The notes beneath the pieces are model-generated. The model made no database searches, was not told the origin of the DNA, and saw only the letters and a program-made list of their open reading frames with translations. Positions 1 to 52,432 of a DNA stretch of 52,432 nucleotides are shown one piece after another (the first letter of the stretch is position 1; the number at the start of each line of letters is the position of its first letter). The translations under genes and the position numbers were made by a program. The stretch lies in the IMG/VR virus record IMGVR_UViG_3300021599_000261, positions 1 through 52,432 of that record. The stretch is one strand, 5' to 3'. The stretch comes from a virus.

Positions 1-237
1 GGGGTTACCCTTTACTTTTACGTATTCTACCCTTTGCTTCCATGTGTTATAATGAAGTTTTTGTGGTATCTATGTCTTCGTTATAGCTGTTATTTTTAGA
101 ATTGTATATTTTTAATTACTTAGATGCTTTGTTGGCAGCTGGATATTTGCAGGCTTTGTTAGGAGCTTTATGCAAATCCTGCTAACATATATTTTATACA
201 GAAATGTTTTTAATTAAAAATTACAGCTTAATGTGTT
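1..237. other. AT-rich left edge without a convincing gene
   Basis: No frame here gives a convincing protein. Short open stretches run off the left edge on both strands, so a gene end or start just outside the window cannot be excluded. The segment holds a direct repeat GCTTTGTT (126-133 and 153-160), a weak hairpin GTTAG/CTAAC (158-162 with 182-186) and an AT palindrome TTTTTAATTAAAAA near 207-220. Together with the structured segment to the right, about 760 bases lack a recognisable protein gene. Confidence 0.4.
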
Positions 238-591
238 TGCGATGCTGTTGTGTAGGCGCATAGTATCCCCTTTAGATACGGGCTGAATTTCGTTTACATT
301 AGTTGAGTCTTTATGCCTTAGACCGTACGTTGCAGGGGTTCGCCCTGTACACCTTCGTAACAGCCCAAATATCCTGTAAGGGTTATCCTTATCCTTACAG
401 CTGTTACCTCTAAGGGTCTTTATATGACTCAACCAGTTTCGGTTCTATCGGGGACACATCTCTGTTTATGTAGTGACAGATACTACCCGACGTCTGGGCT
501 TTGGATTGACTAGGTAAACCTTAGTCTCTTGAAAGCCGTACTAATGACGGAACATTAGGAACCTATAAAGAACTTGTAGAATTAACTACTT
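238..591 (-). ncRNA. Candidate large structured RNA
   Basis: This stretch is packed with exact complementary arms. Examples are GTTGAGTC 302-309 with 426-433, CCTTAGA 316-322 with 409-415, GTAACAGC 357-364 with 400-407, TGTAAGG 375-381 with 393-399, GCAGGG 332-337 with 343-348, GGCTTT 497-502 with 532-537, CTAATG 541-546 with 553-558 and GTAG 576-579 with 586-589. The first arms enclose the next four, giving a multibranched fold. A leftward TATATTTG box at 596-603 points transcription through it on the minus strand, which decides the strand given here. It does not match tRNA, tmRNA, RNase P or group I intron signatures that I know. The 3' end is unclear because no U-rich terminator is visible. 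A 72-codon open frame inside it is better explained as chance. Confidence 0.5.
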
Positions 592-595
592 TACA

Positions 596-603
596 CAAAT
601 ATA
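596..603 (-). promoter_or_regulatory. Leftward Bacteroidota -7 box before the structured RNA
   Basis: On the minus strand this reads TATATTTG, a perfect match to TAnnTTTG. A run of nine T lies 16 nt upstream on that strand, the same spacing as in other promoters of this window. Transcription would start near 591 and run left through the structured segment. Confidence 0.55.
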
Positions 604-653
604 CCATTTTAGTTTACAGAAAAAAAAATATTTTTTATTTAAAACATCTGTCG

Positions 654-661
654 TATATTTG
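654..661 (+). promoter_or_regulatory. Bacteroidota-type promoter, short transcript
   Basis: TATATTTG matches TAnnTTTG, with a T-rich element (631-638) 15 nt upstream. The transcript would start near 666 and meet a terminator at 690-719, so it would be only about 50 nt long unless read-through occurs. A six-codon frame starts at 664. The box lies back to back with the leftward promoter at 596-603. Confidence 0.55.
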
Positions 662-689
662 CAATGTCTCAAAAAAGCCGATAATTACT

Positions 690-719
690 CCCCCTTGGTT
701 TCTACTAAGGGGTTTTTTA
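690..719 (+). terminator. Intrinsic terminator between two promoters
   Basis: Stem CCCCTT (691-696) pairs with AAGGGG (707-712), followed by six T. It lies between promoter boxes at 654 and 738, so it would stop the short upstream transcript before the exported-protein gene. Confidence 0.75.
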
Positions 720-737
720 TGTTTAATAGAAATTAAC

Positions 738-745
738 TATATTTG
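738..745 (+). promoter_or_regulatory. Promoter of the exported-protein/appendage unit
   Basis: TATATTTG lies 15 nt before the ATG at 761. The same 15-nt gap occurs at 13734 and 33660. It follows the terminator at 690-719. Confidence 0.7.
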
Positions 746-760
746 TTCAAAATATTTAAA

Positions 761-1159
761 ATGAAAAAACTTTTATCTTTAGTAGTAGTACTTCTTTCAG
801 CTACTGCACTATCCGCACAAACTCCACAATCAATCCAATTCGTTGGTGTTGACAGCTTAATTAACACCGACACGGTTGTAAAAAACATTACTCTGTCTAC
901 TACCTTGAATGGAATTGTATTACAGCCTGTTATTACAAGGGTTTCAGGTACTGCTGCCGGAAAAGTATTCCTTGCTCAAAGCATCGACGGAGCTAACTAT
1001 ATCACTACAGATAGCTTAATACTGTCAAATCAACTGGTAAATACAGCATTGATTACAAAAACACAACCAACAGCACTATACTACAGGCTGACATTTATCA
1101 GCTCTGGAACTACTGCTCTATGGCCTCAGCTGTTCTACTTACCAAGAAAAGAAAAATAA
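761..1159 (+). CDS. Small exported protein with Sec signal peptide
   Basis: The 132-residue product starts MKKLLSLVVV and ends its hydrophobic segment with ALSAQ at about residues 10-20, a typical Bacteroidota signal peptide with cleavage near SAQ. The mature part is rich in Thr, Ser, Leu and Val, suggests beta structure, and ends with a basic tail (RKEK). I do not recognise a family. The ATG at 761 is preferred over the upstream TTG at 743, which lies inside the promoter box. It is the first gene after the terminator-promoter junction and precedes two appendage proteins, so it may be a surface-displayed phage product or a fibre-associated protein. Function unknown. Confidence 0.75.
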   Translation: MKKLLSLVVVLLSATALSAQTPQSIQFVGVDSLINTDTVVKNITLSTTLNGIVLQPVITRVSGTAAGKVFLAQSIDGANYITTDSLILSNQLVNTALITKTQPTALYYRLTFISSGTTALWPQLFYLPRKEK

Positions 1160-1227
1160 TGTGTTGATAGATTCAAAAATTACAGTATTATTTAATAACT
1201 ACATTTACAAAAAAAATAGTATAACAA

Positions 1228-2259
1228 ATGGCAATAGCATTAAAACCTAGAAGTAACAAGCAAGGTGTTGTAGATACCTCTGATGACCTAGTTAATATTG
1301 AAGGTAGAGAAAATTACACCGTACTAGTAAAAGACTTAGGAATATTTGAGTGGGTTGCAACAGGTGTTGTTGACAGCTTAAATATTTTTGAAGGGAAAAA
1401 AGGATTCTGGAGTAGAGTAATTCAATCTAGTGAAGGTAATACACTTGATTTTACTCCTGAGAATGTAGCTAATAAGTCTATTTCTGTTACAGAAGATTCA
1501 TCAAGTGATACCAAGTATCCTTCAGTAAAAGCTGCTAAAACTTATGCAGATTCATTGGTTGTAGGACTTTTAAACGATAGAGGTAATTTTACACCAAGTG
1601 TAAGCTCTCCTGGTTCTTGGCCTACAACTGGTGGCAGTGGTACTGCTGGAGCTATTAAAAAAGGAGACTTGTGGTTTTGTGCCGCTAATGGATTTTTAGA
1701 TACAACAGCTGTAGTTACAGGTACTAGCTTCCGTGCACTTTCTGATGCCCCTGGTCAAACAGCAGGTAACTGGAATATCTTAGATGCAGGACTTGGATAC
1801 ACTCCTGAAAATGTAGCTAATAAATCTACAAGTACTTCTCTAGGTACTAGTAATACTTTATATCCTACTCAGAACGCTGTTAAAACTTACGTAGATAATA
1901 AATCAGGTATTCCATATAAAGTGTATACAGCATCTCTTATATTTGGCTCAGGAGCAGTTACTGCAACAGTATATCAAAATACAATAGGTGATGGCTCTGC
2001 TGATGGCGTAAATGATATTGCTTGGGTTGACCCTGGAACAGGTTCATACAATGCTAATATGACAGGAAGTACAGCATTCCCTTCTGGAAAAACATGGATT
2101 AAATCAGCTAATTATATGGGTGGTAATCAATGTTTTAATTTATGGGGAGTAAGAGTTTCTAATACTCAAGTTAGATATACTAGTAGAAAAACATCAGACA
2201 ATTCACTTAGTAGTGCTAATAGCATTCCTGTATTTATCGAAATTAGAGTTTACCCATAA
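1228..2259 (+). CDS. Tail appendage/fibre protein, paralogue A
   Basis: 343 residues. The N-terminal 190 residues are clearly related to the next gene, starting with MAI-KPRSN-QGVVDT and sharing the blocks VLVKD, IFEWV and TGVVD. A linker of the type TPENVANKS followed by KYPSVKAAKTYADS occurs around residues 70-105 and a second copy near 190-220. This linker type is common in phage fibre and appendage proteins and also occurs in the collagen-like protein at 37563. The last 110 residues differ from the paralogue and look like a beta-rich tip ending IEIRVYP. The gene starts after an A-rich leader without Shine-Dalgarno. Role in receptor contact is inferred. Confidence 0.7.
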   Translation: MAIALKPRSNKQGVVDTSDDLVNIEGRENYTVLVKDLGIFEWVATGVVDSLNIFEGKKGFWSRVIQSSEGNTLDFTPENVANKSISVTEDSSSDTKYPSVKAAKTYADSLVVGLLNDRGNFTPSVSSPGSWPTTGGSGTAGAIKKGDLWFCAANGFLDTTAVVTGTSFRALSDAPGQTAGNWNILDAGLGYTPENVANKSTSTSLGTSNTLYPTQNAVKTYVDNKSGIPYKVYTASLIFGSGAVTATVYQNTIGDGSADGVNDIAWVDPGTGSYNANMTGSTAFPSGKTWIKSANYMGGNQCFNLWGVRVSNTQVRYTSRKTSDNSLSSANSIPVFIEIRVYP

Positions 2260-2284
2260 CATTAAAATTAAAAAACAATAAACA

Positions 2285-3454
2285 ATGGCAATAATTCAAA
2301 AACCTAGAAGCAATAGTCAGGGTGTTGTAGATACAACAGCTGACTTAGCTCAATTAAATGGAAGACCAGGGTATCAAGTTCTGGTAAAAGACGTAGCTAT
2401 ATTCGAATGGGTATCTACAGGAGTAGTAGATAATAATAATATCTATCCAGGATTAAGTGGATTATGGAGTAAAATTATTATGTCTGCTGATGATGCTCTA
2501 TCATTTACACCAGAAGATTCTGCTAATAAGTCTTTAAATGTTATTACAGATGGAGACAGCGATGTTAAATATCCTTCTGTTAAAGCTACTAAGATTTATG
2601 CAGATTCTTTAGTTACTGGTCTACTTGATGACAGAGGTAACTTTACTCCTGGACTTACATCTCCTGGCGCATGGCCTACTACAGGTGGTAGCGGTACAGC
2701 AGGAGCTATTATGAAGGGAGATATTTGGTTTTGCTCTGCTAGTGGGTTTATGGGTACTACTGCTGTAGTTGCTGGAGCAAGTTTTAGAGCTACAGTAGAC
2801 ACTCCTGGTCAAACAAACGCTAACTGGAACGTTCTTAGCGCAGGTGCTATCTCTGTTGCTACTCCAAGCCTAAGCGAAGTAACAGCAGTAGGTGCATCTA
2901 CTACAAGTAATATGTCTATAAGCAATGGTAACGCTGCGGTAGATTTTCAGGTATTCTCATCATCAAACGGTGGTGTTCAGCTGGCTGTAGACTCAATTAA
3001 TAAAGGATATGCTTATATAGCATCAGGAAATGGAACTGGAGCAAAAATAAAAGCAAACAATATAACTGAAGATAGAAATATTCAGCTTCCAAACGCTTCA
3101 GGTACTCTTGCCCTCACTAGTGATATAACTTCTGCACCTTATTTAGTTTATTCAGCACTAATAACATATAATGGCTCATTCACGATAGATGTATTACAAA
3201 ATACATTAGGGCAAACTATTACCTGGTCTATTCCAGCTAATGGAACTTACAGAGCAACTTCAACAGGAACGCCTTTTATAGTTGGGAAAACATTTTTAAT
3301 ATGTCCAGGATTTTCTAATGCAGGAGTTCCATATATTATAGCTCCTGGTGCTGGAGGAAATATAGCTGATTTTAATTTCTTTAAATTTGATGGAACGAAA
3401 ACTTCAACACCATTAATAACTAGATACCCAGTAGAAATTAGAGTTTATCCATAA
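2285..3454 (+). CDS. Tail appendage/fibre protein, paralogue B
   Basis: 389 residues, 25 bases after paralogue A. Its first 190 residues match A block by block, including DDRGNFTP and a following PGAWPTTGGSGTAGAI segment. The middle (about 190-290) is unique, with a segment resembling the phage-fibre motif NI-LPNASGTLALTSDI. The C-terminal part again ends in IEIRVYP, as in A. Recent tandem duplication followed by divergence of the distal half is the simplest reading. A strong terminator follows at 3482, closing the unit that begins at 761. Function as a receptor-binding or decoration protein is inferred. Confidence 0.7.
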   Translation: MAIIQKPRSNSQGVVDTTADLAQLNGRPGYQVLVKDVAIFEWVSTGVVDNNNIYPGLSGLWSKIIMSADDALSFTPEDSANKSLNVITDGDSDVKYPSVKATKIYADSLVTGLLDDRGNFTPGLTSPGAWPTTGGSGTAGAIMKGDIWFCSASGFMGTTAVVAGASFRATVDTPGQTNANWNVLSAGAISVATPSLSEVTAVGASTTSNMSISNGNAAVDFQVFSSSNGGVQLAVDSINKGYAYIASGNGTGAKIKANNITEDRNIQLPNASGTLALTSDITSAPYLVYSALITYNGSFTIDVLQNTLGQTITWSIPANGTYRATSTGTPFIVGKTFLICPGFSNAGVPYIIAPGAGGNIADFNFFKFDGTKTSTPLITRYPVEIRVYP

Positions 3455-3481
3455 TATTCTGTTCATGGTTTGGTTTGTAAG

Positions 3482-3509
3482 CCCCATCTATCAAGGTGGG
3501 GTTTTTTTT
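3482..3509 (+). terminator. Terminator after the appendage pair
   Basis: CCCCATC (3482-3488) pairs with GGTGGGG (3495-3501), followed by eight T. It closes the unit 761-3454. Confidence 0.8.
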
Positions 3510-3511
3510 AT

Positions 3512-3555
3512 CAAATATTTTCCATTAAATAGAATTTTGTAGCAAATATTTTCCA
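3512..3555. repeat. 13-bp direct repeat pair
   Basis: CAAATATTTTCCA occurs exactly at 3512-3524 and 3543-3555, about three helical turns apart, upstream of the packaging-unit promoter. Such spaced repeats can be regulator sites. Confidence 0.45.
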
Positions 3556-3594
3556 ATAATGCGACACTTCTGTCTTTTATTTGATTGCATCATA

Positions 3595-3642
3595 TAGACA
3601 TTATTTAGACATTTATAGGTTTATTTAGGGTAGATTTGTCTA
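3595..3642. promoter_or_regulatory. Operator-like TAGACA/TGTCTA element
   Basis: TAGACA occurs at 3595-3600 and 3606-3611, exactly 11 bp apart, and its inverse TGTCTA at 3637-3642. The flanks ATTTAGACATTTAT and TTTGTCTATATTTT recur identically at 48005-48039. It ends about 20 bp before the promoter box at 3664. A protein binding site is likely but the binder is unknown. Confidence 0.45.
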
Positions 3643-3663
3643 TATTTTAATCACAGATTTTAC

Positions 3664-3671
3664 TATATTTG
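3664..3671 (+). promoter_or_regulatory. Promoter of the GroES-like/terminase unit
   Basis: TATATTTG lies 17 nt before the ATG at 3689 and just downstream of the TAGACA/TGTCTA element. Confidence 0.65.
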
Positions 3672-3688
3672 TGACTAAATAGAAACAG

Positions 3689-4330
3689 ATGAACTACAAA
3701 CCACTAAGAGGTGAACTTCTTGTTATTGTAGACAAAGAAGATAAATACACCCACACCATTGAAGGTACAGACATAAAACTCTACATCGAAAAAGACTACG
3801 GATGGAACGAAAGGGAAAAAAATGCTGTTAACGCTATAGTCATATACGGAGCAGCAACTGGACTTGAAGAAGGAACGCCAATCGTTTGCTGGCATAACTC
3901 GTTCACCGAACATACACTTATAGATACTATACAGACAGATGAAGACTCTCTGCACGGAGGAAAAAAGAAATTATACGTGCATACACTTAGACCAGATAGA
4001 GTGTTTTTTTATATTGAAAACGGTATTCCAGTACCGATGGATGGGTATTTACTAGTAGATAGAGTGTACTATAAACCGGAATCTGAATCCATTATCCTAA
4101 CAGAAGTATCTGAGAAGAAAGAACAAAACAGAGTGGTTGTAAAGAGTACACCGTTAGGACAAGATACTTTCTCAGTAGGGGACGTTCTTATAGTAGAGAC
4201 TATGGCTGATTATGAGGTTGTGTATGCGTACGAAGGGCGTGAACACCGAATAATCCGTATAAAAGAGCAGGACATCATGGCAATAGATAATACATTCGAA
4301 ATAAACGAAACAATGAGAATAGGAGTATGA
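3689..4330 (+). CDS. GroES-like (co-chaperonin fold) protein, tentative
   Basis: 213 residues. The second half (about 118-205) follows a GroES-like pattern: a domain start with GYLLVDRVYYK, a strand that ends IILTEV, then SVGDVLIVE, a YEVVYAYEG segment and a closing IKEQDIMAI, like the dILai ending of GroES. The first half shows a weaker version (LRGELLVIVD near the start and an AVNAIVIYGAATG segment), so the protein may be a tandem duplication of the fold. Phage co-chaperonins such as T4 gp31 assist capsid folding, and this gene precedes the terminase and head genes. Identification rests on pattern only and could be wrong. It overlaps the next gene by ATGA. Confidence 0.4.
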   Translation: MNYKPLRGELLVIVDKEDKYTHTIEGTDIKLYIEKDYGWNEREKNAVNAIVIYGAATGLEEGTPIVCWHNSFTEHTLIDTIQTDEDSLHGGKKKLYVHTLRPDRVFFYIENGIPVPMDGYLLVDRVYYKPESESIILTEVSEKKEQNRVVVKSTPLGQDTFSVGDVLIVETMADYEVVYAYEGREHRIIRIKEQDIMAIDNTFEINETMRIGV

Positions 4331-4650
4331 CAGATATAGTAAAACTTAAACAAAGGATAGAAGAACTAGAAAAGGAGTTAGAAGCATACAAAGGAGATGG
4401 CCTTCAAGGTCTTTACCACGCACTCAACTATCAGCTGTCTAAGCTGTCAGAAGAACTCAATGGAGAGTATGTGTCCTTTAAATCCAAAAACGATAAAACA
4501 TTTGAAAGAGTATGGAAAGCAATGGTAGACAGCAAAGATGTAGCACAGAACCTGCTGTGGCTAAAGAAGGAACTGAAAATAGGAACGGAGAAGGAGGAGG
4601 AGAAACCACTAATAACAAGAAATCCAATAGAGGCCTTTATAAAAAAATAG
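4327..4650 (+). CDS. Coiled-coil protein ending at a -1 slippery site
   Basis: 107 residues, highly charged, with a strong coiled-coil start (residues 1-20, KLKQRIEELEKELEAYKG). The ATG overlaps the stop of the previous gene. The last codons read ATA AAA AAA TAG, which places a perfect A_AAA_AAA heptamer in the correct phase directly before the stop. A -1 slip would join it to the downstream open frame, giving a product of about 376 residues. No function is recognised for the short form. Confidence 0.65.
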   Translation: MTDIVKLKQRIEELEKELEAYKGDGLQGLYHALNYQLSKLSEELNGEYVSFKSKNDKTFERVWKAMVDSKDVAQNLLWLKKELKIGTEKEEEKPLITRNPIEAFIKK

Positions 4651-5456
4651 AGCTACACAAGATTCCAAAAATAAATGCTACAAAGACTTACAAAGGTAAC
4701 GAAGTTCGCTCTATAGTAGCTTTTTATAGAGAGCAGTACTACGCCAAAAACAGAGAGCTGCTAAGAGTAAATAAAAGCCTTAAGAAACACAAGGCTAAGA
4801 AAAAGAGCATTATTGACAAGTACATAGCAAGACAGAAGGAAACATATAGAAAACTTAAAGCAGAAAAGACAAGAACAGAGAATCTTAAAAAAACACACAA
4901 AAATAAACTACTTAAAGAAAGAAAAAGAGTTGATGAATTTATAGTACTTCAAAAAAGAGAAATCAGAAAGCAGGAGAGGAATAAAGTAAAGTACAAGTAC
5001 GTAGACGTAGACAGGCATACGAACCCGCGTAATCTTGATATTATTACGTGGATTCGAATTTACACTAAGATAAATATTATTCGCAGAAGAACAAAATTAA
5101 AAGCACAAGAAGTTTTGCTATTGTTGTGGATATACTCAAATGGAGAGGGGAATACCAGAACCCCTATGTGGAAAAAAGATACAGGAATGCACCCAACATA
5201 TATTGGAAAGTTCAAACAAAGGATAATACAGTTTAACTTAGTAAAAGAAATTATGATAAAAGGCGTATATAACTATGACCTTACAGAAAGAGGGAAAAAG
5301 TTTTTAGAGCCAATAATAGAGTTTATAAAACAAAGAAACGTAGATGCAAAAAGAGTCAAACGTAAACTTGTACGGGATAGAGTACGAACTTCCGAAGCAG
5401 CCTCCGGCATACAAGATGGAGGGGATACAGTACAGCAAGAAGGAGCAGTACTTTAG
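4512..5456 (+). CDS. Coiled-coil/winged-helix protein, possible small terminase
   Basis: The open frame starts formally with ATG at 4512, but its first 45 codons overlap the upstream gene and look like low-quality shadow sequence. The plausible protein begins at about 4647 (IELHKIPK), where no ATG exists, so expression by -1 frameshift from the upstream gene is likely. Residues 70-165 are a very basic coiled coil. Residues 185-270 look like a winged helix-turn-helix (helix KAQEVLLLLWIYS, then HPTYIGKFKQRII, then NYDLTERGKKFLEPI). DNA binding plus oligomerisation, and position directly before and overlapping terL, suggest a small terminase subunit. That role is inference. Confidence 0.5.
   Translation: MESNGRQQRCSTEPAVAKEGTENRNGEGGGETTNNKKSNRGLYKKIELHKIPKINATKTYKGNEVRSIVAFYREQYYAKNRELLRVNKSLKKHKAKKKSIIDKYIARQKETYRKLKAEKTRTENLKKTHKNKLLKERKRVDEFIVLQKREIRKQERNKVKYKYVDVDRHTNPRNLDIITWIRIYTKINIIRRRTKLKAQEVLLLLWIYSNGEGNTRTPMWKKDTGMHPTYIGKFKQRIIQFNLVKEIMIKGVYNYDLTERGKKFLEPIIEFIKQRNVDAKRVKRKLVRDRVRTSEAASGIQDGGDTVQQEGAVL
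4641..4647 (+). promoter_or_regulatory. Candidate programmed -1 frameshift site
   Basis: Seven A lie in the phase A_AAA_AAA immediately before the TAG at 4648. A -1 slip moves reading to ATA at 4647, the frame open to 5456. AGAGG at 4629-4633 could act as an upstream stimulator, although Bacteroidota rarely use such sequences. The nearest downstream hairpin (CTCTATA 4709-4715 with TATAGAG 4725-4731) is rather far. Confidence 0.5.
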
Positions 5457-7380
5457 GTATACGGAGATTCCTGAAACATTTGAGGAGCTGGAATATGACT
5501 CTTCTGGTAATGCTATTTGGTCAGATGAGCAGTGGGAGTTTATTATGAGAGAGCTAACTCGCTGCCGTGATGGGCATTGGTTCTTAAACAACGGTCAACC
5601 AACATATATTACCGGGAAATACTACTACTTCCTAAACTACTTCACTCTTGAAAATGGAGAAAAGCCTCACTACAGGGATTGCGATAGGAGGTATTACCTA
5701 TTTCTTGACTACTGCGAAAAGTCATCTAACATACTTGGAATCATACGCGTAAAGTCTCGACGTGAAGGTGCTACCTCACAAGCCTCGTCTAATCTTATTT
5801 ATACAGCTACTACAACTGAGCAGGCTAAATGTGGTATCATATCAAAAACAGGGGATGATGCTAAATCCGTATTCAAAGAGATGGTTGTATACGCATTTCG
5901 TAACCTGCCACTATTCATGAAGCCAGACATCTCAGCAGGTGATGACCCTGAGAAGATACTTAGGTTCATGAAGCAGGTATCAAGAGTTAAGAAGAAACAG
6001 CAAACATCTATTAGAGAAAAGCCGGAAGGGTTAAACTCTCAGATAGATTTTAAAAACACAAAGCTAAACAGCTACGATTCTAAAAGAACTACAAGGCTAC
6101 TTGTCGACGAGGCAGGTAAGTTTCCTACCGATGTTCCTATTCAACGCTATTGGCCTATTGTTAGAAAGACGCTAGAAAAAGGTAGTAGAAAGGTAGGATT
6201 TGCAGAGATGCCATCGACTGTAAACAAACTAAAAGACGGAGGAGCAGGATTTAAAACGCTATGGAACGAATCTAATCAGTTAACTCATAAGACAACTCCA
6301 ACAGGTCTTTACAGATACTTTAAACCAGCATACGATGGGTACGAAGGGTTTATAGATAGATATGGAATGAGTATTATAGAGCCTCCAACCAAAGACCAAG
6401 AGAGATTCCTGCAAGAAACGACTACGCTTACACTACAAGAGATACGATTAGGCGCTAAAGAATATCTTAGGCAGCGTATTGAAAAGATTGAAGATGATGA
6501 GATGAGGTTAGAAGAAAAGCGGATGATGCCATTTACAGAAGAAGAAGCATTTGCTGCGGACGATTCAGAGTCTTTCTTTAATACATCATTAATAAGAGAA
6601 CAGCTTGAATACCTAAAAGACAATAAACCATCTATGCGTAGAGTTACGTTTGGATGGGATGAGAAAAATAAAGTAGACTATAGAGATGACGCTAACGGTA
6701 AATGGCTGTTACTTAAACAACCAAGATTTACTAATAGTGTAGTGTACGACGATTCTGGAAAGAAGCCTGCTAATACGCATCAGTATAAGATAGGAGTTGA
6801 CCCTTTTGCATCAACAATTATAGTAGGTAAAGGTTCAAACGGTGTTATCGTTGTATACGAGCAGTATGACCCTACAGACCCAGAGAATACAGGTATGCCA
6901 GTAGCTATATATGTAGGAAGGCCTAAAACTAAGAACCTATTTCATACAGAAGTATTATATGCCTGTCACTATTTCGGATGCAAGGCTACATACGAAAATG
7001 CAAATGATGACTACTTTGAATGGTTTATAGATAAAGGACATAAGAACTTTATTACCAAAACTCCAAAATCTGTACTTGACCCTAACAGAAAATCTAAGAA
7101 TGTTCAGACGTGGGGAGTATCGCCAAAAGACCCTTTCTCATTAAATAAGCAACTTGAGCTTGCTCAATTTTGGGTTGACAACTATTCTCATAAGATGTTC
7201 TTTAAAGAAATATTTGAAGATATGCTAGAGTATGACCATTTCAATAGAACAAAGTCGGATATTACTGTTGCATTTATGATTGCACTTGTAGCAGCGGCAG
7301 GAGACGTTAGAAATGTGTTGAAAGAAAAGAAGGACGTCGCACCACTTGTTCTAACATACGATATTAGCAACATCAGATAG
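5344..7380 (+). CDS. terL: Large terminase subunit (TerL)
   Basis: 678 residues, the usual size of a phage packaging motor. It should hydrolyse ATP to drive DNA into the prohead and cut concatemers. Visible marks: a degenerate Walker A in SRREGATS (138-145), Walker B LLVDEAGKF with D255/E256, a coupling-type motif AEMPST (287-292) and an RNase-H-like nuclease start IGVDPFAS (483-490) with acidic residues further on. The ATG at 5344 overlaps the previous gene by 113 bases. An alternative ATG at 5416 would remove 24 residues, but the PPAYK block between them looks like coding sequence. It is followed by the portal promoter. The identity is solid, the exact start less so. Confidence 0.88.
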   Translation: MQKESNVNLYGIEYELPKQPPAYKMEGIQYSKKEQYFRYTEIPETFEELEYDSSGNAIWSDEQWEFIMRELTRCRDGHWFLNNGQPTYITGKYYYFLNYFTLENGEKPHYRDCDRRYYLFLDYCEKSSNILGIIRVKSRREGATSQASSNLIYTATTTEQAKCGIISKTGDDAKSVFKEMVVYAFRNLPLFMKPDISAGDDPEKILRFMKQVSRVKKKQQTSIREKPEGLNSQIDFKNTKLNSYDSKRTTRLLVDEAGKFPTDVPIQRYWPIVRKTLEKGSRKVGFAEMPSTVNKLKDGGAGFKTLWNESNQLTHKTTPTGLYRYFKPAYDGYEGFIDRYGMSIIEPPTKDQERFLQETTTLTLQEIRLGAKEYLRQRIEKIEDDEMRLEEKRMMPFTEEEAFAADDSESFFNTSLIREQLEYLKDNKPSMRRVTFGWDEKNKVDYRDDANGKWLLLKQPRFTNSVVYDDSGKKPANTHQYKIGVDPFASTIIVGKGSNGVIVVYEQYDPTDPENTGMPVAIYVGRPKTKNLFHTEVLYACHYFGCKATYENANDDYFEWFIDKGHKNFITKTPKSVLDPNRKSKNVQTWGVSPKDPFSLNKQLELAQFWVDNYSHKMFFKEIFEDMLEYDHFNRTKSDITVAFMIALVAAAGDVRNVLKEKKDVAPLVLTYDISNIR

Positions 7381-7386
7381 ATTTTG

Positions 7387-7394
7387 TATTTTTG
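7387..7394 (+). promoter_or_regulatory. Portal-unit promoter
   Basis: TATTTTTG begins seven bases after the terL stop and lies 16 nt before the TTG at 7411. The spacing fits the 15-17 nt seen before several other starts, supporting TTG as the portal start codon. Confidence 0.5.
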
Positions 7395-7410
7395 ATAAAA
7401 TACTACAATT

Positions 7411-9819
7411 TTGACTCCGTTTTATAATCCCACATTGCAGTTTCAACTCAATCTTGAGGGTGTTTCAGACGCAGAACTTGGCGAAAAGATGGCTAAGTAC
7501 GTACATTCTATCGTGTCTAATGAATACTTTGAGAAGCGCAATGTAGAAATATCGAAGAACTATAAGTTATCTACCGGCAAACAGGATATGCGTGACTATA
7601 TGCAGTTCTTGAATATTGACGGTAAGCAATCTTACGTGAACCTAGACTGGACTCCACCTATGATTGCTCCTAAGTTTATGGAGGTATTGATTGGTGGATT
7701 TATGAAAAGAGGAGAGAAGCCAAGATGTACAGCTGTTGACCCTGTTAGCATAAGAAAGAAGAAGTATGATAAGTCTATGGCTGAGTTCCGTATGCTTGAG
7801 CCTGAGTTTAACAAGATGGCTGATGAAGCTTTAGGAACGTACAAGAACAGAGAAACATTTGAGCCGGAGAGTTATGATGAATTGGACATATTCTTTAACG
7901 TGGACTACAGAACTCCAGAAGAAATACTCATGGAGCGCGGCGCCACAATGGTTATGCACAATAACAACTGGACTGACATCAAACGTAATTTACTTTGTCA
8001 CATCAGGGACGCAGGTTACGGTGTAACATTTACTAGAGCAGAATCAGACGGTACTGTAAAGGTAGAGTGCATTAATCCTATAGACTTCTTTTCGTCATAC
8101 TCTGAAAGGAATGACTTAAATGATGCCTCTGTTATGGGACATCGTAAATCAATGAGACTGTTTGAGTTACGTAAACAATTTGGGTTAAATGAAGAGCAAT
8201 TATTCGAGATTGCTAAAACATCGAAAGACTGCGTTAATCCATATACTTACAAATGGAAAAATGAATACATAAATCCGGGCTCCCGTCCTTATGACGATTA
8301 CGCCATTGAGGTTTTATTCTTTGAAGCTAAAACAGTACGGCCTATGTTTTGGGTAGAAAAGAATAGGGAGAACCGGAAATATGTAGAGCGTAAAAAAGGT
8401 AAGCCTGAAAACGTAGCAGAAGATAAGATAGTTATACAAAAGGAGATGGAGGTGATATACGCAGGTGTATATCTTCCTCAATCTAACAGATTACTTAAGT
8501 TTCAGCCTAACAGCCCAATGATTAGACCTTCTAATCCAAAGGAGTTGACAAGAGCTTATTTTAGTTATTCGGTGTATATGCCTAATAATATTGGCATGAA
8601 TAATACGCCACTAGCTGAAAGGATTAGCTCTTCAGTGCGTATGATTACGCTTACACACATGAAGATTCAGCAGCTGATAGCCAAGATGAGACCATCAGGT
8701 ATTGCTGTTGATATATCTGGACTTAAGGAGGTGAACCTTGGGCAAGGACAGGTGCAACCTCTTGAAATACAACGAGTATACGACCAAACAGGTAACATAT
8801 ATTATAATAGTATAGATGAAGATGGTGAAAGACGCAATCTTCCGATTAATGAATTACCAAATATTGGTAACATTAACCAAATCAATGCAGCTATACAAGT
8901 TTATAACTTTTACGTATCTAAAATACGTGATGAGGTTGGTATCAACGAATACAGAGAAGGTTCAAGCGTTAATCCTAAGATGGGGTTAGGCGTTTTACAA
9001 TCTCAAATCCGCGAGTCTAACAATGCTACTGATTTCATCTATGATTCTTATTTGGAGATTACTGAGCAGACGATTACGAAAATAGGCATCCTGCTTCATG
9101 ATTCTGTGGTATATGGTGGTACAGCTTATAGGGAGTTCTTCGGTAACTCTGAACTCAAAAATATGTACTTTGAGTTTAAGATGGAGATGCTTCCTGATGA
9201 TGCAGAAAAGCAGTATGTAGACCAGCTTGTTAACATGGCTGTTACAAATAACCTTATCAACTTTGATGACGCATTTAAGATTCGCAGACTTGATAATGTT
9301 AAATTGCAGGAGTTATTTCTTACAAGAGCTAAGAATAAGAGAATGCAAGAGGAGATGCAGAAAGCTCAGCAGAACTCTGAGATGAACGCTCAGATTCAAG
9401 AGCGTTCTGCACAAGCTAAAATGCAATCAGATGCAGTTATTGAACAGGAGAAGGCTAAAAGTAAAATAGCTATTGAAGAAACGACAGCAAGATTCCGTAA
9501 TGATGAAAATATGCAGAAGTTTGTACATGAAGTGCTACTTATGTCGTTTAAAGAAAGCAAGCCTTTGGATGGTTATGTGAAGGATATAGTGGATGGATAT
9601 TTTGAAGAGAAAGCTCGCCAAAAGCAGATGGAAGAGCAGGCATTAGCTGAACAGCAACAGCAAGCTCAAATGGAGTTTTTAGCACAGCAAGGTATTACTC
9701 CTGACCAAATAAATGAAATGCAAGGTCTTGTAGATGAGAACAATGCGGCTGAGCAACAGATGATGCAGCAGCAACAAATGGCTCAGATGATGCAACAACA
9801 GCAACAACAACCTCAATAA
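7411..9819 (+). CDS. Portal protein
   Basis: 802 residues. Position directly after TerL, size, and a fold pattern with central helical segments place it as the portal ring through which DNA is packaged. Features include a PNNIGMN segment near residue 390 and a long glutamine-, methionine- and alanine-rich coiled C-terminus (about 640-802) that ends in a CAG/CAA repeat tract. Long Gln-rich portal tails are known in crAss-like phages. The start is TTG, supported by promoter spacing. The first in-frame ATG would be at 7492 and would remove the first 27 residues. The gene heads a run of tightly packed head genes up to the capsid protein. Confidence 0.8.
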   Translation: MTPFYNPTLQFQLNLEGVSDAELGEKMAKYVHSIVSNEYFEKRNVEISKNYKLSTGKQDMRDYMQFLNIDGKQSYVNLDWTPPMIAPKFMEVLIGGFMKRGEKPRCTAVDPVSIRKKKYDKSMAEFRMLEPEFNKMADEALGTYKNRETFEPESYDELDIFFNVDYRTPEEILMERGATMVMHNNNWTDIKRNLLCHIRDAGYGVTFTRAESDGTVKVECINPIDFFSSYSERNDLNDASVMGHRKSMRLFELRKQFGLNEEQLFEIAKTSKDCVNPYTYKWKNEYINPGSRPYDDYAIEVLFFEAKTVRPMFWVEKNRENRKYVERKKGKPENVAEDKIVIQKEMEVIYAGVYLPQSNRLLKFQPNSPMIRPSNPKELTRAYFSYSVYMPNNIGMNNTPLAERISSSVRMITLTHMKIQQLIAKMRPSGIAVDISGLKEVNLGQGQVQPLEIQRVYDQTGNIYYNSIDEDGERRNLPINELPNIGNINQINAAIQVYNFYVSKIRDEVGINEYREGSSVNPKMGLGVLQSQIRESNNATDFIYDSYLEITEQTITKIGILLHDSVVYGGTAYREFFGNSELKNMYFEFKMEMLPDDAEKQYVDQLVNMAVTNNLINFDDAFKIRRLDNVKLQELFLTRAKNKRMQEEMQKAQQNSEMNAQIQERSAQAKMQSDAVIEQEKAKSKIAIEETTARFRNDENMQKFVHEVLLMSFKESKPLDGYVKDIVDGYFEEKARQKQMEEQALAEQQQQAQMEFLAQQGITPDQINEMQGLVDENNAAEQQMMQQQQMAQMMQQQQQQPQ

Positions 9820-9820
9820 T

Positions 9821-10024
9821 ATGTTAGTTAAGAAAAAAAGCGAAAGCAAAGCAAAGTTTACAGCACAAGAATTTTCAAAGTTCAAAGCTATGTATAAGGC
9901 TATGGAAGAAGGAAAGGATGACGAGGAGGAAGATGACATGGAGGAAGATAATATGGAAGAGATGCCTGCTGTAATTACAATGGGAGCACAGAAGAAGAGT
10001 AGTAAAATGATTAAAAAGTCTTAG
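9821..10024 (+). CDS. Small charged protein, Lys-rich then Asp/Glu-rich
   Basis: 67 residues. The N-terminus is lysine-rich (MLVKKKSESKAK), the centre a dense acidic block (about 37-52, with KDDEEEDDMEEDN) and the C-terminus basic again. It starts two bases after the portal stop, so is probably co-translated with it. Similar acidic miniature proteins occur between portal and capsid genes of other phages, but no function is known. It could serve as a minor capsid or DNA-mimic component, which is speculation. Confidence 0.6.
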   Translation: MLVKKKSESKAKFTAQEFSKFKAMYKAMEEGKDDEEEDDMEEDNMEEMPAVITMGAQKKSSKMIKKS

Positions 10025-10027
10025 TAT

Positions 10028-10321
10028 ATGCCAATGATTAAAAAAGACTCTCGTCTTGAGAGAGCAGGTGTGTCAGGATATAATAAGCCTAAGCGCACCC
10101 CTGACCATCCTAAAAAGTCTCATATTGTAGTAGCTAAAGAAGGTAGTCAAATTAAGACAATACGCTTTGGCGAGCAGGGAGCAGAAACTGCCGGAAAACC
10201 AAAAGCAGGAGAGTCTGATAGAATGAAAAAGAAGAGAGCATCATTTAAGGCAAGGCATTCTAAAAATATAGCGAAAGGAAAGATGAGTGCGGCATATTGG
10301 GCCAATCGCGTAAAATGGTGA
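10028..10321 (+). CDS. Conserved small basic phage protein
   Basis: 97 residues, strongly basic. The start (MPMIKKDSRLERAGVSGYNK followed by PKRTP) and the end (SAAYWANRVKW) match a conserved protein type I recall from many phages of diverse hosts, usually near head genes, with the pattern KSHVVVAKEG, KTIRFGQQG and FKARHAKNI. Biochemical role is not established. Its charge and location suggest binding to packaged DNA or to the capsid interior. Separated by only three bases from the previous stop. Confidence 0.7.
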   Translation: MPMIKKDSRLERAGVSGYNKPKRTPDHPKKSHIVVAKEGSQIKTIRFGEQGAETAGKPKAGESDRMKKKRASFKARHSKNIAKGKMSAAYWANRVKW

Positions 10322-10334
10322 TAATCAATAACTT

Positions 10335-10724
10335 ATGAGTGTTTCTCAAAAAACAAATCCTTCTCTTTGGAAAAGAGTAGTATCTAGCGTAAAAGCTGGC
10401 AGCAAGGGAGGAGATGCTGGTGAGTGGTCCGCAAGGAAAGCTCAGTTAGCTGTCAAGAAATACAAGGATGCAGGTGGCGGATATAAAGGTGATAAATCAT
10501 CTTCTAACAGCTTATCTAAATGGAGTAAGCAGGAGTGGACTACATCTTCAGGAAAGCCATCAGAAGGAAAGAGAAGGTATTTACCAAAAGCTGCTTGGAA
10601 AGCATTATCTTCGTCAGAGAAATCAGCTACTAACAGAGCTAAGGCAGAAGGTAATAAAGAAGGTAAACAGTTTGTAAAACAGCCTAAGGAAGTAGCTGAG
10701 AAGTCAGCCAAGTACAGGAAATAA
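10335..10724 (+). CDS. DUF5872-like small basic protein
   Basis: 129 residues, basic. The pattern GEWSARKAQLAVKKYKDAGG, later SKWSKQEWTT, then RYLPKAAWKAL and finally QFVKQP follows the DUF5872 type found in large viruses and phages. Function unknown, but its basic character and position between portal and scaffold fit a virion component. The ATG at 10335 follows an A-rich leader. Confidence 0.7.
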   Translation: MSVSQKTNPSLWKRVVSSVKAGSKGGDAGEWSARKAQLAVKKYKDAGGGYKGDKSSSNSLSKWSKQEWTTSSGKPSEGKRRYLPKAAWKALSSSEKSATNRAKAEGNKEGKQFVKQPKEVAEKSAKYRK

Positions 10725-10748
10725 TTTTTAACAATAAAAACAAATACA

Positions 10749-10937
10749 ATGCCGGGAAAAATGAAAGCAGCAAAGAATCCAGGATTCAAAGCTGTACAAA
10801 AAGGAATCGCTAAGAAGCAAGGAGTATCAATGGAGAAAGCAGGAGCAATCCTTGCATCTTCTACACGTAAGGCTTCACCTGCCGCAAAGAAAGCAAATCC
10901 TGCTTTGAAAAAGGTGAAAGGTAAGTCCAAGTATTAA
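10749..10937 (+). CDS. Small Lys/Ala-rich protein
   Basis: 62 residues, with a GVSMEKAGAILASSTRKAS core and a Lys/Ala/Pro-rich tail that resembles histone-like tails. This protein type recurs in phage head clusters together with the two preceding ones. Probably binds nucleic acid in the virion, which is inference. Follows a 24-base A-rich gap. Confidence 0.65.
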   Translation: MPGKMKAAKNPGFKAVQKGIAKKQGVSMEKAGAILASSTRKASPAAKKANPALKKVKGKSKY

Positions 10938-10958
10938 TAACAATAAAATAGAAAACAA

Positions 10959-12074
10959 ATGGCAGAAAATCCAAATTCCTCAATGTTTGAGGACTTAATA
11001 GAATCGGGTGAAATAAACCAAGCAGCAGAAGGTGCTCTTTCTGGAAATAGCGAAAACTTGGTATCGCAAAATGAGACATCAAGCGAAACGAACCAAGGGC
11101 AACAGCAATCTTCAACAGGTGTAGACTTTGAAACATTATTAGCAGAGAAAACAGGCGGCAAGTTTAAAAGTGTTGATGAAATACTACAACTTGCAGAAAA
11201 ACCTAATAATCAAGATATTAACTTTGCTAATGAGACTAGCAAGAAAGTATTTGAGTATTTGAAGGAAGGTAAGGTTGATGAGTTCTTAAATGTCTACCAG
11301 CAACAGCAGAAGCTGACCAGCTTAGATAAGCTTGATACAGACAACGTGCTGAAGTTGAAGATGAAGTATGAGAACCCTGAACTTACAGATGAGGAGATTG
11401 AAGATGAGTTCAACTACAAATACGGAATCGAGCAGCCCGATATTGATGAGGATTTAGATACTCCCGAAGAGATTGCAAAAGAGAAGAAAAGACACGAGAG
11501 GGAGAAAATCAATATGGAGCGTCTTAAAAAGAAAGACTTGAAAGAAGCTAAAGACTTCTTGAAAGCAAAGAAAGAGGAGATAGTTCTTCCAGATATTGAA
11601 ACGCGCCCTACTCAACAGTCGCAGTCAAATGCGGCTGACGAGGCGGAAGTAAAGGAGTTTCGTGACAAATACTTAGGAACGATTGCTGCAACCATTGATG
11701 AGATTGTGGGATTCGGAAATAAGTATAAGGACAGCGAACTGGAGTTTGAAACTACTTATGTAATAGACCAGCAAGATAAGGCTAGTCTACAGAATAAGAT
11801 GGAAAACTTCACTTTGCAAGACTACTTTGTTCCGCGCTACATTAACGAGGATGGAAACTTTGACACGGAAGCTATAGCTCACGACTTATATGTCATCGAG
11901 AATTTGGATAAAATAATCGAAGCTCATGTAAGTCAAGCTGTAAACCAAACAAAGTCTATGTTCGTTAAGGGTCTTAAAAATGCCAACTTCCAGGAACAGG
12001 TAAGCAGGCGTTTGCCGGACGAGCAACAGGCAAGTCAAAATGAGATGGTAGATTATTTCTTTAAAAACACATAA
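10959..12074 (+). CDS. Scaffold-like head protein
   Basis: 371 residues, acidic, rich in Glu, Gln, Lys and Asn, with long helical charged segments (about 120-230) and no recognisable enzymatic motif. Position between portal and major capsid protein, length and composition fit an internal scaffold that guides prohead assembly. No protease gene is seen nearby, so it may leave intact. The start follows GAAAACAA, a typical Bacteroidota leader. It precedes the capsid gene by 25 bases. Confidence 0.6.
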   Translation: MAENPNSSMFEDLIESGEINQAAEGALSGNSENLVSQNETSSETNQGQQQSSTGVDFETLLAEKTGGKFKSVDEILQLAEKPNNQDINFANETSKKVFEYLKEGKVDEFLNVYQQQQKLTSLDKLDTDNVLKLKMKYENPELTDEEIEDEFNYKYGIEQPDIDEDLDTPEEIAKEKKRHEREKINMERLKKKDLKEAKDFLKAKKEEIVLPDIETRPTQQSQSNAADEAEVKEFRDKYLGTIAATIDEIVGFGNKYKDSELEFETTYVIDQQDKASLQNKMENFTLQDYFVPRYINEDGNFDTEAIAHDLYVIENLDKIIEAHVSQAVNQTKSMFVKGLKNANFQEQVSRRLPDEQQASQNEMVDYFFKNT

Positions 12075-12099
12075 TAATAACAATTAAAAACTAAAAGCA

Positions 12100-13464
12100 A
12101 TGGCATACAATTCAGCGGCGGAGAAACCGTCAGCATTTGTCAATCCCGGCGCAGGTCTAACAAGAGGCATTGTTAGTGACCTGTCTATTCTTAAGCCTCA
12201 GTATTATCCTAAGTTCATCAGCAAGTATGGTGCTCAAAACTACACTATGCTTCTTGAAATGCTTGGATTCAAAGGTCAAGTAAAAAGTAACGTAATCCGT
12301 CACTGGGAAGACCTCGGAAAGCTTCACCAAGCTGTACAGGTTAACGCAAACGTAACTGGTGCAACTAACGGTTCTGCTGTTACTTTCACATTGAAGTCTG
12401 GTTCTCACTACGATAGCGGAACTAAATCTCCTATCCGTGTAGGTGAAGTAGTTGAAATCGCTTCTACTGGTATTCAAGGTAAAGTAATCAGCGTTGATAA
12501 AACAAACGCAGGAGCTCACGAAGCTACTGTACGTCCTCTTAGCGCTACTCAACAATTTGAGTCTGCTACTCTTGATGGTCGTTTGGACGCTGACGAGTGG
12601 ATTCTCTTCCGCGGACAAGCTGCGGTAGGTGAAGCTTCTTCTAAAGGAGATGCTTTGATTCCTCGCGTTGAAGAAGTGTTGAACTACGTTTCTGAAGTTC
12701 GCGAAGACTGGAGAGTTACTGACCGTGCTATGATTGAAGAAATCTGGTTTGGTGAGAACTATTCTTACAAAGGTCTTGAAGATGCTGTAAAGCGTTTCAT
12801 GAACAACAAAGAGTTTACTCTTATGTTCGGTAACACTATTACTAACACTAACGCATCTGCTACTTCTAAGAATACAATCGGGCTGTTGCAACAGATTGAA
12901 AACCGTGGTACTGGCGTATCTTATAGCGCTGGAAACCTTGACCGTGCTAAGCTTCACGAAGTAACTCGTGCTCTTGACTTTAACGGAGGTTCTCAAGAGA
13001 ATCACCTTCTTTCTGACGTGTTCTTGCGTCAAGAGTTGGATGACGAACTGTTCGACCTTTACGATGCAGGAGCTATCCTTTGGGGTACTGTAGGTGGTAG
13101 CAAAGAAGCTGCTGCTATGTACGGATTCGGTTCTATCACAATGGATGGTTATACCTTCCACATTAAGAAGTACCTTCCGTTCTCTCCTGAAGCAGTTTAC
13201 GGTGCTACTCCAACTGACCATCAGTACAAGAACTACGGTATCGTTGTTCCTATGTCTCAAGGTCGTGACCCTCAAACTGGAGAGCGTTACAACTCTATCG
13301 AAATCACTTACAACAATGTGAATGGTAAAGACCTTCATATTTGGGAAACTGGTGCTTTCGCTAAGAGTCCTACAAGCGATACAGCTGAACTTAACGTACA
13401 CCACCTGTGTTACGCAGGTCTGCGCGTGTTCGGTGCAAACCGCTTCGTACGCATCAGTGGTTAA
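12100..13464 (+). CDS. Major capsid protein
   Basis: 454 residues. It follows the scaffold-like gene and is followed by the strongest terminator in the window, the arrangement expected of the most expressed virion gene. Codon use differs from the neighbours: many C-ending Asn, Phe and Tyr codons and CGT for Arg, as in highly expressed genes. An early LSILKPQYYPKFISKYGAQN segment and a mixed alpha/beta pattern with long beta stretches fit HK97-type capsid proteins of crAss-like phages. This bias produces a spurious 415-codon open frame on the other strand. Confidence 0.8.
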   Translation: MAYNSAAEKPSAFVNPGAGLTRGIVSDLSILKPQYYPKFISKYGAQNYTMLLEMLGFKGQVKSNVIRHWEDLGKLHQAVQVNANVTGATNGSAVTFTLKSGSHYDSGTKSPIRVGEVVEIASTGIQGKVISVDKTNAGAHEATVRPLSATQQFESATLDGRLDADEWILFRGQAAVGEASSKGDALIPRVEEVLNYVSEVREDWRVTDRAMIEEIWFGENYSYKGLEDAVKRFMNNKEFTLMFGNTITNTNASATSKNTIGLLQQIENRGTGVSYSAGNLDRAKLHEVTRALDFNGGSQENHLLSDVFLRQELDDELFDLYDAGAILWGTVGGSKEAAAMYGFGSITMDGYTFHIKKYLPFSPEAVYGATPTDHQYKNYGIVVPMSQGRDPQTGERYNSIEITYNNVNGKDLHIWETGAFAKSPTSDTAELNVHHLCYAGLRVFGANRFVRISG

Positions 13465-13487
13465 TCTTAACTAACCATAGAAGAAAG

Positions 13488-13514
13488 CCCCTCCAAAAGA
13501 GGGGTTTTTCTTTT
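13488..13514 (+). terminator. Terminator after the capsid gene
   Basis: CCCCTC (13488-13493) pairs perfectly with GAGGGG (13499-13504), with loop CAAAA and a following T run. Confidence 0.85.
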
Positions 13515-13601
13515 CGTATATGTTGAAGATAATATCGTATCAATACGTATAACTAAACTACTTTTACAGCCTTGGATTTAATCTGTTTTCTATTACCAAT
13601 T

Positions 13602-13633
13602 CCCCCCTTTGTTTTTACTTTGGGGGATTTTTC
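13602..13633 (+). terminator. Terminator with GTTTTTAC cap (1)
   Basis: Five C (13603-13607) pair with five G (13622-13626). The hairpin cap is GT-TTTT-AC (13611-13618) and a T run follows. The cap lies 16 nt upstream of the next -7 box at 13635 and may double as its -33 element. Confidence 0.65.
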
Positions 13634-13634
13634 T

Positions 13635-13642
13635 TATATTTG
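13635..13642 (+). promoter_or_regulatory. Promoter of a short transcript
   Basis: TATATTTG, followed by a terminator at 13678-13708. The predicted transcript is about 60 nt and holds no obvious protein frame. Confidence 0.6.
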
Positions 13643-13677
13643 CAGCGTACATTAATAGTTTTTGTTTAGAGTGAATA

Positions 13678-13708
13678 CCCCCCTGTTGTTTTTACAACGG
13701 GGTTTTTT
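13678..13708 (+). terminator. Terminator with GTTTTTAC cap (2)
   Basis: CCCC (13680-13683) and GTTGT (13685-13689) pair with ACAAC (13694-13698) and GGGG (13699-13702), loop TTTT, one bulged T at 13684, then six T. The cap GTTTTTAC (13688-13695) lies 15 nt before the -7 box at 13711. Confidence 0.75.
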
Positions 13709-13710
13709 AT

Positions 13711-13718
13711 TATATTTG
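13711..13718 (+). promoter_or_regulatory. Promoter of the 13734 gene
   Basis: TATATTTG, 15 nt before ATG 13734. It starts three bases after the preceding terminator. Confidence 0.7.
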
Positions 13719-13733
13719 TATCAAATAATTACT

Positions 13734-14693
13734 ATGTCAAAAGAAAAACAGATTAAACAAGAAGTCCAACTACCCATTTTGGACGCCATTGACGACACTA
13801 AATTTGTCGTTCACAATCCTCAGATTAAAGAATTTGAGGACGATGATACTGTACAGCTAAAGAAGATGGCTCAGAAAGTGCAGGATAAAGTAAAAGCACA
13901 GCAAAGAGAGCCTGAGATGTACGTATTCAAGTTGCTCACTCCTTCAGGGCAGAAACCAAAAGCATACGAATCTATAGTAAACGAAATGCCTATATTTGAT
14001 ACAGCTTCTAATAGCGTTCGTACTATACGCCTTATCAGAGGGGCTTCCTCTATTTGGCTTGATGAGCAAGATGGGTTTACTCCTCAATATATCCAAAGAA
14101 ACAAGCAGGATATAGTATTTAATAACGGATTCTTGCGTGTGCCACGTACAAATAGAACTCTTTTAAACTTCCTATTAAATAGCGATGATTACGATAAGAA
14201 AGAGAATCGTATGCGTAATAAGAGGGCAAAGTTTACTCTCGTAAACTCAACGGAGGTAGAAGCTGAGGAATTAAAGAAGGAAGAGAAGCGTCTAAGAGCT
14301 ATTAACTTTGCTATGAACGCATCTGTAGAAGATATGCTTATCCATGCTGAGTTCTTAGGTATCGGCATGACAAACGAGTTCGGGGAGCAAAAGACGATGG
14401 CTAAGGTACGTGTAGAATACGCTAACAAGGCAGGGAACAATCCTGATGGCTTTATGAATAGCGCTGGTACTACAGCCTCTAAGGTTCAGTACTTCGTTAA
14501 GAAGGCTCTTGCCGATTCTCATATTGACGTAACTACCAAAAAAGGGTATGCTATTTGGGCAGAAAGTGAAGCTATAATATGTGAGATACCTTTCGGAAAG
14601 AAGGCTTACGAATCTATTAGTGAGTTTGCTATGTCAAAGACAAAAGAAGGTTCTCAATTCTTTGATAGAATAAAAACGCTCACTTCGGCATGA
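13734..14693 (+). CDS. Conserved-looking structural protein, function unknown
   Basis: 320 residues. ATG 13734 is chosen because it lies 15 nt after a -7 box. An upstream TTG at 13662 would place the promoter and a terminator inside the gene. The N-terminal 60 residues are charged and probably disordered, the middle (about 65-170) is mixed alpha/beta, and a helical Lys/Glu stretch spans about 165-200. No enzymatic motif is recognised. It has its own promoter between the capsid and connector genes, so a minor head protein is plausible. Not a recognised protease, and a role in DNA processing cannot be excluded. Confidence 0.6.
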   Translation: MSKEKQIKQEVQLPILDAIDDTKFVVHNPQIKEFEDDDTVQLKKMAQKVQDKVKAQQREPEMYVFKLLTPSGQKPKAYESIVNEMPIFDTASNSVRTIRLIRGASSIWLDEQDGFTPQYIQRNKQDIVFNNGFLRVPRTNRTLLNFLLNSDDYDKKENRMRNKRAKFTLVNSTEVEAEELKKEEKRLRAINFAMNASVEDMLIHAEFLGIGMTNEFGEQKTMAKVRVEYANKAGNNPDGFMNSAGTTASKVQYFVKKALADSHIDVTTKKGYAIWAESEAIICEIPFGKKAYESISEFAMSKTKEGSQFFDRIKTLTSA

Positions 14694-14712
14694 TAAAATG
14701 TAAGTGTTGATA

Positions 14713-14720
14713 TAAATTTG
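14713..14720 (+). promoter_or_regulatory. Promoter of a short transcript
   Basis: TAAATTTG matches TAnnTTTG. Transcription would meet the terminator at 14743-14770 after about 47 nt. A similar string (AGTGTTGACATAAAT) precedes the junction at 33613 without the TTTG. Confidence 0.45.
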
Positions 14721-14742
14721 GTTCTTTTAAGTGTTCATGGTT

Positions 14743-14770
14743 AAGGCTGCTGTTTTTACAGTGGCCTTTT
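14743..14770 (+). terminator. Terminator with GTTTTTAC cap (3)
   Basis: An 11-bp stem (14743-14753 with 14758-14768, two G-U pairs) closes a TTTT loop and is followed by T residues. The cap GTTTTTAC (14752-14759) ends 16 nt before the -7 box at 14776. Confidence 0.7.
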
Positions 14771-14775
14771 CTATT

Positions 14776-14783
14776 TATCTTTG
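14776..14783 (+). promoter_or_regulatory. Promoter giving a probably leaderless mRNA
   Basis: TATCTTTG is followed after only four bases by ATG 14788. Since Bacteroidota transcripts start about 4-7 nt after this box, the mRNA should have almost no leader. The same TTTGG-CTATGGC arrangement occurs at 23033. Confidence 0.65.
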
Positions 14784-14787
14784 GACT

Positions 14788-15486
14788 ATGGCTACTTCTA
14801 ATTCAGTATATGAGGAAGTGCAGTTCCTCTGCAACAAATACCATCATGGGTATATAGCCCCAGATGAGTTTGTCAGCACATTTAATACAGCTCAAAGAAT
14901 ATACATAAATAGGATTCTTGGTCAGGTTCAAGAGTATCAGAACGGCAGGCCTGTAGCTCGTACTGGTGGTCACATGACTCAAATTGTTGAGGAAAAGTTG
15001 GCTCCATTTACAAAGAGGGTTACACTTAGGTCTTCTAATGAGATAGCTACAGTAAAGACTCAATTTGAAGATTTTCTGAAACTGCTAAGTTTAAATACAG
15101 AAGGTGGTCAAAGAGTGCGCAGGGTTCGTCACGAGCAAATACATAGCGCAATAACTTCTGTTATAGACCCCCCATCAGGTGCAAATCCATATTATTACGA
15201 GTACGATACAGGTTTTAGGATTTTATCAGGTAGCGACGATGTTGATTCTATGATTATGACGTATGTTAGAAAGCCTGAAAATATTACATGGCCCTATGAG
15301 ATGGGTTCAGGAAATATCCCTGTTTATAATGAGAATGGTCCTTTTGGTGGAGCATTGCAAAATCCAGAATGGAGAGACCAAGAGATTAACGAATTGATTT
15401 TCATACAGTTAGGTCTTATAGGAATTAACTTGAAAGATGCGGATTTGATTCGCGTATCGCAAACAGCAAAACAAATAGGTGAATGA
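14788..15486 (+). CDS. Head-tail connector/ring protein candidate
   Basis: 232 residues from ATG 14788. The frame extends upstream to 14731, but that part overlaps a terminator and promoter and is not coding. The protein starts with a helical segment (MATSNSVYEEVQFLCNKYHH), has a central beta-rich region with NPYYYEYDTGF and ends with helices. It is the first of three similar-sized genes between head and tail genes, with ATGA overlap to the next, the arrangement of connector rings under the portal in crAss-like podoviruses. Assignment is by position and size, not by motif. Confidence 0.55.
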   Translation: MATSNSVYEEVQFLCNKYHHGYIAPDEFVSTFNTAQRIYINRILGQVQEYQNGRPVARTGGHMTQIVEEKLAPFTKRVTLRSSNEIATVKTQFEDFLKLLSLNTEGGQRVRRVRHEQIHSAITSVIDPPSGANPYYYEYDTGFRILSGSDDVDSMIMTYVRKPENITWPYEMGSGNIPVYNENGPFGGALQNPEWRDQEINELIFIQLGLIGINLKDADLIRVSQTAKQIGE

Positions 15487-16097
15487 CAAGGGCACAGATG
15501 ATAGAGCTTATACAGCGAGACCTTAATAATGGTCTTCCGCATGATGACTCACAGTATACCGATAATGAGATAGGTCTGTGGCTCAGTCAGGCAATGGCTA
15601 CCGTAATGGAGCAGCGGTATAAGGAATCGGCAGAGATTGAGAGTATTACATACATGAATGATTTTTACTATGCAACTTTTAAGAATCGTTGTGTTAGTAA
15701 GGATACGGATACTGGTTATTATTATTTTAAACTTCCTCAGTTCCCACTTGGTTTACCAAGAGGTATTTCTATTGCAGGGGTTTATTTTAAGAGCGCAGAG
15801 GGACAGCTAACTGAAACTGTTGTGCAGATTGCTCCTCAGGAGATTGACATTATGAGGGGAATACCGATGCCTAAAAATAAGGTATATGGGTGGGCTGAGG
15901 GTGATTTGTTTTACATGATTAGCTATAAGAACATAAAGGACTTAAAAGCTATTGTAAGAATGGTTACTACAAAGATTAATGATGAGGATGAGATACCTGA
16001 CAACGTAGGGACGCAGGCTGCTGACTTAGTTATCCGTAGAATAAGAAGCAGAAGCGGAGTGCAGGAAATTAGCAACGACGGAACAGACATTAAATAA
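15483..16097 (+). CDS. Head-tail connector/ring protein candidate
   Basis: 204 residues. The start overlaps the previous stop by ATGA. An N-terminal helical part (MTRAQMIELIQRDLNNGLP) recalls adaptor proteins of the P22 gp4/HK97 gp6 type, whose helices dock on the portal. The rest is beta-rich and ends in a helical segment with basic residues. Unknown in detail, placed as a connector by context between two similar genes. Confidence 0.55.
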   Translation: MTRAQMIELIQRDLNNGLPHDDSQYTDNEIGLWLSQAMATVMEQRYKESAEIESITYMNDFYYATFKNRCVSKDTDTGYYYFKLPQFPLGLPRGISIAGVYFKSAEGQLTETVVQIAPQEIDIMRGIPMPKNKVYGWAEGDLFYMISYKNIKDLKAIVRMVTTKINDEDEIPDNVGTQAADLVIRRIRSRSGVQEISNDGTDIK

Positions 16098-16105
16098 TTG
16101 ACAGA

Positions 16106-16867
16106 ATGAATACAGCAAGATGGGTTCAGCTTGAAGAGGTCGTTAAGGAGTATATCTCTCAGGCTGAGTTAAATATGGCTCATTACAGAAGGCTGTGGAA
16201 TATAGCTTTCAGGGGTCTTGAGGATATGATGTTTAGCGTTTATGAGACTCCTAAAACTGTTAAGATACCTGTTCTGCCTAACAAGACTGTTAAGCTTCCG
16301 GGGGACTACGTTGCTTATACTAAGATTGGCGTACTTAATAGCGAAGGGGAAGTTGCTACATTGGCTAAGAATCCAAACCTTTCACTATTTGCACAGGAGC
16401 TTTCTAACAGGACAGATTTGAATACTGATGCTCCAGTAGACCCTACAAACATACGTGACTTCGTGTATCTTAACTATGATAACAATGGTTCTCTTTTTAA
16501 CCTGTATGGGCTTGGTGGGTTTTTAATGAGTGCAGGGGAGTTTAATATAGACGAAGAAACTGGGGTTATTATATTGGACAACAAGTTCGAGTACGATTAT
16601 GTGATACTTGAATATCTGTCATCACCAAGAGAGGATGAAGAATATAAGGTTCCCATTTTGGTAAAAGAGGCTTTGATTTCGTGGATAGCTTGGAAAGACC
16701 ACGAGTATAAGCCGATGGGCAGAAGGTTCCAGGAGATGAGTAAGGAACAGCGTAGGATTAACTACGTAAGAGAGAAGAAGAAAGCTAAATTCAGAATCAA
16801 CCCTGTAAGACTTTGGGAGGCTAATGACATTATCAGAGCCGGAGAAGTTCTTGCGGTTAAAGGATAA
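16106..16867 (+). CDS. Tail-tube/ring protein (tubular-protein-like)
   Basis: 253 residues. The N-terminus (MNTARWVQLEEVVKEYISQA) and the block VKLPGDYVAYTKIGVLN, followed by a C-terminal helical region (ALISWIAWKDHEYKPMG), resemble the tail tubular (Ttub, T7 gp11-like) proteins of crAss-like phages. It lies directly before the large stabilisation protein, as Ttub does before Tstab. Together they would form the short tail attached to the portal. Confidence in the exact ring position is low. Confidence 0.6.
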   Translation: MNTARWVQLEEVVKEYISQAELNMAHYRRLWNIAFRGLEDMMFSVYETPKTVKIPVLPNKTVKLPGDYVAYTKIGVLNSEGEVATLAKNPNLSLFAQELSNRTDLNTDAPVDPTNIRDFVYLNYDNNGSLFNLYGLGGFLMSAGEFNIDEETGVIILDNKFEYDYVILEYLSSPREDEEYKVPILVKEALISWIAWKDHEYKPMGRRFQEMSKEQRRINYVREKKKAKFRINPVRLWEANDIIRAGEVLAVKG

Positions 16868-16869
16868 CA

Positions 16870-19800
16870 ATGATTGATTTAAGAAGATATACAGGAGGTT
16901 TAAACTTAGATACAGCTGCTGAGTTTTTGCCGCAAGGCGACTACATAGACGCGTTGAATGTTAGCGTAGGCTCAGAAGGTGTAGAAAAGATATTAGGCAC
17001 TACAGAGATACAGAGTATAGTTAATCCGTCAAATGGTACGAATTGGGTGTGTGGTTCTCACTTTGATAAGACTAGACAGAAGGTTTACTATTTTATATTC
17101 AACTCACAGCAGTTTCACACTATTGTATCAATAGACGTTCCTACGCTTACGTCTACTATATTGTTTCAAGACAAAACAAACACTGGAGGTACTTCTATAT
17201 TAAATTGGGGTACAGATGCAAGCTACAATCCTAACAAGATAATAAAGGATATAAAAGTAATTTATAGGGATAATGGAGGTGACTTGGTGTATTTTATAGA
17301 CCCATTAAAAAGGCCGCTTAAATTTAATACGTCTACTCTCCCTACTCTTTCTTCTACAAATGATGTAATATTAGATTACTTCAAGGTTATCAAAGCTCCT
17401 CCTGTATCTCAACCTATCTGTAGTTATTATGATGCGTCAGGTAGAAGTGTAAACAATCTCAGGAAGAAATTGTTTCAGTTCAAATCAAGATTTATTTATG
17501 ATGATGACGAAAAGAGCGTATGGAGTGCGGTAAGCAAGGTTCCTCTTCCAACAAAAGCAAATGATGACGCTTATTATGCTGATGGAACTAAATCAAATGC
17601 TATTTATGTAGGTGTTCAGACGGGCGATAAAAATATTAAAAAAATAGAAGTTGCAGGAAGAGTGAATATAGATTCTGTATGGAGTGACTTCTTTTTGATA
17701 GATACAATAAATAAGTCTCAGTTATCTATTTCTGATAACTCTACATACCAGTATTCTTTCTTTAATGACGGGTCTTACGTGCCTATTGATATTGAAGAGG
17801 GGAATTTATTATTTGATTATGTACCTGATGAGGCTAATGCGCTTGAGCTCGCTAATGGTAATACATTAGTTTATGGTGGTATTAAAGAGGGTTTGCCTAG
17901 GCTTTCTAATTTTGATGTAGATACTTCTACTATTGAAAGTACTCCTGCTATACCTGGTAGTGTTATTTTCAATGAAAGCTCTAACAATCTTACACTAGAT
18001 GACCCTTCAGCTCCTCCTTATACATATTATAATACAGAACAAGTAGTAGAACTTACAGGAACAGTTAATCAGGGTGATATAATAACATTTGGGTTTAGTT
18101 TGTATCAGTCAGACCCGTTAGACATAAACAATCTGAACCCTATTTTTGAGCCTCCAATAACCTATACAGTAACGGCTGGTCAAACGCTTTATGATGCCAT
18201 AGTTAGCATTGTTAATCAGATAAACTCAACATCAACAAATTTAACAGCTGTAATTACATACAATTTAGGAGATTATACAATACTTAGATTTTTAACAAAT
18301 AGCTTTGATAAGTATTTTATATCTGGTACATTTTTAGGGGGAGGTACTTCATTTACGTTTACGCCATTCGTAGGCTCTACAGGCAACTCAACAGATTCAA
18401 TATCTACTCTTAAGTGGAAAGGAAGGTATAAATACGGATTAGTTTATTATTCAAATGATGGCAAGACAAATGGGGTATATATAGGCAATGATAAAAATCT
18501 TACAGTAGACATACCAGAATATAAGGAAGTAGCAGGACAGCCAAAGATATTTAGCGTCCAAATGGACATAAATCACGAGCCTCCATCTTGGGCGAGTTAT
18601 TACCATGTTGTAAGAACAAAAGAATTAACAAGTTCATTTTCTAAGTTCTTTATTACAAAGGCGACTATAGTATCAGAAACAAGTCAAACTCCTGCTCCTT
18701 ATATATATCTAAACATACAGAATATATCTGTTCATGGACAGGAAATACCTGCATCTTCTACTATTATAAATTATACTTCATCATCATTTGTAAAAGGGGA
18801 TAGGGTTAGGATAATTAAAAATACTACATCAGGAACTGTTTTTACTGGACAAAAAGATTACGAAATACTTGGTGTTGTAGCTAAAGGTGGTTCTGACATA
18901 CACTTGAAACTTGCATTTGTTTCAGGTATGAATATAAGCCTTAGCCCTAATGATAAATATCTTATTGAAATATTAAGGCCTTCTGCTATCATAAGCAACG
19001 ATGCTGAAAATGTTTACTATGAAATAGGTGAGAGGTTTAATATCGGAGTAGACATTAATGGAAATCTTATCCATAACGGTTCTTCGCAAAATCAAATAAT
19101 AGGGATTGGAGTTCAGCCTGCTATATTAAGGCTTACTGATGGCGATTATTATACAAGATTAAGAAAGCTCGTTACTGGTGAATTTTCAGGAGTTGCTCAA
19201 TACACGGAATACACCTGCATGGATGCGAACTTCAGCGACTTTTGGGAGAGTGGTGTATGGGGGCAGGGAAGACCATTAGTTATTGACGAAACAGCAAAGT
19301 CTCAATACTTCCCGGCATTATTAAGGTTCTCCAATTCATATATCCAAGGTTCTAACATAAACAACCTTAACAGGTTTTATCCTGAAAACCAAGAAGAGGC
19401 AGATAATAGCTTTGGGGATATTCTACGTTTAAAGACGCGTGAGAACTTTATTAGAATGTTCCAGCGGTACAAAGTGGCAATGATACCTATTTATCGTAGC
19501 ATTATCGTGGATAACGCCACCTCTACCCAGGTTGCACTATCTGAAAAGCTATTAAACAGACCGAATTACTACGCAGGTGAATACGGTATCGATAAGTACG
19601 GAAGTTCATTAGTATCAACAGATTATGGTGACTATTTCTTAGATACAATAAACAGGGCTATAGTAAGGGTTAGCCTAGATGGGATGACCAACATTAGCGA
19701 CACTTATAATGTGTCTGCTTACGCAAATGATAACCTGGATGAAAATAGCTATGGGTACGGATATTTCAATTATGAGAATAGGCAGGTAGTGATGCTTAGT

Positions 19801-20361
19801 GGAAGAGCTGGGTATCAGAATAGCATCATATCATATAGCGAGCCAAGGAAGGTATTTGTATCTAGGCATGGTTATACTGGAGCTACGTCATTCCTTTTTG
19901 TAAACGGGTTTGTTTGGTCTTTCTTTGTAAACGCGTATATTCATAACAACTCAAGCAGGTGTTTGTTCTATGGGGCTCAATCAGGAGGTTCTATAACAAC
20001 CGTATTCAATTCGAATGTAAACTTCAAGAAAACATATACAGCAATAGAGATTTCTGCCACGCAATTTGTTCCTGGTAACTTGTGGGCTGGGAATCTTTCT
20101 ACAGGGCCTAATACTAACCAATCTACGTCAATAACGCAAGATGACTTTGTTAAAAGTTATGCTTCTAGCGGTATAGCGACTAAGGAGTTTAAGGGTAATG
20201 CTACTATAAAGCGTAACGAGCTTTCGTCGGCAGGAAAGTATTTTGGAGAGCCTATGAAAGGGTTGTATGCTGTTCTTACTTTATCGAATTTCACACCTTC
20301 AAATACAAAATTAATTTCTGTATCTTTGAAATATATTCAATCACCTTTAACGAATACATGA
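16870..20361 (+). CDS. Tail stabilisation/muzzle-like protein (T7 gp12-like)
   Basis: 1163 residues, beta-rich. The N-terminus (RRYTGGLNLDTAAEFLPQGD, then YIDALNV) is the typical entry motif of large tail tubular B/stabilisation proteins, where a beta-propeller-like body forms the nozzle of the short tail. Fibronectin/Ig-like loops appear to be inserted around residues 350-560. It follows the Ttub-like gene after two bases and precedes small internal virion proteins. The N-terminal motif and the location make this one of the safer tail assignments. Confidence 0.72.
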   Translation: MIDLRRYTGGLNLDTAAEFLPQGDYIDALNVSVGSEGVEKILGTTEIQSIVNPSNGTNWVCGSHFDKTRQKVYYFIFNSQQFHTIVSIDVPTLTSTILFQDKTNTGGTSILNWGTDASYNPNKIIKDIKVIYRDNGGDLVYFIDPLKRPLKFNTSTLPTLSSTNDVILDYFKVIKAPPVSQPICSYYDASGRSVNNLRKKLFQFKSRFIYDDDEKSVWSAVSKVPLPTKANDDAYYADGTKSNAIYVGVQTGDKNIKKIEVAGRVNIDSVWSDFFLIDTINKSQLSISDNSTYQYSFFNDGSYVPIDIEEGNLLFDYVPDEANALELANGNTLVYGGIKEGLPRLSNFDVDTSTIESTPAIPGSVIFNESSNNLTLDDPSAPPYTYYNTEQVVELTGTVNQGDIITFGFSLYQSDPLDINNLNPIFEPPITYTVTAGQTLYDAIVSIVNQINSTSTNLTAVITYNLGDYTILRFLTNSFDKYFISGTFLGGGTSFTFTPFVGSTGNSTDSISTLKWKGRYKYGLVYYSNDGKTNGVYIGNDKNLTVDIPEYKEVAGQPKIFSVQMDINHEPPSWASYYHVVRTKELTSSFSKFFITKATIVSETSQTPAPYIYLNIQNISVHGQEIPASSTIINYTSSSFVKGDRVRIIKNTTSGTVFTGQKDYEILGVVAKGGSDIHLKLAFVSGMNISLSPNDKYLIEILRPSAIISNDAENVYYEIGERFNIGVDINGNLIHNGSSQNQIIGIGVQPAILRLTDGDYYTRLRKLVTGEFSGVAQYTEYTCMDANFSDFWESGVWGQGRPLVIDETAKSQYFPALLRFSNSYIQGSNINNLNRFYPENQEEADNSFGDILRLKTRENFIRMFQRYKVAMIPIYRSIIVDNATSTQVALSEKLLNRPNYYAGEYGIDKYGSSLVSTDYGDYFLDTINRAIVRVSLDGMTNISDTYNVSAYANDNLDENSYGYGYFNYENRQVVMLSGRAGYQNSIISYSEPRKVFVSRHGYTGATSFLFVNGFVWSFFVNAYIHNNSSRCLFYGAQSGGSITTVFNSNVNFKKTYTAIEISATQFVPGNLWAGNLSTGPNTNQSTSITQDDFVKSYASSGIATKEFKGNATIKRNELSSAGKYFGEPMKGLYAVLTLSNFTPSNTKLISVSLKYIQSPLTNT

Positions 20362-20362
20362 T

Positions 20363-21082
20363 ATGATTGACCCTATTACTATGCTTGCAATAGGAGCAGG
20401 AACAAAGGCGCTTTTAGGAGTTGGGCAGGCTTTATTTTCAGGAAGGAAAAGAGCCGAGCCTAAATATGAGATACCTAAAGAGGTAGAAGAAGCTGTAGGT
20501 TTAGCTAGAGGTATGGCTGCTGAAGGTATGCCGGAGGCTCAACGTATGGCTGCTTTGCAGAATATTCAGCAATCGGCTGTGCAGGCAGGAAGGACAGCTG
20601 CTATGGCTGGAAGAGGGGCTATGCTTGGCTCTATGGGAAATATACAAGCTCAGCAGGACAGGTCTGTTCTTAATTTAGCTTCTCAAGATGCTGCTATGCG
20701 TCAGCAGAATCAAAGATTTATGTATTCTGCGTTGAGGGCTAAGGCTCAGGATAAGGACAAGGCTTTTGCTAATCAATGGCAGTCTTGGATGAATGAAGAG
20801 CAACGACGCAGAGCATTGAGAGGAGCTAGTATGCAGAATATAGGCGGAGCTGTTGATACGATGATGGGAGGAATGATTCAATTACAATCTATTCTTGGCA
20901 CTGATAAAGTTCAAGATGACATGAATCAAATTACTCCTACATCAGAAAGAATCCCTATTAGCGGTGCTTTAAGTAGAGCAATATCAAGACCTACTATGCC
21001 AAGTGTTCCTCAACCAAGCTATGGATTTACGCCTAGCCAAATGACATCTAGAGGAATTTTCCAAAGTTTAATAAGAAGATAA
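20363..21082 (+). CDS. Internal virion/ejection protein candidate (gp14-like)
   Basis: 239 residues. A Gly/Ala-rich hydrophobic N-terminus (LAIGAGTKALLGVGQALFSG, about 8-27) is followed by Ala-, Gln- and Met-rich helices (about 45-135) and a Gly/Met segment (165-180). This resembles small internal virion proteins such as T7 gp14, which enter the host envelope during DNA ejection. It lies between the tail stabilisation protein and larger cargo proteins. Assigned by composition and position only. Confidence 0.55.
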   Translation: MIDPITMLAIGAGTKALLGVGQALFSGRKRAEPKYEIPKEVEEAVGLARGMAAEGMPEAQRMAALQNIQQSAVQAGRTAAMAGRGAMLGSMGNIQAQQDRSVLNLASQDAAMRQQNQRFMYSALRAKAQDKDKAFANQWQSWMNEEQRRRALRGASMQNIGGAVDTMMGGMIQLQSILGTDKVQDDMNQITPTSERIPISGALSRAISRPTMPSVPQPSYGFTPSQMTSRGIFQSLIRR

Positions 21083-21099
21083 AAGCAAAGTAATACAAT

Positions 21100-22671
21100 A
21101 TGGCAGAAGTAAGACAGATACCATCGGCGGTAGGTGCTTTTGAAGCACAGGTAATAGATTTCAATAAGACGTACAGTGCCATTGTGCAGAATGCTAATGC
21201 AGCAAGAAGAAGGCAGATACAGGCGCAGCAAGATGTAGAAAAGCGTATAGATGTATCTTTAGCCGATAAGCGCGCTATACGGCCTCAAGATAGCGACTAT
21301 ATTGAAGAAAAGCGTCAAGATGTATACAATTACTATTTCCAAAATAGAGATAATATCCTTGCAGGAGGTAAGGCTGCCGGGGAGTTAAAGATGAAAATGG
21401 GGGAATTTACAAGCGCTATTAATCAATCATCATCCTTAAATAAAAGAGGCGTAAATCTTAATCCAGCTTGGAAAGAGGCAATGAAAGACAAAAATCAAAT
21501 GGATGATGGTCTTACGGAAGCTTTTAACTTATGGTCTCTACCGATAAATGACCCTAAAAGAAAACAGGGAAAGTTCATGAGAGATGGCGTAGAGGCTGAT
21601 ATTGATGAATTTGACGTTCCTGATATTTCCTATTTCCAAAAGTTTGACGAAGCTAAAGACTTGGACAAGGTGATTACAGAAAACGTTAAGGCATATACTC
21701 CTGATAAAATGACTCTTTCTACGAATAAAAGACTCGGGATATATGTTGACCAACTTAAGGAGTTAAGGATATATGACCCTGCTCACCAAGTAAAAGAAGT
21801 TGAGTCTGTAGCAAACTCTAAGCCTAGAGCTTTTTTAACACACTTTAAACCTCAGTTTGAGATATACAAGTCTCAGCCACAGGAGGACAGAGACCTTGAA
21901 TTTAAGAAGGTTATTGATTCTTATAGAGATATGGCAGGAGTTGATATGACATCTTGGTTTGCAAAGCAAGGTGGAACTCCTGGTATAGATAATGAGTTAG
22001 AGTTAGCGGCATTTAAGCAGCTTGAAAGCCATCTTCCTAAGGTTATTAAAGATGTGTACGATTACAGAACACAGAGTATTTTGCTAAAGCAATGGCAACT
22101 AAATTTATATAGACAAAGGTTTGCTTTCCAAAAAGAGAAAGAAGCTGAACTTGAAGGATTTGATGCTGCTCTTACGAAATCAATTAAAAGTGGTAAGTTT
22201 AATAAAAATGAGTGGAACGCATATATGAATGGTTGGTCAAACATTGACCATCCTGGAGCAGGAGGAGTAAGGGCTGGTGGATATAATTTTTCTGACCCTG
22301 ACAGCAAAGGAAGGGTTACTGTTACTTACTATACGCAAGTTCCATTAACTGGTGCTGATTCAAAATATCTTACATCTGCAAATGGTGTTACTAAGCAAAT
22401 GGCAGAAGCTAATGTAAAAGCAAATAGTAAGCTCAGAAGTGCATCTACAAACGTAAAGGCTGAGTTGTCAAAAGATGGTATTTGGTATGCTCAAATGGAA
22501 AGAACAGCAATATTAGACCCTAAAGCTGCTAATTTAGCTCCTGATATATCTAACATGAACTCTTATATTCAAAATGCTATACCAATAGAACAAGCTAAAA
22601 CAGAATTTGACGAGGGAAGAAAAGGCAAGAAAGGGAAAGAGTCTAAACAATTTATACCAAAAAAATATTAA
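21100..22671 (+). CDS. Internal virion/cargo protein candidate
   Basis: 523 residues, mainly helical and highly charged, without hydrophobic segments or enzymatic motif. An N-terminal coiled coil (about 20-60, NANAARRRQIQAQQDVEKRI) and a basic tail are visible. Located between a gp14-like protein and the giant polyvalent protein, which is where ejected cargo proteins are coded in podoviruses. Function otherwise unknown. Starts after AATACAAT, a typical A-rich leader. Confidence 0.55.
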   Translation: MAEVRQIPSAVGAFEAQVIDFNKTYSAIVQNANAARRRQIQAQQDVEKRIDVSLADKRAIRPQDSDYIEEKRQDVYNYYFQNRDNILAGGKAAGELKMKMGEFTSAINQSSSLNKRGVNLNPAWKEAMKDKNQMDDGLTEAFNLWSLPINDPKRKQGKFMRDGVEADIDEFDVPDISYFQKFDEAKDLDKVITENVKAYTPDKMTLSTNKRLGIYVDQLKELRIYDPAHQVKEVESVANSKPRAFLTHFKPQFEIYKSQPQEDRDLEFKKVIDSYRDMAGVDMTSWFAKQGGTPGIDNELELAAFKQLESHLPKVIKDVYDYRTQSILLKQWQLNLYRQRFAFQKEKEAELEGFDAALTKSIKSGKFNKNEWNAYMNGWSNIDHPGAGGVRAGGYNFSDPDSKGRVTVTYYTQVPLTGADSKYLTSANGVTKQMAEANVKANSKLRSASTNVKAELSKDGIWYAQMERTAILDPKAANLAPDISNMNSYIQNAIPIEQAKTEFDEGRKGKKGKESKQFIPKKY

Positions 22672-22681
22672 TATTTTAAAT

Positions 22682-22954
22682 ATGCCACTATTAAAGAAAA
22701 AGAAGAATAAGGCTTCCATGCCTGTAAAGGCGGACAACGCAATTAAGTCGCCTGTAAATCAATCAATTACAATGACTCAGCCTACAACAATGGCTCAGCC
22801 ATCTCAGATGCAGCAGCCTGCTCAAATGGCTAACCCGATGAGTATGTTGAGCCCTACACAGACAGCTACTTTAGCTTCTGCGTTAGCGGATGTTACTGGT
22901 ACTGTAATGGCCAATAAGAAGCCTAAGTTTTCCAAGAAGAAAACTAAAGTTTAA
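22682..22954 (+). CDS. Small Met/Gln/Pro-rich basic protein
   Basis: 90 residues from ATG 22682. The open frame extends upstream but overlaps the preceding gene. Both ends are lysine-rich (MPLLKKKKNK and KKPKFSKKKTKV). The centre is a low-complexity stretch of TQPTTMAQPSQMQQPAQM type, probably disordered. A short hydrophobic segment (LASALADVTGTVM) lies near residue 65. Unknown family. Perhaps a minor virion protein, since it closes the unit that begins at 14788 and is followed by a terminator. Confidence 0.55.
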   Translation: MPLLKKKKNKASMPVKADNAIKSPVNQSITMTQPTTMAQPSQMQQPAQMANPMSMLSPTQTATLASALADVTGTVMANKKPKFSKKKTKV

Positions 22955-22976
22955 TATATTCGGCTAATATCTTAAT

Positions 22977-23010
22977 AGTCTTAATACTATATGTGTTAGG
23001 ACTTTTTTTC
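22977..23010 (+). terminator. Terminator before the giant gene
   Basis: An 11-bp stem (22977-22987 with 22993-23003, with G-U pairs) and a run of seven T. Confidence 0.75.
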
Positions 23011-23032
23011 TTTTATTCTTACCAAGAATTAT

Positions 23033-23040
23033 TATATTTG
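23033..23040 (+). promoter_or_regulatory. Promoter of the giant gene, probably leaderless
   Basis: TATATTTG, four bases before ATG 23045, as at 14776. The mRNA should begin at or next to the start codon. Confidence 0.65.
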
Positions 23041-23044
23041 GGCT

Positions 23045-26000
23045 ATGGCAGAACAGCAATTCCCCTTAAGTCAAGAAGAGTTAAACCAAGAAGAATTTAA
23101 GCCTGACGTGGCGAATATATTAGGCTACGATAAGGATATGTTCAACACCAAAGACTCTTTTGGAGAACTACCAAAAATAAACCCACAAGAACAGATACAG
23201 CTATTTGACGATGTGCCTGTTGGGAAAGAGCAGAAAAATGCTTTATTAAATCTAAATACAATATCGGAAGAGTCACTAGAAAACGTATCTATTGACGCAG
23301 ACGGCAACTACGATTTTGCCACTAAAGTAGATGACGGTACTGGCATTATGATGAATCAGGAGTTTGAAGACCCTATTCTTGAAAAGAAAAAGAAAGAACT
23401 GATTGATGATGTCAATAAAAGGAAAGACCAGGAAATAGAGACTCTTAAAGTAGATGCAGACCAGAAGGTAGCATCAGGGGAACTTAAAAAAAGCCGCAGA
23501 GACAGATACATAGAGAAGAATCAGAAGGAGATAGAGAAGAGGTATAAGAAAGAAGCGGAAGATGGGTATAAAAATATATATAAAGAAGCTAATGAAAATA
23601 AGGATAAACCCTTAGTTAAATTTAAAAATAGATTAAATAAATATAGCGAAGGTATAAATAACTTATGGGGTGTTGTTCAGAAATTACAAGCTGGAGATGT
23701 TATATCTCAAGAGGACTATATATCAAGCTACTCAGACCCTGAATTTCAGAGTAAATATTTAGAGGTTAAAGGCAGAGGTATTTCAAGTATTAATCAGTTC
23801 AAAAGCGAATACGAAAAAGGTGGGAATGTAAAGGCAGGAGATATTTACTTAGGCTACATTACAGGAAATACATATTTAACAACCGATGCTTTTAAGAAAA
23901 GTTCAAGACCTGTATATTTCGAGGCTACGGTAGACAAAAAAGGCAATAAGACTATAAAGTCTGTTAAGCCTGCATTTGTGCATCCTGTTACCAAGCAAGT
24001 TATAGGTGCTTATGTGCCCCCACAAAGGGGCTCCAGTGATGTTTTAATTAACCCTGCTTATACTGCTATAGCTGGTTATTCTGACCAGATAGCAGGAATT
24101 GATAAAGATGTAGAGAATGGCGTTATAGATGTATCGGAGGGGCAAAGAAGAAAAGATAATGCTAAATCTAGAAGAGCAGAATATCTAAAAAATAATATCG
24201 AAGCATTTGATGAGATTATGGCCAGCGACAAGTACAGCAAAGATGTAAAGATGGCTGTAATTGCTTCAATGTATCCTAATGAATTTAAGAAGAAATATAC
24301 AGAGCTTTTAGAAAGTGGAGATAATAATATAGCAGGTTCTATTATAGGATGGAGCATAGGTCTTCCTGCAAAGGTAATATCTACTGTAACAGGTGCAGCG
24401 GCTTCCGGTATAGACAATCTTGTTCAGGCATATCTTGGCTTGGATGATATTGAGTTCCCTATGGGAACGCTTCCATTGGAGCTTAAGAGAAATCCTGAGA
24501 TAGCTTTGGAGATGGACAATGTAGTAAAATCATCCTATAACAGAAGTTCTAAATATTTAACTAGTATAGAAGGGTTGGCTGAGCTTACTCACGCCGCAAA
24601 GGTTAATGTAAATAATAAAAAAATAGGAGCTGCGATTGCTTCAGCGCAACCATTTGTTGAAGAGTTGGACTCTGTTGTTAGAGAAATAAATAACGATAAG
24701 CAGGCTCTTGATATTAATATAAAGAATTATTCAAATGACTTACTGGGTATATTTAACAAGAAAGGATATACGACAGCATTGAATAATGCGTATAAGTTGA
24801 ACAGCGAGCTTATTAATAGCAAAGATGAAGATATAAGAAACGCTTACAGGTTTATAAGATTAAAGCAGCAGGTATTGAATCATGATGGTTCGGCAGACCA
24901 AGCATTATCTAAGTTGTCTAAGGAGGACATTGAGTTTATCAATACAGTAGGTAAGGATTTGACGCAAAATAGGATTCCATTACTAAATACGGTTGTCGGT
25001 AAAATAAATGAAGTAGCGGATGCGTTTAATTCGGCGAAAAGTCTATATCCTACAAAAGAAGTACAAGAATATGAAAGAAAGAATAAAGTAAAGTTAGAAT
25101 CAGATATTAAATCCTTTAACGACAAGGTGACTCTTTTTACGGAAAGCGATGTAATGTCATCTGAATCATCTTCTGCGTTAGATATAATTCAAAATCTTGG
25201 TATGAAATATGACCAAGAAGCCGCTGGAAATGAATCATATACCTTTCCTTCGTTAGCAAGAATTGGGCATCAGATGCCGAAGAATTTGCTTGCTATGACG
25301 AATCCGGCTACTGGATTAGTAGTAGGGATGCTTGAAGGAGTTTCGGATATACTTAGAAGCGTTGAGTCTACGGCTAACCTTGTAGGGAATATCCAGTCTT
25401 TAGACTTTGATTTGCAAAAAACATATATTTCTGCATCGCTGAATGAGTGGAAGCGCAATTTAGAGATTAAAACACCTGATACTGGTAACTACATCTATAA
25501 CCTATCTAAGCAAATAGGTGGAGCTCTTCCTCAAATGGCAGCATTTGTAGCTTCGTTTGTGGCTGGCGGTCCTATTGGTGGTGCTTCTTATTTAACAGCT
25601 ACGATGACTGGGGACAAGATGAAAGAAGCTGCTAATGCAGGACTTGACCCTATAGAGCAAATGCTTTATACAGGATTGAGTATAGGTATCGAGTATGGTT
25701 CTGAACTAGTAACATCGGAAACTGGATTAGCAGGAGTTAGAGGAGGTAAGTCGTTGCTTACTAAAGAGTTGCTTAAAAAGATTATGAATGTACAAACAAG
25801 GAAGGAGGCTCTTAAGGAGTACGCTAGACTTGTTTGGAATACATCTAAGAACGTGGTTAAAAGCGGAGCGCTTGAATCTTTTGAAGAGCAGGTGTCCGAT
25901 AAGTCAAACTACATATTACAGAATCTGTTTAATAACGTATTTGCCACTACATTCCAACCGTCAATGATGGGGCTTAAGGAGTCTCTTGACAACCTGCTTA

Positions 26001-29000
26001 CAATGACGGCTACGGGAGGTATATTTAAGCTTACTACTGCTATGTTTAACAGGCAAGTGCCAGTAGAAGCTAAAATGAAGACGAGACTGCAAGAGCAAGG
26101 AATGTCTGATAATAGAGCTACTCTTGTAGCAGGTGTATCTTCTCCTAGTGGACTTAAGTCGTCGATAGACTTTGTAAATGCTGTAGAATCCGGTCAAATA
26201 TCATCTCAGGATATAAACACAGAGGAGTATGAGTATTTAAAGAATAAGCTCATTCCGCAAGCAATGCGTTTGCAGACAGAGATGTTTAATATGTCTGCTA
26301 ATACAAACCTAAGTATACAGCAACGTTCTGTCGCCTTGTTCAACATGATGCAGATGAATGAGGTGAATGACAGGGTTGAAAGAGGGGAGATTTCTGCTCA
26401 AATGGGGCAGGCTGAAATAGTGCAACTTCAGGATAATATAAATAAAGCATTAAAAGATAAAGCGTTTGCAAATGAGCAGTTTGGTTTAGATGATACAGGT
26501 CTTGCTCAAAAGATTAAAGAATACATGGGTGTAGCTGACATTGCTATCAATGAAGAAGGCGCAATGGATGCAAGAACTACCACACCTGCTGCCACACAAG
26601 AGGTAGCGCCTGCTACAGATGTAGCAAGTAGTAAGCCTGCTATGGAGGCGAGAATGGTAGAAGCTGAAAATGATGCAAGAGCAGCTGCTTCAAGTGCTAC
26701 TACTGCTGCTAATCCTATAGCAAATGAGCAACAAGCAGACGCTTCGGTGCAAGCCGAAATGGGGATGCCTGCTCAGGCTCCTTCGCAAGTTGCTGGTTTT
26801 GAAGTAGTTAACAAAGCGACCCTTGCAGAAAGGCTCATTAACATAGTAGCATCTCCTATTAGAAAGAACAAGGCAAGAGGTAGCATGGAAAGAGAGATTA
26901 ATAAAAATCCTGAGAAGGCTCTTTCTATGGAGATTTACAATACGAGAGCGCAGCTTGATATGGCTCAGGACAGGTATGATAATGCTATATCAATGAAACC
27001 TGCTGCTCCTGTTGAATTAGCCGAGATTAAATTGATTACAGATAGATTAAACAAGCTTGTAGCATTAAAAGATAATTACGCTAAAACAATACAATATGCC
27101 ACTGAAATCAGCCAAGGGCTCCAGCAAGAAATCGCTCAACGACGCAATCTCTTACAACCTACGGGAACTGAGCAAGGACAACCTCAAGTCGGGCAAAGAG
27201 AAGGGGGCGTCGGGCAAACCGCGCAGCAAGCAGCAGATGCTCGCAATCGCGATTTCGTCAGCCAAGCGCAAGCCGCAGTCCAAGAAATAACAGCTGTAAC
27301 AGAAAAGCCACCTATCCTAAATAGGTATCTATCAGGTATGCAGCCTGGGCAGGAGGTTCAGTTAATGGATGAAATAGCAGCACAAGTAGTTACTAATGAA
27401 GCTGCTGCGGTACGTCAATTTGGACAACCCGTCGTTGACAGGGTAAAACAATACGTTGCTGATACAAACTTTACTACAGACCTTCCTATTGTAAGAGATG
27501 CTATGGTTCGCCAAGCGGAGCAGAGCGTTGGTCAGGCAGAGCAGGAAGCTAATACAGTAATAGCAAGACAGAATCAGAATACATCTAAGCAGCATAAGAA
27601 AGCGGTAGTTAAACTCGTAGAAAGACTTAAGCAAGCCTTCCCGAATGTAAAGGTATTTATGGATAAGAAAGGGTTTGAGGCTGCTATACAAGACCCTGCT
27701 GCAAGAGAGTTGATGACAAAGGGTGGTGTGGTGTATGGTAGAGTATTAAATGGAAATGTATATCTGAATCCTGACTTTTCAAACTACAACACACCGCTGC
27801 ATGAGTTTGGGCATCTATGGTTGAATGTGGCTAAGGAGGCATCTCCGAACATATACAACCGAGGGTTGGAGCTGATTCGTGATAGTGAATACGTTACACG
27901 TCTTGAAGGAGACCCTTTGTATAATGGGTTAACCAAAGAGGAGCTTGAGGAGGAGGCGTTGGCTACTGCTATTGGAGATAGAGGTGAGCAGCTTGTATTA
28001 GAATCGCAGAAGAAAGGGTTTAGAGGATGGATGACAAGATTGCTACGCAAGATGGCTCAGTATGTAGGCATTATGAATATGTCTAGCAGCGAGCTTCGTA
28101 GTTTAGACCTTGACGCTTATTTGAATATGGTGAATGCCAGCTTGCTTGCTGGTCAGCCATTGACCAGAGAGTCTATCAGAGCAAGTGGTTTTCAGATAAT
28201 AGGAGAAAACGCACAGTTATCTAAAAATATTATAAATAATCTTGGTGTTGCAAAAGATATGGAGGCATTAGGAAAAGATGCCTTAAATATAAGAATAGCT
28301 ACGGGATGGGAAAAAGGAGCAGACAATAAATGGAGATACGAGATAATAGATGGCACATACAAAAGAAACTTATTTACTATTATTAAAGAGGCAACCGTAG
28401 GTCTTACAATAGGAGACGTATATGATAATAAAGAATTATTCAGAGCATATCCTAAATTAAAATCTCTTCCATTTAAAGTAGAAGCGCTAAAGATTGGAGA
28501 TAATGGGTACTATGATGGTTCTGGAATAGTGATGAATAAAACACTTGTTACTGATGACGAATTTTCATCAAGAGATAATATTATAAAGTCTACATTGCTT
28601 CACGAATTACAGCACGCTATACAAGACATAGAAGGATTCTCTATTGGTGGAAATGAATATTTTAAAGAATATACAAAATTAGCTGGAGAAGTTGAAGCCA
28701 GGAATGTTTCAAAGAGGATGAATATGACTCTTGGCGAAAGAAGAATGAATTTGCTGCAAGAAACAGAAGACGTAGCAAGAGAAGACCAAGTACTTTTCTT
28801 TAATAATTTTGCTTCACAATTCATGGCTAAGATGGACAATAGTGTTAAAAACGCATTGACCAGAGTAGCACAGGAGCGTTTCAACTTAGCTATTGCAAAA
28901 GGAATGGATTTAGAAGCAGCTAGGGCAGAAGCGTTCACTAAACTTACAGAGTTCGTTATAGGTAATTACCTTAACAAATCAAACTATGCTGAAATATTAG

Positions 29001-32000
29001 ATGGGCTTTCCGGCATAGTATTGAACGTATCTGAGTCTGAAAGACAAAGAGTTATAGAGCAGAAGAAGACTGAAAAGTTAAATCAGCTATTTAGATTCTC
29101 TGAGATTCAGGCAATCGCAACGATGGCAAACGAGGAGGCTTTAAGACTTGCACAAGGCAAGATTAAAGCTTCCGATGCCATCACGCAGGTTACTGAAAAA
29201 GTGAAGGCTGAAATAGAAGCTCTGTTTGCTGGCAATAAAGCTCCGGCAGGAGTATCTTGGATTAATGCAATGGCTCTTGCTCCCTCTATTGCTGCTGATG
29301 CAGTAATGGCTGCCTTCCCTGCTACAAACAGAAAGTCTTTGGTGAATGAGGATATTGTTATTATGACTACTTCTCAATTTGTTCGTAAGATTATATCTGA
29401 TAAGATACGTGCTATAAAAGATGTAGAGAAGCGTGCAGAAAAAGATATAAAAGCTACAGAGAAGCGTACAGAAAAAGCTATAAAAGATGCAGAAAAAGCT
29501 ACGGAAAAAGCTATAAAAGCTACTGAAAAATCTACAAAAAAAGATATAAAAAGTAGAACAGAGTCTATAATAGAAGCTGTAAAAGAGATATTCAAGCAGA
29601 TGTCAGATACTTACGGTAAGGGATTAAAACTATCTCCTTCTAAAGTAAATGCCATCATTGCCGAGATAGATGCAAATGTTTTCAGTCGGGAAGATATAAT
29701 GTCAGCAACTGAGGAAGCGGCTAACGCTATATCTAACATCATTGAGAAGGAGTATAGAAAGAAACTTATTGATGAGTCTGTTGCTCTCTTGGATAAGCTA
29801 AAAGCTAAAACAGCTAAAGCTAAGTATACCGGGGATATGCTCAATAAGGCGATGACTCTTTTGGGTATAAATACTACCGATTGGAAAAATAGTGATGCTA
29901 CTCTTGAAGATATATCTCTGTTCAATACAGCAATAAATAAGATTTTAGCAGGAGATGTTTCTCAGTTTGACTTTGCTATGTCTAAGGCAGGAGATATTCA
30001 GGTTGAAAATAATACTAAGATTAGCAGTGAGTTTGACAGCCTCATGGGTAAGATGAATAGGATGATTGCTAAGGCAGGAAATCTTGATACTTCTGATTAC
30101 GCATCTATAGCAGCTCTTTATAATGCAATGATAGATGTTAAGGAGCGTAAGGGTGATTTGTCGGCTTTTACTGCTGAGCAGTTAGCTAAGCTAGAGCAGA
30201 AGTACTCTGATGTTATAGCTTCTATACCTGGCTCATTAACAATAGCTAAAATTGTAGAACAGAAAGAACGTGAAATAACTAATGACCTTAAGACGAAGGC
30301 TGATTTGCTAGCGTCTGAATTAATATCAGAATCATCTGATATTCGGATGAAGATTAAAAATCCGCTTAGCTTACATAAGGCAATGCTGTTTTCATCATTT
30401 ATACTTCAAGGTGATTATCTTGACAGCTTAGATACTAATGGTAAGCTTGCTCTTATTAACGCATTAGACAATATAATAATATACGGGAACTACAACTACG
30501 ATGCTTATGTTCAGGATATAAAAGCAAGGAAGTATTACTTAAAAACTAATACTATTGATGCCGTAATGAATATGGCAAGAAGAAGAAGGACAACCTTAGC
30601 GTCTCCAGGTCATACAGGTCTTATTTTTAACAAGCTAAAAAACTTCTTAAGAATATTTACAGACGTAGAAGGTACTACTCCTTCTGCTCAGCTCATAGCA
30701 GACAACTTTGACCTATTAAGGCTTCAATCAATGGACGTAGAGCTGTTTAGCGGTTATGATGATTTCAATATGGGATTTTTGGAGAGAGATATATTCGCTC
30801 CAATGGCTTCAGGGGTAGACGGTGCTGTAAACAGAACGCAGGCTAAGTTGCAGAACTTGCAAGATGCGATGCTGCTATTAGGCGACCAGTCTAATAGAAA
30901 CGTTGTTAAAAAAGCAATTAAAGGAGTTAGAGAGCAGTATGGATTAGGCTCAGACCTTAATATGAGAAGGCTGTTTGCTATGTTTAAGAGAGGCTCAAAC
31001 GAAAATATGTACGTTGAGATTTCTACTCGCATGGCAACTATTATTGCCCATCAAATAGACCATATCTCAAACCTTAAAGAAGGTCAACAGGCTGACGATA
31101 TGATTCTGAAAAGAAACATATTAGATGGTATGGCTGAAAAGGAAAAAGAGGGTAAAACGATGGCAGATAGGTACGGTAAACTTGGTGGACTTAGCACGCT
31201 TACTGGCAAGTACGATGACCTTCTTGACGCAATAGCTTATGCCGCATTAACAAATAACGGAACAGAAACCCTTGCAGGAATAAGTCAAGAGGATTTACTA
31301 AATAAGTTAACTCCTTCTCAGAAAAAAGCGATTGTATCTTGGAGAGAGTTTATAAACGGTAACAAAGATTTGGTAGAGTCAGCGATGATTGTTAGGGGTA
31401 ATATGAAGGCTCTGATTAAGAACTACTTCCCTAGAATGTTATCTTCATCTCAAGATGTAAGCAGCATAACCGATTATGATTCATACATGAATAGCCAGTC
31501 GGAAAACGTAGGGCTTAATGATGGACAGATAAGTAGTCGTATTGGAGATAAAGGCAAGATAAGCCTTAATGGAAACAAGGTTCTTTTAAATAACCTTAAA
31601 GCACTTCATCTTCTAAACGAAATGCAGCCTTATGTCGACCAGATTAAAGCTGTTGGAGAAGCGGTTGAAGAGCTTAAGACATTAGCGTCTAAGGAAACAA
31701 ATGAAGAGAAGAAAAGAGAATATAACTTCGCAGCCGCATACGCAGAAGGTATTTCTATTACAATTAAAAACAGGCTAGATAATTCATTGCTTAATGGAGA
31801 CAAGTCTTTGAATAACAGTTACAACTTTGCTGCTAAAGCAATAGGTGTTACTCAAAAGTTTGCTGCTAAGCTTTGGTTAGTCGGTACTATCAGGCAGGTA
31901 CTATCCGATTATCCTGCTAACATAATAAAGACTTCTGCCGCTTTAGCTTCTGCTAATAAGTCTGCTAAGAGAGCGCCTAGTCTGCAAGCTTGGAGATTAC

Positions 32001-33577
32001 TATTCCCAAGTAAGTCTGCTGTAAGAACAGAGCAGGGTAAGTTTGCATGGGAGGATTACGTTAAGATAGCAGAGATTACAGGTTCTCCTGTATATCGCAC
32101 GGTTTCAATGTATTCCGACAATTTCCTATACGATTACACTAAAACTCCTGCTGAGCTTCAAAGAGAGCAGAAGATTATGTCTTGGCAGGATATGGCTGTA
32201 AAGAAGCAGGCATGGATGGAAAGGTTTGAGAATGCTTTTGTAAAACTTACTGGTGAAGTATTCGACCATAAGGCTTTTGAAGATGAAAGAGGGACTTACA
32301 GAGCCATGTTCTATGAGGCTGTTCAGAAAGCGTCAAGTGCTGCCGATTCTACTGTTGATAGACAGTTTGGTCTACCTTCATTTGCTAGGCAGCCGCTAAG
32401 GACTAATATATTCTTTCCATTCATAGGAAGACCTTTAAGGTATCTTATCAATACGTACTGGCCTTCGAAAACGGCTAATAACATCCTTACAATAAGTAAG
32501 ACAAGTTGGATAGGCACTATAACAGGATTCATGCAAGGCTATCCTGCCGTACAGTTCTCTTTATTCAGGAACTACATGAAGCTCGCATTTTCCGGCACAA
32601 GTGGCCTATCTACGAAAGAGAGGGCAGGATATATGACACAAGCGTTAACGGAGTCGTTTATCCCAACATTTGCTTATGCTATGTCTAGGAAGTTCTTTGG
32701 TGCATTGTTCGTAGGTGCTGCAATGGCTGCTAGAAATGCTGCTGGGGATGAAGATGAAGAAAAGAAGATAAGGGAGGATATGGACAATCAAGACTGGTGG
32801 AATAGGATGCTTACTTCATTTAAGTTGCAGTTCAGAGAGACAGAAGATGCGGTTATGGATAATCTAATAAACTCATTAACTGCTAACGTAGTAGACCCTA
32901 ATACAACCTACTTATTAAGGATGGCAGCAGGTCTGGTTATTTTCCAGTACTGGAAGAAAGAGGCGATTATAGCAATGGATAAAAGAGAGATTGAAACGCC
33001 TACAGGGAAGAGGATGATGACTAAGGAAGAGAGAAAGAAAATGGGTAAGGCTATTAAAGAAAAGGAGAATAGAATATGGGATATGTTTAACGTAAGGCCT
33101 TTGGAAATATATGGAGGTAAAGACTACGAATATGCGTTAACTAAGCGTGACGTATCTTGGGCTGCCGGAAGACAAACACAAGGGTGGGAGGAGCTGTTTG
33201 AGTCTATTGGAGGATTTGGAGAGGTAGCTAAAACAGCTAGGTCTTTTGTAACAATCAAAGAGCTAACGGAGTCTGATAACAAAAATCTAGACAAGAAAGA
33301 GCTTTTAGTAGCGTCACTAATGAAGGCTTACGCTTTAATATTTTCAAATGTTATGATTGGCGGCAAATACGGATGGGCTGCAAGTATGTTTACAGGTGAC
33401 GCCAACAAGATAGCTAACACGATACTTAAAGACTTAGAAAACGAAAACAGAGAGTTTTTAAAATCTCAAAAGAAAAGAAGTAGCGGAGGAAGCTCAGGTT
33501 CTAGAGGCGGTAGAAGGAGAGGTGGAAGCGGACGCGGTGGTGGCGGCAGAGGTGGTGGAGGAGGAAGAGGTGGATGA
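23045..33577 (+). CDS. Giant polyvalent virion protein with two metallopeptidase-like motifs
   Basis: 3510 residues, one-fifth of the window. Likely packaged and ejected with the genome. HEFGH at 1586-1590 with a later ELEEEALATAIGDRG block is a zinc-metallopeptidase pattern. A second motif HELQHA begins at residue 1853, with an IEGFSIGGNEYF sequence after it, as in the metallopeptidase-like domains of phage polyvalent proteins. Hydrophobic Gly/Ala-rich segments lie near 430-450 and 820-850. A Lys/Glu repeat of the type TEKAIKDAEK spans about 2125-2170, and Ala/Gln-rich linkers about 1170-1250 and 1350-1415. The last 33 residues are a Gly/Arg/Ser tail of RGG type. A DUF6496-like small frame is nested at 27096. 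Probable roles are membrane passage and modification of host targets after ejection. Confidence 0.75.
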   Translation: MAEQQFPLSQEELNQEEFKPDVANILGYDKDMFNTKDSFGELPKINPQEQIQLFDDVPVGKEQKNALLNLNTISEESLENVSIDADGNYDFATKVDDGTGIMMNQEFEDPILEKKKKELIDDVNKRKDQEIETLKVDADQKVASGELKKSRRDRYIEKNQKEIEKRYKKEAEDGYKNIYKEANENKDKPLVKFKNRLNKYSEGINNLWGVVQKLQAGDVISQEDYISSYSDPEFQSKYLEVKGRGISSINQFKSEYEKGGNVKAGDIYLGYITGNTYLTTDAFKKSSRPVYFEATVDKKGNKTIKSVKPAFVHPVTKQVIGAYVPPQRGSSDVLINPAYTAIAGYSDQIAGIDKDVENGVIDVSEGQRRKDNAKSRRAEYLKNNIEAFDEIMASDKYSKDVKMAVIASMYPNEFKKKYTELLESGDNNIAGSIIGWSIGLPAKVISTVTGAAASGIDNLVQAYLGLDDIEFPMGTLPLELKRNPEIALEMDNVVKSSYNRSSKYLTSIEGLAELTHAAKVNVNNKKIGAAIASAQPFVEELDSVVREINNDKQALDINIKNYSNDLLGIFNKKGYTTALNNAYKLNSELINSKDEDIRNAYRFIRLKQQVLNHDGSADQALSKLSKEDIEFINTVGKDLTQNRIPLLNTVVGKINEVADAFNSAKSLYPTKEVQEYERKNKVKLESDIKSFNDKVTLFTESDVMSSESSSALDIIQNLGMKYDQEAAGNESYTFPSLARIGHQMPKNLLAMTNPATGLVVGMLEGVSDILRSVESTANLVGNIQSLDFDLQKTYISASLNEWKRNLEIKTPDTGNYIYNLSKQIGGALPQMAAFVASFVAGGPIGGASYLTATMTGDKMKEAANAGLDPIEQMLYTGLSIGIEYGSELVTSETGLAGVRGGKSLLTKELLKKIMNVQTRKEALKEYARLVWNTSKNVVKSGALESFEEQVSDKSNYILQNLFNNVFATTFQPSMMGLKESLDNLLTMTATGGIFKLTTAMFNRQVPVEAKMKTRLQEQGMSDNRATLVAGVSSPSGLKSSIDFVNAVESGQISSQDINTEEYEYLKNKLIPQAMRLQTEMFNMSANTNLSIQQRSVALFNMMQMNEVNDRVERGEISAQMGQAEIVQLQDNINKALKDKAFANEQFGLDDTGLAQKIKEYMGVADIAINEEGAMDARTTTPAATQEVAPATDVASSKPAMEARMVEAENDARAAASSATTAANPIANEQQADASVQAEMGMPAQAPSQVAGFEVVNKATLAERLINIVASPIRKNKARGSMEREINKNPEKALSMEIYNTRAQLDMAQDRYDNAISMKPAAPVELAEIKLITDRLNKLVALKDNYAKTIQYATEISQGLQQEIAQRRNLLQPTGTEQGQPQVGQREGGVGQTAQQAADARNRDFVSQAQAAVQEITAVTEKPPILNRYLSGMQPGQEVQLMDEIAAQVVTNEAAAVRQFGQPVVDRVKQYVADTNFTTDLPIVRDAMVRQAEQSVGQAEQEANTVIARQNQNTSKQHKKAVVKLVERLKQAFPNVKVFMDKKGFEAAIQDPAARELMTKGGVVYGRVLNGNVYLNPDFSNYNTPLHEFGHLWLNVAKEASPNIYNRGLELIRDSEYVTRLEGDPLYNGLTKEELEEEALATAIGDRGEQLVLESQKKGFRGWMTRLLRKMAQYVGIMNMSSSELRSLDLDAYLNMVNASLLAGQPLTRESIRASGFQIIGENAQLSKNIINNLGVAKDMEALGKDALNIRIATGWEKGADNKWRYEIIDGTYKRNLFTIIKEATVGLTIGDVYDNKELFRAYPKLKSLPFKVEALKIGDNGYYDGSGIVMNKTLVTDDEFSSRDNIIKSTLLHELQHAIQDIEGFSIGGNEYFKEYTKLAGEVEARNVSKRMNMTLGERRMNLLQETEDVAREDQVLFFNNFASQFMAKMDNSVKNALTRVAQERFNLAIAKGMDLEAARAEAFTKLTEFVIGNYLNKSNYAEILDGLSGIVLNVSESERQRVIEQKKTEKLNQLFRFSEIQAIATMANEEALRLAQGKIKASDAITQVTEKVKAEIEALFAGNKAPAGVSWINAMALAPSIAADAVMAAFPATNRKSLVNEDIVIMTTSQFVRKIISDKIRAIKDVEKRAEKDIKATEKRTEKAIKDAEKATEKAIKATEKSTKKDIKSRTESIIEAVKEIFKQMSDTYGKGLKLSPSKVNAIIAEIDANVFSREDIMSATEEAANAISNIIEKEYRKKLIDESVALLDKLKAKTAKAKYTGDMLNKAMTLLGINTTDWKNSDATLEDISLFNTAINKILAGDVSQFDFAMSKAGDIQVENNTKISSEFDSLMGKMNRMIAKAGNLDTSDYASIAALYNAMIDVKERKGDLSAFTAEQLAKLEQKYSDVIASIPGSLTIAKIVEQKEREITNDLKTKADLLASELISESSDIRMKIKNPLSLHKAMLFSSFILQGDYLDSLDTNGKLALINALDNIIIYGNYNYDAYVQDIKARKYYLKTNTIDAVMNMARRRRTTLASPGHTGLIFNKLKNFLRIFTDVEGTTPSAQLIADNFDLLRLQSMDVELFSGYDDFNMGFLERDIFAPMASGVDGAVNRTQAKLQNLQDAMLLLGDQSNRNVVKKAIKGVREQYGLGSDLNMRRLFAMFKRGSNENMYVEISTRMATIIAHQIDHISNLKEGQQADDMILKRNILDGMAEKEKEGKTMADRYGKLGGLSTLTGKYDDLLDAIAYAALTNNGTETLAGISQEDLLNKLTPSQKKAIVSWREFINGNKDLVESAMIVRGNMKALIKNYFPRMLSSSQDVSSITDYDSYMNSQSENVGLNDGQISSRIGDKGKISLNGNKVLLNNLKALHLLNEMQPYVDQIKAVGEAVEELKTLASKETNEEKKREYNFAAAYAEGISITIKNRLDNSLLNGDKSLNNSYNFAAKAIGVTQKFAAKLWLVGTIRQVLSDYPANIIKTSAALASANKSAKRAPSLQAWRLLFPSKSAVRTEQGKFAWEDYVKIAEITGSPVYRTVSMYSDNFLYDYTKTPAELQREQKIMSWQDMAVKKQAWMERFENAFVKLTGEVFDHKAFEDERGTYRAMFYEAVQKASSAADSTVDRQFGLPSFARQPLRTNIFFPFIGRPLRYLINTYWPSKTANNILTISKTSWIGTITGFMQGYPAVQFSLFRNYMKLAFSGTSGLSTKERAGYMTQALTESFIPTFAYAMSRKFFGALFVGAAMAARNAAGDEDEEKKIREDMDNQDWWNRMLTSFKLQFRETEDAVMDNLINSLTANVVDPNTTYLLRMAAGLVIFQYWKKEAIIAMDKREIETPTGKRMMTKEERKKMGKAIKEKENRIWDMFNVRPLEIYGGKDYEYALTKRDVSWAAGRQTQGWEELFESIGGFGEVAKTARSFVTIKELTESDNKNLDKKELLVASLMKAYALIFSNVMIGGKYGWAASMFTGDANKIANTILKDLENENREFLKSQKKRSSGGSSGSRGGRRRGGSGRGGGGRGGGGGRGG
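27096..27290 (+). CDS. Nested small basic gene, DUF6496-like
   Basis: 64 residues in a different frame inside the giant gene. Start MPLKSAKGSSKK and the block GKPRSKQQMLAIAISSAKRK match the widespread small phage protein type whose core reads S-KQAIAIALSEARK after an N-terminal MPLKKGSS. I count 107 G/C in 195 bases (55%), clearly above the AT-rich flanks. In the large frame the same bases encode a Gln/Gly/Ala-rich linker (IAQRRNLLQPTGTEQGQP and similar), which looks like tolerated overprinting. This suggests insertion of a small gene whose other frame stayed open. Expression is unproven: no promoter is visible and translation would need an internal start. Confidence 0.55.
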   Translation: MPLKSAKGSSKKSLNDAISYNLRELSKDNLKSGKEKGASGKPRSKQQMLAIAISSAKRKPQSKK

Positions 33578-33612
33578 AGATAAATTCGTCTATAAAGTGT
33601 TGACATAAATAG

Positions 33613-33636
33613 CCCCGTTTTTATACGGGGTTTATT
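33613..33636 (+). terminator. Terminator after the giant gene
   Basis: CCCCGT (33613-33618) pairs with ACGGGG (33625-33630), loop TTTTAT, followed by a T-rich tail that merges into the next promoter. The cap is of the GT...AC type seen in other terminators. Confidence 0.75.
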
Positions 33637-33644
33637 TATTTTTG
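33637..33644 (+). promoter_or_regulatory. Promoter of the fibre locus
   Basis: TATTTTTG, 15 nt before ATG 33660, immediately after a terminator. It probably drives the long run of tail appendage genes. Confidence 0.65.
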
Positions 33645-33659
33645 TTAAAAACAAGGACG

Positions 33660-34172
33660 ATGCCAATTACAGCGTCATTTACAGCTTCACAAGGTTCAGA
33701 TTGCAGTACATTTCAAATAACTGACACAACCAACTACGAATCCCCTGAGACTAAGTCAGAGATGACAAATCGTTATCTGTACCTGTACAATGCAGATGGA
33801 ACCCTTTACAAGACGGTTAACTTCGCATACGCTACATATCCTACAGATGTAATTACTATTACAGGAATAGATAAGGATTATGCTTTTAAAATAAACATGG
33901 AGATTACTCCTGTAACTCCTGTAGTAGGCAGTGTTTATACAGCAAGTAGAGTAGTGTCGCTAACTTGCTATTCTAAGGTAGCTTTCTTTGAGCGTCAAAA
34001 TAAAATGGTCATTGAGCCATCTCTTCTAGATAATACAGCATACTTAAAAGATAGCATGAAGATAGTGCTGGATATAGAGGCGGCTAATAATGCTGCTGTA
34101 GACTCAGACGTATTAAATGCTCAGAACGCTATTGACAGAATAAAATTCATCACCGATAACGACGGATTATAA
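33660..34172 (+). CDS. Tail appendage-associated protein
   Basis: 170 residues from ATG 33660, chosen because it lies 15 nt after a promoter box. The upstream TTG at 33642 falls inside that box. The protein is beta-rich with a strand-loop pattern (YLYLYNADGTLYKTVNF, TYPTDVITITGIDKDYAF) like an Ig-type domain, followed by a helical C-terminus. First gene of the fibre locus, overlapping the next by TAATG. Likely a connector between tail and fibre. No family recognised. Confidence 0.55.
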   Translation: MPITASFTASQGSDCSTFQITDTTNYESPETKSEMTNRYLYLYNADGTLYKTVNFAYATYPTDVITITGIDKDYAFKINMEITPVTPVVGSVYTASRVVSLTCYSKVAFFERQNKMVIEPSLLDNTAYLKDSMKIVLDIEAANNAAVDSDVLNAQNAIDRIKFITDNDGL

Positions 34173-34741
34173 TGCCTAAGTATAGCCAAACCGAGATAGA
34201 GCTATGGATTAGTAGGGCTAATAAAACGCTCTATAAGCTAGGAACTAAATCCACAGATGAGAGATTCTTCGAGGAGGATAGCTCATATGAGGATGAGAAG
34301 GTTTTAATATACTGTCTTAAAAAGGCTGTTTCTTGGATGTATACATCTCCTGCTGTAACTGCTAAAGATTTAGCAGCTGTAGTTTCTTTACTTATAAGCA
34401 GGATAACTATGTATGATTTCGGGAAGCAAGTTCCCATGTATAATACAGGCAGCAATGTATATGTAGGATTAAATGCAGACTACATAGGCGTTCCTGTATC
34501 CCCTAGCACTCCAGGAAGCGGTAGTACTCCTCCTGACGACATTACTCTTGTTGGTGGCGTAGATATAACTCCAGGGGTTACGTCTTTCACTGACGTTAGA
34601 ATGGAGAATGAATTTAGATATAGGGTTGTTAGAAATAGCATCAATTTCTATGACTGGTACAGGAGTGGAGATTCCATCTTTCTTACAGGTATAGGAGATG
34701 CTGTTATAGCAGGAGATGTTTTTGTAATACAATTTTATTGA
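34172..34741 (+). CDS. Tail appendage protein, unknown
   Basis: 189 residues. The N-terminal half is helical and charged. The centre has a Ser/Gly/Pro linker (SPSTPGSGSTPPDD, about 110-124), and the C-terminal part (125-189) is a small beta domain ending AGDVFVIQFY. The linker suggests a two-domain protein with a displayed tip. It shares a TAATG overlap with the gene before it and leaves one base to the next. Function unknown. Confidence 0.55.
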   Translation: MPKYSQTEIELWISRANKTLYKLGTKSTDERFFEEDSSYEDEKVLIYCLKKAVSWMYTSPAVTAKDLAAVVSLLISRITMYDFGKQVPMYNTGSNVYVGLNADYIGVPVSPSTPGSGSTPPDDITLVGGVDITPGVTSFTDVRMENEFRYRVVRNSINFYDWYRSGDSIFLTGIGDAVIAGDVFVIQFY

Positions 34742-34742
34742 T

Positions 34743-37184
34743 ATGAGGTTTTATTTATCTTTCTTATTGGTATTTATTTGCGTATTTGCTACTGCTCAAG
34801 TTCCTCCTATGGCAATAGGCGGCTCTCAGGGTATTGATGTGAGTCGTGTTTTAATACGTAATTGGATGAGCGTTCCATTATACGTAGATACTCCTTCTTC
34901 ACCATTAACGGGTTCAGGGTGGCCTGGCAGAGGATATTTAATATTAGTAACTAAGCCTGATACGTGTATAGCAGGCAATGATTGTCCTCCTAAAGATACT
35001 TCTTTATGGGAGTATACTGGACAGAGATGGAAGCGTGTTGGAATGGATTATCTAACAAAGCTAATATTTGGTGGTAATGTAACTCAAAACAATTCGTTTG
35101 CAAGACAGCATATTGTATCTTCTTACGGAGCTTTTATTAATGGAGGATACTATCGTCAGCCATCGGCAGTCGCTGTTACAGCAGACCCAAAAGCAGCTGA
35201 TAGTACGTCAAGGATAGATGTTATTGTTATTACAAAAACGGGTCCTGTTATCAGAAAGGGGCAGGCAAGGGTTATTCCTTTTAAACCTAAGGTAGCTGGC
35301 GATGAAATAGAATTGAGTACGATATACTTTAGGTCATTTGATACTGTTCCAAGATTTATACCATCAACGGCTACTGGTGTCACAAATCTATTCAGAGTTC
35401 CCGGAAAAGATAGCATCTACTTCAGTATAGACACAAGTACATTAGCTATAAAGGATAGCGTAGGTATTTCTACAGCTACCAATGGTCTTAGTTATTTAGG
35501 TAAGAACGTTAAGCTAGGAGGTTCTCTAATTGAGAACACAAACATTAATCTGTCAAGTCAAAGCTTAAATGTATTGTCTGGAGCAGATACGGCAAGATTT
35601 GTAGATAATGGAGGGCTTAATTTAATTGTAAAGGGGGCTAGTAATAGCCAAGCGGTAATAAATCAATACTATATATCTTCTGCAAATACATCAACTGGAA
35701 GGTCTGCATATTTAGAATCAAGCGGAAGTCTTGGATTGAACAATGGGACTTACGATTCTTACTTGGATAACTTAGGAGTTACTAACCCATTGGTTACATT
35801 GAGATTCCCAAACAAGCCATCTGGAGACTACATAATAGCAACTACATCTGACCTTTCAGCCGCTAATGGTCTTACAAAAGACAGTACTGTATTTAGGTTG
35901 GGAGGCTCTTTGAATCAGAATACGAATATTGATTTATCAACTAGAAGACTAAGCATATTGTCAGGCTCTGACACTTCAAGATTCTTTGCTAACGGAAGTT
36001 TTAGTTTAGGTGCTACTCCATCGGATAGCACTTATCGCTTTAATGTGAACGGAGGCGCTAAAATGGATTCTTTAGTGGTTGATAGTTTGTATGCTAAGTT
36101 TGGAAGATATTTAGGTGATGGTTCTACTCCTTTTGCTCCTATTGAGTTTAGAGCCACCTCAGGCAACAGAGCAAGGATAGATTTAAGACCTGCTAGCAAT
36201 GGTGGATGGAACTCAAACTGGTATGGTGCTATCACGCATAACGGAACCGAAACAGATATTTTATCAGCCAACTACGGAAGCCTTTATTTAGGCGCTTCTT
36301 TTTGGACAGCAAGTAGTGGCATATACCTTGGGAATACAAGAAACAACCCTTCAATGTACATTAGGAACAATAACAATGTACTAATTGGAGATACTGTTAA
36401 TACTAGGTTTAGGTTAGACGTAAATGGGATAGCAAGGGTTAGGGATACACTTACATTATCTACTACTCCTGTAACAGCCGATACTTCTGCTAATGACTTA
36501 TTGGTAATTAACTCATCCAATGGTCAGGTAAGAAGATTTACAGGTGCCTTCCCAGGTTGGATTCCTACCTTAGAGCAGGTTACAACAGCCGGAAACACTA
36601 CAACAGATAGCTTAAATATTAAAACACCTTTAGGTAAAACAGCAGTATCTATAACCAGCTTTGATTTTGCAGGAGCTGAAAATACAAGTGGACAAATTAT
36701 TTTTCGCAATACATTTGATAGCTCAAGATTAAAAATTAATGAATTAGGATTTGATAAATATTTTACGCCTACATCTTTATCAAAAGAAATTAGATTTAAT
36801 AATATCCGTGACCAATATAGTCAAATTAGCTTTCCTGATTCATCTGGAACTTTAGCACAAAGAGTTAAAGCAAATGGAGTAACTTATAGTGCAGGTTTCA
36901 ACGGAGTTGTAGATATTGGAGATTACTGGCTATCAGGTTCTGCTACTCTTGACTTTCCAAATACAGGACACGGAAACTCAGCAGACCTTACATTTACGCT
37001 TACAGGAGCTGCCGAAGGAGACGTAGTTGCATTAGGAATACCTAACGCGTCTATAGTAGCAAATGGGTCTTTTATAGCATGGGTAAGTGCTACTAACACG
37101 GTAACAGTAAGGTTTAATAACTACGCTAGTAGTGGCAGTTCTGACCCAGCAAGTGGAACATTTAAAATTAAAGTACTTAAATAA
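34743..37184 (+). CDS. Large tail-fibre-like protein with signal peptide
   Basis: 813 residues. The N-terminus MRFYLSFLLVFICVFATAQ is a clear Sec signal peptide (cleavage near TAQ), unusual for a tail protein. The body has fibre features: repeated DSTVFRLGGSLNQNTNID-type and GADTARF/GSDTSRF blocks (about 250-420), NVNGGAKMDSL and DVNGIARVRD repeats typical of Bacteroidota fibre and adhesin stalks, and a FPDSSGTLAQRV segment near the end. It may be a fibre secreted or anchored on the host surface rather than, or as well as, a virion part. Starts immediately after the preceding stop. Confidence 0.7.
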   Translation: MRFYLSFLLVFICVFATAQVPPMAIGGSQGIDVSRVLIRNWMSVPLYVDTPSSPLTGSGWPGRGYLILVTKPDTCIAGNDCPPKDTSLWEYTGQRWKRVGMDYLTKLIFGGNVTQNNSFARQHIVSSYGAFINGGYYRQPSAVAVTADPKAADSTSRIDVIVITKTGPVIRKGQARVIPFKPKVAGDEIELSTIYFRSFDTVPRFIPSTATGVTNLFRVPGKDSIYFSIDTSTLAIKDSVGISTATNGLSYLGKNVKLGGSLIENTNINLSSQSLNVLSGADTARFVDNGGLNLIVKGASNSQAVINQYYISSANTSTGRSAYLESSGSLGLNNGTYDSYLDNLGVTNPLVTLRFPNKPSGDYIIATTSDLSAANGLTKDSTVFRLGGSLNQNTNIDLSTRRLSILSGSDTSRFFANGSFSLGATPSDSTYRFNVNGGAKMDSLVVDSLYAKFGRYLGDGSTPFAPIEFRATSGNRARIDLRPASNGGWNSNWYGAITHNGTETDILSANYGSLYLGASFWTASSGIYLGNTRNNPSMYIRNNNNVLIGDTVNTRFRLDVNGIARVRDTLTLSTTPVTADTSANDLLVINSSNGQVRRFTGAFPGWIPTLEQVTTAGNTTTDSLNIKTPLGKTAVSITSFDFAGAENTSGQIIFRNTFDSSRLKINELGFDKYFTPTSLSKEIRFNNIRDQYSQISFPDSSGTLAQRVKANGVTYSAGFNGVVDIGDYWLSGSATLDFPNTGHGNSADLTFTLTGAAEGDVVALGIPNASIVANGSFIAWVSATNTVTVRFNNYASSGSSDPASGTFKIKVLK

Positions 37185-37185
37185 T

Positions 37186-37563
37186 ATGGCAAATTGTAAC
37201 GATACAACAAGCAGTAAACCGACAGAGGTTTCAAACGTAATAAAGGCAGACGTGAACTTTACGGTACTGAAAGGAGATACTTTTGATGCTGTTGTAAGTT
37301 TTAAGGATTCGGAAGGCAAGCCTCTTAACTTCGTAGGCGCTACTCTAGTTATGGATATAAGAAACGATTCTGATTCGCTAATGGTTACGCTTCAAGATGG
37401 AGCAGAATTTACCGTCGCATCAAATATCGTTACTTTTAACTACGTTACATCATTAGCTACTGGAACGTATTTCTACGACCTTCAATGTACTTTTTCAAAT
37501 GGATTGATAAAAACATTAATAGGAGGAAAATTTAAAGTTCAAAAAGATATAACTATCCCTTAA
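37186..37563 (+). CDS. BppU-like beta-sandwich appendage protein
   Basis: 125 residues from ATG 37186. The open frame begins earlier, but inside the previous gene. The pattern NFTVLKGDTFDAVVSF, then GATLVMDI, then ATGTYFYDLQCTFSNG and GGKFKVQKDIT matches the Ig-like N-terminal domain of lactococcal phage BppU and similar baseplate/fibre adaptors. It would link fibre tips to the tail. Overlaps the next gene by TAATG. Confidence 0.6.
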   Translation: MANCNDTTSSKPTEVSNVIKADVNFTVLKGDTFDAVVSFKDSEGKPLNFVGATLVMDIRNDSDSLMVTLQDGAEFTVASNIVTFNYVTSLATGTYFYDLQCTFSNGLIKTLIGGKFKVQKDITIP

Positions 37564-38390
37564 TGGCATCAGTAGAAATAATAGGACAGCAACCCCTTGT
37601 AGAAGTAAGCTCAAAAGAGCCTGCTGAAGTAATCATATCAGGAGGTTCTAAGGTTCGTATGAATGTTGTCGTATCTAGCAATGAACCTACAAGTGTTTCT
37701 ATTACAGCTTCTCAGGGTATTCAAGGGCCTCCAGGTGAAGATGGTGTTATAGGTGTTGATGGTAAGAGTGCTTATGAGATATGGTTGGATGATGGGAATA
37801 CAGGTACTGAGCAGGACTTTTTAGATTCTCTTGTTGGTGCTCAAGGTCCTCAAGGCATTCAGGGGATACAAGGTATCCAAGGGATACAGGGCATACAGGG
37901 TATTCAAGGTGTCAAAGGAGACAAGGGTGACAAAGGTGACAATGGTGTGGCTATTGACTTTATACAGAATACAACTCCTACAGGAACAGGTACAAGCTCA
38001 ATCCCTTCCGGGGCTTTGTGGTTTCATACAGATAGCGGTATTCAGTACACTTATTTTAATGATGGCAACACTTATCAATGGGTACAGGAAACATTGCCTT
38101 TAGGTCCGCAAGGTCCTCAAGGCGCAAACGGTACCAATACTGTCAATGGCTCAACAGCTACAACTTTCACAGGATTACTGAAGGGGAACGGTTCGGTTAT
38201 CAGCGCAACTACTGTGCTTACTGAAATCGGTTTCACTCCTGAAAATGTGGCGAACAAAGAGAATTCAACTTTAGATACATCGTCTACAAAGTATCCTACA
38301 AATAACCTTGTAAAGACAAGTCTGGATAACTTTGCTGATGATGTGGATTATGCAATAATGACAAATCAAAGAATACTATTTAATTTTTAA
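37563..38390 (+). CDS. Collagen-like tail fibre protein
   Basis: 275 residues. Two collagen-like regions (about 52-64, GPPGED type, and 92-128, GPQ then repeated GIQ, then GVKGDKGDKGDNG) form Gly-X-Y triplets and imply a trimeric rod. The block KSAYEIWLDDGNTGTEQDF (68-86) commonly accompanies such rods in phages. The C-terminal part has the FTPENVANKEN linker followed by TKYPTNNLVKTSLD, shared with the paralogues at 1228 and 2285. The triplet DNA is a nine-base repeat that can vary in number. Likely a fibre shaft for host contact. Confidence 0.75.
   Translation: MASVEIIGQQPLVEVSSKEPAEVIISGGSKVRMNVVVSSNEPTSVSITASQGIQGPPGEDGVIGVDGKSAYEIWLDDGNTGTEQDFLDSLVGAQGPQGIQGIQGIQGIQGIQGIQGVKGDKGDKGDNGVAIDFIQNTTPTGTGTSSIPSGALWFHTDSGIQYTYFNDGNTYQWVQETLPLGPQGPQGANGTNTVNGSTATTFTGLLKGNGSVISATTVLTEIGFTPENVANKENSTLDTSSTKYPTNNLVKTSLDNFADDVDYAIMTNQRILFNF
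37850..37917 (+). repeat. Nine-base repeat coding Gly-Ile-Gln
   Basis: Consecutive units of the form GG-AT-CA encode repeated GIQ triplets of the collagen-like rod. Third-position differences between units suggest older expansion with drift. Copy number is expected to vary by slippage. Confidence 0.7.
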
Positions 38391-38394
38391 TATT

Positions 38395-38853
38395 ATGAGT
38401 TTACCAGCAGGAAGTTTAGTAAGAGTTGCCAATCAGCCCAATGGTGGTGTTGCGGTGCTTACAGGTACAACGATTGGTACTTTAGGAAGCAATACAAACG
38501 GAACTACTATTGAGACAGCAGGAACGTATGGTACAAGGGTAATAAGCCTTACAGCCACAACAAATGATACTGTTACTATTAACGTATTTGTTTACATTTT
38601 AAGAGGTGGTAGTACTGTTATTCCTTTGGGACTTGTGAACGTACCTGTTTCAAGTGGTAACACGAACGCTGCAAGGTTTGCTGTGGATTTTCTGAATGGT
38701 ACGAACATTCCAGGTCTTCCTTTGGACAATACAGGAAGGCAATACATCCCTCTTTTAGGTGGTGATGTACTTAGAGCAACAACTTTAGCAAACCTTTCAG
38801 GAGGTACTTCTTGCTTTATTCAGGCTTCAGGATTAGATTACTTAGCTCCTTAA
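38395..38853 (+). CDS. Tail appendage protein, beta-rich
   Basis: 152 residues, rich in Thr, Gly, Asn and Ser, with alternating strands (VAVLTGTTIGTLGSN, VISLTATTNDTVTINVFVY) and no charged helices. Starts four bases after the collagen-like gene. Composition fits a fibre-tip or decoration domain. No family recognised. Confidence 0.55.
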   Translation: MSLPAGSLVRVANQPNGGVAVLTGTTIGTLGSNTNGTTIETAGTYGTRVISLTATTNDTVTINVFVYILRGGSTVIPLGLVNVPVSSGNTNAARFAVDFLNGTNIPGLPLDNTGRQYIPLLGGDVLRATTLANLSGGTSCFIQASGLDYLAP

Positions 38854-38865
38854 TTGATATAGATT

Positions 38866-39282
38866 ATGAATGGAACAGCAAATGGCTTATATGGTGGTGA
38901 CTTACCGAATCAGATTAACACTCCGTGGATAGACTTCTCGGAGCAGTCTACTATTGTTGGTTGGAGTAGTTTTACAACAAAAAGAATTTTATATAAACAA
39001 TTAGGTAATATTGTTTTTGTAAGCATTATCCTTTCAGGTACTTCTAATTCTACGACAGCAACTTTTACTTTGCCTTTTACACCAACAGCAGGAACATCAG
39101 CACCTATTTCATTTACAAATGATAATGGAGCTTCAACTATTGGCGGATATGTTGCAACACAAGCAAATACAAATATATTTTTAACAAGAAGACCAACATC
39201 TCAGACAAATATAAATATTTCAACAACTTGGACTGCCTCTGGAACAAAAGAGATAGTAGGTAATTTTTTCTTTTTAATTTAA
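38866..39282 (+). CDS. Fibre tip-like protein
   Basis: 138 residues. The order WIDFSEQSTIVGWSSF, then YKQLGNIVFVSIILSGTSNS, then ATFTLPFTP is the pattern of small receptor-binding tip domains in which a YR-GN-V strand is followed by a LPF/LP-P loop. Likely a trimeric fibre tip. Located between other appendage genes. Confidence 0.6.
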   Translation: MNGTANGLYGGDLPNQINTPWIDFSEQSTIVGWSSFTTKRILYKQLGNIVFVSIILSGTSNSTTATFTLPFTPTAGTSAPISFTNDNGASTIGGYVATQANTNIFLTRRPTSQTNINISTTWTASGTKEIVGNFFFLI

Positions 39283-39292
39283 TACAAACATT

Positions 39293-39835
39293 ATGACATA
39301 CAATTTTGACTTTAACATTGAAAAGGATGGCAGTCCTTACCTGATAAGCGATAAGGCAGCTAAATACATCAGCGATATTCTTTATACAAGAGTGTCCTCT
39401 GATAAGCCTCTTTTAGAATCAAGAGTAGCTGAAGAGCTTGCTGATACATCAGAAACAACTCTGTCTGAAGATGAAAGAGTGTACATCCTTAACATCCTTC
39501 TTTCTTTAGGAATAGACAACTATGCTAAGGGTAAACTTGTTCATCCGCTTGTACAGGATGTGGTGAACGGTGTTCCTGTAAGAGTTACAAGGTGGCAGTT
39601 AAGAGCGCAGCTTGCTATTCAGAACCTTGAGGCAAACGTAACAGCTGCTATAAATGCACTTCCTGACAGCACACAAGAGGAGCAGGAATTTAAGATTAAG
39701 GCTCAATATGCTTGGGATTATTCTAACAACATTGAAAGAAATAGTCCAACAGTGGCAATGATACAAGCTGTATTAAGTCTAACTAATCAAGAGGTGGATG
39801 ACATATTTGTTAACGCTTATTCAATAGATATTTAA
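39293..39835 (+). CDS. Helical protein in the fibre locus
   Basis: 180 residues, predominantly helical and acidic, unlike its beta-rich neighbours. An N-terminal segment (NFDFNIEKDGSPYLISDKAA) is followed by helices and an ALPDSTQEEQEFKIKAQYAW stretch. The composition is more like a chaperone or internal adaptor for fibre assembly than a displayed domain. Overlaps the next gene by TAATG. Function unknown. Confidence 0.5.
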   Translation: MTYNFDFNIEKDGSPYLISDKAAKYISDILYTRVSSDKPLLESRVAEELADTSETTLSEDERVYILNILLSLGIDNYAKGKLVHPLVQDVVNGVPVRVTRWQLRAQLAIQNLEANVTAAINALPDSTQEEQEFKIKAQYAWDYSNNIERNSPTVAMIQAVLSLTNQEVDDIFVNAYSIDI

Positions 39836-40137
39836 TGGCATTAGACTTCCCATCTTCACCAACGCTTAATCAGGTATACACTTCAGGAGGCATCTCTTGG
39901 AAGTGGAATGGTTATGCTTGGGATGCTTACAATCCATACAATACAATAAGAAGGTTTGCTCAAAGTGGCTCATTCCTTTATTGTGGAACAGCTTTGTCAG
40001 GAAGTAGTGAAAGTGCAAATGTGTGGACTATTATAAGATTAACAATAGCAGCAGATGGGAGTGTTAGTGCAACAGCAACAGCACAGCCTGCTGGTGGGGT
40101 GACATGGACTGGGTTTGCTGGGCACGTCTATTCTTAA
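39835..40137 (+). CDS. Short fibre-type protein
   Basis: 100 residues. The start (LDFPSSPTLNQVYTSGG, then WKWNGYAWDAY) is the common phage fibre/tail motif FPSSPT-GQ-YT-WKWNG-AW. The rest is beta-rich and Ser/Ala/Thr-rich. Probably a minor fibre component. Ends before the beta-helix protein with a 12-base gap. Confidence 0.6.
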   Translation: MALDFPSSPTLNQVYTSGGISWKWNGYAWDAYNPYNTIRRFAQSGSFLYCGTALSGSSESANVWTIIRLTIAADGSVSATATAQPAGGVTWTGFAGHVYS

Positions 40138-40149
40138 ATAAATTAACGT

Positions 40150-42039
40150 ATGGCAGTTAGATGGCTTATTTCTGGGGGTGGTAATTTTTCTTCTACGAGT
40201 GTGTGGAATGACGGAACTTTGCTTGGTATTCCTACAACAGGAGATGATGTGTTCACCAACGGTTTTACCGTTAATATGGACACAAATGCTACTGTAAATA
40301 GTTTAAATAATACTGCAAGGGCAAGGGATATTGCTACACCACTAATGACTGCTAATAATGCTCCAAGTCCATTTGTTATCAATGCAAGTTCAATAGGTAA
40401 TACAAGCTGGCAACCATATCTTGCATTTAATAGAAACTATGTTAATAATACAAATCAATTTCAAGCTGCTGCATCTTCTGCTTGGTTATCCGTAAATTAC
40501 GGCTCACCAAAAGTAATAGTTCAATATAATATATGGGGTCATTCGAGTGGTGGTAATCCTAACAATTGGACGTTTGAAGGAAGTAGCGATAACGTAAATT
40601 GGACTGTATTACATACAGTAATAAGTACGGCAGTTCCAACAAACGGTTCATATAATTCACCAAATATTGGAAATACGACCGCTTATCAATATTATAGATT
40701 AAATGTTTCTTCTATTGCAAGTGGAACAGTTGTAATAATAACTGAATTAGAAACATTTGAACAATACACAGCAGCAATAGCATCAGGAGGCTCATTCAAT
40801 TTCAACACAGCAGGTGTTACTGTTAGTGCTACGAGTACATCAGCTTCATTAAGTGCAGGTGCTACAAACCTTATTACTGTCACTGCTACAACAGGAACAG
40901 TTACATTGAGTTTGGGGAGTGCTGTGGCAGGGCTAGGCGGTTCTTCTACTCAGATATTCAACTACACAGGTAATTGCAACTTTACTTTAAATGGTGTAAG
41001 ATTTACTGGTGGTGGCAATACTAATGCTTTTTGTATAAATAAATCATCAACAGGAACTGCTACAATAACAGGGGATTTAGTTGGAGGTGGAGGAGCTTCT
41101 TCTAATGGTTTAAACTCAACAGCAGGAAACACAGTTGTAATAGGAAGTGTATTTGGTGGTGCAGCAGGTTTTGGCATAAATCAATCAGCAGGAAACATAA
41201 CAGTAACAGGAAATGTTACAGGTGGACCAAACGCATCTATTCATGGCATATCCCTAACAGGAGCAGCATCACAATTCACTATTAATGGGGATGTGAGAGG
41301 TGGTAGTGGTTCAACTGCTTATGGTATTAACTTTGGTGGTACATTAGGAACTGTTAATGGTAATGTTACAGGTGGAGGTGGTTCAAATGGGCATGGTATT
41401 TTTTCAAATACGTCAGGCATAAATGTAACTGGGGATGTAAGAGGATTTATAGGTTATGGTATTCAAATATCTGGAAGTTGTAATATAATTGGAAATGTAT
41501 TTGGTGGAAGTGTTTTTCCTGGAATTGGTAATTTTACAAATAGTTCTTTAACAGTTACAGTAACAGGGGACGTATATTCTTCTGCAACACAAGCAGGAAT
41601 AGTATTAACAGGTACAGGAACACAAGTGGTGAACCTTACAGGAAATATGTACAACACGCTTGGAAGAAGTGCAATCTGGTGTCCTAACGTATTCATCTCT
41701 AATACAGCAACAACTCTGTGGAGAATGGATACAGGAGGTGGTAATTACAAGTTCCTTTATTCAGCAGATAGCACTCCTAATCTTCCTGCTACAACAAACG
41801 TAAGAAACGGTGTGACATTTGGGCCTGCTCTATCTTTAACAGGAACAATGGTGACAGTAAGTGCTGCTAACACAAGAAAGGATGTGCCTACAGACAACAC
41901 AGTGGGAACAGGAGAGCTGACAAGTGCTGACATCATAAGTGGCATTAATGCAAGCTCTAATGACTTAGCTGTAAGACTGAAGAACACCTTGACAGATACA
42001 ACAGCAGGAAATATTATCTCACAATATAATAACTCGTAA
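40150..42039 (+). CDS. Beta-helix tail protein with discoidin-like domain
   Basis: 629 residues. Residues 1-55 form a start module also found in the next gene. About 60-205 resemble an F5/8 type C (discoidin) carbohydrate-binding domain, with AWLSVNYGSPKVIVQYNIWG, then NPNNWTFEGSSDNVNWTVLH and a closing YQYYRLNVSS. From about 215 on, repeated short strands such as ITGDLVGGG, VTGNVTGG and INGDVRGG form a right-handed parallel beta-helix pattern. The last 110 residues again match the paralogue. The protein probably binds, and perhaps degrades, host glycans. No catalytic residues are assigned. It overlaps the next gene by TAATG. Confidence 0.72.
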   Translation: MAVRWLISGGGNFSSTSVWNDGTLLGIPTTGDDVFTNGFTVNMDTNATVNSLNNTARARDIATPLMTANNAPSPFVINASSIGNTSWQPYLAFNRNYVNNTNQFQAAASSAWLSVNYGSPKVIVQYNIWGHSSGGNPNNWTFEGSSDNVNWTVLHTVISTAVPTNGSYNSPNIGNTTAYQYYRLNVSSIASGTVVIITELETFEQYTAAIASGGSFNFNTAGVTVSATSTSASLSAGATNLITVTATTGTVTLSLGSAVAGLGGSSTQIFNYTGNCNFTLNGVRFTGGGNTNAFCINKSSTGTATITGDLVGGGGASSNGLNSTAGNTVVIGSVFGGAAGFGINQSAGNITVTGNVTGGPNASIHGISLTGAASQFTINGDVRGGSGSTAYGINFGGTLGTVNGNVTGGGGSNGHGIFSNTSGINVTGDVRGFIGYGIQISGSCNIIGNVFGGSVFPGIGNFTNSSLTVTVTGDVYSSATQAGIVLTGTGTQVVNLTGNMYNTLGRSAIWCPNVFISNTATTLWRMDTGGGNYKFLYSADSTPNLPATTNVRNGVTFGPALSLTGTMVTVSAANTRKDVPTDNTVGTGELTSADIISGINASSNDLAVRLKNTLTDTTAGNIISQYNNS

Positions 42040-43328
42040 TGCCTGATAAATGGCCTTTAGCAAATGGGAACTGGAGTAATGCAGCCAACTGGAACGGTGG
42101 AACAAAGCCTGTTGCAGGAGATGATGTATATGCAGATGGTAGAACATTGAATGTGGATGAGAGTTTCGATGTGGCTACTTTAAGAACAACACAGAGGAGT
42201 GGTGGTACGATAGGAGGTAGCTTTAACTTTAATACAGCAGGTGTTACAGGAACTGTTACTTCATCATCTCCATTAGTACCAGGTGCTACAAACATGGTTC
42301 AGGTGACAGCAACAACAGGAACTGTTACGATTAGTTTGGGAGGGAATGTTGCTCCAAGAGCTGCTGGAAATGATGTATTGATTTTGTATAGTGGTAACTG
42401 TAACTTAAATATATCTGGTACTAATTTTAATGGAGGCTTATCAAATACTACTTGTATAAATAAAACATCAGCTGGTTTAATAACAATTACAGGAAATATG
42501 AATGGTGCTAATGGTGGGGCAAGTAGTGGCTCTAATGCACTTCTGTCTACAAATGGCAACACTGTAATAATAGGCAATGTTACAGGAGGTATAGGTGGAG
42601 GTGGCGTTCATAGAGGAGTAAACCAATCAGCAGGAACACTTACTATTACAGGGAATGTAACAGGTGGTCAGGTAGCAATAAGCAATCAAGGTGTTCTATT
42701 TTCAGGAACATCTTTAACTGTTAATGGGACTATTTTAGGAGGAACAGCATCTGCTGCAATAGGCTCTTCAGCTCCTGTAAACAACATCACAGGAAACGTA
42801 ACAGGAGGAACTGTAGAAGCTATTTCTTCTACAACAGCCAATCAAATATCTGTAACAGGTACTGTAACAGCATCTGCTACAGCAGTAGGTATAAGCATGA
42901 CAAACGCAAACGGTCAAGTGTATCTAAATGGCAACATGGTGAACAACAACGGTAAGATGGCTATCTATGCTCCTATCGTTTGGCTTGATGCAAACAACAC
43001 AACACAGGCTGACTTCTTTACAAGTGGTGGTGTGGCAAGGACACTCTATTCAGAGGACACAGTGCCTAACACTCCTGCTGCAAACAATGTAAGAAGCGGA
43101 ACAACATACGGAGCAGGGAATAGTCTTGTCGGCACAGTCGTTATGCCAACAGCAGCAAACGTGAGAAACGGTGTGGTTTACGATAACGGAACAACAGGAA
43201 CAGCCCTATTCACAACATCCCTATTCCTAACAGAACTATCCTCAAGCACTGTGCCTGTAGCTGTAAGGATGCAAAACCTTTGCACTCCTATGATTCTTGG
43301 GGAGCTTATGGAGGCTTATAAGAAATGA
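42039..43328 (+). CDS. Beta-helix tail protein, paralogue without discoidin domain
   Basis: 429 residues. The start (WPLANGNWSNAANWNGGTKP, then VAGDDVYADG) and the segment GGSFNFNTAGV, then ATNMVQVTATTGTVTISLGG align with the previous protein, but the discoidin domain between them is absent. Short repeats (ITGNMNGANGG, IIGNVTGGIGG, ITGNVTGG) again give a beta-helix. A C-terminal part (residues about 340-429) shares the NTPAANNVRSGTTYG block with the paralogue's NLPATTNVRNGVTFG. Likely a receptor-contact spike. Overlaps the next gene by ATGA. Confidence 0.7.
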   Translation: MPDKWPLANGNWSNAANWNGGTKPVAGDDVYADGRTLNVDESFDVATLRTTQRSGGTIGGSFNFNTAGVTGTVTSSSPLVPGATNMVQVTATTGTVTISLGGNVAPRAAGNDVLILYSGNCNLNISGTNFNGGLSNTTCINKTSAGLITITGNMNGANGGASSGSNALLSTNGNTVIIGNVTGGIGGGGVHRGVNQSAGTLTITGNVTGGQVAISNQGVLFSGTSLTVNGTILGGTASAAIGSSAPVNNITGNVTGGTVEAISSTTANQISVTGTVTASATAVGISMTNANGQVYLNGNMVNNNGKMAIYAPIVWLDANNTTQADFFTSGGVARTLYSEDTVPNTPAANNVRSGTTYGAGNSLVGTVVMPTAANVRNGVVYDNGTTGTALFTTSLFLTELSSSTVPVAVRMQNLCTPMILGELMEAYKK

Positions 43329-43798
43329 TAACCTTCTATAACATACTAGACCTATACAAAAAGGGAGAGTTGTACTCAGACACTCCTTTATACAGTAAGT
43401 CTGGCAGGTTGAGAATGCTGTCCACTAAAGTATCTTTTCAATTAAGCAATGGTCAAACACTAACAATAGATAAAGGATTTACGTGGGACGAGAGCACTAT
43501 ACCGTGGATACTACAGCCTTTCTTCCCAAAGAGTGGACTGTACGCAGCAAGTGCCTTAGTTCATGACGCATTGTATTACTTAACAGTACATGATAAGAAG
43601 TGGGTTGAGATTGAGTATGTTAAGTGGATGATGGCCACAGGTGTTAATATGAGGCAGCTATTATTTAGGTACTGGGCGGTGTCTTTATTTGGTTACAGGT
43701 GGTGGAATAGGAATGTTAAGAGCCCGTCAAAACTCTGCTTGAGTAATAGGGAATTAATTAAACTAGAAAAAACCAAAAGTGTTGAATCTATTGACTAA
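43325..43798 (+). CDS. DUF1353-like phage protein
   Basis: 157 residues. The order LSNGQTLTIDKGFTWDEST, then IPWILQPFFPKSG, then AASALVHDALYY matches DUF1353, a small phage protein family often found between tail and lysis genes. The role is not established. A metal- or zinc-binding function has been guessed from the His-Asp motif. The C-terminal part is basic with a Trp/Arg-rich segment. ATGA overlap links it to the fibre unit. Confidence 0.7.
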   Translation: MITFYNILDLYKKGELYSDTPLYSKSGRLRMLSTKVSFQLSNGQTLTIDKGFTWDESTIPWILQPFFPKSGLYAASALVHDALYYLTVHDKKWVEIEYVKWMMATGVNMRQLLFRYWAVSLFGYRWWNRNVKSPSKLCLSNRELIKLEKTKSVESID

Positions 43799-43861
43799 CA
43801 GATTACACTTATTTTTAATTACTTTGTGTCATACATAAAACACTATTATATCATAAATGGC

Positions 43862-44026
43862 ATGACAAAAATTGAATTAATAGCACTTTGGTTTGGAAGC
43901 ATACTCGCAGCAGTTACAAGTAATGCAGTACCAGTAATACTCAGTTGCTTAGCTTCATTAAGCGTAATCATCGCACACAGGAAGCAAGTTGTAGAGTTCA
44001 TTAATAAAATATTTAAAAAGAAGTAA
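43862..44026 (+). CDS. Holin-like small membrane protein
   Basis: 54 residues from ATG 43862. The open frame extends to a GTG at 43826, but nothing supports it. Two hydrophobic helices (about 5-19 and 22-38) joined by a short turn are followed by a basic tail (FINKIFKKK), a class II holin-like layout. It precedes two further membrane proteins and the spanin candidate, so it belongs to the lysis group. The holin assignment is by topology only. Confidence 0.5.
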   Translation: MTKIELIALWFGSILAAVTSNAVPVILSCLASLSVIIAHRKQVVEFINKIFKKK

Positions 44027-44027
44027 T

Positions 44028-44264
44028 ATGCCGGAATGGTTAAAAAGGCTAACGAAAGCAGATATACGTAACAGCCTTGCGATAGTTATTGTAGTTGGCT
44101 GTTTTGGTTTAATGTATCTTTTACAGATTAAGCCCATCCCTGCTGAGAACCACGACATCGTAAACATCGTTGCAGGGTTTATTTTCGGAGGCGCACTTGC
44201 AGGTGTGGTAGGTTATTACTTCGGAGCTACTAAGCCAGAAAAAAATACAAAAGATGAGAATTGA
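44028..44264 (+). CDS. Two-helix membrane protein, holin candidate
   Basis: 78 residues. Two transmembrane segments (about 17-33 SLAIVIVVGCFGLMYLL and 44-65 IVNIVAGFIFGGALAGVVGYYF) with a charged N-terminus and a charged disordered tail (KPEKNTKDEN). Follows the previous small membrane gene after one base, and overlaps the next. Either this or its neighbour could be the holin, the other a regulator (antiholin). Confidence 0.5.
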   Translation: MPEWLKRLTKADIRNSLAIVIVVGCFGLMYLLQIKPIPAENHDIVNIVAGFIFGGALAGVVGYYFGATKPEKNTKDEN

Positions 44265-44487
44265 CCGTAAAATGCACTTAGGTGCTGGATGTTTTATTAG
44301 CTTTATTTCTCTGATATTTTTCGAGGCAATTCACGCGCATTGGATGTGGGTAGTGGGAACTGTTGTATTTGCTGCAACATTTAAAGAGCTGAAAGACTGG
44401 TACGATTACGGAAAGTTTGATATATTTGATTTTATTTATACCATTGCCGGGGGCAGCATTGGAATGGTACTTGCAATATTTACATAG
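44254..44487 (+). CDS. Small membrane protein, YfiM/DUF2279-like
   Basis: 77 residues with two to three hydrophobic segments. The DRKMHLGAGCFIS start and a KELKDWYDYGKFDIFDFIYT segment, followed by GGSIGMVLA, resemble DUF2279/YfiM-type proteins, which have a conserved K-x-H-x-x-x-G entry and an ExKx(D/Y) motif. Such genes sit in phage lysis regions. Function unknown. Overlaps the previous gene by 11 bases. Confidence 0.5.
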   Translation: MRIDRKMHLGAGCFISFISLIFFEAIHAHWMWVVGTVVFAATFKELKDWYDYGKFDIFDFIYTIAGGSIGMVLAIFT

Positions 44488-44525
44488 TTGGAAATATACA
44501 ACAATAAACAACAATAACGGGTTAT

Positions 44526-45107
44526 ATGTCGAAAATATACATCATTTTTGCGTTTTTTGGGATTACGTTATTTAGTTGCTACACTCCTAAAAAGCTTAAT
44601 AAGGTAATGAATAAATTACCTGAAGCAGCCGCAAAAGAATGCGCTGCAAGGTTTCCAATAAAGGAAACTATTGATACTGTAACTGTAATAGATACCGCAT
44701 TACTCAGAGCTTATGAAATGGAATTTGGCTACTTGTATAGCATTATTGACTCGCTGGTTGGTGACAAGGTGGACGATTCAACGAAGAGGGAGATTGTAAC
44801 TGTATTTCAAGAGAAGAAAGTTCCTATTATTAAGTACAAATACATTACTAAAACGCAGGAGAGTACATCCAAGTGTCAAGTAAAGCTTGACAGCTTAAAC
44901 AATATTATGAACGATAAAGTGTTGTATATCAACAAAATATCGAAGGAAAAAGACTCGTACTCATCTAAATATACAGAACAAAAAGACAAGGCTGATAAGT
45001 ATAAGTCGCAAAGAAATAAATTGTATTGGTGGATTATACTACTATTGATATTATTGTTTAGAAAGCCTATCTTAGCGGTAATAAGAAGATTAGTAATTAA
45101 ATTCTAA
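44526..45107 (+). CDS. Candidate unimolecular spanin
   Basis: 193 residues. The N-terminus has a lipoprotein signal (MSKIYIIFAFFGITLFSC, Cys18), which would anchor it in the outer membrane. The C-terminus carries a transmembrane helix (about 167-184, LYWWIILLLILLF) and a basic end for the inner membrane. In between lies a charged region with predicted coiled coil (about 115-165). An outer-membrane lipid anchor plus C-terminal inner-membrane helix in one chain is the defining layout of a u-spanin, such as T1 gp11, which fuses the membranes at lysis. Located in the lysis group. Topology is read from sequence, not shown experimentally. Confidence 0.6.
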   Translation: MSKIYIIFAFFGITLFSCYTPKKLNKVMNKLPEAAAKECAARFPIKETIDTVTVIDTALLRAYEMEFGYLYSIIDSLVGDKVDDSTKREIVTVFQEKKVPIIKYKYITKTQESTSKCQVKLDSLNNIMNDKVLYINKISKEKDSYSSKYTEQKDKADKYKSQRNKLYWWIILLLILLFRKPILAVIRRLVIKF

Positions 45108-45111
45108 AAAT

Positions 45112-45414
45112 ATGTTTTTGACATTAGCTCCGCTTTCTGAAAGTTTTGATATGTTTATCGCATTGGCTTTCTGTTATCTACCGCCAATCGTTATATTTTA
45201 TTTTGGATACAGGGCTTCAAAGAGTGGAAGTATATATAAGAAACAGGTAGAAGGTATGCCTGATGGATTTTACGAGTGGGCTGAATCTGATGATAATGTT
45301 TCTTTTTGGAAAACTGCTCATTTCTATTTCGGAATTACTTGGATTATATTGGGTAGTATATTCTTTTGGGCTATGCTTTGGCCGGACCATCATGACGTTT
45401 GGTTTGTCAAGTAA
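45112..45414 (+). CDS. Small membrane protein, unknown
   Basis: 100 residues. Two hydrophobic segments (about 12-32 and 69-88) flank a charged, aromatic loop. Follows the spanin candidate after four bases. No family recognised. Possibly another lysis or host-envelope protein. Confidence 0.5.
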   Translation: MFLTLAPLSESFDMFIALAFCYLPPIVIFYFGYRASKSGSIYKKQVEGMPDGFYEWAESDDNVSFWKTAHFYFGITWIILGSIFFWAMLWPDHHDVWFVK

Positions 45415-45435
45415 ATTGTACAAAAAACTATAAAT

Positions 45436-45837
45436 ATGCTTACACTAATACTACCTGTATTTGCAGCTATTATCTGTGCAGTTATTGAGTCTATCCGTAT
45501 CCGTTTTAGCTACGGTGATGTAGATAATATCAATAAGCTATGGACAATTACAATCGGAGTGGTATTATTTGTAGTGTGTTTAGCTTTATCTGTTAGCTAC
45601 TACGATGATATAATGCCTGGAGATGTCCTTTGCTATATGTTATACTATGTAGGCTGGAGGGGAATGATGTATGATGTTACACTTAATCTACTCAGGGGTT
45701 TAGATTTTGATTACGTATCAAATACAACAAACAGCATTATTGATAGGATGTTTGTGCGTAAAGACACATTCTTTGTACTAAAATTTGTTTATCTACTTAT
45801 AGTTGTTATATTTGGGTACTTATGGCAGTTGCGTTAA
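45436..45837 (+). CDS. Multi-pass membrane protein, unknown
   Basis: 133 residues with three or four hydrophobic segments (about 3-19, 36-53, 60-75, 114-131) and an acidic loop. Overlaps the next gene by 16 bases. It may act in superinfection exclusion or in lysis timing, but nothing in the sequence shows this. Confidence 0.5.
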   Translation: MLTLILPVFAAIICAVIESIRIRFSYGDVDNINKLWTITIGVVLFVVCLALSVSYYDDIMPGDVLCYMLYYVGWRGMMYDVTLNLLRGLDFDYVSNTTNSIIDRMFVRKDTFFVLKFVYLLIVVIFGYLWQLR

Positions 45838-46052
45838 TAAAGTACGACCTAAGTAATCCTGATGATAAGTTGGATTATGCAAGGGCAAATGCTAGCTTGA
45901 ATATGGCTTGTTTCATATTTGAGGTGCTAATGAATGGAAAGAAAAGATGTTTATCTAAATATGGCGAAAATGCCACAATAGATGATATATGGGATTTTTT
46001 ATGGGAAACAGCAAAAGATAATGGAGTCGAAATAGACAACCTAATCCAATGA
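45822..46052 (+). CDS. Small soluble protein, unknown
   Basis: 76 residues, helical and charged, with a MACFIFEVLMNGKKRCLSKY centre and acidic C-terminus. ATGA overlap with the exonuclease gene suggests coupled translation. No family recognised. The regular overlaps on both sides support that it is real. Confidence 0.5.
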   Translation: MAVALIKYDLSNPDDKLDYARANASLNMACFIFEVLMNGKKRCLSKYGENATIDDIWDFLWETAKDNGVEIDNLIQ

Positions 46053-47092
46053 CAGCAAAACAAAGGTCTGAACTAGTTATAGACTATTGCAAACAAAACA
46101 TAGAGTCTAAGGACTACACGTTAGCAAAGAGGATTTATGATGAAAATAAGTCTGTCTTTAAATCAATCGAAAATATAAGGTCTTTAATTAGGAGGATAAG
46201 AGGCCATAGTGGAAATATCCATAGGAGTTCTTCAAGAGACAAGTCATTATTCAAGGAGAAAAACTACGACACAACCAATTACAAGCCGTTTAAAGAGGTA
46301 ATAGAGACAGGGGCTAAGATATTAATATTTGATATTGAAACAGCTCCTATAAGGGCTAAGGTATGGGGTATATGGAATCAGAATATATCTATAGACCAGA
46401 TAGAAAGCGATTGGTTTATCTTCACTTGGGCAGCTAAGTGGCTGTTTGAGGATAAGGTTTACTCAGGATGCCTTACATCTAAGGAAGCTATAAGGCAAGA
46501 TGATAAAAGAATACTTAAAGGGATATGGGAGCTGTTGAATGAGGCCGACATTGTTGTCGCTCACAACGGTGATAAGTTCGATATACCTAAGCTGAATACT
46601 AGGTTTTTACTAGCAGGAATGGAACCGCCATTACCTTATCAATCAGTGGATACCCTTAAACATATTAAGAGGAACTTTGCATTTACGTCAAATAAACTGG
46701 AGTTCGTTAATCGGATGCTGGGGTTGCCTAGGAAGTCTAAGCACGAAGGATTCGACCTATGGAGCAAGTGCTATATTGGTGATAGTGAATCACTTAAGAA
46801 TATGCTTGACTACAATGTTAACGATGTCAGAATACTTGAGGAGACATATCTTAGGCTGAGACCTTGGATTAAACCCCACCCAAATACGTCACTATTTATT
46901 TTGGATGAACACACATACAGATGTCCTACTTGTGGTAGCAAAGACCTTATAGAGCAGGGCAAGAAGTACTACACTACTGTAAATGCTTATAGTCAGTTCA
47001 GGTGTGGAAATTGTGGTGCTACAGGAAGGAAAAGAATTTCCGATATTGCAATAAAGCAGCGGAGGCATATCCTTTCGAGCAACCCAAAATAA
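46049..47092 (+). CDS. RNase H-fold exonuclease with zinc ribbon
   Basis: 347 residues. An N-terminal helical domain (1-55) may be a helix-turn-helix. The nuclease core has the DEDD-type acidic residues: FDIETAP (D95, E97), VVAHNGDKFDIPKL (around 170-182), then SVDTLKH (D201) and YNVNDVRILEETY (D259). It resembles YprB-like RNase H-fold 3'-5' exonucleases. A C-terminal zinc ribbon (C292-x2-C295 and C319-x2-C322) should aid nucleic acid binding. Unusual in that it lies in the lysis group, on the strand opposite to the replication genes. It may degrade DNA or act in genome processing; the substrate is not shown. Confidence 0.75.
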   Translation: MTAKQRSELVIDYCKQNIESKDYTLAKRIYDENKSVFKSIENIRSLIRRIRGHSGNIHRSSSRDKSLFKEKNYDTTNYKPFKEVIETGAKILIFDIETAPIRAKVWGIWNQNISIDQIESDWFIFTWAAKWLFEDKVYSGCLTSKEAIRQDDKRILKGIWELLNEADIVVAHNGDKFDIPKLNTRFLLAGMEPPLPYQSVDTLKHIKRNFAFTSNKLEFVNRMLGLPRKSKHEGFDLWSKCYIGDSESLKNMLDYNVNDVRILEETYLRLRPWIKPHPNTSLFILDEHTYRCPTCGSKDLIEQGKKYYTTVNAYSQFRCGNCGATGRKRISDIAIKQRRHILSSNPK

Positions 47093-47098
47093 TAGTAT

Positions 47099-47353
47099 AT
47101 GATAGACGAAAAAGAAGTTATATCTCCGATAGAGTATGGTGATAATGAATTATTGAATATCATAGACAATCAGTTAATTGTATTATCTACCATTGCTGAT
47201 ATAGCTGATTCTGAATACAGAACGTATGATGATGAGTTACCAGAGATGAATGTAGTTAAAAAAAATGCTTATAGGATTATACACGCTGCTCAGAAGAAGA
47301 TTCAGAAGTACATTAAAACATACGAGTTTAACATAGAAAATAACGATGAGTAA
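47099..47353 (+). CDS. Small acidic protein, unknown
   Basis: 84 residues, acidic, mostly helical, with an ELLNIIDNQLIVLSTIADIA helix and a lysine-rich segment (AQKKIQKYIKTYE). Lies between exonuclease and endolysin, overlapping the endolysin by eight bases. Function unknown. No signal peptide or membrane segment. Confidence 0.5.
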   Translation: MIDEKEVISPIEYGDNELLNIIDNQLIVLSTIADIADSEYRTYDDELPEMNVVKKNAYRIIHAAQKKIQKYIKTYEFNIENNDE

Positions 47354-47963
47354 TATGTCATTAGGAATAGATAAGTTAAAAAACAAGATTCCACCTGTTG
47401 CTTATGACAGATTAGTGGATTCATTATCTAGGACAAAAAGCGTAACTAACAATACTAGGCTAGCTCACTTCCTTTCTCAGGTAGCACATGAGTCTGGCAA
47501 TTTTAAATTAGTAGTTGAAAATCTAAGATATACAGCCAGTAGGTTATTAGTTATATTTCCTAGGCACTTCAAGACTATTGAAGAGGCTAGACGATATGCT
47601 TTGAATCCTGAAGCTATAGCTAATAGAGCATACGCCAATCGTATTGGAAATGGGAACGAAGCTTCTGGAGACGGATATAGGTACAGGGGAAGAGGGTACT
47701 TACAACTCACCGGAAAGGCTAACTATAAATCTTTTAGCGACTACGTAAAAGAAGATTGCGTAATTTCACCAGACCTAGTAGCTACCAAATATCCTATGGA
47801 TAGTGCTATGTGGTTCTTCGATAAGAATAGGTTGTGGAGCTTGTGCGATAAAGACGACAACGCTAGTGTTTTAGCTGTTACTAAGAGGGTTAACGGAGGC
47901 ACTAATGGTCTTGCTGACAGGCTTACTAAGTTCAGTTTCTTTATGAAGTATTTAAACAGCTGA
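47346..47963 (+). CDS. GH19 (chitinase-type) endolysin
   Basis: 205 residues. It should cut the host peptidoglycan glycan strand. FLSQVAHESGNF (catalytic E49), the EASGDGYRYRGRGYLQLTG block (106-124) with a second probable acid nearby, and VTKRVNGGTNGLADR near the C-terminus are typical of GH19 phage lysozymes. No signal peptide, so release depends on a holin. It is the last gene of the plus block and converges with the replication block at about 48 kb. Confidence 0.85.
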   Translation: MSNMSLGIDKLKNKIPPVAYDRLVDSLSRTKSVTNNTRLAHFLSQVAHESGNFKLVVENLRYTASRLLVIFPRHFKTIEEARRYALNPEAIANRAYANRIGNGNEASGDGYRYRGRGYLQLTGKANYKSFSDYVKEDCVISPDLVATKYPMDSAMWFFDKNRLWSLCDKDDNASVLAVTKRVNGGTNGLADRLTKFSFFMKYLNS

Positions 47964-47974
47964 CTTCATTTTGT

Positions 47975-48003
47975 AGTCAACTGGTTACAATTTGTAACCG
48001 ACT
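47975..48003. terminator. Palindrome between converging transcription units
   Basis: GGTTACAA (47983-47990) pairs with TTGTAACC (47992-47999), with outer AGTC/GACT arms (47975-47978, 48000-48003). It lies 20 bases past the endolysin stop and before the stop of the converging gene, so may end transcription from both sides. U runs are weak, so the terminator label is tentative. Confidence 0.35.
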
Positions 48004-48004
48004 C

Positions 48005-48039
48005 ATTTAGACATTTATTACATATTTTGTCTATATTTT
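48005..48039. promoter_or_regulatory. Second copy of the TAGACA/TGTCTA element
   Basis: ATTTAGACATTTAT and TTTGTCTATATTTT recur here exactly as upstream of 3689, with the inverted cores 14 instead of 25 bases apart (48008-48013, 48028-48033). It overlaps the end of the minus-strand gene. Role unknown: a regulator or recombination site is possible. Confidence 0.45.
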
Positions 48040-48338
48040 TGGTTATAATATTGTTCTGCATCGTTGATATGATTACAGTTAGCGTCTTCATGTCCTGCGT
48101 TATACGCGTCAATTATATGGCTCTTAATAGTTGAATTTGGGTCTATTGGGTCATATACTTTTAATAAAACAGGCGTATATAAATATTTAACCATCTCCCT
48201 TCCTTCCATCATATTAGCTTCTAATATTTCTTCTTGCATCATTCTAGAGATGTGTTTACCGAATTTCTCTTCGTATTGTTTTACTATCCAATTTACTGGA
48301 GTAAGATTTTTTTCTAATAATTCTACTGATGTTTGCAT
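48018..48338 (-). CDS. Small soluble phage protein, unknown
   Basis: 106 residues. An NLTPVNWIVKQYEEKFGKHI start and a C-terminal DAYNAGHEDANCN segment are visible. The latter resembles small Bacteroidota phage proteins with an AY-xG-xD ending, also seen as DAYVTGQKDGYDCG in the gene at 50284. No enzymatic motif. Last gene of the minus block. Confidence 0.6.
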   Translation of the reverse strand: MQTSVELLEKNLTPVNWIVKQYEEKFGKHISRMMQEEILEANMMEGREMVKYLYTPVLLKVYDPIDPNSTIKSHIIDAYNAGHEDANCNHINDAEQYYNQKYRQNM

Positions 48339-48363
48339 AACTTATTTTTTTAAATGTTATTAT

Positions 48364-48411
48364 CTATTTCCCAAAAAGAAAACCAAGTATAAAGTATATT
48401 ACTTCTTCCAT
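48364..48411 (-). CDS. Possible 15-residue membrane peptide
   Basis: A 15-codon frame encodes MEEVIYFILGFLFGK, an amphipathic/hydrophobic segment with charged ends. It lies 25 bases before the start of the 106-residue gene and could be a leader or a small membrane peptide. It is too short to be sure. Confidence 0.25.
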   Translation of the reverse strand: MEEVIYFILGFLFGK

Positions 48412-48444
48412 ATTTTAATTATTTAACCGATAAAAATAAGGCTT

Positions 48445-48537
48445 TTAAAACCCACCGATTAGGCAAGGAAACTCAGCCTTGTAGTTTTTTGCTTCTTTGT
48501 TCGGATTTATTCCGAAGTTAAGTGTCTTTTTTTGCAT
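48445..48537 (-). CDS. 30-residue small protein
   Basis: MQKKTLNFGINPNKEAKNYK followed by AEFPCLIGGF. It fills most of the gap between two minus-strand genes. The codons look ordinary for the phage, and the start follows an A/T-rich leader. No family recognised. It precedes the possible 15-residue membrane peptide. Confidence 0.4.
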   Translation of the reverse strand: MQKKTLNFGINPNKEAKNYKAEFPCLIGGF

Positions 48538-48587
48538 AAAGTAGCGGTTATCGGTACTTATTGCATTATTTTACTTTATATCCTTTT

Positions 48588-48623
48588 GGGTATAATACCT
48601 TCCGGTATAATTACTTTATACCC
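48588..48623 (-). promoter_or_regulatory. Switch-like hairpin between RusA-like gene and next gene
   Basis: Read on the minus strand, GGGTATAA pairs with TTATACCC (outer 8 bp), enclosing ATACC-GGAA-GGTAT with a GNRA-type loop. The alternative GGTATAA-AGTAA-TTATACC hairpin is mutually exclusive with the inner one. It overlaps the stop of the RusA-like gene and could regulate downstream expression or RNA stability. Confidence 0.35.
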
Positions 48624-49045
48624 GATTGCGTATAATTATAGATATACACCTCAAGTATATCATCCGACTTCGGTGCTAACCTTTTGTAGCTTGACGTTAT
48701 CTTGGCTATGAACTTGACGTTGTCATCCGGCACTATCCCATTACCCTTTATCAAATCTAACAGTACCTTTAGCCAGTACCCTGCCTTGTTGTCTAGGTCA
48801 AATGTATGCTTTGCAGAGTGGTAAACTATTTCTATGCTCAACGGATAGTTGCTTGGATTAACCTGTTTCAAATTAGGCTTTATCACGCTGAGAAGATATA
48901 GTTTACTCCACTCCACAAGTTTCTTTCTGACAGCCCAGTGAACACCACCATAAAACAAATTGTTTGTCAAGTAGTACGACTTACTGCCTACTGTCATTTT
49001 ACTAGGCACATCAGGATACAATGCGTATAATAGTATTTCAGCCAT
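48611..49045 (-). CDS. RusA-like Holliday junction resolvase
   Basis: 144 residues, the usual RusA length. The core TFDLDNKAGYWLKVLLDLI (D83, D85, N86, K93, D97), then GNGIVPDDNV (D107, D108) matches the RusA family's conserved acidic residues, which bind metal at four-way junctions. It should resolve recombination or replication intermediates before packaging. Overlaps the nuclease gene at 49038 by eight bases, part of the replication/recombination unit. Confidence 0.8.
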   Translation of the reverse strand: MAEILLYALYPDVPSKMTVGSKSYYLTNNLFYGGVHWAVRKKLVEWSKLYLLSVIKPNLKQVNPSNYPLSIEIVYHSAKHTFDLDNKAGYWLKVLLDLIKGNGIVPDDNVKFIAKITSSYKRLAPKSDDILEVYIYNYTQSGIK

Positions 49046-49391
49046 GAATAAGTGCGCTAAATGGTATAAGAATAATTTTAGATGTCATATTATCTCCTCC
49101 CAAAGCAAAACCTTTTGACTTGTAGTACTGCCTTGATAGTTCCTTAAGTCGGTTAATTTCAACAATTATGGTGCATTTGTTTGGAATATAAAACACCCAG
49201 TGGTCTGCCTTAGTAACAGCTATGCCGGAAGGCTTACCTCTTGACTCAAATTCTACAGCTATATTGCCAGTGTTTTTAGTCATAAAGTCTGTCTTCACCT
49301 CTACCTTCTCGCATAGCAACAAACATCTTACACTATTCTCACCTTCTATACCAGTAGATAAGTCTAGGTCAAAGTCGCTTTTAAAATTCAT
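49038..49391 (-). CDS. PD-(D/E)XK nuclease-like protein
   Basis: 117 residues. GIEGENSV (E17) and KVEVKTD (E31-V-K33, D35), followed by NIAVEFESRGKPSGIAVT, match small PD-(D/E)XK nucleases of phages, which act in recombination or DNA repair. It lies between the RusA-like gene and a small gene, overlapping both. Substrate unknown. Confidence 0.7.
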   Translation of the reverse strand: MNFKSDFDLDLSTGIEGENSVRCLLLCEKVEVKTDFMTKNTGNIAVEFESRGKPSGIAVTKADHWVFYIPNKCTIIVEINRLKELSRQYYKSKGFALGGDNMTSKIILIPFSALIHG

Positions 49392-49662
49392 TTTCTGCTA
49401 GGATTTTATAGTAGTAATACTCTGCATCAAAGACGTTCTTTTTAATGATAGCCCTTTCTATTTGCTTAGTAAGTTTAGGAGAAGATTCAGGATAGTACAT
49501 AAACCCTGTCAAATGGTTGCAGAATCCTTCTATCTCCCAGTTGGTTACAGTCTCATCTCCTACCGTGTTTGGCTTATAGATTGCTATGTTTACGCTGTAT
49601 ATAGCGTCATCTGACTTTATTACCTGAACGAGTCTTACAAAGTCAGGCAACCTCTTTGTCAT
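49381..49662 (-). CDS. Small phage protein, unknown
   Basis: 93 residues, mixed alpha/beta, with NVFDAEYYYYKILAENEF at the end. Overlaps neighbours on both sides (11 and four bases), so is probably co-translated with the nuclease. No recognised motif. May assist DNA metabolism by context only. Confidence 0.55.
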   Translation of the reverse strand: MTKRLPDFVRLVQVIKSDDAIYSVNIAIYKPNTVGDETVTNWEIEGFCNHLTGFMYYPESSPKLTKQIERAIIKKNVFDAEYYYYKILAENEF

Positions 49663-49862
49663 ACAGAACTTATCATTAGTGAGTATACAGGTATAATACT
49701 TGCTCTTATGTATTCAGATAGCGTTACATCTCTATCCTTACATATCTCAACAATCTTATTGTATTCGTCCATTGTAACCCTTACAGAAATAGTAGCTACC
49801 GATTTCTTTGTTGATGAGCCTAGTCGTTGCCTTGGGTCTTTCCGTTTCTTAATACCTTTCAT
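49659..49862 (-). CDS. Ribbon-helix-helix DNA-binding protein
   Basis: 67 residues. A basic N-terminus (KKRKDPRQRLGSSTKK) is followed by the ATISVRVTMDEYNKIVEICK strand/helix and DVTLSEYIRASI helix of the CopG/Arc ribbon-helix-helix fold. It should dimerise and bind an operator. Candidate sites in the window include the TAGACA/TGTCTA elements, but nothing links them yet. It may act as early/late regulator. Confidence 0.7.
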   Translation of the reverse strand: MKGIKKRKDPRQRLGSSTKKSVATISVRVTMDEYNKIVEICKDRDVTLSEYIRASIIPVYSLMISSV

Positions 49863-49872
49863 TTTAATTTAT

Positions 49873-50274
49873 TTAGTGGTTTATATATTGAGCCTCTGTC
49901 TTTAAGTATGACAATACAGAACGTATACTCTCTATCTGATAATGAGACTCTTTAATCATCCCTTCCAATGACTTTGGGAAGATGGTTACAAGTCCTACTG
50001 CATCCCTAACAAGGGCATCGAACTTCTTTGCTGGCATAGCATCGTGGTCCACCTTGCGCATCTCGATAGCTACTGCCCTGTCTGTAAGAAAGTCTAATGA
50101 TGCCTTAAGCCTACTTGCCCATGCGTTGTATGAGTTAAGCACCTTAAGCCTGTCTATGAGAGATTGTGGATTATTGTAGTCTACTTCTTGTAGCATCATC
50201 TGGCGGTACTCCTCGTACTCTTTCATGCCTTCCTGTAATTTCTTGTTGTAAGTTTCGTTTTCGAATTTGTACAT
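49873..50274 (-). CDS. Helical phage protein, unknown
   Basis: 133 residues, almost entirely helical, with a MKEYEEYRQMMLQEVDYNNP start and a LKVLNSYNAWASRLKASLDF segment. Conserved-looking but without recognised family. Located inside the replication unit, so a replication accessory role is possible. Confidence 0.6.
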   Translation of the reverse strand: MYKFENETYNKKLQEGMKEYEEYRQMMLQEVDYNNPQSLIDRLKVLNSYNAWASRLKASLDFLTDRAVAIEMRKVDHDAMPAKKFDALVRDAVGLVTIFPKSLEGMIKESHYQIESIRSVLSYLKTEAQYINH

Positions 50275-50283
50275 ATATCTGTT

Positions 50284-50493
50284 TTACATTTTACCTGAAT
50301 CAATTTTACCGCAGTCGTATCCGTCTTTCTGACCAGTAACGTAAGCATCGCATAGATGGTTGTCAATAAAGAAAGCTATTTCTTTTGCAATTTCATCTAG
50401 CTTAACTACGTCTATGGCAATGTACCTTGGACTACCAAATGTAATACTAATCTTTGAATGTTTGGCAATAATTTCCTTAATTTTTTCTTCCAT
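50284..50493 (-). CDS. Small phage protein, unknown
   Basis: 69 residues, an N-terminal helix then beta and helix, ending DAYVTGQKDGYDCGKID. The end resembles the C-terminus of the 48018 protein, so both may belong to one small family. Overlaps the next upstream gene by 17 bases. Confidence 0.5.
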   Translation of the reverse strand: MEEKIKEIIAKHSKISITFGSPRYIAIDVVKLDEIAKEIAFFIDNHLCDAYVTGQKDGYDCGKIDSGKM

Positions 50494-50923
50494 TGTTTTT
50501 GATGTTTAAAAAGTGAAAAATAGATGAGTGACATTTATAACCTAAGAATCTTTTAATAACAGACTTATTCATAGATGGATACTTATCGAACACGGTCAAG
50601 CAAAAATCTCTTCTTGCCTCTATGTATTCGCTACTCCTTCTTTCTCCTTTACTATAGAAAGATTTGGGGCTATTTGCTTTGAGCTGCTCCAGTGTAATGC
50701 GGTGTTTATTGCATATATTCTCCGCATGGGATTGTATATCTTCAGCTGTATATGCCTCAACTCTAACCTGCTTATTTATTACCACTTCCTTTACAATAGT
50801 TACTGGCTTAACAGACTGTTCAAACTTGGTAAGAAGAAGCATTATCCGTTTCTCATCATAACTCTTCCACTCGTACTCATTAAAGTAGTCTTTCAGCTCT
50901 TTTAGAAACTCCTTCTTAGTCAT
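50477..50923 (-). CDS. DnaA domain IV-like protein
   Basis: 148 residues. The C-terminal part (about 98-148: EARRDFCLTVFDKYPSMNKS, then VIKRFLGYKCHSSIFHFL) resembles the DnaA domain IV helix-turn-helix, in which a GR-HSTV signature recognises DnaA boxes. Here the corresponding signature is GYKCHSSI. No AAA+ domain is present. The N-terminal part is helical. It may target the phage origin or a regulator site. Adjacent to the primase-helicase. Confidence 0.6.
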   Translation of the reverse strand: MTKKEFLKELKDYFNEYEWKSYDEKRIMLLLTKFEQSVKPVTIVKEVVINKQVRVEAYTAEDIQSHAENICNKHRITLEQLKANSPKSFYSKGERRSSEYIEARRDFCLTVFDKYPSMNKSVIKRFLGYKCHSSIFHFLNIKNNGRKN

Positions 50924-50925
50924 AT

Positions 50926-52432
50926 TTAGTAATCGTATTTAGGCAGAAAGTCTCTGTTAAATGGCAGGCATCCAGCCTCATCCACAAATTCAACAGCACC
51001 CTGCATTTTAAGTAATATAGGTTCTCCTTTTGGCGTAGGTTGACCGCCAGTATCCTTGTTCCTTACCTTGTCTACGCTAACCTCAGTAAACATCCATCTT
51101 GTATTGTCCTTAATTTTACGGTGGAAAACAACGAAGTTGTGTACTTTGTTATACAGCGCAACACCACCCTCTACCATTGTAGCATGAGGCATCTTCTGGT
51201 TGCCATCATTATCAAGCATACGCTGTGATTCGGTATTAGTGTGAGCACTTAGAAACAAAGTAACTTTCGTCCTGCTTGTGAAAGCTAGCATATCGCTGTA
51301 TGCCTCGTAGTCGTACTGATACTTAGTCTTTGCCATAGTTACATTGGCTTTCAGAGAGTTATACGGGTCTATAAACACCCCTTTCAAAGACTTCCTATGA
51401 AGTAACGCTTCAGCAAAACCTAGTAACTCCTTGTATTCGTACGTTTTATCATTCGTTACGATATAGAAATGGTCATTAATGAATGAGATAGCATACTTCA
51501 GCCAATGCTCAGGAACCTCTTTAATTTTTCTGCCTGTAAGGTATTCAATTAGCTTCATCTTGACAGAAGATGGGTTGTTCTCGCCAGTATAAATCATCCA
51601 GTTCCATCCATGATTGACAGCAGATACAAGCAGGAACCATAGGATAGTAGTCGTTTTACCTACGTTTGAGTGAGCCACAAAAGCGTAGAACTCAGCCTCC
51701 TTAAGCACGAAGTACTTATCAAGTTCATCATACCCAAATCCCTTACCGCTTTCTATTAGACCCTGACGGAACTGCCTGATATACAGCTCGTCAGCACCTA
51801 CATCGCTAAGGAAGTTTAGTTCATCCTCCGAGTACTGTATATACTCTAGCGCTTCATTGTAGTAATTTTCGGTTTCATGGATAGGTGCAAGCATACCATA
51901 GGTGATACCATCCCTTATAGTCTGCTTTGCCGATTCAGAATCGTCAATGTTTCTCTTTACAATTTCGTGAAAAAGTAAAGCTTCAGCTATATCTTTCTCG
52001 ACTTTTCCGGCTGATACGTATCCACCCATAAGTACAGATGCCTTAAGTAGTATGTTATGCTTCTCTCCATCAGGAGCAAGCCTAATCATCCTGGCTGCTA
52101 TATCTAGCTTCTTGTAGTCCGTAGTCGCTGAGCCACTGATTGATATGCCATCAGGCCTTACCTGTTCAGCGTCATCCTCTACATCATAGTACGTGCTGCT
52201 GTACGGATTTATGTACATATCAGGGTCGTATGAAGCGTAAAGAACCCTTGACTCATTACGAGCTGTAGTATCAAGTATCTTGTACCTTTTGATAATAGCG
52301 TTGTAGTGTCTACGATGATTCCTACCGTCACCTATCTTAATCAAACCGTGACAACCTGTCCCACTTATAGATTTCCACAATGCGTAGATAAACTGGTCTT
52401 TCTTTAGCTCTTCTATTACCTCGTCTATGTTG
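50926..52432 (-). CDS. Primase-helicase (BT4734_N-type primase plus RecA/DnaB-fold ATPase), partial
   Basis: The frame stays open to the right edge, so the start lies outside; the TTG at 52380 is not the true start. The visible N-terminus has the SISGTGCHGLIKI, then RYKILDTTARNE, then RVLYASYDPDMYINP pattern of the BT4734/VirE-N domain, related to archaeo-eukaryotic primases. A RecA-fold ATPase follows with Walker A FVAHSNVGKTT (about 51649-51681) and Walker B LKGVFIDPYNS, then LSAHTNTES and a late EVSVDKVRNKDTGG segment, as in replicative helicases. It should prime and unwind the phage DNA. Confidence 0.8.
   Translation of the reverse strand, partial: NIDEVIEELKKDQFIYALWKSISGTGCHGLIKIGDGRNHRRHYNAIIKRYKILDTTARNESRVLYASYDPDMYINPYSSTYYDVEDDAEQVRPDGISISGSATTDYKKLDIAARMIRLAPDGEKHNILLKASVLMGGYVSAGKVEKDIAEALLFHEIVKRNIDDSESAKQTIRDGITYGMLAPIHETENYYNEALEYIQYSEDELNFLSDVGADELYIRQFRQGLIESGKGFGYDELDKYFVLKEAEFYAFVAHSNVGKTTTILWFLLVSAVNHGWNWMIYTGENNPSSVKMKLIEYLTGRKIKEVPEHWLKYAISFINDHFYIVTNDKTYEYKELLGFAEALLHRKSLKGVFIDPYNSLKANVTMAKTKYQYDYEAYSDMLAFTSRTKVTLFLSAHTNTESQRMLDNDGNQKMPHATMVEGGVALYNKVHNFVVFHRKIKDNTRWMFTEVSVDKVRNKDTGGQPTPKGEPILLKMQGAVEFVDEAGCLPFNRDFLPKYDY

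Follow-up and report, generated by a model that had tools for sequence, protein, structure and literature searches.

A structured RNA near the left end of the window

The window, i.e., the whole stretch of 52,432 nucleotides analysed here from the IMG/VR virus record IMGVR_UViG_3300021599_000261, encodes a structured RNA on the minus strand at 255-596, as judged from homology, covariation, and promoter position. The RNA is predicted to start at ~590, its final conserved element ends at ~255, and a promoter box of the Bacteroidota type, TATATTTG, is located at 596-603 on the same strand. A second contig of the same phage (L002; 65,303 bases) starts 17 nt inside the left edge of the window, so that two assemblies break at almost one point (window 1-20), possibly the site of a genome end or a repeat. 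The structural block of the window includes a 3510-amino acid ORF on the plus strand (23045-33577).

The core is a four-helix junction, P0[P1,P2,P3], to which an arm composed of P4, P5, P6, and P7 is added. Our covariance model R2 matches the junction at 436-563 on the minus strand (84.2 bits, E = 4.6e-20). P0 (GGUUC at 559-563 with GAACC at 441-445; 94-99.7% paired, with double changes in all five pairs) encloses P1, P2, and P3, and the linkers are short and conserved (AUC or UAC, AGAA or AGAC, and A). P1 is a hairpin (CUAAUG/CAUUAG; 541-558) and P2 a stem (497-537) with an inner hairpin, P2b (508-526), both indicated by covariation; GAAA loops are seen in P2b of several members. P3 (GUCGGG/CCCGAU, with the hairpin P3b; 447-491) is the most conserved part, AGAMGUCGGG...UGUCCCCGAU, in which P3 is closed by a nearly invariant G-U pair and the GUCCCC shows hardly any variation. 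Window 436-563 (minus strand) has the features by which we define the family, i.e., the P0[P1,P2,P3] junction with AGAMG, P3, and UGUCCCC. Among 158 cores, P3 occurs as GUCGGG/CCCGAU (58 cores), GUUGGG/CCCGAU (34), and GUUGGG/CCCAAU (66); the last is a compensatory variant, and the counts depend on the search patterns used.

An A-rich linker follows the core and leads to the P4-P5 arm, which ends in P6 and P7. P4 is formed by 426-434 (5' strand) and 301-309 (3' strand), with double changes in six of its nine pairs, and P5 by 409-415 (5' strand) and 316-322 (3' strand), as deduced from the comparison of six window-like sequences. P6 (400-407/357-364) bears a distal stem, P6b (393-399/375-381), the two together occupying 357-407; P6b is the weakest helix (82.5% paired). 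The P7 hairpin (332-337/343-348) is flanked by conserved GGUGUA...ACGUACGG (323-353). A preliminary description of this DNA had reported nested complementary arms, including 302-309/426-433; all of them were found where it had placed them, and they correspond to the conserved helices P4, P5, P6, and P7. The support for the window's own P4-P7 arm comes from six close relatives, in which 97.6% of the cells are paired and both sides have changed in 22 of 57 pairs, compared with 8.6 pairs in shuffles and at most 3 with slid partners. P4, for example, takes the compensatory forms GUUGAGUC/GACUCAAC, AAUAAGU/ACUUAUU, and GUUAAAGA/UCUUUAAC in the window and the related loci L003 and L004. Near the 3' end, the motif AAGGGGAUAC (263-272) is complementary to GUGUCCCC in P3 (450-457), and this alternative pairing appears in the MFE fold. 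[AT]GGGGA, the core of this motif (AGGGGAU), was counted in 69 of 136 viral loci (9.2 expected).

Homologues and covariation

Two related phage contigs, L003 and L004, were reached through the gene to the right of the RNA (761-1159); the regions upstream in them are ~73% identical to the segment and contain compensatory changes. A pattern made from the two most conserved strands matched 54 stretches of viral contigs, mostly true members, while a pattern leaving most of P3 free matched 17, two of which were chance matches that the model did not match. Patterns with altered P3 letters matched 47 and 85 stretches, and all of the newly fetched loci (79 of 79 and 44 of 44) were significant to the covariance model. 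R2 thus recovered all true loci of the later sets, one of which gave 65 matches in 64 sources. In total, 158 mutually distinct cores were obtained, 140 of which are viral; some of them are closely related, so the total does not stand for independent lineages. The RNA is also present in the complete crAss-like genome cr118_1 and in a few bacterial MAGs, and each of the 12 phage records carrying it has one copy. Judging from these matches, the RNA is a widespread family in phages of Bacteroidota-type bacteria, extending beyond the window phage.

By terminase, the window phage is distantly related to Cellulophaga phi19:3 and the Flavobacterium elemo phages. A BLAST search of cultured phages with the window RNA gave no match, and R2 matched neither four phages related to the window phage by terminase (Cellulophaga phi19:3, Flavobacterium elemoE, Maribacter Panino, and Manatee Spring ctfjg026) nor crAss001, phi14:2, phi38:1, and phi4:1. 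Among bacterial genomes, the RNA is rare: 2 of the 149 genomes searched in one order and 1 of the 395 searched in the phylum have it, with the query genome counted in both. The exceptions are the rumen Bacteroidales MAGs RUI415 and RUG14866 (L059-L078 and L079-L098), with 12 and 16 core copies per genome; their 3' domain is shortened, and the copies examined seem to lack the P4/P5 arm and are not at operon heads. Several of the MAG copies are convergent with genes ending in a T9SS-like (secretion-type C-terminal) sorting tail, and the similarity among these copies often begins near the first base of P0.

Because a MAFFT alignment of the whole set missed P0 and P1, an alignment (A7) was assembled helix by helix. 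In the helix alignment, 94.1% of the cells are paired, with 416 double changes against 127 in shuffled sequences and a covariation score of 0.703 against ≤0.10 when the partners were slid. In the set collected by the P3 variant pattern only, the score was 0.670, P0, P1, and P2 were 99.7, 96.5, and 99.0% paired, respectively, and double changes were seen at every pair. The 23 sequences behind R2 were aligned one helix at a time, their loops being padded and some of them cut, which biases the R2 statistics towards the structure. The window, found by R2 at E = 4.6e-20, is among the R2 seeds; R1, built without the window, finds it at E = 1.3e-8. Judging from the covariation, we have hardly any doubt that the family and its fold exist.

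Covariation across homologues, which the preliminary description had named as a check of the RNA, is strong, and neither outcome that it had held to speak against an RNA (no compensatory changes in homologues, or a conserved protein-coding frame) was observed. Compensatory changes are abundant, and a conserved reading frame is hard to reconcile with the loop-length changes and the covarying base pairs. Neither L003 nor L004 has an equivalent of a mechanically called 72-amino acid minus-strand ORF (214-432), and a protein-coding reading was rejected.

Promoter, transcribed strand, and genomic setting

The preliminary description had proposed a leftward promoter, and its box, TATATTTG, is indeed present at 596-603 on the minus strand, with its placement repeated in the homologues. 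It conforms to TAnnTTTG, the -7 element of Bacteroidota. In 34 of 54 loci, the RNA strand carries TAnnTTTG no more than 110 nt ahead of P0, compared with 6 loci for the mirror position of the opposite strand and 3.9 predicted from shuffling; in a larger viral set it was found in 63 of 134 loci (13 in the control, 11.4 expected). The -7 box ends 3-6 nt ahead of P0 in ~12 loci, where transcription would begin at P0, and 32 nt from P0 in the window. L056 carries a sigma-70-like TTGACA-17-TATATT (by eye) at the promoter position instead. The -33/-7 spacing that this promoter was said to share with others of the phage is not supported: the window has just two cases of a consensus -33 TTTG with a -7 box 18-22 nt behind it, neither of them here, where only a T-rich stretch lies upstream of the box.

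Judging from the -7 boxes and from the large excess of G-U over A-C (54 versus 18 cells outside P3), the RNA strand is the minus strand. Folding energy points to the other strand: z is -1.95 (238-603) and -1.78 (255-596) for the minus strand, modest against shuffles, and -4.17 for the plus strand. The proof of the RNA is comparative.

The plus strand has its own -7 box, TATATTTG, at 654-661, and ~30 nt further on an intrinsic terminator (691-712) with a T run; a very short transcript of ~50 nt is predicted from this pair (654-718). Such a box-then-terminator pair on the plus strand is also found in L003, L004, L015, L036, and L049. A second plus-strand box for the rightward gene lies at 738-745.

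With ORFs called mechanically, 123 of 128 viral loci have the next ORF in the orientation of the RNA, and it usually opens a long gene block; in 76 of 90 loci, the first five downstream ORFs all share this orientation, and in 83 of 118 the nearest upstream ORF runs divergently. In L024 and L055, the genes after the RNA are on the opposite strand. A terminator separates the RNA from the next gene in 7 of 126 loci and is absent from the other 119, and neither a terminator nor a promoter box lies between them in 91 of 126. In 30 of 126 loci, a separate -7 box serves the next gene (5.9 expected). In the window's clade (L003, L004, and L049), the next leftward gene starts 865-914 nt past the core behind its own -7 box, which favours a separate transcript there.

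The downstream genes are unrelated among the loci (e.g., terminase, ribonucleotide reductase, portal, and GroEL), and a Pfam search of the first downstream proteins gave nothing credible. In cr118_1 (Crassvirales, Suoliviridae; human gut), the RNA lies in the divergent gap before a gene block encoding a putative chaperonin, RNase HI, a transcriptional regulator, dUTPase, and terminase. A packaging RNA linked to terminase was considered and rejected: terminase is near some copies, and unrelated genes follow other copies.

Comparison with known RNAs and possible function

The earlier statement that the segment matches no known RNA class holds for the window, 36 other loci, and cr118_1 with Rfam 15. 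None of the 4227 families (including GOLLD, ROOL, OLE, introns, 6S, and tmRNA) gave an RNA match in the window at the gathering score; in two sets of 16 and 20 further loci, the only matches were tRNAs elsewhere in the loci. In E-value mode, no credible match overlapped window 1-760 or the cr118_1 RNA, and ARAGORN found 0 tmRNA or tRNA genes in the window. We found no description of the family in the open-access literature searched, although one screen of microbiome RNAs (PMC8040213) could include it. The RNA appears new at the level of the RNA family, and its function could prove to be of a known kind.

GOLLD and ROOL are large structured RNAs of phages and prophages whose function is undescribed and which are often near tRNA arrays (PMC12286853). 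The new RNA resembles them as a large structured phage RNA, some members of which are also near tRNA arrays. GOLLD and ROOL are, however, larger and in Rfam, whereas the new RNA is ~250-340 nt long with a four-helix junction and has no match there. The loci with tRNA genes are L023 (52-1472), L055 (226-1764), L215 (1410-1561), and L217 (1614-5597); in L178, a tRNA match extends over 158 nt (3317-3474, minus strand), as if there were an insertion in a tRNA gene. 6S RNA and tmRNA are bacterial structured RNAs of comparable size, and neither Rfam nor ARAGORN matched them here.

The put RNA of HK022, a lambdoid phage, is a ~70-nt RNA of two hairpins that acts while nascent, directly behind the phage promoter of the operon it heads; an antiterminator RNA of this kind works in cis on RNA polymerase, which then passes terminators. 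The new RNA is similar in its operon-head position after a promoter and in its proposed way of working, but no relation to put is seen in sequence or fold, and it occurs once per genome.

Three features suggest a generic effect on the operon in cis: the operon-head position, the start at P0, and downstream genes that are unrelated. Our tentative preference, to which we give slightly less than an even chance, is a cis-acting 5' leader of a long phage operon. Leftward transcription from the promoter at 596-603 would start with the RNA, which would fold once out of the polymerase and alter the expression of all the downstream genes; the unrelated nature of these genes suits such an effect. The most likely route would be a put-like action on RNA polymerase during elongation, which is a guess by analogy; alternatively, the RNA may protect the 5' end of the transcript. 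The conserved 3' GGGGAU may act as a switch by opening P3, because it is able to pair with the invariant UGUCCCC of P3 in competition with P3 itself.

A stand-alone noncoding RNA acting in trans is nearly as likely, although we favour the leader. Such an RNA would serve host takeover or phage development, either bound to protein or as a particle of RNA only, like those formed by GOLLD and ROOL. This reading would be in keeping with the RNA's own promoter and start at P0, the separate promoters of the next gene, the free-standing copies in the Bacteroidales MAGs, the long conserved unpaired stretches, and the proximity of some members to tRNA arrays, a setting also reported for GOLLD and ROOL (PMC12286853). 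The scarcity of terminators after the RNA speaks against it, and the same-strand bias of the next gene exceeds what such an RNA needs. In the window's own clade, it is perhaps likelier than the leader.

A DNA-level element, i.e., a replication origin or packaging site whose palindromes form DNA hairpins, would suit the divergent intergenic position in many phages, but is highly improbable given the G-U excess, the nearly invariant G-U pair closing P3, and the promoter placed at the RNA start. We consider a self-splicing intron or self-cleaving ribozyme equally improbable. The AGAAGUC string and the four-helix junction recall the hairpin ribozyme, and an ORF resembling a homing endonuclease (by eye) lies right after the RNA in L075 (Chitinophagales; 2120-2720, plus strand); the Rfam intron and ribozyme families, however, gave no match, and the element is intergenic, promoter-proximal, and interrupts no recognised gene. 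Membership in the hairpin ribozyme class was rejected in particular, as AGAA lies in the P2-P3 junction and does not face a GUC strand and the loop A arrangement is absent. A functional RNA on the plus strand, for which the folding energy and the terminator at 691-712 could be cited, is the least probable of all, since the promoter boxes, the G-U asymmetry, the GAAA loops of P2b, and the gene orientation all favour the minus strand and a plus-strand promoter box sits between the RNA and that terminator.

Extended to the family, the leader reading would hold that Bacteroidota phages, including crAss-like phages, control a whole operon through a self-folding four-way-junction leader, with the transcription complex as its target and its own 3' GGGGAU as the switch; in this full form we regard it as rather unlikely. 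Few phage RNAs are this complex, and most of those have no described function. Phage biology gains a large and strongly covarying RNA family with at least 140 distinct viral members, one of them in a complete crAss-like phage of the human gut. The covariance model allows its annotation by others, and since the RNA usually heads a phage operon, its function can be tested directly.
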